Assembly (NCBI GenBank): GCA_947463915.1
Contig: CANHVO010000001.1
Span: 37,359 to 101,358 of the forward strand
Length of the DNA: 64,000 nucleotides
Direction of reading: 5' to 3'
DNA from: Planctomycetaceae bacterium
GTDB taxonomy: Bacteria > Planctomycetota > Planctomycetia > Pirellulales > Pirellulaceae
The first letter of the stretch is position 1. The number at the start of each line of letters is the position of its first letter. The translations under genes were made by a program, and so were the position numbers. The notes under the pieces are model-generated. The model had not been told where the DNA came from. It did no database searches and saw only the letters and a program-made list of their open reading frames with translations. Positions 1 to 64,000 of the stretch are shown here, piece after piece.

Positions 1-3000
1 TCTGTTCAAGGTGGTATCTCACCCGCAACGCAGGGAGGTGGCGGTATTCTGTCCATCGGCAACTTAGATCTCGACCAAGCCATTCTAAGAAACAACACAG
101 CCTTAGGCCTAACTGCTGAGACCCCAATCTTTGGAGGCGCAATTGCGTCCTGGAACGGCAATACATTGATCAACCAATCATGGCTCACAGAAAACAAAAG
201 TGATTTCGGGGGAGCCCTTTATTATGGCGGTATTGCAACTGCAACGGTTTTACGGAGTACCATTGATACCAATACGGGAGGAGGCATTTACTCAACTTCT
301 TCGGAAAATGGGAAGGTTGAAGATTCGACTTTGTCGTCGAACTCAGGCGGTTATGGCGCGATCGCGAATGGTATACAGAATGGTTTTTTGTTTGCAAACC
401 GCTCTAGCTTCCCCACGTCGCTTAGCGCCGACGGTCGGTTCGTGGTGTTTGAGTCGGGGGCAAGCAATCTGGTTTCTGGAGACACAAACGGAGTTGGAGA
501 TATCTTCGTGTACGATCGTACAACGGGGAAGGTCGAGCGGGTCAGCGTCAGCGACTCTGGAGTGCAAGGCGATTTCGGCAGTAATTCCCCATCGCTAAGC
601 GCGAATGGTCGCTACGTTACCTTCTTTTCGCTTGCACGCAATCTAGTTTCCGGAGATTCTAACGGAGCGGATGACATCTTCGTGTTCGATCGTACGACGA
701 AGAAGGTCGAGAGGGTAAGTATCAGCGACGCCGGCGTCGAAGGCAATTCCAGTAGTTTTTCCCCATCGCTTAGCGAAGACGGTCGCTACGTTACCTTCGA
801 ATCGTACGCAAGCAATTTAGTCCCCGGAGACACTAACGGAGTAAATGACATCTTCGTGTACGATCGTACAACGAGGAAGATCGAGCGAGTAAGTGTCAGC
901 GACGAAAGCGTCGAAGGCAAGTCCGGTAGTTTTTCCCCATCGCTTAGCGCGGACGGTCGCTACGTTACCTTCGAATCGTACGCAAGCAATTTAGTTGCCG
1001 GAGATACTAACGGAGTTCGAGATATCTTCGTGTACGATCGTACAACGAGGAAGATCGAGCGGGTCAGCGTCAGCGACGCTGGCGAGCAAGGCAACGACAT
1101 AAGCATTTCCCCATCTCTTAGCGCCGACGGTCGCTATGTTACCTTCGACTCGTACGCAATCAATCTTGTCCCGGGAGACACTAACGAACTATCTGATATC
1201 TTCGTATATGATCGTACAAACAAGAAGATCGAGCGTGTCAATCTTGGCGACTCTGGAGTGCAAGGCGATTTCGATAGTTATTCCCCATTGCTTAGCGAGG
1301 ACGGTCGTTACGTCACTTTCTATTCGGATGCCAGCAATTTAGTCCCCGGAGACACAAACGGAGTAGCTGATATCTTCGTGTTCGATCGTACAACGGAAAA
1401 GATCGAGCGGGTCAGTGTTAGCGACACTGGCGAGCAAGGCAATAACAATAGCCGTTTCTCTTCGATTAGCGAGGACGGTCGATTTGTGGCTTTCTATTCG
1501 GATTCAAGTAATCTAGTCAATGGGGATATTAACAAAGTCGGTGACGTTTACTTGTACGATCTTACATCGCGGTCGATCGAGTCAAGTACCATTCGACCCA
1601 TCAAATCTGTAATTGAAGTCATAAGTTCGACCATCGCATTTACATCGGTCGCTATCGTGAATTCAGCCGTCTATGGCGACGTGAAGGTCAATAATTCGCT
1701 ATTCGTTCCGAATACGGTGAACTCGGATCTCACTAGCCGTCTACCACCCGCTGATTCATATAGCAATATTTTTTTAGCCCCAGCCCAGTCTAGCTTTATT
1801 TCTTTGTTGCAGCGTTCAGGAACTCTCCCACCAGTCCATCACTTGATTAATGGTAATCCTGCAATCAATTCTGCAGTTCCATCGCGCAACGGTTCGCCCG
1901 ATCAACTGGGGAATATTCGCGTAATTTCCGATGTTGGTGCAGTCGAAGCCACCAACGCGTCCATTGGTGGGAAAGTTTATCTGGATGCAAATCACAATGG
2001 TAGATTCGATACGGGAGAACGGGGGATTCCTGACGTGACAATTAACGTCACTGGCGCCACGAACGCGGTAATCACGAGTCGAGTCGATAATTCTGAAACA
2101 CCACTTGTCAACGAGAGTGGCTTGTTGGATTTAACGGAATTGCCTGTTGGTGTCCACAATTTTGATGCTCAAGTGATTCCTGGTTGGTCCAAGGCAGTTC
2201 CATCCTTGAAAGTTATAGGAAGCGAGGCATTTTCCTTTGGCTTTCCACCGTCGCTGAATGCTGATGGTCGCTATGTGACCTTTTCCTCGGTTGCTAGCAA
2301 TCTCGTCCCGGGAGACACTAACGGAGTTGCTGATGTCTTCGTGTACGATCAAAAAACGGAGAAGATCGAAAGGGTAAGTGTCAGCGACGCTGGTGAGCAA
2401 GGCAATGACCAAAGTTTTGCACCATCGCTGAGCAAAGATGGGCGTTTCGTGACCTTCCACTCGGTTGCAAATAATCTTGTCCCTGGGGATACTACCGGAC
2501 AGTTTGATGTTTTCGTGTACGATCGAACCACGAAGAAGATCGAACGGGTTAGCGTCAGCAATACTGGCGGCCAAGGAAGTTCGCAAAGCGATTCCCCGTC
2601 GCTTAGCGCTGATGGTCGCTACGTTACCTTCGGATCGAGAGCAAGCAATCTTGTCCCGGGAGATACTAACGACGTGGCTGATATCTTCGTGTACGATCGC
2701 ACAACGAAAAATATCGAACGAGTCAATGTGAGCGCAGTTGGCGAACAAGGCAATGGCAATAGCTATTTCCCGTCGCTTAGCGCTGACGGCCGCTATGTTA
2801 CCTTCGAATCGATCGCAAGCAATCTAGTCCCAGCAGACACAAACGAGGTTTTTGATATCTTCGTGTACGATCGTACAACGAAGAGTATCGAACGAGTCAA
2901 TGTGAGCGCAGTTGAAGAGCAAGGCACTCTCAATAGCTATTCCCCGTCGCTAAGCGCTGACGGTCGCTACGTTGCCTTCGGCTCGTACGCCAGCAATCTT

Positions 3001-6000
3001 GTCCCGGGGGATACTAACGACGTGGCTGATATCTTCGTGTACGATCGTACAACGAAGAAGATCGAGCGGGTAAGTGTCAACGATGCTGACGAGCAAGGCA
3101 ATTTCAATAGCTTTTACCCGTCGCTTAGCGCAGACGGTCGATTTGTATCCTTCGAATCGTACGCGAGCAATCTGATCCCGGGCGACACAAACGAAGTAGC
3201 TGATATTTTTGTGTGTGATCGCACCACGAAGAAAATCACGCGGGTCAGTGTCGGCGACTCTGGAGCTCAAGGCGATTTCGATAGCTATTCCCCGTTGCTT
3301 AGCGCAGACGGTCGATACGTCACTTTTTATTCCAATGCCAGCAATCTAGTCGCCGGAGCTCTTAACGGACTTTCCAATACCTTTGTTACTTACAACCCGT
3401 TGGCGGGCACTGGACAGTCGCTGGAGCTACAGGCTGGCGATGTCTACACAGATCTCAACATTGGTCTCGTACCAGACCCGGGTATGATTGATGGGAAAGC
3501 ATTTGAAGATACTGTTGCAAATGGTGTTTTCGATTCAGGTGAAACAGCCGTCGCCAACACGATTGTCTTCCTGGACCTCAACGTGAACGGCGTGCTGGAT
3601 GCTGGCGAGAGATCGGTCATTACCACTTCCGATGGTACATATCAGTTTTCCAAAATAGACTCCTATCAATCATACTCAATCGTCATCAAAATCCCAAATG
3701 GTTACGAACAAATCTCGCCAAGCGCCAGTGACAAGTTCGTGTGGAATATTTTCCTTCCTGCGGGTGGCACCGTCGCTAATCGTGATTTTGCATTTCGTAA
3801 AGTGCAGTCAACCGGGCAGTCGAGCGCATCAGCCGTAAGCGGACGTCTTTATGACGATCGCAATGGCAACAAGGTGTTCGACGCAGGAGATATACCCATT
3901 GCCAATCGGGAGGTTTATCTCGATGCGACCAACTTTGGGACGCGTGATTCCGATGAGCCCCGTGTTCTGACGGATGCTCAAGGGTTGTATTCCATAGATG
4001 GTCTCAGCTCACGCACGGTTGCAGTTACCACTACCCTTGATGAGACGCTCTCGCATGTTTCGCCGCTTGGTAGCAATTTCAGTCTTCAAAAGTTTCCTTT
4101 ATTTAGAAACCTCCAGCCCTTTGGAAATCCACAGGCGATCGCTGCCGGTGATTTTAACTTCGATGGATTTCAAGATGTCGCTGTTGCCCTCGGCGAAGGG
4201 AACAAACTGAGCATCCGATTGAACGACAAACTAGGTGGATTTCTACCGGACGCGATCGATATCGATCTTGGAAACGATGGTGCTGGGCCAACCGCTCTTG
4301 TTGTCGGACAGTTTGATAATGATGCAAAACTCGATGTCGCTCTCACCGCTAACTATGCCTCTAAAGTTACCGTCCTGCTCAACTTCAATCCAGCAACCAA
4401 GTCTTTTGCTTCGCAATCCGCTGTTGCTGTAGGTCTGTTGCCCATCGACATTGTTGCTGGACAGTTTGGTGGTGATGCAAAACTGGATTTGGTCGTCGTT
4501 AACAAGGGAGCAGGCACCGTTGGATCGACCGTGCAAGTATTAACCAACAATGGCAACGGTGTATTCTCTGCCGGTCCTCCTATTCCTACTGGAGGTAAAG
4601 ATTCGGTATCCCTCGTGGCAGGGAATTTTACAGGTGACGCGAACTTGGACGTCGCAGTGGTTCATGCAAGTCCCTCGGCAACAAACACGCCGTTTGGTGG
4701 CGTGACCGTCTTACGCGGGAACGGTGCCGGTGATCTGAACCTGGAGGCCAGTTACTATCAAGTCGGAGCCGTCCCGATTGATTCGGTCACGGCTGATTTT
4801 AATAGTGACGGGCGGGCGGATATCGCCGTTGCCAATTTTAGCTCGAATTCGATCTCGATTCTCCTCGGACAAGCTAACGGGACGTTCCGCGTGCAGTCCG
4901 CCATCCTCGGAACGGCCAGTGGTGCATTCGATATCGCACTCGGTGACATCGATAACGATGGTGATACCGATGTGATCGCAAGCAATTTGGTCGACCGAAA
5001 CATCTCGATCTTCCGCAATGTGGGCGTCGATACACCAACGGGAGATGTTCGGTTTGAACCGTTAGAAAACGTCGGTTTAGGGCAGTTCGCGTTGGCGCAG
5101 CGAATGCCGCTGGTCGTCGCAAATCTTGACAACGACACGTCCGGACCAGCAGGAACAGGAACCGTTGATATCGTCACAATTCCTCAGAGAACAGACACGC
5201 TTCACGTACTCAAGAACAAACTCGTCAATGGAACGCGACGTGTTGCGTTGACAGGGCTGAATCGCGTTTCCGGCTTGGATTTTATTATTAAGTCCGCGAT
5301 CCTTCCGCCGTTGTTTAACGAGATCACCAACCCTGCAGCGATTGTTGAGGACTCTGTAGAACAGTTGATATCGATTACCGGCATCAAGAAAGGCCGAGCA
5401 ACTGGACCAGCGTTGCGTTTCACTACAACCAGTTCTAACCCGGCCCTGATCGCTAGCCCTTTGGTATCCTTCACTGACGGAAGCGGTAGTGCGACGCTTC
5501 GATATACGACCACTCCAAATGCAAATGGGGCTTCGGTCATAACCCTACGTGCAATCGATGCTGGGGCGAACCAAACGTTTGATGACGATGATGATGGTGT
5601 TTTCGAACGAACCTTTACGGTGACTGTTTTGGCGGTGAATGATGCACCGACCATGACCATCCCGCCAATAACGACGGTGACGCAGAAGGCAGGTGCTCAA
5701 TCGATCGCCAATTTCGTTACCGGGATTTCACCCGGCGGTGGCAGCGACGAGTCGGGGCAAATACTCTCCGCGTTCACGGTGACAACCGACGCAAGTTTTT
5801 TTACTGTGCAGCCATCGATTGATGCCAGTGGGGCACTCTTGTTTACTCCGAATTCAAACAATTCGGGCAGCGTGATTGTCACCGTGACGCTTACAGACAA
5901 CGGTGGACGTGCCAGCGGTGGTGTTGATAGTACGACGCGCAACTTCGTGATCAACATTTTGCCGGTGAATGATTCGCCTTCATTCAATCTGGGTGAGGAT

Positions 6001-7173
6001 CTATTTGTTGAGGCGAGCGCCGGGTTACAAACGCATAGCGGATTTGCGACTGGCTTCCTGCCTGGCGGTGGTTCCGATGAAGCGTCACAATCAATTGCCG
6101 AGTACGTCGTGACCGTCGATACGCCACGGATATTTGAGGTGCTTCCGAAGATCGACAAATTGGGGACGCTTACCTTTACGCCTGCTCTGGATCGAAGCGG
6201 CATTGCGATCGTTAGTGTTCGTGTTCGTGACGATGGCGGTACGCTCAATGGAGGTAACGATCTTTCCGTTGTAAAAACATTCAGAATCGTTAGCGGTGCG
6301 GCCAAGACGATCAAGCTCAATGCGTCTGAGCTTGGGGCTCACGAAGTTGCAATCCGAAATGGATTGCTCACAGTCACTTCGGGTGGCAATACCATCTGGA
6401 GTTTGCCGGCTGCGGATATTTCCAAGATAACAACCGTCGATGGTATTGGAGCGACCCTGTATGAAGTTGCAGTGCCAATTGTCAATCTGCCCGGGACGAT
6501 TCGTTTCACTGGTGCAGGCAAACCGATTGAACTCATCGTCGATCGAACGGCCGTCGATTTGAGTGTCTTGACCTCGGACAAATTGTTTGGAATGGAAGTC
6601 ATCGACTTGCAAGCCGCTGGGCCAAATTCCTTGGCATTTCGATCGACGGATGTGAGTGCACTCAACGGGTCCAAAACACTTCGTATTCTGATGGACAGCG
6701 CCGACACGCTTTCAACTCTTGGAAGCTGGGTGGCTCAGGCTGGACGGGTAGAAAACGGCGTATGGGTCCAGCCGTTCACCAATGCAAGTGCAAGAATTGA
6801 GGTGATCAGCGCAACTCCTTGGCAGAACAAAGTAAATCGTTTCGACGTCGATAGCGATCTCACCTTATCCCCGCTGGATGTTTTGGTCTTGGTCAACTTG
6901 ATCAACGCCAATAGTTTTCCAAACGGTCAACTTCCAGCACGCGGTAGCACTCAACCGGATGGTTTCTTTGATCCCGATGGAGACAATTCCTTAGGGCCAT
7001 TGGATGTCCTTACGCTGATCAATGAAATTAATCGAGGCAGCGGAGGGACAGGCGGCGAAGGAGAGAATCGCTCACAGTGGGTCGATGAAGTGATGGCAAC
7101 GGAGTTTGGGAAATGGGGTGTGGAGATGCGGCCGGTGGGCTTAGCGAGACGCAAGCTTGGGAATCGTCGCTAA
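1..7173 (+). CDS. Giant multidomain dockerin protein 1 (5'-truncated; subtilase N-terminus outside window)
   Basis: The ORF track starts at 166, but the frame is open back to base 1, and bases 1-165 encode beta-helix sequence (GGGGILS, LRNNTA) matching the same place in the three downstream paralogues. The gene therefore enters from the left, and the protease part should lie upstream. In order: beta-helix coils, propeller 1 (about nt 415-1587), end of the beta-helix domain (about 1600-1950, ending DVGAVE), SdrD_B-like domain (from 1960) split by propeller 2 (2248-3396), two more SdrD_B-like modules (3480-4080), FG-GAP repeats (4120-5200), VNDAP Ig/cadherin-like modules (5290-6290), a C-terminal beta domain, a type I dockerin (about 6835-7050; paired SPLDVL/GPLDVL helices) and a basic tail (RRKLGNRR). 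It is probably secreted and surface-bound. It is the most internally repetitive of the four paralogues. Confidence 0.93.
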   Translation, partial: SVQGGISPATQGGGGILSIGNLDLDQAILRNNTALGLTAETPIFGGAIASWNGNTLINQSWLTENKSDFGGALYYGGIATATVLRSTIDTNTGGGIYSTSSENGKVEDSTLSSNSGGYGAIANGIQNGFLFANRSSFPTSLSADGRFVVFESGASNLVSGDTNGVGDIFVYDRTTGKVERVSVSDSGVQGDFGSNSPSLSANGRYVTFFSLARNLVSGDSNGADDIFVFDRTTKKVERVSISDAGVEGNSSSFSPSLSEDGRYVTFESYASNLVPGDTNGVNDIFVYDRTTRKIERVSVSDESVEGKSGSFSPSLSADGRYVTFESYASNLVAGDTNGVRDIFVYDRTTRKIERVSVSDAGEQGNDISISPSLSADGRYVTFDSYAINLVPGDTNELSDIFVYDRTNKKIERVNLGDSGVQGDFDSYSPLLSEDGRYVTFYSDASNLVPGDTNGVADIFVFDRTTEKIERVSVSDTGEQGNNNSRFSSISEDGRFVAFYSDSSNLVNGDINKVGDVYLYDLTSRSIESSTIRPIKSVIEVISSTIAFTSVAIVNSAVYGDVKVNNSLFVPNTVNSDLTSRLPPADSYSNIFLAPAQSSFISLLQRSGTLPPVHHLINGNPAINSAVPSRNGSPDQLGNIRVISDVGAVEATNASIGGKVYLDANHNGRFDTGERGIPDVTINVTGATNAVITSRVDNSETPLVNESGLLDLTELPVGVHNFDAQVIPGWSKAVPSLKVIGSEAFSFGFPPSLNADGRYVTFSSVASNLVPGDTNGVADVFVYDQKTEKIERVSVSDAGEQGNDQSFAPSLSKDGRFVTFHSVANNLVPGDTTGQFDVFVYDRTTKKIERVSVSNTGGQGSSQSDSPSLSADGRYVTFGSRASNLVPGDTNDVADIFVYDRTTKNIERVNVSAVGEQGNGNSYFPSLSADGRYVTFESIASNLVPADTNEVFDIFVYDRTTKSIERVNVSAVEEQGTLNSYSPSLSADGRYVAFGSYASNLVPGDTNDVADIFVYDRTTKKIERVSVNDADEQGNFNSFYPSLSADGRFVSFESYASNLIPGDTNEVADIFVCDRTTKKITRVSVGDSGAQGDFDSYSPLLSADGRYVTFYSNASNLVAGALNGLSNTFVTYNPLAGTGQSLELQAGDVYTDLNIGLVPDPGMIDGKAFEDTVANGVFDSGETAVANTIVFLDLNVNGVLDAGERSVITTSDGTYQFSKIDSYQSYSIVIKIPNGYEQISPSASDKFVWNIFLPAGGTVANRDFAFRKVQSTGQSSASAVSGRLYDDRNGNKVFDAGDIPIANREVYLDATNFGTRDSDEPRVLTDAQGLYSIDGLSSRTVAVTTTLDETLSHVSPLGSNFSLQKFPLFRNLQPFGNPQAIAAGDFNFDGFQDVAVALGEGNKLSIRLNDKLGGFLPDAIDIDLGNDGAGPTALVVGQFDNDAKLDVALTANYASKVTVLLNFNPATKSFASQSAVAVGLLPIDIVAGQFGGDAKLDLVVVNKGAGTVGSTVQVLTNNGNGVFSAGPPIPTGGKDSVSLVAGNFTGDANLDVAVVHASPSATNTPFGGVTVLRGNGAGDLNLEASYYQVGAVPIDSVTADFNSDGRADIAVANFSSNSISILLGQANGTFRVQSAILGTASGAFDIALGDIDNDGDTDVIASNLVDRNISIFRNVGVDTPTGDVRFEPLENVGLGQFALAQRMPLVVANLDNDTSGPAGTGTVDIVTIPQRTDTLHVLKNKLVNGTRRVALTGLNRVSGLDFIIKSAILPPLFNEITNPAAIVEDSVEQLISITGIKKGRATGPALRFTTTSSNPALIASPLVSFTDGSGSATLRYTTTPNANGASVITLRAIDAGANQTFDDDDDGVFERTFTVTVLAVNDAPTMTIPPITTVTQKAGAQSIANFVTGISPGGGSDESGQILSAFTVTTDASFFTVQPSIDASGALLFTPNSNNSGSVIVTVTLTDNGGRASGGVDSTTRNFVINILPVNDSPSFNLGEDLFVEASAGLQTHSGFATGFLPGGGSDEASQSIAEYVVTVDTPRIFEVLPKIDKLGTLTFTPALDRSGIAIVSVRVRDDGGTLNGGNDLSVVKTFRIVSGAAKTIKLNASELGAHEVAIRNGLLTVTSGGNTIWSLPAADISKITTVDGIGATLYEVAVPIVNLPGTIRFTGAGKPIELIVDRTAVDLSVLTSDKLFGMEVIDLQAAGPNSLAFRSTDVSALNGSKTLRILMDSADTLSTLGSWVAQAGRVENGVWVQPFTNASARIEVISATPWQNKVNRFDVDSDLTLSPLDVLVLVNLINANSFPNGQLPARGSTQPDGFFDPDGDNSLGPLDVLTLINEINRGSGGTGGEGENRSQWVDEVMATEFGKWGVEMRPVGLARRKLGNRR
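415..1587 (+). repeat. Seven tandem 174-bp (58-aa) propeller units, block 1
   Basis: The 'GRYVTF' codons start at 433, 607, 781, 955, 1129, 1303 and 1477, exactly 174 bp apart. Each unit encodes a PD40/TolB-like blade: SxSxDGRxVxFxSxASNLV, then GDTNGxxDIFVYDR, then a KIERVSV strand. Seven units fit one seven-bladed beta-propeller. Units keep long identical stretches, and the block interrupts a beta-helix domain. Confidence 0.93.
2248..3396 (+). repeat. Seven tandem 174-bp (58-aa) propeller units, block 2
   Basis: The same unit recurs with Gly codons at 2266, 2440, 2614, 2788, 2962, 3136 and 3310, again exactly 174 bp apart. It encodes the same PD40-like blade as block 1 and shares identical nucleotide stretches with it, for example the codons for IFVYDRTTKKIE. 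The block lies inside an SdrD_B-like domain: a P-x-W-S-x-x-x-P strand precedes it and an AGDVYTDLNIG strand follows. Confidence 0.93.
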
Positions 7174-7260
7174 GCACATCGTCATGTGTTTTATCGAACG
7201 ATTAGCCGATGGGCACTAGTGCTAAAAGTCTTAAGTCCCTTCCACTTGCTTGAAGCAAAC

Positions 7261-7318
7261 TGAGCCTGAGGCGCTAGCCGATTTCCAGAGGCGTGGCTCG
7301 GCTAGCGCCTCAGGCTCA
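7261..7318. repeat. REP-like palindrome, family 1, copy 1
   Basis: Perfect 21-bp inverted repeat with arms 7261-7281 and 7298-7318 (core GAGCCTGAGGCGCTAGCCGA) around a 16-nt loop TTTCCAGAGGCGTGGC. Identical arms occur at 17545-17602, where the loop is nearly the reverse complement, so that copy is in the opposite orientation. There is no T-tract, so it is not a clear intrinsic terminator. Confidence 0.93.
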
Positions 7319-7363
7319 ATTGAAGTCGAATGAAAAAAAACGGAAGGAACTTCCGGTTTCTAG

Positions 7364-7386
7364 CACTAGCTTGCGCGTCGTGCTAG
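7364..7386. repeat. REP-like family 2, single arm
   Basis: CACTAGCTTGCGCGTCGTGC followed by TAG. The same sequence is one arm of the larger elements near 42405-42428 and 58674-58696. Here only one arm is present, ahead of giant gene 2. Confidence 0.8.
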
Positions 7387-7560
7387 GTTTGTTAGCCCCC
7401 TCCGCTTGCCAAGGGCCAAATAGATTCAGTGGGAATGCCATCCAGAATCCCAAAAAAGGACTGGAAAGCCAAGTTATTCTCGAGTTATTGATTAAAATCC
7501 ATCCCCACTGGAAATTTCAAATTGAAATCAGCCCACTCGCATTTGGCATTAACGACATTT

Positions 7561-10500
7561 ATGAAGCGACGATCCCCCGGCATCCCTAAACGAAGACGAC
7601 CACTTGGGCTTGAACAATTGGAGTCGCGAAGGCTTCTTGCGAGTGATCTTGTAGGGAATTACGACCAACCTACCGCGGCTTGGTACGAGAGTTGGGATCA
7701 CGATTCGGAGTTTTTAGCAAACATCGCGAAAGGGCTTCCCGCTACGGAATGGTATTCTCAGTTTGTTGGTCCTCGCCAATATCAGCTTAACGACTGGATC
7801 GTTCGGCTTTCTCGCGACGAAACGCAATCGGAGCCGGACCCGAACCATGTGTCCAATCTCCTTGGCACTGACACTGTGTCGTTTCAAGTGGTTGCAGGCC
7901 TCGGATTGCCGGGAATGCTTCATGTCCAAAGCCTATCGCGAGACGCAAAACTAGCCGAAGCGGCCCTGGCCCAGAACTCCAACGTTTTAACGTATTCATT
8001 CAATGAAAAAGTCACCGGCCAAGTCACGCCGAATGATCCTGAATTCTCCAACATGACAGGGTTGCATAATGTAGGACAGTTCGGGGCAACGGTCGATGCA
8101 GACATCGACGCTCCAGAAGCGTGGGACATTACCAAGGGAAGTCCTAGCGTGGTGGTTGGAGTGATCGATTCGGGTATCGACGTAACTCACCCGGACCTCT
8201 ACTTGAACATTTGGATCAATCAAGGCGAAATTCCCGCTGCCAAGCGAAATGCTCTTGTTGATACGGACGCAGACGGACTTTTTACGTTCTACGATTTGAA
8301 TGCGAGCGTTAATGCAACTCTCACTCGCGACCTGAACAACAACGGTTACATCGATGCAATCGATTTGCTGCAAGATCCACTGTGGGCGGAAGGCATCGAT
8401 ACCGACAACAATGGTTTTGTTGACGATTTCTTTGGCTGGAATTTCCGAAGCAATTCGAACGAACCATTTGCATCCAATGACCCGCGCGATGCTTTGGGGC
8501 ATGGAACTCACGTGGCAGGGACCATTGGGGCGATCGGCAACAATGGGCTGGGTGTAACCGGCATCAACTGGCGTACATCGCTGATGTCGCTCAAGTTCCT
8601 TGATGAGAACAACCAAGGGGATACTGCATCAGCCATTTCGGCCATCAACTACGCGACGATGATGCGATCGCAATTTGGCACCAACGTGCGGGTTCTTAAC
8701 AATAGTTGGGGGCAACCAGGCGGTCCCAATCTAGCGCTGCAATCGGCAATTCAATCAAGCGGCGAATCAGGAATCTTGTTCGTTGCTGCGGCTGGAAACG
8801 GAAATCTTATCGGGCAAGGCATCGACAATGATAGAACCCCTTTCTATCCTGCAAGCTACGACCTGCCCACCATTTTGACCGTTGCAGCAACCGATTCAAA
8901 AGATCGTCTAGCTGCTTTTTCCAACTACGGAGCAACTTCAGTTGATATCGCAGCACCAGGTGTAGGCATTGTCAGCACATTGCCAGGCGGACGATACGGG
9001 ACTGCCAACGGCACCAGTATGGCTACTCCGCATGTCTCAGGAGTCGCTGCGTTACTCTTCGCAGAAATTGGACTAGCTACGGTCGCCGAGGTTCGAAATG
9101 CAATAATTATTCAAGCAGATTCAATTTCACAGAACAATTCGCTAATCCAAGGTAGATTAAATGCCGTTTCCTCTTTGCGTTCAAGCAACTTCGCGCCGAA
9201 TGCTATTCACAACAATCGCAGTGATGTTCGTGTAGCAGGTGCGAACTTCTATACCTTCTCAATTTCTTATTTCGCTCGCGAGATCATCGATGTCACTTCA
9301 CTCGACGACAACGATATCGTTGTCGAACGCAATTGGGGCGCAAGGGATCGCCTCAATGCGAGTCTAGTATCGTCCTCGATCCGGGTTTTAAACGGTGGGA
9401 AAACGGTAACTGCAAACTATACAATCGTTCCGCCGGGAGGGAGTTGGGATACGCTTGATTACGGGGAATATGAGATCGTTATCCAACCAACGCAGATCTT
9501 AGCATTGGAAAGTCACAAAGCTGTTCGTAGTGAGACGATTGGTCGCTTCAAAGTTGAAATCGAGGATCCTAATTTCATCTATGTTAAATCCAAATCAGAC
9601 ATAACCAGTACCAAATCGCTTCGAGATGCCATCGTCGATGCAAACAATGCAGCTCCAACGGCGCGAACGATAATCTTAGATGCTGGTACCTATTCCTTGT
9701 CGAAGCCAGCAATCGTAGACGGAAGCTCCGCTTTTTCAACGCCCTCCACGCTTTCAGGCTGCGGCTTCGGTTCCTCGTCCATTGGCTGGTCGAACGTGAC
9801 TTCGGGGGATTTAGATATACTTGGCAACGTAACTGTGATGGGCGATTCGAGGGCGTCAACAACGATAGACGGTGGGAAAATTGACAGGATTTTTCGCGTT
9901 CACCCTGGCGCAACGCTAAACCTAAGGCAACTGACCTTGACGAATGGAATTTCCGCTAACGGCCGAGGGGGAGATGCAATCCTATCGGCAGGGCAGTTGT
10001 CGATCGAATCTGTCGGGCTCTTTCAAAACGGGGCTCGTGAAACAATCCCAACAGGACCGGGCGGCGGGATCGCAGTTTGGAGTGGAAGTGCCACAATTGC
10101 CAACTCCCAGTTTGAGAGCAACGCGGCTATCGCTGGCGGTGGACTCTTTACCTGCAATGGAGCAACCGCCAATGTTGACACTACTAGCTTCATCGGAAAT
10201 CAGGGAACGAATCGGGGGGGGGCCGTTCTCTCTGCCAATGGAGGTAATCTTAAGGTAAGTAACTCGACGATTGCAGCGAGCAACAGCGGGGCGATCTATG
10301 CAGGAAACGCTTTTGCTTCCCTAGGAAAGTTCGGAGACAGCTTTGCACCTGTCATCAGTGATGACGGGAGGTTTATTGTCTTTATTTCCGATTCGAGCAA
10401 TTTGGTTCCAAACGATACAAACAACGAAGCAGATCTTTTTTTGTATGATCGCCAAGATCAATCCATCATCCGAGTGAATACCTCAAGCTCAGGTAAACAG

Positions 10501-13500
10501 GATTCTGCTGGAATCATGCAGGCGGCCATCAGCGACGATAACCGATTCATAGCATTTAGTGTTGGCGGACCGTCAATACTCGTTCCTGGCGCTCTGGACA
10601 ACGGCACGAAGCTGTTTCTGTACGATCGCACTCAGCAGAGTATTCTGCGAATTGGAATCAGTCCGCAAAACACCAAAATTTCCATTTCTAATAACCAGTT
10701 GATTGGCGTTGAGACTTCGTCCGGTGGCTATTCCATTTACGACATAACACTTGGAAGAGTTTCAAGCATACCGCTAACAAGTGGTTCGTTTTCTCCAAAA
10801 ATGAGTAGGGATGGGCGATTCATCGTATCGACGACAAGCTCACCCTTTGCTCCTGGAATTTTCCTTTTCGATCGCTCAACGGCAACAACGACTCAACTCA
10901 GAGCTGACAGTAGTTTCGCCGAAGCGATCAGTGCTGACGGGCGTTACGTTTCATTTACCTCTTCTAATTCGACAATTGTTCAAGGTGACAACAACAACCT
11001 TCCAGACTTATTCATTCTCGATCGAAACACTTCGAGGACAGTGCGTGTGGCAAGGGCTGGATTTGATCCAAACGGAACTAGCTTTTCCTCGTCATTTGAT
11101 CGAAACGGGACAACGTTGTTGTTTCGGTCGACTGCTTCGAATATGACGGCACTTGGTGGGCAATCGAGCGATCCATACGTTTATGCGATTCAGACTGGAC
11201 AGATTCGCAACGTTAGCATTACGCCACAAGGCACCGTTCCGAACGGGCCTAGTTTGGTTTTAGGAAGAGCGATCGACATGCCGAGCATCAGTGGCGATGG
11301 TCGATTTGTCGCATTTACATCGCTTGCAAGTGATTTGGTCAATAACGATTTTGATCAACGAGCAAATATCTTTGTTCGAGATTTAAACAGTATTTCCGTT
11401 CAATCAACTATTCCGAATCAGGTTACTCAAATCTCGATCGATTACGCAACGATTGTTGATAATTCTGGTGATTTTACCGTCGGCGGATTGTCGAAAGTAG
11501 GAAGCAGTATTCTCGTTGGGAACACTGAAACAAATCCATTGGGCCCTGGATCTAGTACGATTGGTTCTAATATATTCGCAAAGAATCCTACTTCACCTCA
11601 ATCGACGGATCGAGTGATTTCGGATCGTTTGCTCGTGATCGGTCCGAGAACCGCGTTTTCCCAATCGCCAGATGGTTTTCCTTTGGCCAAGGATAGTCCA
11701 GCAATCAACCACGGTGATCCGTCGTACGCGACCACTAAGGATCAATGGGGAAAGTCGCGATCGCTTCCAGATGTTGGCGCTCTCGAAGTCGCGTACGCAA
11801 GCGTTCGTGGTGTTTTTTACAACGACGAGAATCGGAACTTTGCGTTAGACATCGCAGAACCAGGGATAGTTGGATTTCAAGTGTTCGACGACAAAAATGG
11901 CGATGGAGTTCGGCAATCGAACGAACAAAGCACTGTTTCACGATCGAATAATCTTAGTACGCCTTCGATCGATGAAACTGGAGAACTCCGTTTTGATGTA
12001 CTCGATCCAGGCTCATACCGATTTACGCCAGTGATTCCGTCAGGTTGGGAAGCCTCTAGACCTCGCACGATGCAAGTAGCCGGGGATGTACAAGGGAACG
12101 CAGATGTCCGAATCGAAAATGCGCGTCTCAGCGACGATAGGCGTCTTCTTGTCTTCTCGACAAGTGCAAATAACTTTATCTCCGGAGCAGGGCCTGGAAT
12201 CTATTTGTATAACACAATCTCGAGAGTAGTGGAATTCGTTGGTGCCGGGTTTGAACCCGATATCAGTGGAGACGGAACCAAAGTAGCCTATTATCGGTTC
12301 CCGAACATCTACCTCTATGACGTACAATCCAAAACCACAACAATTGCAACGCAACAAACCGCGGATGGACAAACTCCAAACGGCAGTTCCGCCAAACCGT
12401 CACTGAACCGAGACGGTTCAGTCGTCGCATTCTCGTCGTATGCCTCCAATTTGGTAGAGGGCGATACAAACAATTCGCAAGATATCTTTGTGTACAGAAG
12501 TGTGTCAAATAGAATCTCGCTGGTTAGCATCGGGAACGGTGGGACGCAATCAAACTCAAACAGCTTCAGTCCATCAATAGACTCATTTGGAGCTAGGCTT
12601 GCGTTCGAGTCAACGGCAACAAATCTAGTGACATCCGAAGATACAAATCAAACTTCTGATGTATTCTATGCGGACATTTCGAGCTCGATTCCTTCGATCA
12701 GTCTAGTGAGCCGTTCGACCAACGAAACCTCTGGCAATGGGTCGTCGTTCATGGGCGAATTGAGTGCCAATGGTCGCTACGTTGTTTTTGAATCGGATTC
12801 GAAGAACCTCGTCGCATTGACAAGCAATTTCGGACGTCGAGTCTACCTAAGAGACCTTCTATCTAATTCGACGGAAATCATAAGCGTAACGAACGACGGA
12901 ACGCTCGCGAACGGGTTTGGTTCTAGCAGGCCTTCAGTTAGTGCCGACGGACGTTATGTCGCATATGCAAGCGACGCAACGAATCTTTCTTCGGGGGAAA
13001 CAGACACTTTCGGTGACACTTTTGTTTACGATCGAATTTCTCGCGAAGTTAAAAAGATAAGTTCAACGTACGATGGCTCTCCAGCAACCGGTTCAAGCTC
13101 GCTCCCCTCAATTTCGAATGACGGCAAAGCGATATCATTTCTTTCATTTACATCTAATATTACGCCCAATGATGTCAATGAAAAGATCGATTTTTTCATT
13201 GCATCTAATCCGCTGACAACAATCGAGTACATTGTCAATCTAACGGCGGGTGAAACCGTAACCGATCTTCGAATAGGCGTGACCGCAATCCCAGGGGGAA
13301 TTAGTGGAGAACTTTTTGTCGATGATATCGCCAACGGAATACCCGACCCCAACGAGCAGCGACTAAATGGTGCAATCGTATATGTGGACGAAAACAATAA
13401 CAACGTGCTCGATAATACTGAACGGTCGGTTGTAACAACCAACGGTTCTTATCGCTTTGACAATCTTCCTAGTAACCGCGAGTATCTATTGCGAGTTCGA

Positions 13501-16500
13501 TACGGGAGTGAGTTCGTTCAAGCTTCACCATCAAGAGATGACCAATTTGCTTGGAAGGTTTTCTTAGCTCCAAATTCGCAAATACTAAATCGAGATTTTG
13601 TTTTCGAGCTCCAGTCTACAGTTGGACAATCTCAAAACGCAAGTATCGAAGGAATTCTTTACACAGACGTTAATCGCAATGGCTCGTTTGACGTCGGAAT
13701 TGAAACACCAGGGACCAATAGTACAGTCTTTTTGGATACGAATGGCGATGGTCGTTGGCAGAACCCCGAACGACGTGCGATAACCGATATAAATGGAAAA
13801 TATTCCTTCACCGGCCTTGGTACTCAAATCGTTACGGTGGTCGCCGAGATCGATAATTCCACGACCTTGACTTCTCCCAAGGGAAGTCTTTTCTCGAAGA
13901 GCGTCACCCCACTATTCAATCAGTCTGTCGCGTTTGCAAATCCGCAATCGATCGTAACGGCCGATTTCAACAACGATTCATTTCCGGACGTGGCGGTGGC
14001 TTTCGGTGACGGAAATTTCGTGGGCATTCGATTGAACGACGGTAAGGGTGGTTTTTTGTCGAATCAAATCAACGTGGCTCTGCCTGGCAACAGTCTAGGA
14101 CCAGTAGCGCTGCAGACGGGGTTTTTCAATAACAATACATTGATGGATCTTGCGGTTGTCAACAACTTCAATTCGACCGTAACGATCATGCTCGATTTCA
14201 ACGGTATCGATTTCGCCTCCAAATCAACCGTCACGGTTGGGTCAGAACCGATCGACATCGCATCCGGAAAATTTAACAATGATACTTTTCTGGATTTGGC
14301 GGTAGTCAACAAAGGAAGCAACTCCGTATCCATACTCCTTAATAATAGCAATGGAGGTTTTTCTGTGGCGTCAACGCTATCCTCCGGAGGGAAATTCCCA
14401 TCCGCTATCGTGACCGGGCAATTTACGGACGACAACGCGGATAACATTATCGACTCCAAGGATAAGTTGGACCTGGCTGTAGCGAACTCCCTATCTAACG
14501 CATCAAGTGTCAATGGCAATGTCGCGTTATTCAAAGGGGTTGGTAATGGATCGTTTGTTGCAAACGGACTTTATCCAGTCGCGACCACACCACTCGATAT
14601 CATCACCGCAGACTTTGATCTGAACGGAGTTAGTGATTTGGCTGTTTCCAATTTCACATCCAATACCATTAGCATCTTGACGGGCAGTTTGTCCGGAGCC
14701 TTTCAAGTACAATCAGAGACGCTTGGAACAGCCAACGGAACCATCGATATCGCGATCGCAGACATTGAGAATGATGGTGATTGGGACATAATTTCAAGCA
14801 ACCTGACCAACAATAATGTCTCAATCTTCCGCAACACAAAGAAACAGTCCGCTACGTCAGCTACCCTAAGATTTGAGCCCGCCGAAAACGTAGGGGTTGG
14901 GCAGTTTGCACTAGCCAATCGAATGCCAATCGTTGTCGCGGACTTCGACAAGTCCGGAACCGATGACATTATTGCCGTTCCAAGTGCAACGAAGGCACTT
15001 CACTTGCTGAAAAACTCTCTGATCAACGGAGCCCACCGCATTACGTTGACGGGGACCGAGTCCGTCACGGGGCTTGATTTTGGAACAGCTCCGAAAGTAT
15101 TGCTTCCTTCCTTGGATCCAATCTCATCGCCAGCTCCAATCGTCGAGGATGCGGCAGAACAGTCTATCAACTTGACCGGCATTGCGCGCGGTCGATCTGG
15201 AACCACACCGTTGAGAATCGTTGCATCTAGCGATCGACCTGATTTAGTGTCGTTCTCTTCGAATTCAGTGCAATACGTCCAAGGGAACGCAACTGGATCC
15301 CTCAAGTTTACGCCACAGCCGAATGCTTTTGGCAGCGCAATCGTAACCGTCACTATTACGGATCCTGGCGCTGACCAAACCATCGATACAACGGACGATG
15401 GCATGGTAAGTCGAGCGTTTACCGTTTCAATAATTTCCGTTAACGATGCACCAACATTTGTGCTACCGGCCGGGCGAACTGTCAGGGCTTTTGAAGATGC
15501 AGGCGCACGATCGATTGCGGGTTTCGTTACCGGAATATCCGCAGGTGGCGGTTCCTTTGAATCGACACAGGTTTTGTCGCCATTCACCGTAACGACAGAT
15601 CAGCCAGAATTCTTTTCTTCGTTGCCGACGATTGAGAGTAACGGCAGACTCACATTCACTACTGCGACCAACGTTTCCGGCTTCGCATCGGTCAGCGTAT
15701 CTCTCAAGGACGATGGCGGTATTGCCAATGGTGGCGTCGATGTTCGCAATGATCAGTTCTTGATTCTTGTGGACGCGGTGAATGATGCCCCGTTGATCAA
15801 TATCGGTGGAACGCAGACGGTACCAGTGGGTGCCGTTAAGCAAACGATTCCGAGTTTCGCGATCGGATTCTCACCGGGTGGCGGTCCCGATGAGCTATCG
15901 CAGGTTATCTCGGATTTCCTTGTAAACGTAGATTCGCCCGGGTTGTTTTCAGTATTGCCCGCCATCAGCAATGACGGCACGCTCACCTTTACTCCCGCCG
16001 CGGATCGAAGAGGTATCGCTACGGTCAGTGTTCGAGTTCGCGACAATGGTGGCACGATCAATGGCGGAATCGATTTGTCGATCGCAAAGACCTTCACCAT
16101 CATCATGGGAGCGACTCAAGAGATCACGCTCAACGCGTCAGAACTGGGGCCACATGAAATTGCAATTCGAAACGGTTTTCTTGTCGTTACAGCAGCTGGA
16201 ACAACGGTTCGAAGCGTATTGGCAGCCGAAGTGACCAAAGTTACTACCTTGGACGGCGTTGGGACAAAGTTGTTCGAGGTTAATCTACCAGCCATTAATC
16301 TGCCGGGTATGATTCGATTTACAGGAACAGGAAAGCCGATCGAACTTATCGCGGAACAAGTTGCGATTGACTTGAGTGTACTGACCTCTGACAAACTATT
16401 CGGAATTGAGCTTGCTGATTTAAGAGCCGTTGGGCCAAATTCCATGGCATTTCGATCGACGGATGTAGGTGCTCTCAACAGGTCCAAAACACTTCGTATT

Positions 16501-16986
16501 CTGATGGACAGCGCCGACACGCTTTCAACTCTTGGAAGCTGGGTAGCTCAGGCTGGGCGCTTAGAAAACGGCACATGGATTCAGCCGTTCACTAACGCTG
16601 GTGCAAGAATTGAGGTGATCAGCGCAACTCCTTGGCAGAACAAAGTAAATCGTTTCGACGTCGATGGCGATCTTACATTGTCTCCACTGGATGTCTTGGT
16701 CTTGGTCAACTTGATCAACGCCAATAGTTTTCCAAATGGTCAACTTCCAGCACGCGGTAGTACTCAACCGGATGGCTTCTTTGATCCCGACGGAGACAAT
16801 TCTTTAGGGCCCTTGGATGTCCTAACGCTGATCAATGAAATTAATCGAGGTAGCGGAGCGGCAGGCAGTGAAGGAGAAAAACGCTCACAGTGGGTCGATG
16901 AAGTGATGGCAACGGAGTCGGAAGATTGGGGTGTGGAGATGCGACCGGTGGGCTTAGCGAGACGCAAGCTAGGGAATCGTCGCTAG
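7561..16986 (+). CDS. Giant subtilase / beta-helix / propeller / FG-GAP / dockerin protein 2
   Basis: About 3141 residues from the ATG at 7561. The track's 7522 start would add 13 residues before the basic N-terminus shared with the paralogues, so 7561 is preferred. LEPR-XLL-type motif LESRRLLASD at about residues 20-29. Subtilisin-like protease with Asp203 (VIDSGID), His314 (GHGTHVAG), Asn413 and Ser486 (NGTSMATPH); EF-hand-like Asp-rich loops lie between Asp and His. Then beta-helix (from about 685), propeller 1 (about 918-1270), interrupted SdrD_B-like domain, propeller 2 (about 1516-1880), further SdrD_B-like modules, FG-GAP (about 2126-2476), VNDAP modules, C-terminal beta domain, dockerin (about 3030-3100) and tail RRKLGNRR. 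Presumably an exported surface protease or scaffold-docked protein; substrate unknown. Most of its body is the most divergent of the four, but its C-terminus is nearly identical to protein 1. Confidence 0.93.
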   Translation: MKRRSPGIPKRRRPLGLEQLESRRLLASDLVGNYDQPTAAWYESWDHDSEFLANIAKGLPATEWYSQFVGPRQYQLNDWIVRLSRDETQSEPDPNHVSNLLGTDTVSFQVVAGLGLPGMLHVQSLSRDAKLAEAALAQNSNVLTYSFNEKVTGQVTPNDPEFSNMTGLHNVGQFGATVDADIDAPEAWDITKGSPSVVVGVIDSGIDVTHPDLYLNIWINQGEIPAAKRNALVDTDADGLFTFYDLNASVNATLTRDLNNNGYIDAIDLLQDPLWAEGIDTDNNGFVDDFFGWNFRSNSNEPFASNDPRDALGHGTHVAGTIGAIGNNGLGVTGINWRTSLMSLKFLDENNQGDTASAISAINYATMMRSQFGTNVRVLNNSWGQPGGPNLALQSAIQSSGESGILFVAAAGNGNLIGQGIDNDRTPFYPASYDLPTILTVAATDSKDRLAAFSNYGATSVDIAAPGVGIVSTLPGGRYGTANGTSMATPHVSGVAALLFAEIGLATVAEVRNAIIIQADSISQNNSLIQGRLNAVSSLRSSNFAPNAIHNNRSDVRVAGANFYTFSISYFAREIIDVTSLDDNDIVVERNWGARDRLNASLVSSSIRVLNGGKTVTANYTIVPPGGSWDTLDYGEYEIVIQPTQILALESHKAVRSETIGRFKVEIEDPNFIYVKSKSDITSTKSLRDAIVDANNAAPTARTIILDAGTYSLSKPAIVDGSSAFSTPSTLSGCGFGSSSIGWSNVTSGDLDILGNVTVMGDSRASTTIDGGKIDRIFRVHPGATLNLRQLTLTNGISANGRGGDAILSAGQLSIESVGLFQNGARETIPTGPGGGIAVWSGSATIANSQFESNAAIAGGGLFTCNGATANVDTTSFIGNQGTNRGGAVLSANGGNLKVSNSTIAASNSGAIYAGNAFASLGKFGDSFAPVISDDGRFIVFISDSSNLVPNDTNNEADLFLYDRQDQSIIRVNTSSSGKQDSAGIMQAAISDDNRFIAFSVGGPSILVPGALDNGTKLFLYDRTQQSILRIGISPQNTKISISNNQLIGVETSSGGYSIYDITLGRVSSIPLTSGSFSPKMSRDGRFIVSTTSSPFAPGIFLFDRSTATTTQLRADSSFAEAISADGRYVSFTSSNSTIVQGDNNNLPDLFILDRNTSRTVRVARAGFDPNGTSFSSSFDRNGTTLLFRSTASNMTALGGQSSDPYVYAIQTGQIRNVSITPQGTVPNGPSLVLGRAIDMPSISGDGRFVAFTSLASDLVNNDFDQRANIFVRDLNSISVQSTIPNQVTQISIDYATIVDNSGDFTVGGLSKVGSSILVGNTETNPLGPGSSTIGSNIFAKNPTSPQSTDRVISDRLLVIGPRTAFSQSPDGFPLAKDSPAINHGDPSYATTKDQWGKSRSLPDVGALEVAYASVRGVFYNDENRNFALDIAEPGIVGFQVFDDKNGDGVRQSNEQSTVSRSNNLSTPSIDETGELRFDVLDPGSYRFTPVIPSGWEASRPRTMQVAGDVQGNADVRIENARLSDDRRLLVFSTSANNFISGAGPGIYLYNTISRVVEFVGAGFEPDISGDGTKVAYYRFPNIYLYDVQSKTTTIATQQTADGQTPNGSSAKPSLNRDGSVVAFSSYASNLVEGDTNNSQDIFVYRSVSNRISLVSIGNGGTQSNSNSFSPSIDSFGARLAFESTATNLVTSEDTNQTSDVFYADISSSIPSISLVSRSTNETSGNGSSFMGELSANGRYVVFESDSKNLVALTSNFGRRVYLRDLLSNSTEIISVTNDGTLANGFGSSRPSVSADGRYVAYASDATNLSSGETDTFGDTFVYDRISREVKKISSTYDGSPATGSSSLPSISNDGKAISFLSFTSNITPNDVNEKIDFFIASNPLTTIEYIVNLTAGETVTDLRIGVTAIPGGISGELFVDDIANGIPDPNEQRLNGAIVYVDENNNNVLDNTERSVVTTNGSYRFDNLPSNREYLLRVRYGSEFVQASPSRDDQFAWKVFLAPNSQILNRDFVFELQSTVGQSQNASIEGILYTDVNRNGSFDVGIETPGTNSTVFLDTNGDGRWQNPERRAITDINGKYSFTGLGTQIVTVVAEIDNSTTLTSPKGSLFSKSVTPLFNQSVAFANPQSIVTADFNNDSFPDVAVAFGDGNFVGIRLNDGKGGFLSNQINVALPGNSLGPVALQTGFFNNNTLMDLAVVNNFNSTVTIMLDFNGIDFASKSTVTVGSEPIDIASGKFNNDTFLDLAVVNKGSNSVSILLNNSNGGFSVASTLSSGGKFPSAIVTGQFTDDNADNIIDSKDKLDLAVANSLSNASSVNGNVALFKGVGNGSFVANGLYPVATTPLDIITADFDLNGVSDLAVSNFTSNTISILTGSLSGAFQVQSETLGTANGTIDIAIADIENDGDWDIISSNLTNNNVSIFRNTKKQSATSATLRFEPAENVGVGQFALANRMPIVVADFDKSGTDDIIAVPSATKALHLLKNSLINGAHRITLTGTESVTGLDFGTAPKVLLPSLDPISSPAPIVEDAAEQSINLTGIARGRSGTTPLRIVASSDRPDLVSFSSNSVQYVQGNATGSLKFTPQPNAFGSAIVTVTITDPGADQTIDTTDDGMVSRAFTVSIISVNDAPTFVLPAGRTVRAFEDAGARSIAGFVTGISAGGGSFESTQVLSPFTVTTDQPEFFSSLPTIESNGRLTFTTATNVSGFASVSVSLKDDGGIANGGVDVRNDQFLILVDAVNDAPLINIGGTQTVPVGAVKQTIPSFAIGFSPGGGPDELSQVISDFLVNVDSPGLFSVLPAISNDGTLTFTPAADRRGIATVSVRVRDNGGTINGGIDLSIAKTFTIIMGATQEITLNASELGPHEIAIRNGFLVVTAAGTTVRSVLAAEVTKVTTLDGVGTKLFEVNLPAINLPGMIRFTGTGKPIELIAEQVAIDLSVLTSDKLFGIELADLRAVGPNSMAFRSTDVGALNRSKTLRILMDSADTLSTLGSWVAQAGRLENGTWIQPFTNAGARIEVISATPWQNKVNRFDVDGDLTLSPLDVLVLVNLINANSFPNGQLPARGSTQPDGFFDPDGDNSLGPLDVLTLINEINRGSGAAGSEGEKRSQWVDEVMATESEDWGVEMRPVGLARRKLGNRR

Positions 16987-17118
16987 TCGTTACAGAAGTC
17001 TTCAGTGTTCCGATTTTGGAATATGCTGCCCCGACGCATGAGAATTGCATGTCTGTCCAAACTAAATCGAATCGATGCTGACTTTTCCGATTGAATCGCG
17101 AATGCGATGGAATCTTTT

Positions 17119-17348
17119 AGCCTGGGGTAATTCGCCACGCGAACGAAACCCCAGGTAGAACGCCCAAAAGGCTTCAGAGCTCTGAAGGAGCGCTATTGAC
17201 CATGAATCAATACCCAACCATTCGCAATGTTGATCATCGGGCCAACTAGATTTCTGAGGGAATGTCGTCGCTCTGCGACTCTCTATCAAACGTTCCATTC
17301 CTACCACGGATTTCATCCGTGGCTTTCAAATGCCACTGCTCCGCAGTT
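17119..17348. repeat. Multi-hairpin interspersed repeat, copy A
   Basis: A chain of small stems: CCTGGGGT...ACCCCAGG enclosing TTCGC-cac-GCGAA; GCTCTGAAGGAGC; GTCGCTCTGCGAC; CCACGGATTTCATCCGTGG; ACTGCTCCGCAGT. The same stems in the same order and at similar spacing recur at 47739-47995, while loops and spacers differ. Confidence 0.85.
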
Positions 17349-17544
17349 AAGGCTGTTGTATCTAGTACCCAGAACAAGACGTCCCTTTGAACGGCTGAAT
17401 TTTAAGCGAAACAGACAGCTTCAGAAGGAATGGAGGTCCAACTCGCCGCATTCTTTTGAATTTCTGACTAAAATGTTGTCGCAGTGGAATTCAGACAAGA
17501 TAACGACCTGTACGATTCATTTTGAATTTGCCCATGTGATTCAT

Positions 17545-17602
17545 TGAGCCTGAGGCGCTAGCCGAGCCACGCCAAAGGAAATCGGCTAGCGCCTCAGGCT
17601 CA
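17545..17602. repeat. REP-like palindrome, family 1, copy 2
   Basis: Perfect 21-bp arms (17545-17565 and 17582-17602), identical to the element at 7261-7318, around the loop GCCACGCCAAAGGAAA. That loop is close to the reverse complement of the first copy's loop, so this copy is inverted. It lies 64 bp upstream of giant gene 3. Confidence 0.93.
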
Positions 17603-17666
17603 GTAAGCATCCAACTTATTCCAATCCTACAGCTCACAAGATTTCAACCCAAAACGCCCAGTCAAA

Positions 17667-20600
17667 ATGCACCAAAAATACGCTCGATCAGCTCGTAATC
17701 GTTCTTCTCGTAGACGCAGATTGCAATACGAATTGCTTGAGTCAAGGCGAATGCTAGCATCGGACTTGGCGGTAAACGACACTTTGCATCAAACAACCGG
17801 TCCGATGAACTGGTTTGAATCGTTTCAAGACGTCGACCGAGTTTCGCCTGAGTCATTAGCAGACGTCGACAAGTCGCTTCCAGCAGGAATTGCCGGCCCC
17901 GTCGAACCGGCTGTGGGTGAATGGATAGTTCAGTTGACGGACTCGGCAGCGAAGCCGCTTCGATCTCTCGATCAAGCTAACTCGCTCTTCAATCAAGCCT
18001 ACGGTGACTTCACCATCATCAGCGGCCTCGGCGTCGAGGGATTGCTGCTCGTTCGCGGTCGTGGAGCGACCAAGAGCGTGCTTGAGTCCAGTCTGAGCCA
18101 GAATGAAAACGTTCAGTCGTTTAGCCTCAATCAATTGATCGAGGGCAAATCAACAACACCGAACGATCCTGAGTTTGTGGCTGGTCTAATGCCTGGCATG
18201 GAGAAGATCGACGCGACGAACGCTTGGGATGTTTCGCGGGGCAGTTCATCGACTGTTGTTGGTGTCGTCGACGGAGGCATCGATCCGACGCACCCTGACC
18301 TTTATTTGAACATCTGGGTCAATCAAGGTGAGCTTCCTACCAAGTATCTCGATGATGTGGGGCCTAAGCTAACGGATATCGATGGAGATGGGCTCATCAC
18401 GTTTTATGACTTAAACAACGTCACACGAGCTACAACATCGCCGTATGCATTTACTTTCAATGGCTTTGCGAATGGTCCCAACGCGTCGTTTGTTGTGGAC
18501 AAGAACAGCAATGGACGAATCGATGCCGAGGACTTGCTTGCAGACCCGAATTGGGCGGATGGATTTGATACCGACAACAACGGTTTCTTTGATGACTTTT
18601 TTGGTGTGAATTTTCGTGCCGGTTCGGGCGATCCGTTCGCAGCCAACAACCCATCCGATGAGCTAGGGCACGGAACGCACGTGGCCGGAACGATCGGAGC
18701 TATCGGTGGCAACGCAGCCGGCGTCGTGGGTGTCAATTGGCAAACATCGTTGATGTCGCTTCGGATACTTGACAACAACAACCAAGGAGACTCGGGAGCG
18801 GCGATTCGCGCGATCAATTATGCACGTGAGATGCGAGAACGGTATCGCGTCGAGCCCAATGGCCGCGTGTCGGAAGGCGCCAACGTTCGCGTGCTCAACA
18901 ATTCATGGGGCCAACCAGGCGGCTATGAAGTTTCGCTAGAAACAGCCATCCAAGATAGCACCGACGCCGGCATCTTGTTCGTCGCTGCTTCCGGCAACGG
19001 AAATTTCCTGGGGCAAGGCGTCGACAACGATCGAACGCCGTTTTATCCAGCAGGCTACAACACCGTGCTAGCCGTGGCCGCATCAGATTCAAGTGATCGC
19101 CCCGCAACCTTTTCTAACTTCGGTATCAAGTCAGTCGATATCTTTGCACCGGGAGTCGGCATCCGCAGCACATTGTCGGGCGGAGGCATTGGCAGCGCCA
19201 ACGGTACCAGCATGGCATCGCCGCATGTTGCCGGTACGGCAGCCCTTATCTGGTCCGCATTTCCAGCGGCAACAGTCGACGAAGTCCAACTCGCCATCTT
19301 AAGCACGGTCGATCCGATTACCAACGGCAGTTCATTCGTTTCCACGGGCGGTCGACTCAACGCATCCAAGGCCATCAACGCAGATGTCTTCGCACCAGCA
19401 GCAAGACTCGTATCTAAACAAAACATCACGTCATCTGGGGGCGCATCGACCGAGTTCACTGTCGAGTACAGTCATCGCAGCGGGATCGATACAACGAGTA
19501 TAGGCAATGAGGACTTGATCGTCACAAGACAATGGGGCCCCGCAGACCAATTAGTTGCAACCCTCAAACCCAATTCGATTACAACAACCGTCACAACAGC
19601 ACGCGCGACGTACATCGTTTCAGCCCCAGGCGGCACATGGGACCCACTCGACTTCGGCGATTACGTCATCTCGACGGTAGCAGGAAGAGTTGCTGCCAAG
19701 GTTGGAGGCAAAACCACCGAAGCCCGCGACGTTGGTTTGTTCAATGTACGCATCATCGACCCATCGTTTCTGTACGTGACTACGTATTCCGACTCATTAG
19801 AACAAGGCACCTTGCGCAGTCAAATCATTGCTGCAAATGCAGCAGCACCTTCGCCACGTACGATCATCTTAGAGTCGGGACTATATAGCATTGATGTTCC
19901 GCCAACTCCCGATTTCGCATCCAAGTTTCCAACTCCTTCCCCACAGTCGCAGTGTTTTGCTCCTGCGGTTCACTCGGCTTGGTCAAATGAAGCGTCAGGA
20001 GATTTCGATGTTATCGGTTCAATCACCGTAATTGGAAATCAAAAGGATACAACCATCATCAATGGGAAGTCATTTGATAGAGTGTTCAAAGTGCATCCCG
20101 ATGCTACCTTTAATTTGCAGAGGGCTACGATAACAGGTGGTGTGTCACCAACCGACCAGGGAGGCGGAGGTATTTTATCTGCGGGCAATCTTAGTATTAC
20201 GGACAGCATCATACGCGGAAACCGCGCAAAGGGAATTGAGGCTATCAGCCCAATCGGAGGTGGTGGTGTTGCTGTTTGGTCTGGACAAACCAACATTTCT
20301 AGCTCCTGGATCGATGATAACGATAGCAACCTTGGTGGAGGTGTGTTTTACTGCGGAGCTTCAGACGGAAACATTTCGCAAAGCACAATTAGTAACAACC
20401 GCGGAGGAGGAGTTCAAGGAAGTTCTAGCAAAGACCTAATCGTTTCGAATTCCACGATTTCAACAAATGTTGGTGGCAACGGTGCCATCGCTGACTTCAA
20501 CGGAGTCAACGATGCTATTCGCGACCCATCTATTAGCGCTGATAGCCGCTTTATTGCATTTTCTTCCAAGGCCGACAATCTAGTTCCAGGTGATACAAAT

Positions 20601-23600
20601 GGAATTGAAGATATCTTTGTCTTCGATCGAAACAGTAATGTGATAGAGCGTGTAAGTATGGCAAATGACGGCTCCCAGGAAAGCAATTTCAGCTTTCAAC
20701 CATCGATTAGTGCAGATGGCCGATTTGTGGCATTTGGCTCTTATGCAGAGAACTTTGTTCCGGGGGATACCAACGATACGTCCGATATTTTTGTCTATGA
20801 TCGGCAGCAACATTCTATTCAATGTGTTACTCTAGGTATCAATGGTGCGATAGGAAATAGTGATAGTTTCTATCCGTCAATCAGCGCGGATGGTCGTTAT
20901 GTTGTTTACAGCTCCAGCGCAAGTAACTTGGTGACCGGAGATACAAACGGTAAAGGCGATACGTTTATATTTGATACCGTTCGTAAAACCACGGAACGTG
21001 TTACCGGCCAGAGTGGGGCCGAATCTACTGGGGGCGGAATTGCATCTATTAGTTCTAACGGCCAGTTTATCGCTTTTTCTTCATTTGAGGACAACCTAAG
21101 TCCACTCGATATGAACGGAAGTCTCGACGAGTACGTTTATGATCGAATCAGCAGACAATTTGAGCGAATTAGTTTTACCGCTACGAGTACCCAGTCGTTT
21201 GTAAATGAAAGTGGAAATCAAACAATAAGTGCGGATGGACGGTACGTATCCTTCGATGCTTCAACTTCACTTGTGCCAGAAGATATAAATGGTAAATCGG
21301 ACGTTTATGTCTATGATCGTACCAACCATTCCCTTGAACTGATCAGCAAAGGATTAGGAGGGCAGATGGCAAACGGCGAGAGTAGTGTTCCATCGATTAG
21401 CCCAGGTGGAAGATTTGTCGCTTTCACTTCGACTTCGAGCAATCTAGTCTTAAACGACAGTAATAATACCAAAGATATCTTTATCTTCGATCGAACATTG
21501 CGTACTCTGGAGCGAGTCAACGATGCTAACAACGGAATCTATTCCTCGAATGCTGATAGCCTTTTCGAAAACTTGCAGGTTTCACTTAGTGACGACGGTC
21601 GATTTGGGGTGTTCGCAAGTGTTGGGGACAAACTTGACATAAATTTGCTCGACCGCAACAGCCAGCAAATTCGTCCTGCACCTTTTGACCAGGGGTTTTC
21701 TACAATTCGTGGGACTGAGCTTACCTTGGTTGGAGAGACGTTAACTAGATTTTCTGTTTCAGGTAGTGTGGATCTTGTCGATACCATTATCTCTGGGACT
21801 AATGCCGATCTCGGCTCCCAGGTCTCTTTCAAAAATGTGCTTCAAGATTCATCTCCCGGCGTCTCGTTTTTGGGGAAGTTAGACCGTATCGGTACGGCTC
21901 CTCCGGTACATTTACTCCTTCGAGGAAATCCCGCTATTGATCAAGGCAGCATACTGTTCTCTGGCTCAAGAGACCAACTCGGGGTGTTGAGAGGAAAACC
22001 AGATATCGGAGCCGTCGAGGTTGTAGATGCAAACGTATCAGGACTCGTTTACATCGATTCCAACAGGAATCAACTTTTTGATGATGGCGAAACGACGATT
22101 CCAGACGTCCAGGTTAGGCTTCAGTCACCATTGTCAATCCGCTCGGCCATTTCAAACGCGGCTGGTGTTTTTAAAGTGGAGAAAATCGATCCGGGCAAAT
22201 TGACTGCGACGGTCTCATTGCCAAAAAACTTTACAAAATCGGTACCCGTCACACAGAGGATTCCTCCAACCTTCGTCCCGAATAAAAGCAGCTTTTTCGG
22301 AGGTCTAAGTTCAGATGGGCGATTCGTTGCTTTCGAATCAGATGCAACAAATCTTGTTCCAAACGATACCAACAACACTCGCGACTTATTTCTTTACGAT
22401 CGTCAAGGCAAGACTGTCATTCGAGTTGCAGAAAATGCAGCATTCTCGTCGCCAAGTGTCAGTCCAGATGGTGGGTTCGTTGTCTACAATTCCATTTTAT
22501 ATCCTTCTGGTATGAGCAGCGTTTTTGCGTACAACGTCTTGAGTAGTAGAACGGAACTCATTGGAGGAGGGAGCGGCGCGAAACTGAGCAACGATGGTCG
22601 ATTTGTCGTTTTTTCATCGCAAGGCCTATTCGTGTACAACCGTGATACACAGGTGACTGAGCAGCAAAACATAACTACGACCGGGGGACTGCCAAATGAT
22701 TTCATTAACCACAGTTCTATCAGCGATGATGGGCGCTATATCGTTTTTGATTCATTGGCTGATAATTTAGTTGCTTCAGATATCAATCTTCATCAGGATG
22801 TTTTTCTTTACGATCGAGTTGATAAAAAGACTACGATAGTTAGTGCCAACGCCATGAAAGTTCAAGGAAACGGAGATTCTCTTTCTCCTTCCATTTCTGC
22901 TGACGGACGATACGTCGTGTTTCTTTCCGATTCCACTAACCTAATTGAAAGCGGCACCAAGAATGTTCGTAATGTATTTGTTTTCGACAGAATCACAGGA
23001 TCTTTAGAACTAGTAAGTAAATCTTCCAAGGGCGCCCAGGGAGACGACTTTAGTTCGACGCCGTCAATCAGTTCCGATGGCCGATTCGTCTCGTACGGAT
23101 CGGACGCGACCAATCTCGTCGACGGTGATACAAATCGCAATCGTGACATTTTTCTTTTCGATCGCTCTTCAACCACAACCCTACGGCTCAACCTGACTGA
23201 CGGAGAACAACAACGTGGCTTTAGCTTTGCTCAATCAATGAGCGCAGATGGAAGCCTTGTCGTCTATGAGTATTTCCCAAATACGAATGATTCAGATCGA
23301 GACGGTCCCTCCGATGTCTATGTTGCGGCGAACCCACTCACCGATGCAAATCGCTCAAGGATTGTTTCCGCAGGAGACATTGTAACTGATCTCAACTTAG
23401 GTCTCGCTCCCGATCCAGGAACGATTTCAGGACGGGTCTATGAAGACTCAATACTCGAAAATGGCAATTACGACCAAGGTGAGACCGGACTAGCTGGCTG
23501 GACGGTTTATGTTGACGAAAATAACAATGGAGTGCAAGAACGAACCGAGCAATTTGGGATAACCAACAATGTTGGCGTTTACCAATTGTCAAACATGCCA

Positions 23601-26600
23601 GGATACAAAAGGTACACTATTCGTGCTGTCGCTCAGTCAGGTTTCGTTCAGATCGCTCCTCTGTCCGGCAGCAACGACTTATTTTTGTCAGCGGGCGGTA
23701 CGATTGGCGATCGCGATTTTGGTTTCCAGCGAGTGCAATCGAGTGGGCAATCGAGTGGTTCATCGGTCAGTGGCCGGCTTTATGATGATCGTAATGGAAA
23801 TGGTCTCTTCGATGCTGGTGATGTTCCGATCGCCAATCGTGAAGTCTACCTCGATGCTGCTAACTTCGGTGTGCGCGACTCGAATGAACCTCGCGTTTTA
23901 ACCGATTCCCAAGGTTTTTATAGCATCGATGGCTTGAGCTCGCGGACTGTGGCCGTGACAACCACACTCGATGCATCCCTAGTCCACGTTTCACCGCTTG
24001 GCAGCCAGTTCAGTCTTCAAAAATATCCTCTTTTCGCTGGCATCACTCCGTTCGCTAATCCACAGGCGATCGTCTCTGGCGACTTCAATCTGGATGGATA
24101 TGCCGATGTGGCTATCGCATTGGCTGAAGCCAATAAACTGAGCATTCGCTTGAATGACAAGAAGGGTGGGTTCCTGCCTGACCCCATCGATATCGATCTG
24201 GGCAAAGACGGTGTCGGGCCGGCTTCGTTGGTCATTGGCCAATTTGACAACGATCCTAAACTCGATGTCGCTCTCACAGCTAAATTATCATCGAAGGTAA
24301 TCGTGTTGTTGAATTTCAATCCGACGACCAAAACGTTCGCGTCGCAATCTGCCGTAACCGTCGGCCTACAACCGACCGATATCGTTGTAGGACAATTTGG
24401 TGGCGATTCAAAACTGGATTTGGTTGTCGTCAATCAAGGAAGCGCATCGGTCAAAGGAGATTCGACCGTTCAAGTTCTCACAAACAATGGCAGCGGCGTA
24501 TTTACCGCTGGGCCGCCTGTTCCAACAGGAGGGGACGATTCCATTTCGCTCACGGCCGCAAACTTCGCGGGGGATACCTCACTGGACGTTGCTGTGGTCC
24601 ATGCGGCTCCCGCTAATACATCGACACCCAACGGAGGCGTTACCATTTTGGTTGGCAACGGTGCCGGAGGTTTGTCTCTGCAATCGACGTTCTACCAAAC
24701 AGGAGCTCTCCCGATCGATTCATCGACGGCTGACTTCAATGGCGATGGACGGGCCGATTTGGCTGTCGCGAATTTTAGTTCGAACTCGATTTCAATTTTG
24801 ATTGGTCAATCCAACGGCACATTCCGGGTTCAAACGGCGATTCTCGGTACTGCCAGCGGTGCGTTCGATATCACCGTTGGGGATATTGATGACGATGGAG
24901 ACATCGATGTCATTGCAAGTAACTTGATCGATCGCAACATTTCGATCTTCCGCAATATAGGAGTCGATGCGACCAACGGCGACGTGCGATTTGAACCTCT
25001 AGAAAACGTTGGTCTCGGTCAATTCGCGCAAGCACAGCGGATGCCGTTGGTCGTCGGTAACTTTGACAACGACACATCCGGGCCTGGAGGAAAAGGCACG
25101 CTTGATATCGTGACGATTCCGCAAGCTACCGATACGATCCACGTCCTGAAGAACAGACTTGTTAATGGTACCCACCGGGTCTTACTAACGGGTACGAATA
25201 AGGTCACCGACATGGATTTCATCATCAAGAATGCAATCCTGCCTCCATCTTTCAATGACATATCGAGCCCTGCACCGATCGTTGAAGATGCAACGGAACA
25301 GTTGATTGAGTTGACCGGTATCAAAAAGGGGCGTGCAACAGGACCTGCCTTAAGATTTGCGGCGATCAGTTCTGTGCCTGGGTTGATTTCGAACCCCGTA
25401 GTTACTTACCTTGATGGCAACACCGGCGCAACGCTACGTTATGCGTCTGTCGCGAATGCGAATGGCACGGCCATCATCACCGTACAAGCGATCGACGCGG
25501 GTGCTGATCAAACGTTCAATACAACCGACGATGGGAGTTTTGAACGTTCAATCACCGTGACTGTGCTTGCGGTCAATGACCCTCCAACATTTTTGGTACC
25601 TTCGTTAACTACAGTAACTCAAAAAGAGGGAGCTCAGTCGATAGCTAACTTTGTTAGTAGCCTTTCGCCTGGCCTTGGTTCCGATGAAGCGAATCAAGCT
25701 CTTTCGTCCACCATCGTCGTTTCGGATCCAAGTTTGTTTACCATACAACCGGCGATCAATGGGGCGGGAATATTGACGTTTACGCCGAACCGAAATCAAT
25801 CAGGCATTACGCCGATAACAATATCCTATAAGGACAATGGTGGCATCGCGAACAGTGGTGTCGATACTGCGACGAAGAATTTCGTCATCCAAGTGCTGCC
25901 GGTCAATGACGCACCCTCATTTAGTCTACAAGGCAACCTGTCGGCGCAAGTGGGATCAGGATTACAAACAAAAACGGGCTTCGCCTTTGGCTTCTCACCA
26001 GGTGGCGGTCCCGATGAAGCGTCGCAAATTGTGCTGGACTATTTGGTAACTGTGGATTCGCCAGGACTGTTTGTGAAGCTCCCGGTCATTGATTCCGCCG
26101 GTACACTGACGTTTACACCTGCCGCCGATCGAAGTGGTATCGCATCCGTCAGTGTTCGTGTTCGCGATAGCGGTGGAATATCAAACGGCGGCGTCGATTT
26201 GTCGCCCATAAAATCATTTACGATTACTGTCGGGCTGTCGCAAACGCTAACACTGAATGCAGCCGAAATTGGGCCACATGAAATCGCGATTCGCAATGGT
26301 ATGCTGGTGGTGACAGCTGGGGGAAATACCATCAATAGCGTACCGGTTGTGGATCTTCAGAAGGTAACGATCAACGACCGTTCCGGAGCGAGACTTTTCG
26401 AAGTCACGGCTCCTGCATCGAATCTGCCGGGAACAATCCGCTACACTGGAATTGGCAGGCCGATCGAGTTGGTCAGCGAACAAGCGTTGATTGATTTGTC
26501 GTCGTTGACGCCAGACAAATTGTTTGGAGTCCAGATTGTGGATTTGCGATTGACGGGAGTAAACAGCTTTGTGTTTAAACCGACGGATGTAAGTTCTCTG

Positions 26601-27134
26601 AATGCCACCAAGACGCTTCGGTTCATAATGGACAAAGACGATAAGCTGGCTACACAGAGCGTATGGAAATCGCAAACAGGTACAGCTGAAAATGGAGTAT
26701 GGGTACAACCTTATACATCGGGTGATGCGAGAATCGAAGTGATCTCGACGTCCCCGTGGCAGAACAAGGTTAATTTGTTCGATATTGATGGTGATCAAGC
26801 CGCGTCGCCATTGGACGTATTGGCATTGATTAATTTAATCAACGCTGGTTCGGGTGGAGCCCTACCTGTACGAGGCTCAATTGGCTTGGGCACGATCAAT
26901 TCCTTTATCGATCCCGATGGCGACAACACGCTTGGGCCACTGGACGTTCTGACGGTGATTAATCAACTGAACCGCGGCAGCGGTGCCGACGGGGAATCGA
27001 CGGATGCAATGTTGTATCCGTTTTCGACGCAATCGATCGATCAAGTCATGGCAGTGGACTTAAGCGATCTGTTTGAGAGTCCTACTGTCGTCACTTACTC
27101 CACAAAAAGTTCTCGGCGACAGGACAAGAGGTGA
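17667..27134 (+). CDS. Giant subtilase / beta-helix / propeller / FG-GAP / dockerin protein 3
   Basis: 3155 residues. Basic N-terminus, then LESRRMLASD (LEPR-XLL type, about residues 26-35) with no classical hydrophobic signal. Subtilisin-like triad Asp202 (VVDGGID), His335 (GHGTHVAG), Ser515 (NGTSMASPH). Between Asp and His are EF-hand-like loops DIDGDGLITFYD and DKNSNGRIDAED. Then beta-helix (about 708-950, with its last part after propeller 1), propeller 1 (about 952-1338, seven degenerate blades), split SdrD_B-like domain with propeller 2 (about 1545-1888, seven blades), more SdrD_B-like modules, FG-GAP (about 2118-2495), VNDAP modules, C-terminal beta domain (about 2855-3030), dockerin (about 3035-3105). 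The tail IDQVMAVD...RRQDKR keeps the pattern of the other tails but is divergent. Its protease domain is very close to that of protein 4. Confidence 0.93.
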   Translation: MHQKYARSARNRSSRRRRLQYELLESRRMLASDLAVNDTLHQTTGPMNWFESFQDVDRVSPESLADVDKSLPAGIAGPVEPAVGEWIVQLTDSAAKPLRSLDQANSLFNQAYGDFTIISGLGVEGLLLVRGRGATKSVLESSLSQNENVQSFSLNQLIEGKSTTPNDPEFVAGLMPGMEKIDATNAWDVSRGSSSTVVGVVDGGIDPTHPDLYLNIWVNQGELPTKYLDDVGPKLTDIDGDGLITFYDLNNVTRATTSPYAFTFNGFANGPNASFVVDKNSNGRIDAEDLLADPNWADGFDTDNNGFFDDFFGVNFRAGSGDPFAANNPSDELGHGTHVAGTIGAIGGNAAGVVGVNWQTSLMSLRILDNNNQGDSGAAIRAINYAREMRERYRVEPNGRVSEGANVRVLNNSWGQPGGYEVSLETAIQDSTDAGILFVAASGNGNFLGQGVDNDRTPFYPAGYNTVLAVAASDSSDRPATFSNFGIKSVDIFAPGVGIRSTLSGGGIGSANGTSMASPHVAGTAALIWSAFPAATVDEVQLAILSTVDPITNGSSFVSTGGRLNASKAINADVFAPAARLVSKQNITSSGGASTEFTVEYSHRSGIDTTSIGNEDLIVTRQWGPADQLVATLKPNSITTTVTTARATYIVSAPGGTWDPLDFGDYVISTVAGRVAAKVGGKTTEARDVGLFNVRIIDPSFLYVTTYSDSLEQGTLRSQIIAANAAAPSPRTIILESGLYSIDVPPTPDFASKFPTPSPQSQCFAPAVHSAWSNEASGDFDVIGSITVIGNQKDTTIINGKSFDRVFKVHPDATFNLQRATITGGVSPTDQGGGGILSAGNLSITDSIIRGNRAKGIEAISPIGGGGVAVWSGQTNISSSWIDDNDSNLGGGVFYCGASDGNISQSTISNNRGGGVQGSSSKDLIVSNSTISTNVGGNGAIADFNGVNDAIRDPSISADSRFIAFSSKADNLVPGDTNGIEDIFVFDRNSNVIERVSMANDGSQESNFSFQPSISADGRFVAFGSYAENFVPGDTNDTSDIFVYDRQQHSIQCVTLGINGAIGNSDSFYPSISADGRYVVYSSSASNLVTGDTNGKGDTFIFDTVRKTTERVTGQSGAESTGGGIASISSNGQFIAFSSFEDNLSPLDMNGSLDEYVYDRISRQFERISFTATSTQSFVNESGNQTISADGRYVSFDASTSLVPEDINGKSDVYVYDRTNHSLELISKGLGGQMANGESSVPSISPGGRFVAFTSTSSNLVLNDSNNTKDIFIFDRTLRTLERVNDANNGIYSSNADSLFENLQVSLSDDGRFGVFASVGDKLDINLLDRNSQQIRPAPFDQGFSTIRGTELTLVGETLTRFSVSGSVDLVDTIISGTNADLGSQVSFKNVLQDSSPGVSFLGKLDRIGTAPPVHLLLRGNPAIDQGSILFSGSRDQLGVLRGKPDIGAVEVVDANVSGLVYIDSNRNQLFDDGETTIPDVQVRLQSPLSIRSAISNAAGVFKVEKIDPGKLTATVSLPKNFTKSVPVTQRIPPTFVPNKSSFFGGLSSDGRFVAFESDATNLVPNDTNNTRDLFLYDRQGKTVIRVAENAAFSSPSVSPDGGFVVYNSILYPSGMSSVFAYNVLSSRTELIGGGSGAKLSNDGRFVVFSSQGLFVYNRDTQVTEQQNITTTGGLPNDFINHSSISDDGRYIVFDSLADNLVASDINLHQDVFLYDRVDKKTTIVSANAMKVQGNGDSLSPSISADGRYVVFLSDSTNLIESGTKNVRNVFVFDRITGSLELVSKSSKGAQGDDFSSTPSISSDGRFVSYGSDATNLVDGDTNRNRDIFLFDRSSTTTLRLNLTDGEQQRGFSFAQSMSADGSLVVYEYFPNTNDSDRDGPSDVYVAANPLTDANRSRIVSAGDIVTDLNLGLAPDPGTISGRVYEDSILENGNYDQGETGLAGWTVYVDENNNGVQERTEQFGITNNVGVYQLSNMPGYKRYTIRAVAQSGFVQIAPLSGSNDLFLSAGGTIGDRDFGFQRVQSSGQSSGSSVSGRLYDDRNGNGLFDAGDVPIANREVYLDAANFGVRDSNEPRVLTDSQGFYSIDGLSSRTVAVTTTLDASLVHVSPLGSQFSLQKYPLFAGITPFANPQAIVSGDFNLDGYADVAIALAEANKLSIRLNDKKGGFLPDPIDIDLGKDGVGPASLVIGQFDNDPKLDVALTAKLSSKVIVLLNFNPTTKTFASQSAVTVGLQPTDIVVGQFGGDSKLDLVVVNQGSASVKGDSTVQVLTNNGSGVFTAGPPVPTGGDDSISLTAANFAGDTSLDVAVVHAAPANTSTPNGGVTILVGNGAGGLSLQSTFYQTGALPIDSSTADFNGDGRADLAVANFSSNSISILIGQSNGTFRVQTAILGTASGAFDITVGDIDDDGDIDVIASNLIDRNISIFRNIGVDATNGDVRFEPLENVGLGQFAQAQRMPLVVGNFDNDTSGPGGKGTLDIVTIPQATDTIHVLKNRLVNGTHRVLLTGTNKVTDMDFIIKNAILPPSFNDISSPAPIVEDATEQLIELTGIKKGRATGPALRFAAISSVPGLISNPVVTYLDGNTGATLRYASVANANGTAIITVQAIDAGADQTFNTTDDGSFERSITVTVLAVNDPPTFLVPSLTTVTQKEGAQSIANFVSSLSPGLGSDEANQALSSTIVVSDPSLFTIQPAINGAGILTFTPNRNQSGITPITISYKDNGGIANSGVDTATKNFVIQVLPVNDAPSFSLQGNLSAQVGSGLQTKTGFAFGFSPGGGPDEASQIVLDYLVTVDSPGLFVKLPVIDSAGTLTFTPAADRSGIASVSVRVRDSGGISNGGVDLSPIKSFTITVGLSQTLTLNAAEIGPHEIAIRNGMLVVTAGGNTINSVPVVDLQKVTINDRSGARLFEVTAPASNLPGTIRYTGIGRPIELVSEQALIDLSSLTPDKLFGVQIVDLRLTGVNSFVFKPTDVSSLNATKTLRFIMDKDDKLATQSVWKSQTGTAENGVWVQPYTSGDARIEVISTSPWQNKVNLFDIDGDQAASPLDVLALINLINAGSGGALPVRGSIGLGTINSFIDPDGDNTLGPLDVLTVINQLNRGSGADGESTDAMLYPFSTQSIDQVMAVDLSDLFESPTVVTYSTKSSRRQDKR

Positions 27135-27298
27135 CACTGTTGATCGGAGTACCTGAGGCCCTACGACTCGCTAGGTGCTGGTTAGCTGCATCCCCGGTAA
27201 GTTGCACACGCTCCCGTCGTCAATCGTTCCACCATAATTCTTTGCTTTTGACTATAACTTTCGATTTTAATAAAATTTTTCGTTAACTGAGATACTCC

Positions 27299-30200
27299 AT
27301 GCCATCCAAGGATTTGCACTCTACCAACGCACGAAAGAATCACAAACGTACACGACGTACAAGATTTCTTTTTGAGCTTCTCGAACAACGGGCAATGCTT
27401 GCGAGCGATCTGCATGCTACCAGTATTCCGTTTCATTGGTTTGAATCGAATCATTCTGTTGATCGCGTTCCCGTGGCGGAGTTGGCTCGAGTCGACAAGT
27501 TGTTACCCGAGGGAGTTGCTGGTCCCGTTGCACCTGCACTTGGTGAATGGATTGTGCAACTGACAGATGACTCCGCAAATTCAGTTAACTCGTTTGAGCA
27601 AGCGGCGAAGGCTCTGAATCAAGATGCCAATACGTTTACAATCATCTGCGGACTTGGTTCCAAGGGATCGCTACTTGTTCGAGGAACAGGATCCACCAAA
27701 GTCTCCATCGAAGCCAGTTTGTCGCACAATTCGAACGTCCAATCGTTTAGCCTCAATCAACTGATCCAAGGTCAATCGACAACACCGAACGATCCCGAGT
27801 TTGTGGCTGGTCTTATGCCAGGTATGGAAAAAATCGATGCGACGAACGCTTGGGATGTGACGCGAGGTAGTTCGTCGACCGTGGTTGGTGTCGTTGACGG
27901 AGGTATCGACCCAACGCACCCGGACCTCTATTTGAACATCTGGATCAATCAAGGCGAACTGACTAACAAGTATCTCGATGATGTGGGGCCTAAGCTAACG
28001 GATATCGATGGAGATGGGCTCATCACGTTTTATGACTTGAACAATGTCACTCGAGCCACGACCGCTCCGTATGCGCTTACTTTCAATGGCTACACCACAG
28101 GTCCCAATGCATCCTTCGTCGCAGACAAAAATAATAATGGTCGGATCGACGCGATCGATCTGCTCGAGGATCCGAATTGGGCAGATGGTTTTGATACCGA
28201 CAACAACGGCTTTTTCGACGACTTCTTCGGAGTGAACTTTCGAGTCGGCTCGGGCGATCCGTTCGCAGCCAATAATCCATCGGATGAGTTAGGGCACGGG
28301 ACGCACGTCGCGGGCACGATCGGAGCCATTGGAGGTAACGCAACCGGTGTTGTGGGCGTCAATTGGCAAACATCGCTTATGTCCCTTCGAATTCTTGATA
28401 ACAACAACCAAGGCGATTCCGGCGCAGCGATTCGAGCGATCAATTACGCTCGCGAGATGCGTGAGCAATATCGCGTCGATACTATTGGCCGTGTGACTCA
28501 AGGTGCGAATGTCCGTGTTTTAAACAACTCGTGGGGACAACCCGGCGGTTACGAAGTATCCCTCGAAGCCGCAATCCACGACAGCAGCGATGCTGGAATC
28601 ATCTTTGTAGCCGCCGCCGGTAACGGCAATTTCATTGGCCAAGGCGTCGATAACGATAGAACGCCCTTCTATCCAGCCAGCTACGACGTTCCCGGGTTGA
28701 TTGCAGTAGCCGCTTCCGACCCGACCGATCGTCCGGCCGGTTTCACTAACTTCGGTGCGCAGTCAGTTGACCTCTTCGCTCCTGGCGTAGGTATCCGAAG
28801 CACGCTTCCCGGTGGTGGTTACGGTAGTGCCAACGGAACCAGCATGGCGACACCGCATGTCGCTGGCACCGCTGCCTTGGTATGGTCGGCATTCCCAGAA
28901 GCAACGGTAGCTGAGGTTCAAAAGGCGATTCTTAGCAAGGTTGCCCCGATTGCCAACGGCAGCTTATTCGCATCCACCGGCGGGCGTTTAAGTGCCTCCA
29001 AAGCTATCATAGCCGACGTCTTCGCACCCGCGGCAAGATTGATCGCCAAACAAAACATCACGACCGCTGGCGGTACTTCAACTGAGTTCACTGTTCAATA
29101 TTTCCATCGCAAGGGGATCAATGCGGCAACGATTGGCAACGACGACATTCTCGTAAAGCGTCAATGGGGTTCCACCGGTCCGCTGTCGGTAACTCTCAAA
29201 CCGAACAGCATTACATCGACATCGACCTCGGTCAACGCGACCTATATACTTACTGCTCCGGGTGGCGTTTGGGATCCGGAGGATTTTGGAGATTACGTAG
29301 TTGAAACCACAGCGGGGGGCGTGGTTTCGTCGGAAACTGGTCAATCCACGCAATCGCGAGAGATTGGTCTTTTTAATGTTCGAATCAACGATCCCAGTTT
29401 CATCTACGTTCAATCGAACTTCGACAAGCCTGGGAACGGATCGCTCCGAGAGGCGATTGCCACAGCCAACGCTGCCGGCGCGTTTCGCACCATTATTTTG
29501 GAGACCGGTACGTATCTTCTCGAAATTCCCTTCCAAGCCGATCCCAACTCAACATTCCCTCAATCGATTTCATCTACACTTGTCGATTTGCCCCCAAATC
29601 TAGGAGCTTGGTCGGGCGAGGGCACTGGCGATTTTGATATCACTGGTTCCGTGCGGATCATCGGAAATCAAAACGACTTGACGACTATTGATGCGCAGCG
29701 TCTCGATCGAGTTTTCAAAGTCCACGCTGGCGGATTTTTGGAGCTTGATCGCGTAACAATAAGAGGAGGGAATTCACCGCCCAACCAGGGAGGGGGAGGC
29801 GTCTTGTCGTTAGGGGAACTACGCCTCAACAACACGATCGTTCGCGGAAATCGTGCGTTGGGAAATGATCCGATCGATCTAATCGGCGGCGGCGGTATTG
29901 CGACTTGGGGAGGAGGTGTCCAGCTTTCAGAATCGTGGATCGATGGAAACGAGGCAGACTTCGGAGGTGCCTTTTTCGCAACCGGCGATGCCGATTTTTT
30001 TATTGATCGAAGTACCATTAGCAACAATCAGGGAGGTGGTGTTCATTCCCATTCGCATTTCACAAATACAATTGTGAATTCGACTTTCTCGGAGAACGTC
30101 GGCGGTAAAGGGGCCATCTTCAACAGCAGAAACAGTTTCGAAGGAAACAGTTTTGCACCGGTCATTAGTGCTGATGGTCGTTTCGTGGCCTTCGAGTCGG

Positions 30201-33200
30201 AATCAGGAACGCTTGTGCCGGGAGATACAAATTCAGTCTCCGATATTTTCGTTTACGAACGAGCGACAGGTAGGATCGAACGCGTGAGTGTCGCATCCGA
30301 CGGTACGCAAGCTGATTCATTTAGCTTTGAACCTTCGATTAGCGCAGATGGGCGCTTTATCGCCTATCGCTCACACGCGAGTAACTTGGTTCCTGCCGAT
30401 ACCAACGGAAGTCGCGACATCTTCGTCTTTGATCGCCTTACTCGGCAGACGACTCGCGTCAGCGTATCGTCCACAGGCGCGCAGGTGCCGGCCGGCAGTC
30501 GTACGGAACAACCGGCTATCAGCGCAGATGGACGCTACGTCGCTTTCTGGTCCAATGCAAACAATCTCGTTTCCAACGATACCAACGGTAATGTAGATGT
30601 TTTTGTGCGCGACCTCCTGAATCAAACGACCGAACGGGTAAGTCTTACTTCTGGTAATTTTCAAATTTCAGGTGATAGCTTAGGCGTTTCGATTAGTGAT
30701 GATGGTCGATTCGTCACCTTTACTACCGATGCCAACAACGTCGTAAGTGGCGATACGGATAGCATTATTTCGGTTTTTTTACGCGACCGATCAGCAAACT
30801 CGACGTTACGCGTGGCCGACGGAGAGAAGCCTCAGCTAAGTGGCAACGGCCGGTTCATTGCATTTCAGTCTTCGTCTCCGCTCGTCGTTTCCGGCGACAC
30901 GAACAACACATCAGACGTTTTCGTTTATGATATTGCGAACTTTTCTCTTGAGCGTATCAGTAAGTCGGCTGCAGGGACGCAAGGAAACGGTGGGAGCTCC
31001 GATCCAAAGTTAAGCCGTGACGGCAAATATGTGGTTTTCAATTCGGCGGCAAACAATTTGGTTTCTGCTGATCTCAACGACGCGAGCGACCTTTTTATCC
31101 GTAATCGAACAACCAATTCCGTATTTAGGATACCGAGCGGATCCGGAAGCAGCGGACCTGGCTTCGGTTTCTCACAGCCATCGATCGATGCCGAAGGACG
31201 ATTTATAGCCTTTGACTCTAGCCTCGACAGTCTCTTATTTCCCGATAACAACCAACTTGCTGATATCTATCTTTACGACGCGTTTAACCAAACAGCGAGT
31301 GCTGTAACGGTCTTCTCGTCAGGCGCACTACAAGTGGAGCAGGTCTCCGTCGTAGATGCTAGTCAGGCCAACTACGCGGTGACTGGAAAGGTCATTTTGA
31401 CCGATGCCCTTTTGGTGAATGCCATCTTCGACCGTAGTCCCGGTGTTACGTCAACGAACGTGATTTCCAAAAGCGACGCTGGTGCCTTTGCAATCGGACC
31501 GCTAAAACGCCGCAACTATCTTCCTCCCGTCCGGCCGTTATTGGCAGGCAACCCGGCTATCGATAAAGGAACCCCCTCGTTCCAGGGTCGAGTCGATCAA
31601 TGGGGACGAATTCGAACAACGCCAGACATCGGAGCGTTTGAAGCCATCGAGGCTTCTATCTCCGGAACGGTCTATGTCGATCTCAATCAGAATCAATTGC
31701 GAGAGTCAGACGAACCGGTGATTTCGGATGCTTTTGTTTCTGTAAATTCAGTCTCTCTGGCAGACTCCAACTCCTTAGGAGGCTATGCTATCGATGATTT
31801 GTCCCGAGGGAAAACGATTGTCGGTATCCAGCCTCCGGGGCTTTTTCAGTCAAGTAAAGCCAAGCTTCAGATCATCCCACCGCTGGCTGCTAATAACACC
31901 CGAGGAACAAACGGCGCTTCGAGCGCGGATGGCCGATTCTTCGCCTTTGAGTCCGATGCCGATAATCTCGTTCCCGCCGATACCAACGGGAACAGCGACG
32001 TCTTTTTATTCGATCGCCTTCGTAATACGACGATTCGCGTTAACACTTCTTTGAGCGGAAGTCAAGCAAATGACCAAGCCTTTTCTCCCGTGATGAGCAC
32101 CGACGGACGGTTCATTGCCTACCTCTCCCGAGCATCTAACCTTGTACTCGGTGATACGAGCTCGGTTATGGACGTCTTTCTGTTCGATCGGGAAACTTCG
32201 AGTACTCAGCGGATCAATCTGGGACCTAATGGAGTCGAAGCGAATCAAGACACCATTTCCATTGCCATGAGCGCAAATGGACGCTTCATTGCCTACAATT
32301 CCCTTGCGTCAAATATTGCCGCCGGTGATACCAATGACAAATATGATTTTTTCGTCTTTGATAGGGTGAATCGCACAACTGAATATATTCCAACTTCGCT
32401 AACTTCCCAGAACTTCTTTATTTCTGGCGATTTGAAGATTAGCGGTGATGGTCGATATCTAACCTTTTCATCGAACGCGGGGACTATCGTAAGCGGAGAT
32501 ACAAACAACAATTTTGATATCTTCGTCTACGATCGCGTCACAAAAGCCTTTGATCGCGTTAGTGTAAATAGCACTGGCGGACAAGTGAACGGAGATAGCT
32601 TATATCCGGATCTCAGTTTCGATGGTCGATATGTAGTGTATCAGTCGTCAGCGGTTGACATTGTCTCGGGGGATAACAATGACAGCCAAGACGTTTTTTG
32701 GTTCGATCGAATAACTCGCGAAGTGAAGTTGCTCAGCAAGGCAAACAACGGTTCGCAGGCCCTCGACTTTAGCTTTGAAGCAAATATCAGTGGAGACGGG
32801 CGCTTTGTCGCGTTCTCGTCTTTCGCTTCGAATCTGATTCCCGACGACACGAACGGCAATCCTGACGTCTTCGTTGTTGATCTCACCACGAATCAATTGG
32901 TTCGTGCGAGCAATACAGTCGATGGTAAACAGGCGATTAGTGCCGGAAGCGGTAATGGCAGCTCATCACCCAAATTAAGCGTCGACGGACAATTCTTAAC
33001 GTTTCTTTCATCGGCTTCGAATCTGGTCCCCGGAGATAGTAATCAAGGTCCGGACGGTTTCTTTGTCGCCAATCCACTGGCCGATGGTGCGCGTCAACTT
33101 ACGCTTGTTCCTGGTGATCAGATCGTCGATCTAGATTTTCCATTGATCGCGCAAGCGGGCAATCTTTCGGGACGTCTATTCGTTGACACCGTCCTTAACA

Positions 33201-36200
33201 GTGAATACGACGTCGGCGAACCGCCCATCATCGATGCAGTTGTTTTTTTGGACTTGAATCGAGATGGATTCGCCAGCAACGATGAACCGCGTTCACGGAC
33301 CGATGCGGAGGGTCGTTATCATTTTTCGAACGCGGCGTCTCAGCTATCTCACGTCATACAAGTTATTGTTCCCATCGGCTTTGAGCTTGTCACCCCCGGT
33401 CGCGAACAAGGCTTTGTCATAGAACGGTTTTTACCTGCCGGCGGATCGTTGACCGATTTGGATTTTGCCCTCAAGCCAGTTCAAAGCGTGGCTCAATCGA
33501 GCGATTCGGCGGTGAGTGGGCGGCTGTACGATGATCGCAATGGGAATAAGATCTACGATGCAGTGGATGTTCCTATTGCGAATCGTGAAGTCTACCTCGA
33601 TGCGACGAATTTTGGGGTACGCGATGCGAATGAGCCGCGGGTGCTAACTGATGCTCAAGGCTTTTATTCGATGAGCGGTCTCAGCTCGCGAACCGTCGCT
33701 GTAGCCACCACACTTGATTCGAGTCTGGTCCATGTGACGCCACTAGGAAGTAATTTCACGCTCCAAAAATCTCCGCTTTACAGCTCGGTTCGCCCCTTTA
33801 GTAACCCTCAAGCGATCGCGTCGGGAGACTTTAACGCAGATGGATTACTAGATGTTGCGCTAGCTCTCAGTGAAGCCAATAAACTAAGTATTCGATTGAA
33901 TAACGGCCTGGGCGGATTCCTTTCTACGGAGATCGATGTCGATCTCGGGAGCAATGGAACCGGTCCGACTTCTCTGGTCGTGGGCCAGTTTGATACTGAC
34001 TCGAAATTGGACGTTGCGTTGACAGCTAACTTTTCGTCAAAGGTTATCGTACTGCTGAACTTCGACCCTACAAACCGAACCTTCGGCTCCCAATCGGCCG
34101 TGAATGTCGGCCTGCTGCCAATTGATCTCGTCACTGGTCAGTTCGGTGGTGATCCCAAGCTTGACCTAGCGATTGTAAACCAAGGAAGTTCCACCGTTGC
34201 TTCGACTGTCCAGTTGCTTACCAATAACGGGAATGGTGTATTCACCGCTGGCCCCCCGATTGCAACAGGTGGCAAAACCTCCGTCTCCCTCGTCGCTGGC
34301 AATTTTGCAGGAGATCCATCGACAGATATCGCCATCGTGAATGCCAGTCCATTAACAACCAATACTCCTAACGGTGGTGTGACAGTGCTCCGTGGCAACG
34401 GTGCCGGAGGATTATCGCTCGAGCCGAGCTACTACCAGGTCGGTGCCGTTCCGATCGATTCCGTGACGGCTGATTTCAATGGCGATGCTCGCCCCGATAT
34501 GGCTGTGGCGAACTTCAGTTCGAATTCGATCTCAATCCTACTTGGCCAAGCCAACGGAACCTTTCGCGTCCAAACGGCAATTCTGGGAACGGCTAGCGGT
34601 GCTTTTGATATCACCGTTGGTGACATCGATAACGACGGCGATATGGATGTGATTGCAAGTAATCTGGTCGATCGTAACATCTCCATTTTCCGCAATGTGG
34701 GTGTCAATCCGTCGAATGGAGATGTCCTGTTTGAGCCGCTGGAAAATGTTGGATTAGGGCAGTTTTCGCTTGCACAGCGAATGCCGCTGGTGGTTGGAAA
34801 TTTTGACAACGACAGATCGGGGCCTGGAGGAACCGGAACACTCGACATCGTTACCATTCCACAGCGAACCGACACGCTGCATGTCCTTAACAATAAGCTG
34901 GTCAATGGTAGTCGGCGTGTTGCATTGACGGGAACGAATAGCGTTTCCGGTTTGGATTTTATTATCAAGTCCGCAATCCTTTCGCCGTCCTTTGACGAAA
35001 TTGCAAATCCATCTCCGATCGTCGAGGATGCAACGGAACAGACAATCCAGATTGGAGGGATCAAAAAAGGAAGGGCTACTGGACCTTCGTTGCGTTTCAC
35101 CGCAAAGAGTTCCAATCCGTCGTTAGTGGCGAGTCCATCGATTTCATTTGTGGATGGAAGTGCGAGTGCTTCCATTCGCTATACTACGTTGCAGAATGCC
35201 AATAGTACTTCGGTGATCTCTGTTCGCGCTGTCGAAGCTGGGGCGAACCAGATCTTTGACGACGGTGACGATGGGATTTTCGAACGATCGTTTACGGTCA
35301 CCGTTCTAGCCGTCAACGATGCACCGAGCATGACGACTCCAACTGAATTGGCCGTTTCACAGAAGGCTGGTTCAAAAACCGTTTCGAACTTTGTCACTGG
35401 TATCTCCACAGGTGGCGGAAGTGATGAACAGAATCAAGTGCTGTCTGCTTTTACAGTCACTGCAGATGCAAGCTTCTTTGTTGTGCAGCCCTCCATCTCC
35501 AGCACCGGCACTCTTTCATTTACCCCAAGCCCCAATAAATCAGGCAATGTTTTTGTCACCGTGAAGCTCACCGATAATGGTGGGGTTTCCAATGGCGGTG
35601 TCGATTCGACCACCAATAATTTCGTAATCAACATTTTGCCGGTGAATGATCCACCTTCGTTCCAATTGACAGGCAGTACCTCGCTCCAAGCCGTGAATGG
35701 ACCGAACACTCTAATAGGATTTACTACTGGCTTTTCACCAGGTGGTGGCGAAGATGAGCTCTCACAAGTTGTCTCAGACTATTTAGTTTCGGTAGACTCG
35801 CCATGGTTATTTGCCGTGTTGCCGTCCATTTCGAATGACGGGACACTGAGATTTACTCCGGCAACCGATCGCAACGGGATAGCTACCGTTACGGTCCGAG
35901 TTCGCGATAATGGAGGGACGCTCAATGGAGGTGTCGACATGTCAAGCAGTCAAAACTTTAGCATAACCGTTGGTACGGCGCAATCGCTGACCCTCAATGC
36001 GACGGAGCTTGGACCGCATGAGATCGCCATCAGGAACGGACTGCTCGTCGTCACAGCCCGCGGGGCATCGATTCGCAGTGTTCCTTTGGCTGAATTAACC
36101 AAGGTGACGACCATCGATGGCAGTGGCGGAAAGCTTTTTGAAGTGGCATTGCCTGCCAGCAATCTACTTGGCATGGTCCGATTTACCGGCGTAAGCAATC

Positions 36201-36847
36201 CGATCGAGCTCATTGCAGAACGAAGCGCGGTCGATTTGAGCATTTTGACGTCGGACAAACTATTTGGAATTGGGCTTGTTGATTTGCGTGCGGTCGGAGC
36301 GAATTCCCTGGCGTTTCAAGCGTCGAATATCAATGCGATCAATGGCTCGAAGAAACTTCGCATTTTGATGGACCGCGAGGATTCACTTTCGATACCTGGA
36401 AACTGGCTTGCGCAGACTGGACGACTGGAAAATGGCGTCTGGGTGCAGCCGTTCACGAATGCGGGGGCCAAAATCGAGGTGATTAGCGAAACTCCTTGGC
36501 AGAACAAAGTGAATAGATTCGATATCGATGGAGACCAAGCCGTAAGTCCATTGGATGCACTGGTATTGGTAAACCTGATCAACGCCAACACTTTTCCAAA
36601 CGGTCAGCTTCCTGCACGCGGCAGTACTCAACCGGATGGCTTCTTTGATCCCGACGGCGACAATTTGTTGGGCCCGTTGGATGTGCTTTCGCTGATCAAC
36701 GAAATCAATCGCGGCAGCGGTGCTGGCAGCGAAGGAGAGGGCGAGGAACGGTCGGATTGGGTAGACCAAGTCATGGTGTTGGAGTTTGGGGATTTGGAGG
36801 CAATTTCTTCAAATTTTTCAAAACGCAAGCTTGAAAATCGTCGCTAA
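27299..36847 (+). CDS. Giant subtilase / beta-helix / propeller / FG-GAP / dockerin protein 4
   Basis: 3182 residues, 164 bp after giant gene 3. N-terminus with LEQRAMLASD (LEPR-XLL type). Subtilisin-like triad Asp200, His333 (GHGTHVAG) and Ser515 (NGTSMATPH), with the same Asp-rich EF-hand-like loops between Asp and His. Beta-helix (about 701-940), propeller 1 (about 954-1331, seven blades), end of beta-helix (ending PDIGAFE), split SdrD_B-like domain enclosing propeller 2 (about 1538-1928, seven blades), two further SdrD_B-like modules, FG-GAP repeats, VNDAP modules, C-terminal beta domain, dockerin (about 3073-3141) and tail WVDQVMVLE...KRKLENRR. The role is inferred as an extracellular, dockerin-anchored serine protease; the substrate cannot be read from the sequence. 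The FG-GAP to VNDAP part is closest to protein 1, the protease to protein 3. Confidence 0.93.
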   Translation: MPSKDLHSTNARKNHKRTRRTRFLFELLEQRAMLASDLHATSIPFHWFESNHSVDRVPVAELARVDKLLPEGVAGPVAPALGEWIVQLTDDSANSVNSFEQAAKALNQDANTFTIICGLGSKGSLLVRGTGSTKVSIEASLSHNSNVQSFSLNQLIQGQSTTPNDPEFVAGLMPGMEKIDATNAWDVTRGSSSTVVGVVDGGIDPTHPDLYLNIWINQGELTNKYLDDVGPKLTDIDGDGLITFYDLNNVTRATTAPYALTFNGYTTGPNASFVADKNNNGRIDAIDLLEDPNWADGFDTDNNGFFDDFFGVNFRVGSGDPFAANNPSDELGHGTHVAGTIGAIGGNATGVVGVNWQTSLMSLRILDNNNQGDSGAAIRAINYAREMREQYRVDTIGRVTQGANVRVLNNSWGQPGGYEVSLEAAIHDSSDAGIIFVAAAGNGNFIGQGVDNDRTPFYPASYDVPGLIAVAASDPTDRPAGFTNFGAQSVDLFAPGVGIRSTLPGGGYGSANGTSMATPHVAGTAALVWSAFPEATVAEVQKAILSKVAPIANGSLFASTGGRLSASKAIIADVFAPAARLIAKQNITTAGGTSTEFTVQYFHRKGINAATIGNDDILVKRQWGSTGPLSVTLKPNSITSTSTSVNATYILTAPGGVWDPEDFGDYVVETTAGGVVSSETGQSTQSREIGLFNVRINDPSFIYVQSNFDKPGNGSLREAIATANAAGAFRTIILETGTYLLEIPFQADPNSTFPQSISSTLVDLPPNLGAWSGEGTGDFDITGSVRIIGNQNDLTTIDAQRLDRVFKVHAGGFLELDRVTIRGGNSPPNQGGGGVLSLGELRLNNTIVRGNRALGNDPIDLIGGGGIATWGGGVQLSESWIDGNEADFGGAFFATGDADFFIDRSTISNNQGGGVHSHSHFTNTIVNSTFSENVGGKGAIFNSRNSFEGNSFAPVISADGRFVAFESESGTLVPGDTNSVSDIFVYERATGRIERVSVASDGTQADSFSFEPSISADGRFIAYRSHASNLVPADTNGSRDIFVFDRLTRQTTRVSVSSTGAQVPAGSRTEQPAISADGRYVAFWSNANNLVSNDTNGNVDVFVRDLLNQTTERVSLTSGNFQISGDSLGVSISDDGRFVTFTTDANNVVSGDTDSIISVFLRDRSANSTLRVADGEKPQLSGNGRFIAFQSSSPLVVSGDTNNTSDVFVYDIANFSLERISKSAAGTQGNGGSSDPKLSRDGKYVVFNSAANNLVSADLNDASDLFIRNRTTNSVFRIPSGSGSSGPGFGFSQPSIDAEGRFIAFDSSLDSLLFPDNNQLADIYLYDAFNQTASAVTVFSSGALQVEQVSVVDASQANYAVTGKVILTDALLVNAIFDRSPGVTSTNVISKSDAGAFAIGPLKRRNYLPPVRPLLAGNPAIDKGTPSFQGRVDQWGRIRTTPDIGAFEAIEASISGTVYVDLNQNQLRESDEPVISDAFVSVNSVSLADSNSLGGYAIDDLSRGKTIVGIQPPGLFQSSKAKLQIIPPLAANNTRGTNGASSADGRFFAFESDADNLVPADTNGNSDVFLFDRLRNTTIRVNTSLSGSQANDQAFSPVMSTDGRFIAYLSRASNLVLGDTSSVMDVFLFDRETSSTQRINLGPNGVEANQDTISIAMSANGRFIAYNSLASNIAAGDTNDKYDFFVFDRVNRTTEYIPTSLTSQNFFISGDLKISGDGRYLTFSSNAGTIVSGDTNNNFDIFVYDRVTKAFDRVSVNSTGGQVNGDSLYPDLSFDGRYVVYQSSAVDIVSGDNNDSQDVFWFDRITREVKLLSKANNGSQALDFSFEANISGDGRFVAFSSFASNLIPDDTNGNPDVFVVDLTTNQLVRASNTVDGKQAISAGSGNGSSSPKLSVDGQFLTFLSSASNLVPGDSNQGPDGFFVANPLADGARQLTLVPGDQIVDLDFPLIAQAGNLSGRLFVDTVLNSEYDVGEPPIIDAVVFLDLNRDGFASNDEPRSRTDAEGRYHFSNAASQLSHVIQVIVPIGFELVTPGREQGFVIERFLPAGGSLTDLDFALKPVQSVAQSSDSAVSGRLYDDRNGNKIYDAVDVPIANREVYLDATNFGVRDANEPRVLTDAQGFYSMSGLSSRTVAVATTLDSSLVHVTPLGSNFTLQKSPLYSSVRPFSNPQAIASGDFNADGLLDVALALSEANKLSIRLNNGLGGFLSTEIDVDLGSNGTGPTSLVVGQFDTDSKLDVALTANFSSKVIVLLNFDPTNRTFGSQSAVNVGLLPIDLVTGQFGGDPKLDLAIVNQGSSTVASTVQLLTNNGNGVFTAGPPIATGGKTSVSLVAGNFAGDPSTDIAIVNASPLTTNTPNGGVTVLRGNGAGGLSLEPSYYQVGAVPIDSVTADFNGDARPDMAVANFSSNSISILLGQANGTFRVQTAILGTASGAFDITVGDIDNDGDMDVIASNLVDRNISIFRNVGVNPSNGDVLFEPLENVGLGQFSLAQRMPLVVGNFDNDRSGPGGTGTLDIVTIPQRTDTLHVLNNKLVNGSRRVALTGTNSVSGLDFIIKSAILSPSFDEIANPSPIVEDATEQTIQIGGIKKGRATGPSLRFTAKSSNPSLVASPSISFVDGSASASIRYTTLQNANSTSVISVRAVEAGANQIFDDGDDGIFERSFTVTVLAVNDAPSMTTPTELAVSQKAGSKTVSNFVTGISTGGGSDEQNQVLSAFTVTADASFFVVQPSISSTGTLSFTPSPNKSGNVFVTVKLTDNGGVSNGGVDSTTNNFVINILPVNDPPSFQLTGSTSLQAVNGPNTLIGFTTGFSPGGGEDELSQVVSDYLVSVDSPWLFAVLPSISNDGTLRFTPATDRNGIATVTVRVRDNGGTLNGGVDMSSSQNFSITVGTAQSLTLNATELGPHEIAIRNGLLVVTARGASIRSVPLAELTKVTTIDGSGGKLFEVALPASNLLGMVRFTGVSNPIELIAERSAVDLSILTSDKLFGIGLVDLRAVGANSLAFQASNINAINGSKKLRILMDREDSLSIPGNWLAQTGRLENGVWVQPFTNAGAKIEVISETPWQNKVNRFDIDGDQAVSPLDALVLVNLINANTFPNGQLPARGSTQPDGFFDPDGDNLLGPLDVLSLINEINRGSGAGSEGEGEERSDWVDQVMVLEFGDLEAISSNFSKRKLENRR

Positions 36848-36955
36848 GCCTATCGTAGTTTCCAATTTTTGTATTGGCGTCTAGCTTAAACGCAAACGCT
36901 AGTTGTGATTTGATGATTCGCGACCTTAAACGCGGCTCAACCGGAAAATTGCCAC

Positions 36956-39900
36956 ATGAATATCGCTGAAGAAGTTGCAATCGCGTTCCTTGCCGCCGAT
37001 AGAGGCTTTGTCGATCAGAAAAAACTCGGCGAATCGATTCGCAAATGGTTAGAAAATGCGTCTGATCGCGGGCTGTGCGAATATTTCACGGAAATCGGTC
37101 TGTTGACGGCGATTCAAGTTCGCGATCTTAAAGGTGAGTTCCAAACCGTCATTCCTGCCTCGGGCGGAGAAACGGATGAATTTCAGACGAAAGATTGGGG
37201 AGCAGGTACCGGCGATACCCAATCAAATGCAGTCGCGACGAAAGATGACCATTCTCGGTTTCAAATTATCAAGCAATACGCAAAGGGTGGGCTTGGAGTC
37301 GTGTATCTTGCGCACGATGCCCAATTGCAACGCGATGTAGCACTCAAGCAGATCCGAGGAGACCGCGATCGGGATTCATTGAGCGAAACTAAGTTTCTTC
37401 TCGAGGCCGAAATAACAGGACAACTGGAACATCCAGGAATTGTTCCCGTTTACGCATTGGGAACAGACAGCAACGGGAGCCCCTATTACGCGATGCGCTT
37501 CATTCGCGGCCAAGAGTTCAAGAAAATCATTCAGCAATTTCACGAGGCCAGGAAAGGCACAAAAGCTGCGTTAGATGGTGTTCCGTTTCGACAGTTGTTG
37601 CGTCGATTTCTCGATGTATGCAATGCCATCGACTATGCTCACTCCCGAGGTATTTTGCATCGCGATCTTAAGCCGGCGAATGTCATGATTGGGAGTCACG
37701 GCGAAACCTTGGTTGTCGACTGGGGACTTGCCAAAATACTTGCAAATCAGACGGCGCCCGATTCGGATGAAAATAATGCCCCTGAAGAATACAAACAAAA
37801 GCGTGTGCGATTTTCAGGCACAAATTCGGACACCATGCAGGGGAGCTTCAGCGGGACGCTTGCTTATGCACCACCAGAGCAGCTGATGGGATTGATCGAG
37901 GAGCTGTGTCCCGCGTCGGACGTGTACAGCTTAGGCGCTATACTATTCGAGCTTATGACCAATCGAATACCGCTTTCCCAAAAGCCCGAGTCTTTGGCTC
38001 AAGTCGTGGAATGGACTCGCAATCCCGATTTTGCAAACCCTCGCCGATTTGATTCCGAGATACCAAAATCGCTCGCGATGATCTGCAAAAAGGCAATGAC
38101 TTTCGAGATCGCTACTCGTTACCCAACGGCTAGAGAGTTGGCCATCGACATTGAAAGATGGTTGGCTGACGAGAGGGTTATTGCGTTTGGCGAACGTGAG
38201 CCCGTCAGTGAAATGATTGGCCGATTAATGCGACGCTATCGTCGCTGGACGGTACCTGTCGTCGCTGCCATCCTATTTTCAACGATCGTCGCGATGGTTG
38301 GCGCGTGGTTAATAAACAGCGCACGAATTCAGGAACTCCTGGCAAAAGATTCCGCAATTCAAAACAAGAACGATGCTGTTAATCGAATCGGGGTTGCGAG
38401 AAGTGCAATCGACACGCTTCTGGTTGGTAGCACGGAATCTCTCGGCGATTTTCCAGCCGCGCGCGATCTGCAAAAACGGCTATACGAAGTTGCCGCGAAT
38501 GACTACGCAAAAATGAGTTCGAGCAAATCGAACGACCCAGAGTTGGAACTGGAGCGACTGCGAGCGCTGGTTCGCGTTGCAGATATTCAAATGTTGCAAT
38601 CCGAATACGACGAAGCCCAGAGGAACTATCGAATGGCGATAGCCGAACTTCAAACTCGAATAGATAAACCTGCGAGCGACGATCGCATTGCTCTGCTTTG
38701 GAGAGTTGAGTTAGCTAAGACAATTGGAAGATTTGCTTTCGCGCTGGATAATCTAGAAGGGATGTCTGAAGAGTCGAAAAACCAGTTTGCGATCGCTATA
38801 GCCCAGTTAAGGTTACTGGCTGTTACCTATCCCAAATCGAGCGAAGTGCATGTTACATTAGGCAAGACGCTCATTAGAGCCGTCAACTCGAAGTTAATGA
38901 CTGAAAAGCCTGCAGACGCACTTCAAATGATTGACGAGGCATTGGCATCATTAAAGGATGGCGACCTAGCACAAGATAGTGCTCTCTCCTTGCTACGTAT
39001 CCAAGCGATCCAGAACAGGGCGCAAGCGCTTGGAAGACTGAATCGAAATGACGAGGCCCTCGCCACCATCGAGAGGTCTCTTTCTTTGATCTCTGACTTT
39101 GTGAACAATAACAAGGCTGAAAGAACCTGGTTCAATGCACAGGCAGATTCCCGAGTGATCAAGGCAGGAATTCATCGCAGAATAGGTGACTTCAAAACAG
39201 CCTCGCAGAATTTGGCAATTGCGTTGGAGACATACAATCAATTGAGAAAGGAATGGCCAGACAACTTGGATTATCGTGCCTTGGCCGCCTCAGCTTCAAC
39301 GAATGTGGGACTTTTGCTTTTGGATGAAAATCGGCCACTTGATGCGATCCACTATTTTAAAACTTCTCGCATCGAATTTTGGGAACTTCAAACTGATTAT
39401 CCGAGCATCGAACGATACGTAGAGGGATTAGGCACCGCGTTAAGTGGACTCGGACAAGCTGAACTCCGCTCGAACGAGGATGCCGAGTTGCCGATAGCGA
39501 TTCTAAGCGAGAGTGATCAAACGTTTAGCTCGCGGGCGACGCTATACCTTGAATCGGATCTTCCTGAAAACGTAAAAAAGCCTTTCCAAGTATATTATTC
39601 CCAAAAAGCAGCTACGGCACGAGGGCAATTGGCTCAAGCGTATCAGCGAGCAGGAGACAAGCCAAAAGCGAGGCTACTCTATAGTGAATCTGCGTCTCTT
39701 TTTCAGCATCAGATCGATCGCGGTCTCGAGACTTCTGATCTTCAATATGCAATCGCAGAAGTGGAATGGCGAAGAGGACAGCTTGAGTGGGATGATAACG
39801 ATCAGGAGGAAGCAAATAGATTGATCTCATCCTCGATGGATCGCATGAGGACACTTGTCCAAAACCATTCTGATAACGCGCAGTACCGCTTTCGGCTCGC

Positions 39901-40270
39901 TGAAGTACTTATTCACAGTCCTGACGTAACAATGGAACACTCGCAAGAGGCGGACAAGCATTTGAAGATCGCTGCCGAATTGCAGCCAGAAAATTTGCAG
40001 CTCAAGAATTTATGGTCAGAAGTAAAAGTTCGGCTCAACGAGATCGAACTGGCGAAAAAATTGCTTGCACAAATCCTTGAAGATCGTAGCAGCAGGTCTG
40101 CACGTGACTTTGGGGTTTTGGCGATGATCGATTGCCAATCTGGCAATCGCGAAGGTGCAAACGCAAATCTTTCAAGTTGTCGCGAACTGGTAACATCCCA
40201 ACAACCCTACGATCCCGACCTACATCGATGGATGCGATCGATCAAGCTGAGTATAGATGCGATGCAGTGA
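36956..40270 (+). CDS. Membrane Ser/Thr protein kinase with TPR-rich C-terminal domain
   Basis: 1104 residues. A helical N-terminal segment (about 1-100) precedes a Hanks-type kinase domain: glycine loop GGLGVVYLA, VALKQI lysine near residue 131, catalytic HRDLKPAN near 235-242. The metal motif is DWG rather than DFG (VVDWGLAK, about 254-256), a common bacterial variant, and PPE replaces APE. One membrane segment at about 430-451 (VPVVAAILFSTIVAMVGAW). The rest is helical repeats of TPR type, predicted on the other side of the membrane as an input or interaction domain. It starts 108 bp after giant gene 4 on the same strand, so co-transcription is possible but unproven. The stop is 44 bp from the convergent cyclase gene. 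Likely a sensor kinase; its target is unknown. Confidence 0.9.
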   Translation: MNIAEEVAIAFLAADRGFVDQKKLGESIRKWLENASDRGLCEYFTEIGLLTAIQVRDLKGEFQTVIPASGGETDEFQTKDWGAGTGDTQSNAVATKDDHSRFQIIKQYAKGGLGVVYLAHDAQLQRDVALKQIRGDRDRDSLSETKFLLEAEITGQLEHPGIVPVYALGTDSNGSPYYAMRFIRGQEFKKIIQQFHEARKGTKAALDGVPFRQLLRRFLDVCNAIDYAHSRGILHRDLKPANVMIGSHGETLVVDWGLAKILANQTAPDSDENNAPEEYKQKRVRFSGTNSDTMQGSFSGTLAYAPPEQLMGLIEELCPASDVYSLGAILFELMTNRIPLSQKPESLAQVVEWTRNPDFANPRRFDSEIPKSLAMICKKAMTFEIATRYPTARELAIDIERWLADERVIAFGEREPVSEMIGRLMRRYRRWTVPVVAAILFSTIVAMVGAWLINSARIQELLAKDSAIQNKNDAVNRIGVARSAIDTLLVGSTESLGDFPAARDLQKRLYEVAANDYAKMSSSKSNDPELELERLRALVRVADIQMLQSEYDEAQRNYRMAIAELQTRIDKPASDDRIALLWRVELAKTIGRFAFALDNLEGMSEESKNQFAIAIAQLRLLAVTYPKSSEVHVTLGKTLIRAVNSKLMTEKPADALQMIDEALASLKDGDLAQDSALSLLRIQAIQNRAQALGRLNRNDEALATIERSLSLISDFVNNNKAERTWFNAQADSRVIKAGIHRRIGDFKTASQNLAIALETYNQLRKEWPDNLDYRALAASASTNVGLLLLDENRPLDAIHYFKTSRIEFWELQTDYPSIERYVEGLGTALSGLGQAELRSNEDAELPIAILSESDQTFSSRATLYLESDLPENVKKPFQVYYSQKAATARGQLAQAYQRAGDKPKARLLYSESASLFQHQIDRGLETSDLQYAIAEVEWRRGQLEWDDNDQEEANRLISSSMDRMRTLVQNHSDNAQYRFRLAEVLIHSPDVTMEHSQEADKHLKIAAELQPENLQLKNLWSEVKVRLNEIELAKKLLAQILEDRSSRSARDFGVLAMIDCQSGNREGANANLSSCRELVTSQQPYDPDLHRWMRSIKLSIDAMQ

Positions 40271-40314
40271 TTGGCGACGGCCTCAGTTTACCAATGTATT
40301 CGGCCAGATAGCCA

Positions 40315-42228
40315 CTACTTTTGGGTCAAATTCCATATCGGGGAGAAATTTTCCGTTGGGTCGTCGAGCTCCGCAACTGCTCTTGCTAGCAGTTTTTTGC
40401 AGGGCTTATCTTGGGGATGGGACTGCAAAAGCTCACCGATGCGTCTCACCGCTTCGCCAAACCTCTTCGACTCAAAGTCCGCAAGGGCCAGCTCGTAGTT
40501 GGTCGCAAGTTGTCTCCAATTGTCCGTTGGGTTGTTCTTAAGCTCAAAGACTTCGATGGGTTGGTCGATTCCAACGACGGAAATACTCGCAAGTCGACGA
40601 CAGTCTGAAACTGGTTTCATGGCCTTAAGCGATTCGCCACTCACGATGCAATCGACGCCAAACTGCTTGGTTGCTGATTGCAGTCTTGATCCAACATTGA
40701 CGGTGTTCCCCAAAGCGCCGTATTTGAACTTTTGTCTCGAACCCACGTTTCCTACTCGCGCGGGACCTGTGTTCACTCCAACTCCTGCTCCAAATCGTTG
40801 TGGCAAAACATCTCCCCATTTTGCTCGTAGACCATCGATTGCGGTCATCATCGCCCTCGCCGTTTCGATGGCACGTGTGGCGTGATCGGGTTGCGCTCCC
40901 GGAGCACCCCACATAGCCAGTACCTCGTCGCCAACATAGTCGACCAACACGCCATCGCGGTCGATGACGCATTGACTCAACTCACTCATCACATCATTAA
41001 TCCATTCGATTGCTTTTTGCGGGCCCAGCTTTTCGGTTACCGAACTAAAGCCCCGAATATCGCAAAACAAAACACTGACTTCGGCATCTTGCCCCTCCAT
41101 CAATTCCGGGTTGTCTGCTAGCAACTTCACCACCTTGGGCGAGAAAAATTCCGCCAGCGTGTTTCGCAAACTTTCCTCCGCTTGTCGTGCAATTCCCGCA
41201 GCGACGGAACTGGCAAGGACTTCGACAAGTGTCGCTTCGATATCGGTTATTCGGTTTTTCGGTAGTGCAAGCGCATCTGTTGAGCGATCTCCGTACAGAA
41301 CTCCGATCACCTTGCGATCGCGATCGAGAATGGGGGAGGCTGTAGCGCAACAGACTTGCATCAGCGATTGTGCATAGTCGATTCCGGAGGGATTCATCGA
41401 GCTATTTGAATTTCCTGGATCATGAATTGCTGTGATCCCTGTGCTGATGACTCGGTGAAGTATGGTGCGACTAATCGTCCCAAGTGACTCCACTCGAATC
41501 CCCGGGCGCAGGTGTTCTGCTGCAATGCTCCATCCATCGATGACTGCGCTTCGATGCTTAGTCTCGGTCGACGGCAAATGTGTGTCTTTTCGAAGCAATA
41601 CCACCACACGGTCAAGCTCTACGATTTGAGCCGCCGCAACGGCAGCGGCTTGAAAAAACGCATTGCTTCCAGTTGCCTTTTGTACGACTTGCAATGCAAG
41701 CCGTAACATATTCGCAATATCTTTGGCTTCAGGGGCGGAAAATTGACGAATCGTTGCTATTTGAGCAATTGGTTGCTCCTCGTTTGGAGCGAACGGCACA
41801 GTTGCAAGCGTACGAAGCTCATCGTTTGTCGAATCTTCCTCCGTTAACGCAGTGACGCGAATCGCCAAATTGCCGCCAAGTTCGAGTAGTACCTCATTCT
41901 CAAATTGGCGAGTCTGACCGCTTGCGATGGATGATTGATTGCGAATTGGAACGGGTCTTCCTTTGTGGATGTTTTTAATGTTGATGCGTTTACTATTGGC
42001 CAGTTCAATTGCAAACCATTCTCTTGGAATCTCTGTATCCTTTATGTCCGCGACAACGAGCTTCTTGTCTGCGTTAAGATTCTTTTCAATGGCAGGTATT
42101 TCCGTCAGGGCAAACGGAGCGGGCTCATTATGTAATAGGTCCTGCCGTCCAACCATCACCGTTGCATCCAGTGAAAAAGAATTGGCAAGCGTTTCAGAAC
42201 GATAAACAAGTAGTCTAAAGGACGGCAC
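40315..42228 (-). CDS. FHA-GAF-class III nucleotide cyclase
   Basis: 637 residues, no signal peptide, predicted cytosolic. The N-terminus (about 1-125) has an FHA-like fold (VMVGRQ, later NIKNIHKG), but the usual SRxH reads PREW, so phosphothreonine binding is doubtful. The middle (about 165-345) is a GAF domain (AAAQIVELDRVVVLL, IGVLYGDRS). The C-terminal cyclase domain (about 385-560) has both metal aspartates, D390 (FCDIRGFSS) and D434 (DYVGDEVLAMW), and the NxxxR catalytic pair in NTVNVGSRL. The substrate-selecting positions differ from canonical adenylate cyclases: Asp-Tyr where Lys-Phe is usual (VDYVGDE) and N508 where Asp is usual (LGNTVN). It probably makes a cyclic nucleotide in response to a ligand or phosphorylation signal; cAMP versus cGMP cannot be assigned. 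Confidence 0.9.
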   Translation of the reverse strand: MPSFRLLVYRSETLANSFSLDATVMVGRQDLLHNEPAPFALTEIPAIEKNLNADKKLVVADIKDTEIPREWFAIELANSKRINIKNIHKGRPVPIRNQSSIASGQTRQFENEVLLELGGNLAIRVTALTEEDSTNDELRTLATVPFAPNEEQPIAQIATIRQFSAPEAKDIANMLRLALQVVQKATGSNAFFQAAAVAAAQIVELDRVVVLLRKDTHLPSTETKHRSAVIDGWSIAAEHLRPGIRVESLGTISRTILHRVISTGITAIHDPGNSNSSMNPSGIDYAQSLMQVCCATASPILDRDRKVIGVLYGDRSTDALALPKNRITDIEATLVEVLASSVAAGIARQAEESLRNTLAEFFSPKVVKLLADNPELMEGQDAEVSVLFCDIRGFSSVTEKLGPQKAIEWINDVMSELSQCVIDRDGVLVDYVGDEVLAMWGAPGAQPDHATRAIETARAMMTAIDGLRAKWGDVLPQRFGAGVGVNTGPARVGNVGSRQKFKYGALGNTVNVGSRLQSATKQFGVDCIVSGESLKAMKPVSDCRRLASISVVGIDQPIEVFELKNNPTDNWRQLATNYELALADFESKRFGEAVRRIGELLQSHPQDKPCKKLLARAVAELDDPTENFSPIWNLTQK

Positions 42229-42368
42229 AGAAATCTCTAGCGTTGGAGGGCCAAGGTCAAGAAGGAGAATTGGAACGGGATTCGGCAGGCCGAGAATGCA
42301 GCCTTGTCTATTCCGAACTCAATATATCAAAAGCAGGAACGCGATGTAGCGGTGGACGCCATTATGCT

Positions 42369-42428
42369 TAACACGTCGCGCCGGCTAGCGAATCCACTAC
42401 CGAGTTCACTAGCTTGCGCGTCGTGCTA
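42369..42428. repeat. REP-like family 2 element (imperfect palindrome)
   Basis: Left arm TAACACGTCGCGCCGGCTAG (from 42369) and right arm CACTAGCTTGCGCGTCGTGC plus TA (ending 42428) pair imperfectly. The right arm matches the copies at 7364-7386 and 58674-58696. It lies in the 246-bp gap between two minus-strand genes. Confidence 0.8.
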
Positions 42429-42474
42429 TAGTCGTTTTCTTAGCACCCGAGAAAAATCAAAGGCACCATCATGC

Positions 42475-44838
42475 TCAGCCGCGTGGATTGCGGTTGAAGT
42501 TTTGGTATGGAAGCCGAACGCCTGCCACCAGGTATTGATCAGCGCGAAGTGCATCCGGAGCCTCGAATCCTTGTTGAGCAGCCACGGTTACAACATCGTC
42601 TTGATCGACCCCGTCACCGCTAACGCCTAAGCCACCCACCAGCTTCTTCGCGCCTGAGCCATTATCGTACAATGCCGAACTCCCTGGAAAGAATACGATC
42701 CCGTTTTGTCGCTTGATGTTTCTCGGGTCACGGAAGTTTCTCGATGCATTGAACGAGTCGAACGAAAGAACCGTGGCTTTCGGCGAAGCATATTCCGAGG
42801 CGGGCAAAGGTGCACCAGTGTTTTCGCCCGTCAACGGATCGATCCCGGCCATGTTAAGGATACTGAAATCACCTGCCGGGGTACCTTCTGGCGAACCCGA
42901 TGGATAGCGAGGCAATGCGAGGAATCGGAACGTTCGGTTTGTCAATGCAGTGCCTTTGGGAACGTCGGGATTGCCGTTATTGTCTTGATCAATTCGGTCC
43001 GCATCGACCAGTGCATTGCTTGCGTAGTAGGCAGTGTTTCTCGACTTAGCAACAGCAACATCGACTGAGAAGATGGTCGCATCGTGCATTCGATATAGGG
43101 CCAATACATCGCCCGAAGAATCCGAAACGGCAAGGACCATCTTGGTTCGTGCACCGGGACGGAAACCGTTCTTGAGATCTAGCCGAATTGCCGCTCGCGT
43201 TAGATTCGCTTCGGCAATCCCATTGTTGATAATGCGTTCGACTTCGGCTTTGGTGAACTGCGGATCGACGGTGGACGCATGCGCTTCGATCAACCAGCCT
43301 TCGGGAACACTATAGCCCGATTGAGCCGTCATGCCTCCAGCGACGACTGGCTGATCGATTCCCGAGTTAACCCCTCGACCGCCGCGATTGGCGCGACCCA
43401 CTTGCAAAAGCCTTTGCGGACCGGTTACGGCATTCTCCCGCGTTGGGGTTGGGCCAAAGATCTCAAGAGTGATTCCGACAAGGTCGATCCGTCCAATCGG
43501 CATTGTAAATGCACATTGAGGTGCAGCGCCCTCGAACTCAGTGACAGGCGTTGCGCCAGGCCCAATCGTTGTTCCTCCTGCCGTAAAGTAAGCGATGAAT
43601 TCAGACTCAAGAACTTTCGGTGCATTCAATCTCTCGCTGTTCGATTGAGGGCCTGCGGCGCCACGTTGCGAAGCGGGTACAAAGTTTTGTTCGTAGGATG
43701 CGTACCCATTCGGCCCAGGGAAGAAAACGCCAACGCCGCCAACCAGCGCTAATGACCCATCACTGCGCTTTTTGTAGAGAGGCATCCCGCCAGGTAGTGT
43801 TGCAATTCCACGACCTTGCGAGTTGATAAGCTTGCCAGTTTGAAATCCGTATGACTCTGGAAATGTCTTCAGGAAGGACCTGGCATTCTCTGGTATGTAG
43901 TCAGGATTCGCATCAAATCGCCAGGAAAGTAATGGCTCAGGCACATCCTTTCCATTTTTGTCGACTTTCTTACCATCTTCGTCAACTTCGGTTCCTTTTA
44001 TGCCGTCAAGTCCTGCATGTAAAGCACTGTCGCGGCTTTGATGCTCAATTGCGAAGAGATCCACCGGCGGCGTGTTCGCTACGACAGGCGGAAAGTGAGC
44101 GCCCGTTCCAATGGGCGCAACGAAGCCTGGCCCCCTTAGAATAGAATTCGGGTCCACGATGTCTGGGTTCGATTCCACCTCTCGCTGCGTAATAGTTGAT
44201 TGGCTGATAAAGCGAACCGTTCGAGAAGTTAGCGGCGCTTCTTCGTTGGAAAAGAATGCTGCCGTCCGAGCCTTAGCTACCGCGCCGTCAATTGCAAACA
44301 CCAAGTCAGCATCGCGACCGCTATACATGGAAACAACATCAGATTCGGTGCGAACCCCAAGAATACGGCCGGACCGATCTACGATAGCAATGATCGCGTC
44401 GTTGCTTTCAGTGGCCCTTGAGGCACGCTCAAGTAAACATCTCACATCGTCTTCGGTAATAACGGGACCTGAGATAAAAGGGACGATGGCGGCTTCTGGC
44501 TCGACAACTGGATCAGGGGGTACAACAGCAACACTCACATTCAATTCATTGATGACGGCCAAGACATCCAGAGGCGTGACGACTCCATCAGCGTCGACAT
44601 CGCAGAACGTGACGGGCTTCTCTCCTGATCCCTCTCCCTCCACTCCGCTGTTGCTTCCGTTTATCTGATTAATGACAACCAATGCATCCAACGGTGAAAC
44701 TTGCAGATCGTTATCGACGTCTAGAGGCATGCTCGTATTGTGGAAACCCGGCAATCCAGCCATGAGCGAACGCCCCTCTAGTTTTTCCAGGAATAGCCGG
44801 CGTCGGGACTGAGACTTTTTACTTGAGCGAATTGCCAT
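42475..44838 (-). CDS. Secreted dockerin protein with two GlcG/HbpS-like (DUF336) domains
   Basis: 787 residues. Basic N-terminus followed by LEKLEGRSLMAG, a LEPR-XLL-type motif. Directly after it is a type I dockerin (about 36-101: DVDNDLQVSPLDALVVINQIN and DVDADGVVTPLDVLAVINELN), an N-terminal position unlike the C-terminal dockerins of the giant proteins. Then come two DUF336/GlcG-HbpS-like modules. The first (about 125-430) has AIIAIVDRSGRILGV and AVAKARTAAFFS. The second (about 555-780) has MVLAVSDSSGDVLALYRM, AVAKSRNTAYY and the family signature GGLGVSGDGVDQDD. HbpS proteins bind haem and GlcG-like proteins have poorly known roles, so a cofactor-binding or sensing role outside the cell is plausible but inferred. 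It is divergent from the glucosidase gene, 83 bp away. Confidence 0.85.
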   Translation of the reverse strand: MAIRSSKKSQSRRRLFLEKLEGRSLMAGLPGFHNTSMPLDVDNDLQVSPLDALVVINQINGSNSGVEGEGSGEKPVTFCDVDADGVVTPLDVLAVINELNVSVAVVPPDPVVEPEAAIVPFISGPVITEDDVRCLLERASRATESNDAIIAIVDRSGRILGVRTESDVVSMYSGRDADLVFAIDGAVAKARTAAFFSNEEAPLTSRTVRFISQSTITQREVESNPDIVDPNSILRGPGFVAPIGTGAHFPPVVANTPPVDLFAIEHQSRDSALHAGLDGIKGTEVDEDGKKVDKNGKDVPEPLLSWRFDANPDYIPENARSFLKTFPESYGFQTGKLINSQGRGIATLPGGMPLYKKRSDGSLALVGGVGVFFPGPNGYASYEQNFVPASQRGAAGPQSNSERLNAPKVLESEFIAYFTAGGTTIGPGATPVTEFEGAAPQCAFTMPIGRIDLVGITLEIFGPTPTRENAVTGPQRLLQVGRANRGGRGVNSGIDQPVVAGGMTAQSGYSVPEGWLIEAHASTVDPQFTKAEVERIINNGIAEANLTRAAIRLDLKNGFRPGARTKMVLAVSDSSGDVLALYRMHDATIFSVDVAVAKSRNTAYYASNALVDADRIDQDNNGNPDVPKGTALTNRTFRFLALPRYPSGSPEGTPAGDFSILNMAGIDPLTGENTGAPLPASEYASPKATVLSFDSFNASRNFRDPRNIKRQNGIVFFPGSSALYDNGSGAKKLVGGLGVSGDGVDQDDVVTVAAQQGFEAPDALRADQYLVAGVRLPYQNFNRNPRG

Positions 44839-44921
44839 GTTGTTGAAACCACACTATGAAATCCAAATACATCGAGATTCATCGTTAAGTATGATAGTTA
44901 CGCAATCTTGAAAAAACCACC

Positions 44922-47705
44922 TTGGAATGCCATTCTGCGGGTGAGCGGCACCTGTTCTCACTTTTTCCCAACTTGACGGACACCTTGACAAATAAATCCA
45001 TCGAAAAGCAACGTCTCCAGGACGCTGCCGTAAAACAGCATGGCTGGCGTCGCTGGGGGCCTTATGTGAGCGAACGGTCCTGGGGGACGGTTCGTGAAGA
45101 CTACAGTTCCGACGGCAACGCCTGGGGCTATTTTCCTCATGATCATGCCCGCTCCAAGGCCTTTCGCTGGGGTGAAGATGGATTGGCTGGCTACTGCGAC
45201 CGCTATCAGCTTTTGATATTTAGCCTCGCATTATGGAACGGTAACGATCCCATTCTCAAAGAGCGGCTATTTGGCGTCGTCCCATCGGAAGCAAACCACG
45301 GTGAGGACGTAAAGGAATACTATTATTACTTAGACGCCACACCAACTCACTCTTATCTGAAATATCTCTACAAGTATCCGCACAAAGCTTATCCCTATGA
45401 GCAGCTCTTGAATGGCTGTCGCTCGCGAAGCAAACAAGAGGGAGAGTACGAACTTCTAGACACTGGAGTGTTGGACGAGAACCGCTACTTCGACGTCTAT
45501 GTCGAGTATGCAAAAGCCAGCCCTGAGGACACGTGCATTCGGATCGAAGTGTTTAACCGAGGGCCCGAGCCAGCAAGTATCGATCTTGTACCTCAGCTTT
45601 GGTTTCGCAAAACCTGGGGGTGGGATGGTGCGCAATCACCACAACCCATCCTTCGGCAAATCAACGATGGCTCCGGACTGATCTGCATCGAAGCAGACGA
45701 AATGGATTCTCAAGCGTTGCATAATCTGATGACTCCCTACACGCTCGGGAAACGCTATCTGTATGCGGCGTACGGCGGGATCGCCATGTTTACCGATAAC
45801 GAAACCAACTTCGATCGACTCAATGGCACCTCAGGACAAAACAAATCGCCCTTTGTCAAAGATGCTTTCCATCGCCAAATCGTTAACGGCGAGTCGTGTA
45901 CAAATCCGCAGTTGCAAGGGACCAAGGCATGCGTCCGATTTCAGTCGGAGGAGATCCCTGCCGGTGGTTCCAAGGTTTTCTTATTGCGATTGACGGATCG
46001 CATGCTCGACAATCCGCTTGCCGACGTTGATATGATTGTCGCTCAGAGGAAGACAGAAGCAGATGCCTTCTATGAGGAAATCCAACCTCCGAAAGCGACC
46101 GCGGACGAAAAGCTCGTCCAGCGTCAAGCCCTTGCGGGAATGATTTGGACCAAGCAGATCTATTTGTTCGATGTGCGAAAATGGATGGAAGGGGACGATC
46201 CCAATTTGCCACCTCCTGCCAATCGGCCGGGGATTCGAAACAAACACTGGAAGCATCTGAACTCGATGCGAATCCTGTCGATGCCGGACAAGTGGGAGTA
46301 TCCGTGGTTTGCGGCTTGGGATCTGGCATTTCATTGTATCCCGCTGGCGCTCGTGGACCCGGACTTTGCCAAGGAACAATTATGGTTACTGCTGTTCGAA
46401 CAGTTTCAGCATCCTAGTGGACAAATCCCAGCCTACGAGTGGGAGTTTAGCGATTTGAACCCTCCCGTCCACGCATGGGCTGTTTGGCGAGTCTATAACA
46501 TGGACCGCATTCAGAAAGGGAAACCCGACCGAGTGTTCTTGGAAAAATGCTTTCACAAGCTGCTCATCAATTTTGCCTGGTGGGTGAACAAAGTCGATAG
46601 CGAGGGGAACAACATCTTCGAGGGTGGCTTCTTAGGACTCGACAACATCACTCTATTCGACCGTAGCCAAACGCCGACCGATGGTGCGACCCTCAAGCAG
46701 GCGGATGCGACTGGCTGGATGGGTATGTACTGCTTGAACATGATGCGTATGGCGTTAGAGTTGGCGAAGGAGAACGCGAGCTATATCGGATTGGCCACCA
46801 AGTTCTTTGAGCACTACATGTACATAGGCCACGCGCTCAAGCACATGGGTGGTGAGGATTTCAGTTTATGGAGCGAAACGGATGCATTGTTTTATGACGT
46901 ACTCAGTTATCCGGACGGCAAATGCAGGCGATTAAGAATTCATTCGCTGGTAAGCTTAATCCCGCTCTATGCAACGGAACGTCTCGAAGAGAGTTGGATC
47001 GATGCTTTCCCGGCGTTCAAGGCAAATCTGCATTGGTTCCTTCGCAATCGGCCTGAGATCGCCAAGCCTTGTTTGTCGACACGAGAAAACGGTCAAGGCG
47101 TCGTTCATCTGCTTTCGCTGGTGACGGAATCGCAGTTGCAAGGAATGCTACAACGCATGTGGGATCCGAACGAGTTCCGAAGCGAATACGGCCTCCGAAG
47201 TCTATCGCGATTCCACGAAGGCAAGCCATACGAATTCGCGGGCCAAGTTGTTCGATACGAACCAGGTGAAACGGAGTTTAGCATCAAGGGCGGTAACTCG
47301 AACTGGCGAGGTCCGATTTGGTTTCCAACGTCGTTTTTGATGATTGAGTCGTTGCGCAAACTTGCGAAGGTCTATGGCGAAGAAATGCAAGTGCCAAAAA
47401 CGGCCCCAGAAACGCCCACTAACAACGGCGAGGATCCGTTGTCTAATCCAATGAAGGCGAGCACCACGTTGATGGGAATGGCCAGTGGATATGCAGACAG
47501 CATGATATCGATGTTTACTCGTGACGGAAAAGGAAGACGTCCGATATTTGGCAATCGCGAGGTCATGCAATCCGATCCGCACTGGCGCGATTGCTTACTT
47601 TTCCATGAGTACTTTCACGCCGATACAGGCGAAGGCCTAGGGGCATGCCATCAAACCGGCTGGACCGGTTTGGTAGCGTGTTTGATCGACGAATGGCGCC
47701 GGTGA
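44922..47705 (+). CDS. GH63-like glucosidase (mannosyl-oligosaccharide glucosidase family)
   Basis: 927 residues, no signal peptide, so probably cytoplasmic. The N-terminal third starts with [18 protein letters not shown] and [24 protein letters not shown], typical of large bacterial glucosidases related to GH63. The C-terminal (alpha/alpha)6-type part carries [38 protein letters not shown] and [11 protein letters not shown]. The length is usual for the family. The ATG at 44922 is followed by about 20 residues unlike a family start; in-frame TTG codons at 44973 and 44985 are alternatives, so the exact start is uncertain. Likely hydrolyses alpha-glucosidic bonds in oligosaccharides or compatible-solute glycosides; the substrate is not predictable here. 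It is divergent from the dockerin-GlcG gene. Confidence 0.85.
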
Positions 47706-47738
47706 GAAGTCCGCGTCTGGGCAACATATTGCGATTTA

Positions 47739-47995
47739 GTCCTGAAGGGACGGCATTTGAAAGCCTGGGGTAAAGTTCGCGAAGCGAACGAAACCCCAGG
47801 TTACCTGCCTCCATCCGTTCCAAGCTCTGAAGGAGCGCCACTGGCATTATGTAATTCTCTCAGCCATAAGTCTGGTTGGCTATTGTTTGCCTCGCGCCAT
47901 ACGCTATAGTGCCGTCGCGTTGCGACTCCCGACACATTTTGTTTCACTAACCACGGATTGCATCCGTGGCTATCAAATGTCACTGCTCCGCAGTT
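47739..47995. repeat. Multi-hairpin interspersed repeat, copy B
   Basis: Same series of stems as 17119-17348: CCTGGGGT...ACCCCAGG enclosing GTTCGC-gaa-GCGAAC; GCTCTGAAGGAGC; GTCGCGTTGCGAC; CCACGGATTGCATCCGTGG; ACTGCTCCGCAGT. It is preceded by a further small hairpin, TCCTGAAGGGA. Differences from copy A fall mostly in loops and linkers. Confidence 0.85.
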
Positions 47996-48085
47996 CTGAA
48001 ACCAACGAAATTGGTCAACAAAATCTCGACAACGGGTGCTGCCAATCGCAGCCACCGCCCGGTCAAGGAGCTTTTTGATTTAGTT

Positions 48086-48150
48086 GTTTAACAGTCAGCC
48101 GAAGGCGTACTTGGCGGCTTTGACAGTACGCCTACGGCTGACTGTTAAAC
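48086..48150. repeat. 25-bp-arm palindrome between convergent genes
   Basis: Left arm 48086-48110 starts GTTTAACAGTCAGCCG and the right arm 48126-48150 ends CGGCTGACTGTTAAAC; there is one mismatch in 25 bp and a 15-nt loop. It could stop transcription from both sides, but there is no clear T-tract. Confidence 0.88.
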
Positions 48151-48188
48151 GAAATGCATTTGAAAAAGTATTAAATCAACAAGCCCCA

Positions 48189-48413
48189 AGCCGGACGGAA
48201 GGCATATGAACTCGATTTCCGAACTTCACTCCAGGCTTTCGAATTCCATCGAAATTGCGATTGAATCGTAGGAGGCTCCATCGATTCGCTTTGGCTTGGA
48301 GTGCCAAGCATTCGTTTCGTCTTGTTTTGGTGCATGTTCTTGAACAAATAGATGGAACGGAGTTAAACGGTTTTTGGCAGGGCAGCAACAATTGAGGACA
48401 ATTGTGCGACACT
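48189..48413. repeat. Interspersed repeat block, copy 1 (downstream of kinase-STAND 1)
   Basis: It begins AGCCGGACGGAAGGCATATG and ends with CAACAATTGAGGACAATTGT followed by GCGACAC. Both ends match 53730-53849 closely in the same orientation; this copy carries about 100 bp of extra sequence in the middle. The short ORFs over it (for example 48176-48412 minus) resemble the ORF over the second copy only because the DNA is repeated. Confidence 0.82.
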
Positions 48414-48487
48414 GTCCGTCCGACACCAGGTTGTTAATCAAGAATCTGACAGCGCCGTCTACCATCCATCTCTCCCACTTCCCTCTT

Positions 48488-51400
48488 CTACCTTCCGTCT
48501 TCCACCTTCTTCTCTGCCTCCGGCTGCTTGGCAGACAAACTAAGGGCCACGCGGAAGCCAATGTCGCGAAGTCGGGCCGACGGAGGGCACGGGTAGCAGA
48601 AATCGCAACCCCTTGCGGATTGAGACGAACTGCCGCCGCTGTATGTGCGGCTCCAGCCCTCACCGGACCAATCGTCACCATAAAGTTCTTCACACCATTC
48701 ACAAACATTCCCATGAAGATCGTGAAGTCCCCAGCCATTTGGAATCTTCTCGCCACATTGCAAATGCGAGTCTTTGGGACGCATCTGGCAATAGCTTACT
48801 AATATTGTCTCGTCATTTCCACAAGAATACATTGTCTGAGTTCCAGCTCGACATGCATGCTCCCATTCCGCCCCATGAAGCAAGCGATAACCATTCGCCC
48901 CAGGTATCAATCGCCATGCATCATACTCTTCAAAATCATTCTTGAAGCCACCTTTTTCTTTGGTTCCCGTTCGTTCATAGCACGGCTTACGGCCTTCAGT
49001 TTCACTCAACCAATTGCAAAACATGACTGAATCGTACCACGATACTGATTCGACTGGATGATCCGCCGTGGTACTTATGGATTCATCCACACTCTTCCAC
49101 TCTTCAGGTTTTTCCTTCGCGGGATACGATGCGTCGCTCATAAAGAGGTTATACTGACCGCGACTCACTTCCCGATCAGCTACCCAAAACTCGTGGATTC
49201 GCCCGTCAAGCAATGTCGTGAACCTCACGTCCCTGTGGAGATTCTCAAGATCCGGGTGAGTAAAAAGAAAATCATTGTATTTGTTGCTTAGCTTGCTGAC
49301 ACAATCTCTTAATGTCGCGATCGCTTGATCGGCAAATTGTTTCGCCTGCTCAGGGTTTTTGCTGAACGCAGCCTTGGAACAACGCGACGCAGCACACGCA
49401 GTGTGTAAGCGAGCGGCCGCGTAAATGGTGGAATCCTCTGTAGCGAGTTTCAATTGTCGCGATGCTTCGGTGTAGTCACCGAGCCAAGCTGGCAACTGAA
49501 TCTGCATGTAAGTCTTATAGGACTCATCAGTCTCTTGCTCAAGATACTTTGCTAGCGATTTCTTCGCTTCATCGGTTTTGCCCAAACGTGCCAGGACAAG
49601 TGTCCGATACTGGAGTACATATGCTGAAGTTTCGTTATTGTCTTTGTTGAGCACCCAATCCAGATCGTCTTTAGCCGATTCGATGTTTCCGACGTTGTAG
49701 TTTGCTTCTGCTCGTGCCATGCGGTTTTCGGGTTTGTCTAACTCCTCCGCTGGTATTTGCGACAAATCCTCCAATTGCTTTCGGAACTTTTCCAATGGAT
49801 CCACCAATGTAACTGTCATTGGCGGTTTTCCACGAATCTTCAGCATGGTCGCACCGACCGAATTGACGAACCAATCTCGCTGAGCAACGATCTTATCCTT
49901 TTCCGGTGCCATAGGCTCCGCTATGCCCCAACGTCGCAGCAGCCAACCGGCAGCGCTGTGCGTTGTGGTATCTCCCTTATCGACAAACCACCGCGAAGCA
50001 AGGTTTTGCCAACGTTCCTTGTCAGGTTCGCTTAGCTTATCGACAGAGATCTGACCGACTGCTAAGCACATTCCCGACCGAAGTGAGGGGCTATCGCTGT
50101 TGGTCACCAATTCATGTATATCCTTTAGACGTTGATCCTCCCAGCGTGGAAATTCATCAATAAACAACGTTCGCTGTTCCGGATCCGGACGATCTTCGAT
50201 TTCACAAACATCCATGGCGAGAGTCGCGTCGCCCAAATTCAAAGCTGCGATCGCTAACTTCGCTTTGCGACGCCATAAGGATTTATCAACGCATTTGGCA
50301 GCCTCAGCTTGGATCGAACCAAGGGCGGCAGGTACATTCGATTGCATCGCTTTGATGTAATTTCCCGTGTCTGACTCGGCGATGTCATCAATTCTCGAAA
50401 TTAAATAGTCAGCATCCAATTGGCCAAAACTTGCCAACGCAAAGGCAAGAGAAAGCTTGTGACGAGGATTTGTCGCCGACGCATAACGGCTTTGCAGTTC
50501 CGGTAAGACTAATTCTTTAGGCAAGTTCCCTAGTTCTTTCAAGTTGACTGATACGCTTGGTCCAAGGGTATTTTGCAATGACTCTGCAACAGCCCGTGTC
50601 TGATCCTGAAGATTCTTCCAACGCTCCGATGAAATCCATTGCTGGATAGCAAAACCCAAAACAAACGTCGCCAGCACCGTTCCGCCCCACTGGCTTGCAT
50701 GAACGCGGCCTGCACGCGTCATGACGGTTCGCTCAGACTCGGTCCATTTTTTTGAATCGGTAAGCGTACGAATGCTAAGCCATTCACTAACGGTTGGGAG
50801 TTGTTTGTTCTCGCGTTTGTCGCTCCATGTCGCGGCGCGTTCTGCCAGTTTTAACTCCGCTCGCCCTCTGCGTGACTCACGCTGTTTACGCGTTAGCCAA
50901 TCGCGAAGCGATGGGACTAGGTAGTCGTGGGTAAGTTGGTATTGGGTGGATGATTGTCCAACTTGAGTCGCGGGCGCTAGCCGCGTTACGGTTGGCATGT
51001 TCGTGTTCTGTGTGATGTCAGGCGTGGTCGCGGCTGACGCCTGCGGCTCAGATGTTTCTAGCGACGTTACGGTCAATGGGTTTTCGTTTGTGGTCGCGGC
51101 TAGCGCCCGCGGCTCAGTGCTATCCACTGGCGTGATCAATCGCAACTCACCGTCGAGGATCCGAATCAAATCATCAAAATCCCTTTGACGATTGCCGTAA
51201 CCACATGCGGCTCGAAGCTCGTCCGTCGAGCGTTTGTGCCCTTTGATATCGGTTCCTGCCTGTGGCATCATAGCTCGTAATACCGATCTAGCTGCTTCCT
51301 GGTGATAGCGATGTTGTGGTGGCGCACCGGATGCCGAAAACGTCTCCTCTAAAAACGTTGCCCCTACACCTGTTGTTCCGCCAACCTCACGCAGCGATTC

Positions 51401-53254
51401 AGGGGTCCACGGTCGACCCTTCATCATCTCCGCGAACAAGGACAATCGCACGGAGATCACTTTGCCTTGCTCTGCCAATCCGTTTACGGCCTCGGTAATG
51501 AATTTCTTTCGGTCTTGTTTCTCTTCCTTGCCGTCCGATTCCAGTTTGCCAAAGGCGCGACCAAATGCCTTCAATACCCGCTCGGCATGGTCCAAGTCGA
51601 ACAAATCGACCGCAGCCGAATTGATTCGCTCCAACAACGGAATATCCAGCTCGCGAAAGAACCTGGTCGCCGCCATCCAGAAATCATCGCGAACCATCAC
51701 GATCGCTTGAACTCTCACTCCATCGCATTGCAACAGTGCTTCCAACAAGGGCTCACCCGAAGCGCTGGGACGGGCAAATAACCATTGCTCGAATTGATCG
51801 ATGATCACGACCAGTTTTTTGCCTCGCGGTAGAATTCGGCCAAGTCGAACTTCATGAAGCAAATCGACCAGACTTGTGGCTGTGTCCGCTTCCTTGCTAT
51901 CGAGCTTCTTGCGTATCAAGGAAAGGAGCGTGCGCTCCGTCTCGTCCACGGTCGCTTCCAAGTAGATTGGCACAATATCGGGCGCAAGTCTTGGTAGCAG
52001 GCCAGCTTTCATCATCGACGACTTGCCGCAGCCAGATGGTCCATAGACCAGTCCGACGGCAAAGGTCTGATCGGCGTCTCGCTCTTCGATGCGTGACTTC
52101 CAGAAGCCAACTGACTCAGGGAGCCCATCTCGATCGCGAGCTCCGGGCAGCAACTCCAAAAAGAAATCCGCGTCCCGATGATCAAACGAGCGCAGCCCCT
52201 TGGGAACGATCTTGAGAGCACGCGAGCCAGATGTTGGAGTCGCAGCAAACGGTGTTACATCTGAGTTTGGTTTCTTGGTCAGGTTGGAATCGGACACAAT
52301 CGCCTCTTGTGCTCGCATCGACTGCCCTCTTAGCGGAAGTTGTGAAACTTCCTGCAGATCGAGCGATGTCGACACCACAAATGCCTTTAAGTCATCGACC
52401 AGATCCTTTGCGTTAGAATAGCGGTCCGACTTTCGCTTAGCCAACATCTTCAAACAGATGCGTTCCAGTTCCTGCGGCACGGAATCAACCCACTGACGCA
52501 GCGGCTTGGGATCGAGGTCCGTGATTTGTTCGTACAGTTCAAGATGCGAGTCCCCTTGGAACGGACGTCGCCCACACAGCATCTCGTAAAACATGATGCC
52601 AAGGCTAAACAGATCGCTCCGGCCATCAACACGATGCCCTTCACCGCGAGCTTGTTCCGGGCTCATGTACGCAGGTGTTCCGCCAGCAGGTAGCCTCTTG
52701 CCCACGTCTTGATCGGCCAGTGCTAATCCAAAGTCAACCAAATAGACTCGATCATCCTGATCGATCAGGATGTTTTGAGGTTTGACATCGCGATGCACGA
52801 ACCCCTTGCGATGGGCTTCGCGCAGGGCGTCAGCGATATCGATCATCCACTGTACAGCTTTAGCACTGTCAAGTGACTCATGTTTCATATGGGCAGCCAT
52901 ATCTTGCCCAACAATGTATTTTGAAACGATATAGATTGGGAAATCAGGTGTGCTGCCCACTTCATGGACGGGCACGATGTTCGGGTGCTCAAGTCCAGCG
53001 ACCGTTCGAGCTTCTTTCAAATAGATTTCGCGATCCTCAGGCCGTTCCACAAATTGCGGCCTGGGAACTTTGATGGCAACTTTGCGTTGAAGCTGCTCGT
53101 CCAGGCCTAGGTAGACGACCCCAAATCCACCTTGCCCAAGAATCCGCTCGATGCGGAATTTGCCGATGAATGGTGGTAAAGAAACGGTTTCATCCGAAGC
53201 ACGCTTCGGAATTGGATCGTGAGTGGAGCGAGTTGCGAATAGGTCGTCGGGCAT
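48488..53254 (-). CDS. Ser/Thr kinase - STAND-like NTPase - TM - TPR/FGE-sulfatase fusion, paralogue 1
   Basis: 1588 residues. Kinase domain (about 28-295): GQGGFGVVYLG, VAIKVPRP, HRD at 154-156, DFG at 174-176. STAND-like P-loop NTPase: Walker A GPSGCGKSS (about 405-413) and Walker B LVVIIDQFEQW (D486). A linker at about 711-766 (EPRALAATT, EPQASAATT) is encoded by REP-like DNA and is absent in paralogue 2. Membrane segment about 868-885, then helical repeats and a C-terminal FGE-sulfatase fold (about 1355-1575; LHDLHGNVCEWCEE, IGFRVAL). The first FGE strand (VNSVGATMLKI) lies about 190 residues earlier, separated by a TPR-like insert. In the usual FGE cysteine pair only the second position is Cys, so catalysis is unlikely; a binding role is more plausible. 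The domain mix suggests a membrane signalling or conflict-type sensor. Confidence 0.9.
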   Translation of the reverse strand: MPDDLFATRSTHDPIPKRASDETVSLPPFIGKFRIERILGQGGFGVVYLGLDEQLQRKVAIKVPRPQFVERPEDREIYLKEARTVAGLEHPNIVPVHEVGSTPDFPIYIVSKYIVGQDMAAHMKHESLDSAKAVQWMIDIADALREAHRKGFVHRDVKPQNILIDQDDRVYLVDFGLALADQDVGKRLPAGGTPAYMSPEQARGEGHRVDGRSDLFSLGIMFYEMLCGRRPFQGDSHLELYEQITDLDPKPLRQWVDSVPQELERICLKMLAKRKSDRYSNAKDLVDDLKAFVVSTSLDLQEVSQLPLRGQSMRAQEAIVSDSNLTKKPNSDVTPFAATPTSGSRALKIVPKGLRSFDHRDADFFLELLPGARDRDGLPESVGFWKSRIEERDADQTFAVGLVYGPSGCGKSSMMKAGLLPRLAPDIVPIYLEATVDETERTLLSLIRKKLDSKEADTATSLVDLLHEVRLGRILPRGKKLVVIIDQFEQWLFARPSASGEPLLEALLQCDGVRVQAIVMVRDDFWMAATRFFRELDIPLLERINSAAVDLFDLDHAERVLKAFGRAFGKLESDGKEEKQDRKKFITEAVNGLAEQGKVISVRLSLFAEMMKGRPWTPESLREVGGTTGVGATFLEETFSASGAPPQHRYHQEAARSVLRAMMPQAGTDIKGHKRSTDELRAACGYGNRQRDFDDLIRILDGELRLITPVDSTEPRALAATTNENPLTVTSLETSEPQASAATTPDITQNTNMPTVTRLAPATQVGQSSTQYQLTHDYLVPSLRDWLTRKQRESRRGRAELKLAERAATWSDKRENKQLPTVSEWLSIRTLTDSKKWTESERTVMTRAGRVHASQWGGTVLATFVLGFAIQQWISSERWKNLQDQTRAVAESLQNTLGPSVSVNLKELGNLPKELVLPELQSRYASATNPRHKLSLAFALASFGQLDADYLISRIDDIAESDTGNYIKAMQSNVPAALGSIQAEAAKCVDKSLWRRKAKLAIAALNLGDATLAMDVCEIEDRPDPEQRTLFIDEFPRWEDQRLKDIHELVTNSDSPSLRSGMCLAVGQISVDKLSEPDKERWQNLASRWFVDKGDTTTHSAAGWLLRRWGIAEPMAPEKDKIVAQRDWFVNSVGATMLKIRGKPPMTVTLVDPLEKFRKQLEDLSQIPAEELDKPENRMARAEANYNVGNIESAKDDLDWVLNKDNNETSAYVLQYRTLVLARLGKTDEAKKSLAKYLEQETDESYKTYMQIQLPAWLGDYTEASRQLKLATEDSTIYAAARLHTACAASRCSKAAFSKNPEQAKQFADQAIATLRDCVSKLSNKYNDFLFTHPDLENLHRDVRFTTLLDGRIHEFWVADREVSRGQYNLFMSDASYPAKEKPEEWKSVDESISTTADHPVESVSWYDSVMFCNWLSETEGRKPCYERTGTKEKGGFKNDFEEYDAWRLIPGANGYRLLHGAEWEHACRAGTQTMYSCGNDETILVSYCQMRPKDSHLQCGEKIPNGWGLHDLHGNVCEWCEELYGDDWSGEGWSRTYSGGSSSQSARGCDFCYPCPPSARLRDIGFRVALSLSAKQPEAEKKVEDGR
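50966..51118. repeat. REP-like sequence inside kinase-STAND 1 coding region
   Basis: Contains GTGGTCGCGGCTGACGCCTG and GTGGTCGCGGCTAGCGCCCG, each continuing CGGCTCAG, about 75 bp apart, plus an inverted CGGGCGCTAGCCGCG. They resemble the family-1 arms (GAGCCTGAGGCGCTAGCCGA). The insert stays in frame and adds a low-complexity linker between the NTPase region and the membrane segment. Confidence 0.82.
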
Positions 53255-53385
53255 GCTTTGGGAACTGGGCGATGCGAAAAGGGAATCATCGAGACGCCGT
53301 TATGAGGCGAGCGGTTAGTGTGAGTACTACCAATCATATCCCAAAACGTGAGGGCTTGTTGACTTGATCCTATCCCGAAGCGTGA
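53255..53385 (-). promoter_or_regulatory. Duplicated upstream region of kinase-STAND 1
   Basis: About 125 bp upstream of the start codon matches the region upstream of the paralogue (62727-62860), with shared blocks GATGCGAAAA, GTGTGAGTACT, CCAATC and GAGGGCTTGTTGACTTGAT. The similarity suggests that the duplication included regulatory DNA. No individual promoter boxes can be assigned. Confidence 0.6.
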
Positions 53386-53472
53386 CGGCTTGTACCTTTT
53401 AGTCACATCCCGAAGCGTAAGCGAGCGGTCGAGAATCCCATGCTCACGTTTTTGAGTTGCGATTTTTCTGTG

Positions 53473-53705
53473 CTACCGGCCAAGGGCCTAGCAATTCAAA
53501 TAGCCAGGGCCATCGGCCCTGGTAATTCGGCAACAACGACGTTAGAGTCCCAACGGGCCAGCCGTTCGACATTGTTTTCGATGCCCTCGAACGCTCCGCC
53601 CGTTGGGCCTTTTTCATGCTTGTGTTGGATGATTTTCCAGGACCGATGGCCGTGGCTATTGGAACGGATGGCCCATTGGGCCGTAACACTTTTGAAACGT
53701 GTCGT
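53473..53705. repeat. Second type of multi-hairpin intergenic repeat
   Basis: Contains GGCC-aag-GGCC, a perfect 8-bp stem CCAGGGCC-atc-GGCCCTGG (53504-53522), a long-loop stem CCCAACGGGC/GCCCGTTGGG (53549-53607) followed by CCTTTTT, and further GGCC-rich stems near 53640-53690. The T-run after the third stem could act as a plus-strand terminator, but the loop is about 40 nt. Confidence 0.65.
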
Positions 53706-53729
53706 TGGATAGGTCGGGCCGCCCTGGCG

Positions 53730-53849
53730 AGCCGGACGGAAGGCACATGAACTCGATTTCCGAACTTCACCGCAGTCCGAAGAAAGAGATGGACCGGAAG
53801 TAACGGTTTTTCGCGGCGCGGCAACAATTGAGGACAATTGTGCGACACT
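53730..53849. repeat. Interspersed repeat block, copy 2 (upstream of FGE gene)
   Basis: It begins AGCCGGACGGAAGGCACATG and ends CAACAATTGAGGACAATTGT then GCGACAC, in the same orientation as 48189-48413 but without about 100 bp of its middle. The two copies flank the kinase-STAND 1 gene as direct repeats. Confidence 0.82.
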
Positions 53850-53927
53850 CGTGTTGTAACGAGTAGGTACTGGGCTGCACCGGTTTGAATCTGGTAAACT
53901 AAGCTGATTTGATTTAGGGATAAAGTT

Positions 53928-54716
53928 ATGCGACCGTTGGTTTTGAGTGTTTTTATCTTGATTGGCTCTCCTGCTGTCTCGATTGCCCAACAAGCAAAGG
54001 CGATTACCAATAGCATTGGGATGAAATTAGTACTGATTCATGCTGGCTCGTTTGCGATGGGGTCAACTGATGACGAAGTTGGCAGGCAAAAAAATGAGAC
54101 GCTACACGAAGTGACGATACGCAAGTCTTTTTACCTCGGTGTATTCGAAGTGACCCAAGGGCAATATGAAAAAGTGATGCTAAAGAATCCGAGCCGGTTC
54201 CGAGGTAGCCAGTTGCCTGTCGAATATGTTAGTTGGGACGATGCCGTTTCGTTTTGCGCAAAGCTATCAGAAATGCCAGAGGAGAAAGCAGCTGGGCGAT
54301 TGTACCGGTTGCCGACAGAAGCCGAATGGGAGTACGCTTGCCGCGCGACAAGCACCACATCCTATTGTTTTGGCGATAACACCGAATTGCTCGGGGAATA
54401 TGCTTGGTTTGGTGAAGGCCTTGGAGGCAAGACCCACCCCGTTGGCGAGAAGAAGGCGAACCGCTGGGGGTTGCATGACATGCACGGCAATGTCTGGGAA
54501 TGGTGTCAGGACGCGTTTGCGGCTTATCCAACGGATGCGGCGATCGATCCTCGGGGGCCAAAAGACGGCTCGGACCGAGTTAACCGTGGCGGCGCTTGGG
54601 TCCTTGACGCGGCAGCTTGCCGGTCCGCGCATCGCTACGCGAACAACTCATCCAACCGCGGCTTCGAATTCGGCGGTTTTCGCGCTGCTCTGAGTTTGTC
54701 TGTTGCGGAGCCGTAA
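53928..54716 (+). CDS. Secreted FGE-sulfatase (SUMF1-like) domain protein
   Basis: 262 residues. A signal peptide (about 1-20, hydrophobic LVLSVFILIGSPAVSIA) is followed by a single FGE-sulfatase/C-type-lectin-like domain: SIGMKLVLIHAGSFAMGS, FEVTQGQYEKVM, PVEYVSWDDAVSFC, YRLPTEAEWEYACRA, HDMHGNVWEWCQD and RGGAWVLDAAACRSAHR, ending GGFRAALSLS. True formylglycine-generating enzymes have two cysteines in the last segment. Aligned by eye, the first is Leu here and only the second is Cys, so sulfatase-activating activity is doubtful; a ligand-binding or structural role is an alternative. It is divergent from kinase-STAND 1, whose C-terminus has the same fold; the link between them is contextual only. 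Confidence 0.88.
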   Translation: MRPLVLSVFILIGSPAVSIAQQAKAITNSIGMKLVLIHAGSFAMGSTDDEVGRQKNETLHEVTIRKSFYLGVFEVTQGQYEKVMLKNPSRFRGSQLPVEYVSWDDAVSFCAKLSEMPEEKAAGRLYRLPTEAEWEYACRATSTTSYCFGDNTELLGEYAWFGEGLGGKTHPVGEKKANRWGLHDMHGNVWEWCQDAFAAYPTDAAIDPRGPKDGSDRVNRGGAWVLDAAACRSAHRYANNSSNRGFEFGGFRAALSLSVAEP

Positions 54717-54778
54717 TAAGTTGCATTGCCGTCGAGGGCAACGACTATCCTCATCCACTTTGGCAGCACACCCTTCGG

Positions 54779-55423
54779 CTACTCAAAAAGCCGAACGCAT
54801 AGAAAGGCCAAAATCGATCCTCCAAGAACATCCACCAGGTAATGCTGCCCTGTCGTAATGGTGGAAATGAGGACTCCACAGGCTATCAACCAAGCGATTG
54901 CGAGCCAAATTTTACTTGTGACGTTTTGCTGAATTACCAGGGCTCCTAGTACGGCAAAAAAACAGTGAAAGCTTGGGAAGCAATTAGCCGCATCATCAAC
55001 TGCAAAAACAGCTTGCATGAGCGATTCGCCAAAAAGATGGCCGTCAAATTCCGGCCTCCGAATGTTCAGTGGCCACAGTAAGAAAATCAAAAAACCGACC
55101 GCGGTTCCTGTGGCTATCATCTTGATGAGTCGCCAGAATCGTGGAGAGTTCCATGTCGCTGCAATCGGCCAAGCCAAAAGAATAGCCGCCCCAGCCACGT
55201 AAACAATCGCTGCTGCTGGCTGAATAATCTCGCCCCAGTAATCCATAGGACGCATGCTAAAGAATATTGCACGATCGGCTTTGGCGTTAAATGCGTTTAT
55301 CTTCGAATAGCCGATCCACCAAACGATAGCGAAAATTAGTAGCGCCGTCACCTTAAATGCATCCGATGTCACGATTGGCCTCAAGTTATCCTCCGTTGTT
55401 TGAACCAAGTGGTGCTTAAGCAC
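54779..55423 (-). CDS. PAP2-superfamily membrane phosphatase
   Basis: 214 residues with about six hydrophobic segments, so an inner-membrane protein. PAP2 phosphatase motifs: RRP (motif 1 remnant, near 126), FPSFH with His153 (motif 2) and TTGQHYLVDVLGG with His194 and Asp198 (motif 3), the usual His-Asp catalytic arrangement. The family dephosphorylates lipid phosphates such as phosphatidic acid or undecaprenyl pyrophosphate, or transfers phosphoinositol groups (Aur1-like); the substrate cannot be chosen here. Convergent with the FGE gene 62 bp away; no partner on its own strand. Confidence 0.87.
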   Translation of the reverse strand: MLKHHLVQTTEDNLRPIVTSDAFKVTALLIFAIVWWIGYSKINAFNAKADRAIFFSMRPMDYWGEIIQPAAAIVYVAGAAILLAWPIAATWNSPRFWRLIKMIATGTAVGFLIFLLWPLNIRRPEFDGHLFGESLMQAVFAVDDAANCFPSFHCFFAVLGALVIQQNVTSKIWLAIAWLIACGVLISTITTGQHYLVDVLGGSILAFLCVRLFE

Positions 55424-55879
55424 TCTGATTTCGCGAATGCAATTGGAATTGCCATGTTCGGAATTCTGTTGCTCCGAGCAGACGTACTCGACATTGTATC
55501 GTATCAGTATTTCTCCAAGTTTCGGCTTGATTGGGCTTTAGACTTTGCCTTGTCGATATCGAAGTTCTTAAAGATCCGGAGTACAAGGTCCGGAGTACAA
55601 GGTCCGGAGTACAAGGTAATGTTCGTCAGTAAGTTGATAAAGGGCCGAGATCGGGCGAACATCGTATTGACGGATTATTCTCATGAGATAAGTCGTCAAG
55701 CCCTACTTGATTGGAGCTGCGGCAATGATTAGACTCCGCATAATCAGAATGATTTTCCAGTTCTTGCAGGGAAACTCGTATGGGCCATTGTTTGGTTTTG
55801 GGAGGGACTCGAACTGGGTTGTGTCGTGCCAGTTAATCGAACCTGTTAATTCCCTAAACCACTAATGGACGAACTGTGT
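55424..55879. other. Intergenic region upstream of the unknown-secreted-protein operon
   Basis: 456 bp between the PAP2 start and the preferred start of the next gene. It holds three 14-bp tandem units (55575-55617). The 110-aa ORF 55400-55732 crosses these non-triplet repeats and overlaps the PAP2 start; no family is recognised and it is not called. A stretch near 55800 (GGGAGGGACTCGAAC) resembles the 3' end of a tRNA on the minus strand but does not fold as one. Confidence 0.55.
55575..55617. repeat. Three perfect 14-bp tandem repeats
   Basis: TCCGGAGTACAAGG is repeated three times without change (55575-55588, 55589-55602, 55603-55616), followed by T. The unit is not a multiple of three, which argues against the overlapping ORF being coding. 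Confidence 0.95.
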
Positions 55880-57754
55880 ATGCGTGGACATAAGTCGCTG
55901 GTCGCTGCTATTCTCCTTTGCACATTATGGGCTTCTCCCCTGATGTCGCAGAATTCGGCCAACTTCAAAGCTTTATCCGAAGCGCTTGAGCAGTCGCATT
56001 TCACTGCGGTTTCGACGCAGGATCTTGATGTGTCTCGTTCGAATGTTCTAGTCGCATTATCAGAGGTCACGGGCGATTTTACGGCTAACGAATGGAAGGA
56101 TGTTGAGGACTACTTACGGACAAAAGATGTTTCCATTGCAATACAAACGAATGCACCAAATGTGGAAGATTGGTTATTAATCCTATCTGAGAAAGTCAAT
56201 TCAGACAGTAAGCCAAACGAAAAACCAAAGCTTCTAAGGCTTCGAACCGTTCTTCGACGACATTTGCAGCTACTCGATGATTCGCGCAACGGAAACGAAA
56301 TCGAAAGTAGGTTTAATCAGGCGATTCGAACGCTCCGCGATGCACTTCAGAGATTCGAGCACTCTGGGAACACCGCCGAACACGATCGGATTTCGAAGGA
56401 AATTCGATGGTGCGAGGAGCATGGGTTGGCTGGCGATTTTGTGCGTCTGGCAAAACTGCAACTATCGCATCCTAACCTTGAAATCTATTTGCCGGCAGAT
56501 TTCATTCGAATCGCCTCGACGCAACGGATGGACAAGACCGAGGCAGTCAATCGCAATTCAGACGGGATTGAAACACGAGGATCAGGCGAATTTCGAGCAC
56601 AGGGATTCCTGGAGCCCGCAAGTTGCGGCAACTCCGGTGCACTTATTTTGCGAGTACAAGGCGATGCAAAGTTTTCAGCGGACAATACTCGCAAGAAGAT
56701 TCAATTCCACAGTTTCGCAACAACCAATATCACTGGTTGCGCGCGCATCACCATTAACGACCTTGGGGTGATGGCCAACACAATGCCTGAGATTTCGGCC
56801 ACTACCAACGTGATAAACTGCGACGCGTCGGTGGATCTTCGATTAGGGAAACGACTGATAGGGCGTGTAGCGGACCGGGCGATTGCTAAAAAAACACCTG
56901 AAATTAGGGACTCCCTAACTCGAGAAATTGCAGATCGCCTTAAAGACGAGTTGAAAAATCAACTCGGTGAATTGATCGGAAAAGCAAATGCATTTACCGA
57001 CGGAACGCTTTGGCCGATGGCTCGGCGGTTGGAACTTGCACCGCGTCGACTTTCAATTCAAACAACCAAAGATGAGATGCGGCTAACTGCGATTGAAGAT
57101 ACCGTATGTGGATTGGCGGCACCTTTTCCATTTAAGCGTACAGCAGAGCGATCGTGCATAGCGGCGCTCCACCAGAGCTTTGCGACGGATTTACTAAACA
57201 GTACTTTCGTACGACAGAGTCGCCCTGAATCTTTGAACGCAAACTCTCTTCAGCATCTGAATGATTCGATGCCAATACGGTTGTTTCGCGAAGCCAAGAT
57301 GCGGGATGAGGGGGCATTGCTATTGATCTTGGACTTTCCTCGCCCTTTCGTTGTAACGTTTTACGATGAGGTCGTCTCCCTTACGATGCGAGCAAAAGAG
57401 CTCAGGATACTCGACAAGTCTCATCCGCCGCATGATGTGACCATTTCTTACCGTATAGCCAAGCGGTCTGATGGTGGAATGCAACTTACATTAGATGGGC
57501 ATCCCACTATTGCGCCGGTTGGGAAGCTTGAGAGTAAAGCGTCCCCAGAGTTAGTTGAAGCCGTACAAAATGATCTTTTCGGCGATCTATTGCCTACATT
57601 CTATGTTTCGGCAGACAAATTGGGAAAGAGTGACTTTCCCATTCCAATCCGGATATCGCAAGTTCTTGCCTCGCAAGGTTGGCTTGCGTTGTCGTTGGAC
57701 CAACCACAGCTTGTCAATGATGTGTCTCCCATCCTTTCAGCAAAAAAAGAATAG
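55880..57754 (+). CDS. Secreted protein of unknown function, first gene of two-gene operon
   Basis: 624 residues from the ATG at 55880. The track's start at 55865 adds MDELC before a better signal peptide (MRGHKSLVAAILLCTLWASPLMS). I do not recognise the family. The N-terminal third is mostly helical. A middle segment (about 225-330) is beta-rich with several cysteines (EPASCGNSGALILRVQG, TNITGCARITIND). A charged amphipathic helix (about 340-375, IRDSLTREIADRLKDELKNQ) follows, then a long beta-rich C-terminal part. There are no membrane segments after the signal, so a periplasmic or exported location is likely. Its stop is 11 bp before the DUF3047-like gene, so the two are probably co-transcribed and may work together. 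Confidence 0.8.
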   Translation: MRGHKSLVAAILLCTLWASPLMSQNSANFKALSEALEQSHFTAVSTQDLDVSRSNVLVALSEVTGDFTANEWKDVEDYLRTKDVSIAIQTNAPNVEDWLLILSEKVNSDSKPNEKPKLLRLRTVLRRHLQLLDDSRNGNEIESRFNQAIRTLRDALQRFEHSGNTAEHDRISKEIRWCEEHGLAGDFVRLAKLQLSHPNLEIYLPADFIRIASTQRMDKTEAVNRNSDGIETRGSGEFRAQGFLEPASCGNSGALILRVQGDAKFSADNTRKKIQFHSFATTNITGCARITINDLGVMANTMPEISATTNVINCDASVDLRLGKRLIGRVADRAIAKKTPEIRDSLTREIADRLKDELKNQLGELIGKANAFTDGTLWPMARRLELAPRRLSIQTTKDEMRLTAIEDTVCGLAAPFPFKRTAERSCIAALHQSFATDLLNSTFVRQSRPESLNANSLQHLNDSMPIRLFREAKMRDEGALLLILDFPRPFVVTFYDEVVSLTMRAKELRILDKSHPPHDVTISYRIAKRSDGGMQLTLDGHPTIAPVGKLESKASPELVEAVQNDLFGDLLPTFYVSADKLGKSDFPIPIRISQVLASQGWLALSLDQPQLVNDVSPILSAKKE

Positions 57755-57765
57755 AGAATAGATCC

Positions 57766-58524
57766 GTGAAACCATTCCGATTCTTCGCAGCAATAGTCTT
57801 TCTTTTCGCAACGATGGTGGAGAATGTGTTCGCCGATGAAAAAGATACGCTACCGCTTACTTTTGAAAAGCAGATGACTCGATATGAACTATCCACGCTT
57901 CCCACTCAAGACCGTTGGTCCTACTGTGTGACGCTCCCTAGGTCGGTCAACGAATTTGAGCGAGACCCCCAAACGATTCGAAACTTCATTACCCCTGAGA
58001 AAGGTGATGAGGTCGCATGCCGTTTACGATCTAAAAGAAACTTTGTTGCTCTATTTCGTTTGGTAGATCCGACCTTCAAGAATGCGAGCCGCCTTTCTTG
58101 GCGTTGGTCCGTCAGCAAACACCCATTCAATGGAACAGCGGTAGGCCGTCCAAATGATCAGTCTATTCAGGTCTTTGTCGTATTTCACAATCCTGAATTA
58201 GCTACCGAATCAGAGCAATACACTATTCTTAGTTTCGTATGGACAGCCAAGACAACCGGCAAGCAGTTTGCTACGGAATATCGGTTACCTTCACCGAATT
58301 CGCCACGAGTTCCTGTTAGAGTACAAGTTCTTCAAGACGGCAGCATTGACGGCCTATTATCTCAAGAGGTTGAACTTCAAACAGAATACAGGAAGGCATT
58401 TGGTAAAGCAGCACCTCCAGTATGGGGGATTTTGCTTTTCGCTGACTCGGATGAGTCGAAGGAAGTGGTTCCGGGAGAAATGATCACAGACGCTATCATC
58501 CGAGATATTCGATTCAGCCGTTAG
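57766..58524 (+). CDS. DUF3047-like secreted protein
   Basis: 252 residues with a signal peptide (MKPFRFFAAIVFLFATMVENVFA). The body matches the DUF3047 pattern as I know it: residues are read as a beta-sandwich with LSWRWSVSK, a following IQVFVVFHNP strand, ILSFVWTA, and a C-terminal ELQTEYRKAFGKAAPPVWGILLFADSDES segment ending in IIRDIRFSR. The family's function is unknown; it is usually exported. It begins 11 bp after the preceding gene, indicating an operon. The family call is by eye and should be confirmed by profile search. Confidence 0.72.
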   Translation: MKPFRFFAAIVFLFATMVENVFADEKDTLPLTFEKQMTRYELSTLPTQDRWSYCVTLPRSVNEFERDPQTIRNFITPEKGDEVACRLRSKRNFVALFRLVDPTFKNASRLSWRWSVSKHPFNGTAVGRPNDQSIQVFVVFHNPELATESEQYTILSFVWTAKTTGKQFATEYRLPSPNSPRVPVRVQVLQDGSIDGLLSQEVELQTEYRKAFGKAAPPVWGILLFADSDESKEVVPGEMITDAIIRDIRFSR

Positions 58525-58584
58525 ACTTTGGGCAATTTCCTTTTTACTTTCGTTGGTTAGAAGAGCGGCAGTACGAATATTACT

Positions 58585-58697
58585 TTAGCACGTCGCGCAA
58601 GCGAGCAACCTAGTGAACAGGATAGTTACTCTAACTTAGCACGACGCGCAAGCTAGTGAACAGGATAGTTGGCTCACTAGCTTGCGCGTCGTGCTAG
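58585..58697. repeat. REP-like family 2 cluster (three arms, one perfect 23-bp palindrome)
   Basis: Arms TTAGCACGTCGCGCAAGCGA (58585) and TTAGCACGACGCGCAAGCTA (58636) are in the same orientation, each followed by TAGTGAACAGGATAGTT. The third arm (58674-58696) is inverted and pairs perfectly over 23 bp with 58637-58659 around a 14-nt loop. The cluster lies between convergent genes. Confidence 0.92.
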
Positions 58698-58721
58698 GCA
58701 TTCCTGAACCCATCGGTCGCC

Positions 58722-61700
58722 TTATTTCTTTTCGGATGTCCTCGCTACTCGAAAACCGTAAATCTGGTGTGACACTATTGGACTTGCGTCAAGACGATTG
58801 CCAGCCATTAAAGATTTGCTGTCATCCATGTATGAGCCTCCCCTTATTACGCGCGACTTGGAAAGCTCCGAAATATCACTTTGCGATTCGTTTTCATTCA
58901 GAAAGCTATCCTGACACCATTCCCAAACATTTCCATGCATATCGAATAGCCCCCACGCATTTGGCAGTTTGCTGCCTACAGGCTGCAGTTTATGTTCACT
59001 GTCAAAATACACTGCGTAAGAGGACAAATATCTGTCGTCGCCGCTGGAAAAAAGGGTGGTTGTTCCTGCGCGGCAAGCATACTCCCACTCAGCTTCCGAC
59101 GGTAGCCTGTAGCCTTTTGCGTCAAGTTTCAGCGTCCAAATATCTTGTCCGTCTACTTTTTCGTAGCACTTTTCCAAGCCTTCTTTTTCGCTCAACCAGT
59201 TACAGAACATGATTGCATCCAACCAGGTCACCCCGCAAACGGCTTTGTCCGAAGGTAGACCTTCATTCTTACTCGGAGACGTGGGTTTAGCGGCTGTTGG
59301 ATAGTTAGAATCGTCGATAAACGATTGGTAGCGTACGTGGCTCACTTCACAATCGGAAAGATAGTACCCAGCTAACGAAACAGGGCCGCCCAACTCTAGA
59401 TTTTCTCCACTTTTGGAACCCATTCGAAAGCTCCCTGCAGGAATGTATAACATTGTCATGCCTAGGTTGTTTGAATACCAATCCACGTTACGAGATGACG
59501 ATGACGGAAGAAATTTAGGTAAAGTCACTCTCCATTTCTGCAGTGCCCATAAACACGCGCTATGCGTGCCACTGTCCGGCGCGTGCTCATACAGTTCGTA
59601 CAGTGTTTCTTCCAAGGCAAACCGTTGACTGTCCGAAAGATTACTCATTTCCAGCACCCCAATTGCCGCGACGAGGCCAGAGCGAAAGTGTGATTCGTCG
59701 TACTTTTGCAAGATTCCAGCTAAAGTGGATATATCCCCGGGCCATTCCCTAAATTTCTCAATGAAGAAAGTACGGTCACTGGGATCTGCGTCGCATTTCA
59801 GTGTGGTTCGCACCTCATCGACTTCACCTAACGACAGCAGTGCGGTCTCCCAGCGAACTTTATTGGAGGCGAGCGATTCGTTTTGCAATCGCTCGCGGAG
59901 TGCTTTAATTGCGATTTCCCTGCCTTGCGCCAGTGCAGTAATGAGATTAGTGCTTTCAGACCTCTGACTATTTGGAATACTCGATACGAGGAAATCTGTG
60001 GACTGCGTAGTTGGTTTCTCGATTGCCGCCAAGGCGTATGCTTTGCGGATTCTTTTCGGCATTTCCAGAGTTCTGTCCCTATCAAGCGTTGCAAGATATT
60101 GACGCGAAAATTCCTTGTACTGAAGCATCAACTTGATTGCAGACGGGACGCCATCTGGGGTTGCCGCCAAGAGGCTGTCAACACTATTTTTGGCCATTTG
60201 GTAATTTTCGGCGTTCTTCTTCCATATGGTCAGGGAGCCGAAAAACATAGTCAACAACAAAAGTCCGCCCAAATAAAGTCCATGCTTGCGACCTGCTCGG
60301 CTCATCATCGAACGTTCATGTAAGGTCCATTTCTTTGAGTCGGTAAGGGTGCATATACCAAACCATTCGCTTACAGTGGGAAGTTGTTTATTCTCTTGCT
60401 TTTGGGACCAGATTGCGGCGCGTTCAGCCAGCTTTATCTCCGCTCTTCCTTTGCGTGTCTCGCGTTGCTTGCGGGTGAGCCAATCCCGAAGCGATGGGAC
60501 CAGATAGTCGTGCGTCAGTTGATATTGGGTAGTAGGTACTAGCGGCGAAATTGCCGAGGGTGCTTCTTGGTTGTTAGTAGCGACCACTGGAGCATCTGTC
60601 GTATCCGCCGGCGTAATCAATCGCAATTCACCATCCAAGATGCGAATCAAATCATCGAAATCCCGTTGACGACTTGCATAATCACAGGCGGCTCGGAGCT
60701 CATTGGTCGATAGTTTGTGCCCTTTAATATCGGTTCCAGCCTGTGGCAACAAAGCCTGCAATACTGTTCTGGCTGCCTCCTGGTGATAACGATGCTGAGG
60801 TGGTGCGCCTGGTGCTGAAAACGTCTCCTCTAAGAATGTTGACCCTACGCCCGTTGTACCTCCAACCTCACGCAGCGATTCAGGTGTCCACGGTCTACCC
60901 TTCATCATCTCCGCAAACAAGGACAATCGAACGGAAATCACCTTGCCCTGCTCTGCCAATCCGTTCACAGCCTCGGTAATGAACTTCTTTCGGTCTTGTT
61001 TGTCTTCCTTGCCGTCCGATTCAAGCGTACCAAAGGCTCGTCCGAACGCCTTGAGCACACGTTCCGCATGCGCGATGTTAAAAAGATCCACTGCCGCGGA
61101 GTTGGTTCCCTCGACAAGCCGAATATCTAGCTCACGAAAGAACCTCGTCGCGGCCATCCAGAAATCATCGCGAACCATCACGATCGCTTGAACTCGCACA
61201 CCATCGCATTGCAAAAGCGCTTCCAACAAGGGTTCACCCGACACGTTGGAATGGGCAAACAACCATTGCTCGAATTGGTCGATGATAATAACCAGCTTCT
61301 TGCCTCGCGGCAGAATTCGCCCAAGTCGAATTTCATGTAGCAAATCTACCAGACTTGTGGCTGAGTCAGCTTCCTTGCTACCTAGTTTCTTGCGTATCAC
61401 GGCCAGGAGCGTGCGTTCCGTTTCGTCAACGGTCGCTTCCAAATAGATTGGCACAATATCAGACGCAAGCCTTGGTAGTAGACCAGCTTTCATCATCGAA
61501 GACTTGCCGCAGCCAGATGGTCCATAAACCAAGCCGACGGCAAACGTCTGATCGGCGTCTCGCTCTTCGATGCGCGACTTCCAAAAGCCAACCAACTCGG
61601 GGAGCCCGTCGCGATCGCGAGCACCTGGCAGCAACTCTAAAAAGAAATCCGCGTCCCGATGATCAAACGAACGCAGCCCCTTGGGAACGATCTTGAGTGC

Positions 61701-62726
61701 CCGCGAACCAGATGTTGGTGTCGTAGCGATCGGTGTTGCATCTGAGTTCGGTTTCTTGGCGACGTTGGAATCAGATGGAATCGCATCTTGTGGTTGCCCT
61801 CGTTGTGGAAGTTGTAAAACTTCCTGCGGATAGAGTGATGTCGACACTGCAAATGCTTTTAAATCATCAACCAGATCTTTTGCGCTAGAGTAGCGGTCTG
61901 ACTTTCGCTTAGCCAACATTTTAAAACAGATGCGTTCCAGTTCCTGCGGCACGGAATCAACCCACTGACGCATCGGCTTTGGATCGAGATCCGTGATTTG
62001 TTCATACAGTTCAAGATGTGAGTCCCCTTGGAATGGACGTCGTCCACAAAGCATCTCGTAAAACATGATGCCAAGACTAAAGAGATCGCTCCGGCCATCA
62101 ACTCGATGCCCCTCGCCTCGGGCTTGTTCCGGGCTCATATACGCAGGCGTTCCGCCAGCGGGAAGCCTCTTGCCCACGTCTTGATCGGCCAATGCCAGTC
62201 CAAAGTCAACCAAATAGACGCGATCGTCCTGATCGATCAGGATATTTTGAGGTTTTACGTCGCGATGCACGAAACCCTTACGATGGGCTTCTCGCAAGGC
62301 GTCGGCAATATCGATCATCCATTGTACGGCTTTACCGCTGTTGAATGTCTCTGATTTCAAATGAGCAGCCAGATCTTGCCCAACAATGTATTTTGAAACG
62401 ATATAGATTGGGAAATCAGGTGTGCTGCCCACCTCATGAACGGGCACGATGTTGGGGTGCTCAAGTCCAGCGACCGTTCGAGCTTCTTTCAGATAGATTT
62501 CGCGATCCTCGGGCCGTTCCACAAATTGCGGCCGCGGAACCTTGATGGCAACTTTGCGTTGTAACTGCTCGTCAAGGCCGAGGTAGACGACCCCAAATCC
62601 ACCCTGGCCGAGAATCCGCTCGATACAGAATCTGCCAATGAATTGCGGCAAAGAATCCACTTTATCCGACGCACGAGTTGGAAAAGGATCGTGAGAGGAT
62701 TGGGTTGCAAATTGATCGTCGGACAT
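58722..62726 (-). CDS. Ser/Thr kinase - STAND-like NTPase - TM - FGE-sulfatase fusion, paralogue 2
   Basis: 1334 residues. Residues 1 to about 800 are close to paralogue 1: kinase domain with GQGGFGVVYLG, VAIKVPRP, HRDVKPQN and VDFGLALAD, then Walker A GPSGCGKSS (K408) and Walker B LVIIIDQFEQW (D483). The REP-encoded linker of paralogue 1 is missing. Membrane segment about 812-832 (GGLLLLTMFFGSLTIW). After it the two proteins diverge: a shorter helical region here, then an uninterrupted FGE-sulfatase domain (about 1085-1330: NNLGMTMLYIPAGSFRMGS, YRLPSEAEWEYACRAG, FDMHGNVWEWCQD, YGFRVAR). Neither FGE catalytic cysteine position is Cys, so a non-catalytic sensor or binding role is more likely. 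The start is 224 bp from the preceding same-strand gene, with its own upstream region like that of paralogue 1. Confidence 0.9.
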   Translation of the reverse strand: MSDDQFATQSSHDPFPTRASDKVDSLPQFIGRFCIERILGQGGFGVVYLGLDEQLQRKVAIKVPRPQFVERPEDREIYLKEARTVAGLEHPNIVPVHEVGSTPDFPIYIVSKYIVGQDLAAHLKSETFNSGKAVQWMIDIADALREAHRKGFVHRDVKPQNILIDQDDRVYLVDFGLALADQDVGKRLPAGGTPAYMSPEQARGEGHRVDGRSDLFSLGIMFYEMLCGRRPFQGDSHLELYEQITDLDPKPMRQWVDSVPQELERICFKMLAKRKSDRYSSAKDLVDDLKAFAVSTSLYPQEVLQLPQRGQPQDAIPSDSNVAKKPNSDATPIATTPTSGSRALKIVPKGLRSFDHRDADFFLELLPGARDRDGLPELVGFWKSRIEERDADQTFAVGLVYGPSGCGKSSMMKAGLLPRLASDIVPIYLEATVDETERTLLAVIRKKLGSKEADSATSLVDLLHEIRLGRILPRGKKLVIIIDQFEQWLFAHSNVSGEPLLEALLQCDGVRVQAIVMVRDDFWMAATRFFRELDIRLVEGTNSAAVDLFNIAHAERVLKAFGRAFGTLESDGKEDKQDRKKFITEAVNGLAEQGKVISVRLSLFAEMMKGRPWTPESLREVGGTTGVGSTFLEETFSAPGAPPQHRYHQEAARTVLQALLPQAGTDIKGHKLSTNELRAACDYASRQRDFDDLIRILDGELRLITPADTTDAPVVATNNQEAPSAISPLVPTTQYQLTHDYLVPSLRDWLTRKQRETRKGRAEIKLAERAAIWSQKQENKQLPTVSEWFGICTLTDSKKWTLHERSMMSRAGRKHGLYLGGLLLLTMFFGSLTIWKKNAENYQMAKNSVDSLLAATPDGVPSAIKLMLQYKEFSRQYLATLDRDRTLEMPKRIRKAYALAAIEKPTTQSTDFLVSSIPNSQRSESTNLITALAQGREIAIKALRERLQNESLASNKVRWETALLSLGEVDEVRTTLKCDADPSDRTFFIEKFREWPGDISTLAGILQKYDESHFRSGLVAAIGVLEMSNLSDSQRFALEETLYELYEHAPDSGTHSACLWALQKWRVTLPKFLPSSSSRNVDWYSNNLGMTMLYIPAGSFRMGSKSGENLELGGPVSLAGYYLSDCEVSHVRYQSFIDDSNYPTAAKPTSPSKNEGLPSDKAVCGVTWLDAIMFCNWLSEKEGLEKCYEKVDGQDIWTLKLDAKGYRLPSEAEWEYACRAGTTTLFSSGDDRYLSSYAVYFDSEHKLQPVGSKLPNAWGLFDMHGNVWEWCQDSFLNENESQSDISELSKSRVIRGGSYMDDSKSLMAGNRLDASPIVSHQIYGFRVARTSEKK

Positions 62727-62860
62727 GTTTTCGGATTTTGGCGATGCGAAAAAGAAATCTTCGAAACGCCATTATAAGGAATGCGGGCTGTGTGAGTACT
62801 GCCAATCGTAACCTTAAAAATGAGGGCTTGTTGACTTGATGGTAAACCGAAGCGTTAGCG
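62727..62860 (-). promoter_or_regulatory. Duplicated upstream region of kinase-STAND 2
   Basis: Matches 53255-53385 upstream of the paralogue, including GATGCGAAAA, GTGTGAGTACT and GAGGGCTTGTTGACTTGAT at nearly the same distance from the start codon. It is probably conserved regulatory DNA, but this is inferred from similarity only. Confidence 0.6.
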
Positions 62861-62879
62861 TGAGGCTCCGTAACTGATA

Positions 62880-62924
62880 TTTTTACTCCCCTTCTCCTCC
62901 GAAGGACGAGAAGGGGAGTAAAAA
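62880..62924. repeat. Perfect 17-bp hairpin between LVIVD gene and kinase-STAND 2
   Basis: TTTTTACTCCCCTTCTC (62880-62896) pairs with GAGAAGGGGAGTAAAAA (62908-62924) around an 11-nt loop. It sits just after the stop of the minus-strand LVIVD gene. The uridine tract needed after the stem of a classical terminator is absent on the minus strand, so termination is possible but not typical. Confidence 0.85.
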
Positions 62925-62950
62925 ACATAAGACCTGACTAATCTTAGCGT

Positions 62951-64000
62951 TTACCTCGAGATCGCATTTACCTCTGAAATTTTGCGTTTTTCCGAAACTT
63001 GTGCGGGCCGAATGAATTTGCGTAGCGATGCAGGGAATGCGTATGTCCGATCATCAAATGGGTCGTCGCTAACCTGATAAAGACTCCCATCTTTTCGACG
63101 GTGCATTCGCGTAGCTTCTTCCTTGTTGAGCGGCCTCGCTCCGATACGTCCGAAGACGGCGATCTGATTGCCTGACTCGTCTACTGCCCGATCTCGATCC
63201 ACTCCTCTCGAGATACAGAGGGCGTGGCCATCCTTTGGTAGTTTTCTTGTCGCAATCAAACAGGGATGTGGGCGAGGTGAAAAGCCATCGTTGCCCGGTA
63301 ACTCCGGACTCGTTAGCTGCACAACTCGCAAACCATTCCTCCCGTCAGCGATGTACGCAAACTGGCTGACATTGGTAATGCCAAGCTTAACGTCATGCGC
63401 ATCGTTGATTTCGCCGCCAGCGTTGTACACTTGATCCACGTAGGCGGCAGCCGGGTTCGCAATATTGAGAATGACTAGCCCGTCGTGACCACCTGCCACA
63501 TAGGCATAGGTACGCCCCAGGTAAACGCTATTGGCTTCATGAAGTTGAACCGTGTGAACATGTTGTGGGAAGCCAAGTTCGGTAACGTCAAAAACCTTGA
63601 CCCCTTCTTCATCGCAAACAAACGCATAACGAAACTGTACCGCGACGCTTTTGGGATGACGTAGCACTTCGTGGCCAACGACTGAAACGAGAGATGGTTT
63701 TGTCGGATCGCTCAAATCGACAACGGCAAGCCCCGCATCGCAACAAATGTAAGCGTAGTGACCAGCAATCATAATTGCCTTGGCTCCGCACAGAATGCCG
63801 TTCGGGTTGAAGGTGACGTCGCGCTTTAGGAAATTGTTCGAGGGGTTACCATCGAGCAACGTCGCCGCGCTAACCATCACGAGTCCTTCGTATTTATCGG
63901 TGACGTAAATGTAGGCATATAAGGGGTGAACCTTGGATTCGAAGTTCTCTGGACGATGCGTTCGAGTTGGATCGGGAGCGATTGTCGTCGGAGCAGCCAC
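62951..64000 (-). CDS. LVIVD-repeat beta-propeller protein (truncated by window edge)
   Basis: 349 residues are visible. The frame is open to the right edge (the apparent start is a GTG at the last bases), so the N-terminus is missing. Repeats of LVIVD type: [85 protein letters not shown]. These form beta-propeller blades in surface or periplasmic proteins. The C-terminal 80 residues are basic and not repetitive. Function is unknown. The gene is upstream of kinase-STAND 2 on the same strand, separated by a perfect hairpin. Confidence 0.85.

Follow-up and report, generated by a model that had tools for sequence, protein, structure and literature searches.

The repeat that occurs twice in the window, by which we mean the whole analysed stretch of 64,000 nucleotides of Planctomycetaceae DNA, is in our reading (with a probability of roughly 85%) a non-autonomous mobile element, i.e. 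a REPIN-like MITE, which would be transposed by a Y1 (HUH) single-strand transposase of TnpA_Y1 subclass 1.2. A first-pass annotation of the sequence had proposed either a mobile structured element or a transcribed RNA, and it is the former that the data bear out: copies are dispersed with unrelated flanks, an autonomous version has these ends on either side of a transposase gene, and the repeat and the enzyme occur together in the same genomes.

Two copies of the repeat in the window

Both copies were found where they had been annotated, with stems common to both and in the same order, but the true unit is slightly longer than the 17119-17348 and 47739-47995 given earlier, extending over 17087-17350 (copy A) and 47730-47996 (copy B), in both cases as a complete non-autonomous element on the plus strand. 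Copy A consists of a left end (17087-17198, plus strand), a linker of about 60 nt and a right end (17259-17350, plus strand), the two ends being delimited by matches to the left-end and right-end profiles. Its left end holds three hairpins, in the order A reversed, B forward and A reversed. The first, A1 (17095-17108, minus strand), is ATCGC-GAAT-GCGAT, which precedes the first stem of the earlier listing and had been missed there. Hairpin B (17120-17156, plus strand) is GCCTGGGGT..ACCCCAGGT with TTTTA before it, and the TTCGC-CAC-GCGAA stem listed earlier is the inner portion of this longer hairpin. Hairpin A2 (17179-17191, minus strand) has the sequence GCTC(T)GAA(G)GAGC. The variable linker (17199-17258, to which no strand is assigned) takes the place that the transposase gene has in the autonomous version described below. 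The right end then presents A forward, B reversed and A forward, namely A1 (17267-17279, plus strand), GTCGC-TCT-GCGAC preceded by AATGTC where the family consensus is AATGCC; B (17304-17322, minus strand), CCACGGAT-TTC-ATCCGTGG; and A2 (17335-17347, plus strand), ACTGC-TCC-GCAGT preceded by AATGCC.

Copy B matches the same profiles at 47730-47843 and 47908-47996. Its left end contains hairpin A1 (47739-47751, minus strand), GTCC-TGAAG-GGAC, a variant stem with pairing kept, followed by B (47763-47801, plus strand) and A2 (47824-47836, minus strand), and its right end contains A1 (47914-47926, plus strand), GTCGC-GTT-GCGAC, B (47951-47969, minus strand), CCACGGAT-TGC-ATCCGTGG, and A2 (47982-47994, plus strand). 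A left-end fragment in the opposite orientation adjoins this copy (48214-48268, minus strand; a left-end match of 27.7 bits). Single-stranded folding was more favourable than that of dinucleotide shuffles, with z = -3.8 and -3.9 for the two strands of copy A and z = -3.6 for the plus strand of copy B.

Size, architecture and location of the dispersed family

The genome to which the window belongs (G000) is a draft of 7.6 Mb in 618 contigs. A sequence search of this genome gave 49 matches to the repeat, and the genome-wide covariance-model search that had been suggested earlier, run with models of the two ends, found about 59 left-end and about 59 right-end matches here, with 60 and 52, respectively, in a related genome (G023); some of these matches are partial, and the true number may exceed the count, as many copies lie at contig ends. 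When 19 full copies were aligned, they proved constant over about 115 nt at the left end and about 93 nt at the right end, with a variable linker of about 60 nt in between, and the flanks were unrelated among the copies of this approximately 260-bp family. Subfamilies share extra sequence just outside the profile limits, and the outer boundary differs between them.

Each copy has six hairpins, three per end, in the order A(-) B(+) A(-) at the left and A(+) B(-) A(+) at the right, so that the ends mirror each other, an order that was read from the hairpins together with their unpaired foot sequences. The A hairpins have stems of 4-5 bp and short loops with AATGCC at the 5' foot, and the B hairpins are longer with (A/T)TAG, i.e. 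TTAG or ATAG, before the stem; stems of the left and right ends differ in sequence, whereas their feet are alike. In plain alignment, homology of the left end to the reverse complement of the right end was unconvincing, with 5 of 500 shuffles reaching at least the same score and the matching stretch lying out of register. The arrangement of a REPIN-type unit was found, the B hairpins flanking a spacer in opposite orientations, forward on the left side and reversed on the right, and 51 paired left-right copies were located at the examined loci of the two genomes. The GTAG foot of a strict REP was not found in the family, the feet being AATGCC and (A/T)TAG.

With regard to gene context, 38 copies were classified, of which 22 are flanked by convergent genes, 11 by tandem genes and 5 by divergent genes (both genomes were counted, with shared loci entered twice, and genes were called by a simple open-reading-frame rule). 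The family is thus placed like REPs, which are found mainly downstream of genes (PMC3733652).

Some further arrangements were seen among these copies. At L057/L145 a left end comes immediately after a right end and has the same orientation, a tandem or circular-junction-like arrangement that is shared by both species. Inside the loop of the CCACGGAT-TTC-ATCCGTGG hairpin, many copies contain another small element, whose ends are inverted (TCATCTTTACCCACATCTT...) (L014:1733-2029; also L006, L011, L015, L022, L026, L027 and L028, and in G023 L139 and L143), where about 10 bases (GGATTTCATCC) are apparently duplicated, and it seems to target this hairpin. Finally, the window contains three neighbouring giant open frames of about 3,150-3,180 codons at 7522-36847 on the plus strand, and copy A and a related copy (G000:C1:33636, L002) each precede paralogous giant-frame genes, which suggests duplication of a gene together with its repeat.

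A Y1 transposase gene between the same ends

On another contig of the genome (C218) a left end at 107-220 and a right end at 791-882 enclose an intact Y1 (HUH) transposase frame on the minus strand, encoding a protein of 154 aa with its conserved part within 238-702, and a gene-less copy follows this transposase-bearing member at 951-1218. G023 has the same arrangement of ends plus transposase, with a protein 94% identical, and beyond it the element is repeated in a tandem array. Because the transposase sits between the same two ends in both genomes, the 260-bp copies look like gene-less derivatives; in the manner of MITEs, they contain no transposase gene and have their ends in common with the transposase-bearing element. 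Among 40 genomes compared, full left-end matches were found only in the two with this close transposase, and in two others with transposases 66% (G009) and 61% (G024) identical only part of the left end was matched, around hairpin B, with no left-end match in the remaining 36. The link between repeat and transposase, as based on shared ends and co-occurrence, is well supported. Judged from the transposase, a Planctomycetota MAG from Lake Pavin is the nearest relative, followed by a MAG labelled Pirellula staleyi.

The protein scored 86.7 bits against Y1_Tnp and 68.5 bits against the IS200 model NF033573 (cut-off 55), and only 22 bits against the RAYT model NF047646 (cut-off 80). Its HuH motif is DHVH (DH[IV]H in TnpA_Y1 subclass 1.2), its W motif is the WQ typical of that subclass (within FEWQRGYG) and its Y motif is YICDQKRHH (Y---Q--HH, or YxxxQxxHH, in the subclass), and it thereby has the motif signature of subclass 1.2. 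A single gene of this type is present in the genome, its other Y1 genes being paralogs of 42-50% identity, in agreement with the low copy number of that subclass.

The IS200 model score, together with ends that carry hairpins with unpaired feet, would also be expected if the family were a classical IS200/IS605 insertion sequence whose copies had decayed and whose hairpins were of the ordinary terminal type. We consider this very improbable, as one transposase copy stands against about 59 gene-less ends, the other Y1 genes here are 42-50% identical paralogs with hairpins of their own, each end has three hairpins in mirrored order, and the YxxxQxxHH motif is that of subclass 1.2 and not 1.1. Neither many near-identical full transposase copies nor a fixed 5' target tetranucleotide have been seen so far, and no constant flank or target tetranucleotide was apparent at the left end in the alignment of copies.

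For the non-autonomous element that we favour, a route of mobility can be proposed from what is known of IS200/IS605 and REP systems: the transposase would bind the hairpins on single-stranded DNA, with the unpaired foot sequences as guides, and would cut at the outer ends and thereby move the whole unit. No target duplication was found at element sites in the two species, using joined-flank and flank-only searches. When sites with and without the element were compared in relatives, as had been suggested earlier, loci lacking it were indeed seen, but none of these was a clean empty site, the intergenic DNA differing more widely.

Relation to known repeat systems

The system is best read as REPIN-like and of a known general kind, the new aspect being that a subclass 1.2 transposase is matched to its DNA partner. 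As in the REPIN/RAYT systems, where REP doublets are mobilised by TnpA_REP (PMC3116915, PMC3733652), the units are short, non-autonomous, palindromic, inverted and intergenic, with many per genome, a preference for the 3' side of genes and a single cognate Y1 transposase that has these repeats on both sides. Unlike those systems, however, the family has three hairpins of two kinds per end instead of one REP, feet of AATGCC and (A/T)TAG instead of GTAG, and a protein that falls outside the RAYT model (22 of 80 bits). Compared with subclass 1.2 as described by Quentin et al. 2018 (PMC6006769), the HuH, W and Y motifs, the length (154 aa versus a median of 148) and the low copy number with divergent paralogs all agree, whereas that description has no REP structures and mostly Cyanobacteria and Bacteroidetes, and we here find hairpin arrays and a dispersed family, in Planctomycetota and other phyla. 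TIRtrons/TIRYT (Di Nocera and colleagues 2013, PMC3733652) similarly have a Y1 gene between mirrored ends and sometimes dispersed copies of the ends, but in the present family the ends mirror each other in order and feet and not in overall sequence; most TIRYTs were placed in subclass 2.1 by Quentin et al. (PMC6006769). With IS200/IS605 the system has in common a Y1 HUH transposase and subterminal hairpins with unpaired feet, and it differs in its single transposase copy, many gene-less copies and three hairpins per end, with no target tetranucleotide established. The Escherichia coli BIMEs, composed of Y and Z REPs, likewise have two hairpin types in alternating orientation, but with other hairpin sequences, feet and transposase subclass, and the order here is fixed as A-B-A / A-B-A.

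Conservation of stems within the family and at fixed loci

Differences between the two copies in the window had been noted to fall preferentially in loops and linkers, and this holds genome-wide. Among 38 left-end copies, non-consensus bases made up 1.6% of stem positions, 13.2% of hairpin loops and 20.2% of other unpaired positions, the corresponding figures for 24 right-end copies being 0.8%, 12.0% and 23.3%. Selection on structure, as proposed in the first-pass annotation, was borne out insofar as stems are kept over loops, but it is mainly the sequence of the stems that is conserved, and compensatory changes are few. They were seen in 3 of 25 left-end pairs and in no right-end pair; taking the copies of both genomes together, 16 left-end cells were doubly changed, and two pairs of hairpin A1 account for most of these, with one such variant in copy B. 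As compensatory changes are this rare within the family, stem sequence and not merely pairing appears to be conserved. Covariation within the family was dropped as a main argument because the stems hardly vary. Stem sequence is thus what the family preserves, and a comparison of different families shows entire stems exchanged for others that still pair.

The much stronger conservation of stems than of loops, which extends to fixed loci (see below), could in principle mark a transcribed structured or cis-regulatory RNA that has spread over the genome and is conserved for its fold, and since convergent genes flank 22 of 38 copies and divergent genes only 5, most copies are probably transcribed. 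We nonetheless regard the RNA reading, one of the two in the first-pass annotation, as improbable and do not retain it: the whole window gave no match over the gathering score in Rfam 15, compensatory changes are few, and the same ends bracket a transposase gene. Departures from the stem consensus moreover had no consistent strand preference, the ratio of G.U to A.C being 21:14 at the left end, 2:11 at the right end and 23:25 overall.

A number of insertions are shared by G000 and G023 at the same loci, which allowed comparison of 11 left-end and 12 right-end orthologous pairs. Stems differed at 10 of 540 (left) and 4 of 389 (right) positions, compared with 64 of 567 and 64 of 521 for unpaired bases and 8 of 104 and 10 of 99 for hairpin loops (72 of 671 and 74 of 620 for these two classes together), and the aligned flanks differed at 212 of 2198 positions. 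The difference between stems and unpaired bases had P = 1e-10 (left) and 2e-12 (right), values to be taken as a guide, since sites within a copy are not fully independent; hand-picked pairs with well-aligned flanks gave 10 of 542 versus 57 of 754 (P = 1.6e-6). There were no compensatory double changes in the 23 ortholog end comparisons. At a given locus, unpaired bases and flanks thus change about 5-10 times faster than stems, and because ortholog stems differ by 1-2%, unpaired bases and flanks by about 10%, and double changes are absent, stem sequence appears constrained in place. Selection on the stems in place is supported by this comparison, through which it can be addressed directly whether REP-like repeats are mere parasites or are kept as useful. 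The ortholog copies were found by likeness to the family, with a flank-only check covering a handful of loci; the latter search yielded few loci, at which the other species had either no element or only a short remnant of it, and revealed no full-length copy with decayed stems. An ortholog of copy B was not found in G023.

The same retention of perfect arms with diverging loops would be produced if stem conservation were a mutational by-product of quasipalindrome correction, the arms templating each other with no selection in place, an explanation that rivals constraint in place and not the mobile element as such. We find it hardly credible. Correction should often convert both arms, and two-way correction is not supported because it would have left double changes, of which the 23 ortholog end comparisons had none; existing stem departures are also mostly uncorrected. 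Returning to constraint in place, intergenic copies, mostly downstream of genes, may, with less certainty than the proposed route of mobility, keep their stems since the hairpins would be useful where they are. Candidate uses include formation or protection of mRNA 3' ends and binding of the transposase or another protein.

Hairpin arrays beside related transposase genes

Quentin et al. 2018 (PMC6006769) gave the motifs of TnpA_Y1 subclass 1.2 with 'no' under REP structures, and in the literature the subclass is listed without REP or IS hairpins. Hairpin arrays were here found beside most such genes tested. The Y1 genes at C212 (twice), C367 and C100 of the present genome, and those of G009 and G024, adjoin arrays of similar design but different stem sequences; the C212 paralogs have closely similar inverted ends, and the exact GTAG foot occurs in the array of the C100 paralog. 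At 33 loci of this genome and its relatives, 183 hairpins were counted near the gene versus 29.7 in shuffles, and at 21 loci from several phyla, including Acidobacteria, Verrucomicrobia, Armatimonadetes, Lentisphaerae and Bacteroidota, 141 versus 23.2. Next to the gene, the latter loci had 8.45 hairpins per kb, and at a distance of 1.2-2 kb they had 1.89 per kb, this far control being mostly coding, whereby intergenic sequence in general may explain part of the enrichment, and the array signal was weak at some loci (e.g. Larkinella and Phycisphaerales). An inverted match between left and right flanks was present at 14 of these 21 loci, compared with 6 of 124 mismatched pairs. Among hairpin feet, TGCC was the commonest beside the genes (13), and far away it did not rank among the common feet.

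A subclass that was described without a DNA partner can hereby be paired, for one of its proteins, with a defined and testable substrate, and arrays like those of the 260-bp family also lie beside its relatives in several phyla. Subclass 1.2 Y1 transposases could possibly represent REPIN-like systems of a widespread class that has so far escaped recognition, with three hairpins per end in mirrored order and with dispersed gene-less copies that are kept in place by selection on stem sequence with the hairpins serving the host cell, a generalisation that we offer as tentative.

Other hairpin sequences in the window

The hairpin cluster at 53473-53705, earlier called related but distinct, is indeed similar in design, but its sequence matches no copy of the 260-bp family. 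Its membership of that family was rejected, its own genome-wide matches being five fragments of 43-54 bases; it is probably the repeat of another transposase, possibly C100-like. A strong palindrome, GAGCCTGAGGCGCTAGCCGA...TCGGCTAGCGCCTCAGGCTC, lies at 17548-17603, just after copy A. Another hairpin family is represented at 48061-48192 by the palindromic repeat TTTAACAGTCAGCCG..AGGCGTAC...GTACGCCTACGGCTGACTGTTAAA, to which G023 has many dispersed matches and G024, G002 and G009 have some. The stretch GCCGGACGGAAGGCA(T/C)ATGAACTCGATTTCCGAACTTCAC, finally, is present at both 48190-48230 and 53729-53770, the first of which overlaps the left-end fragment adjoining copy B.
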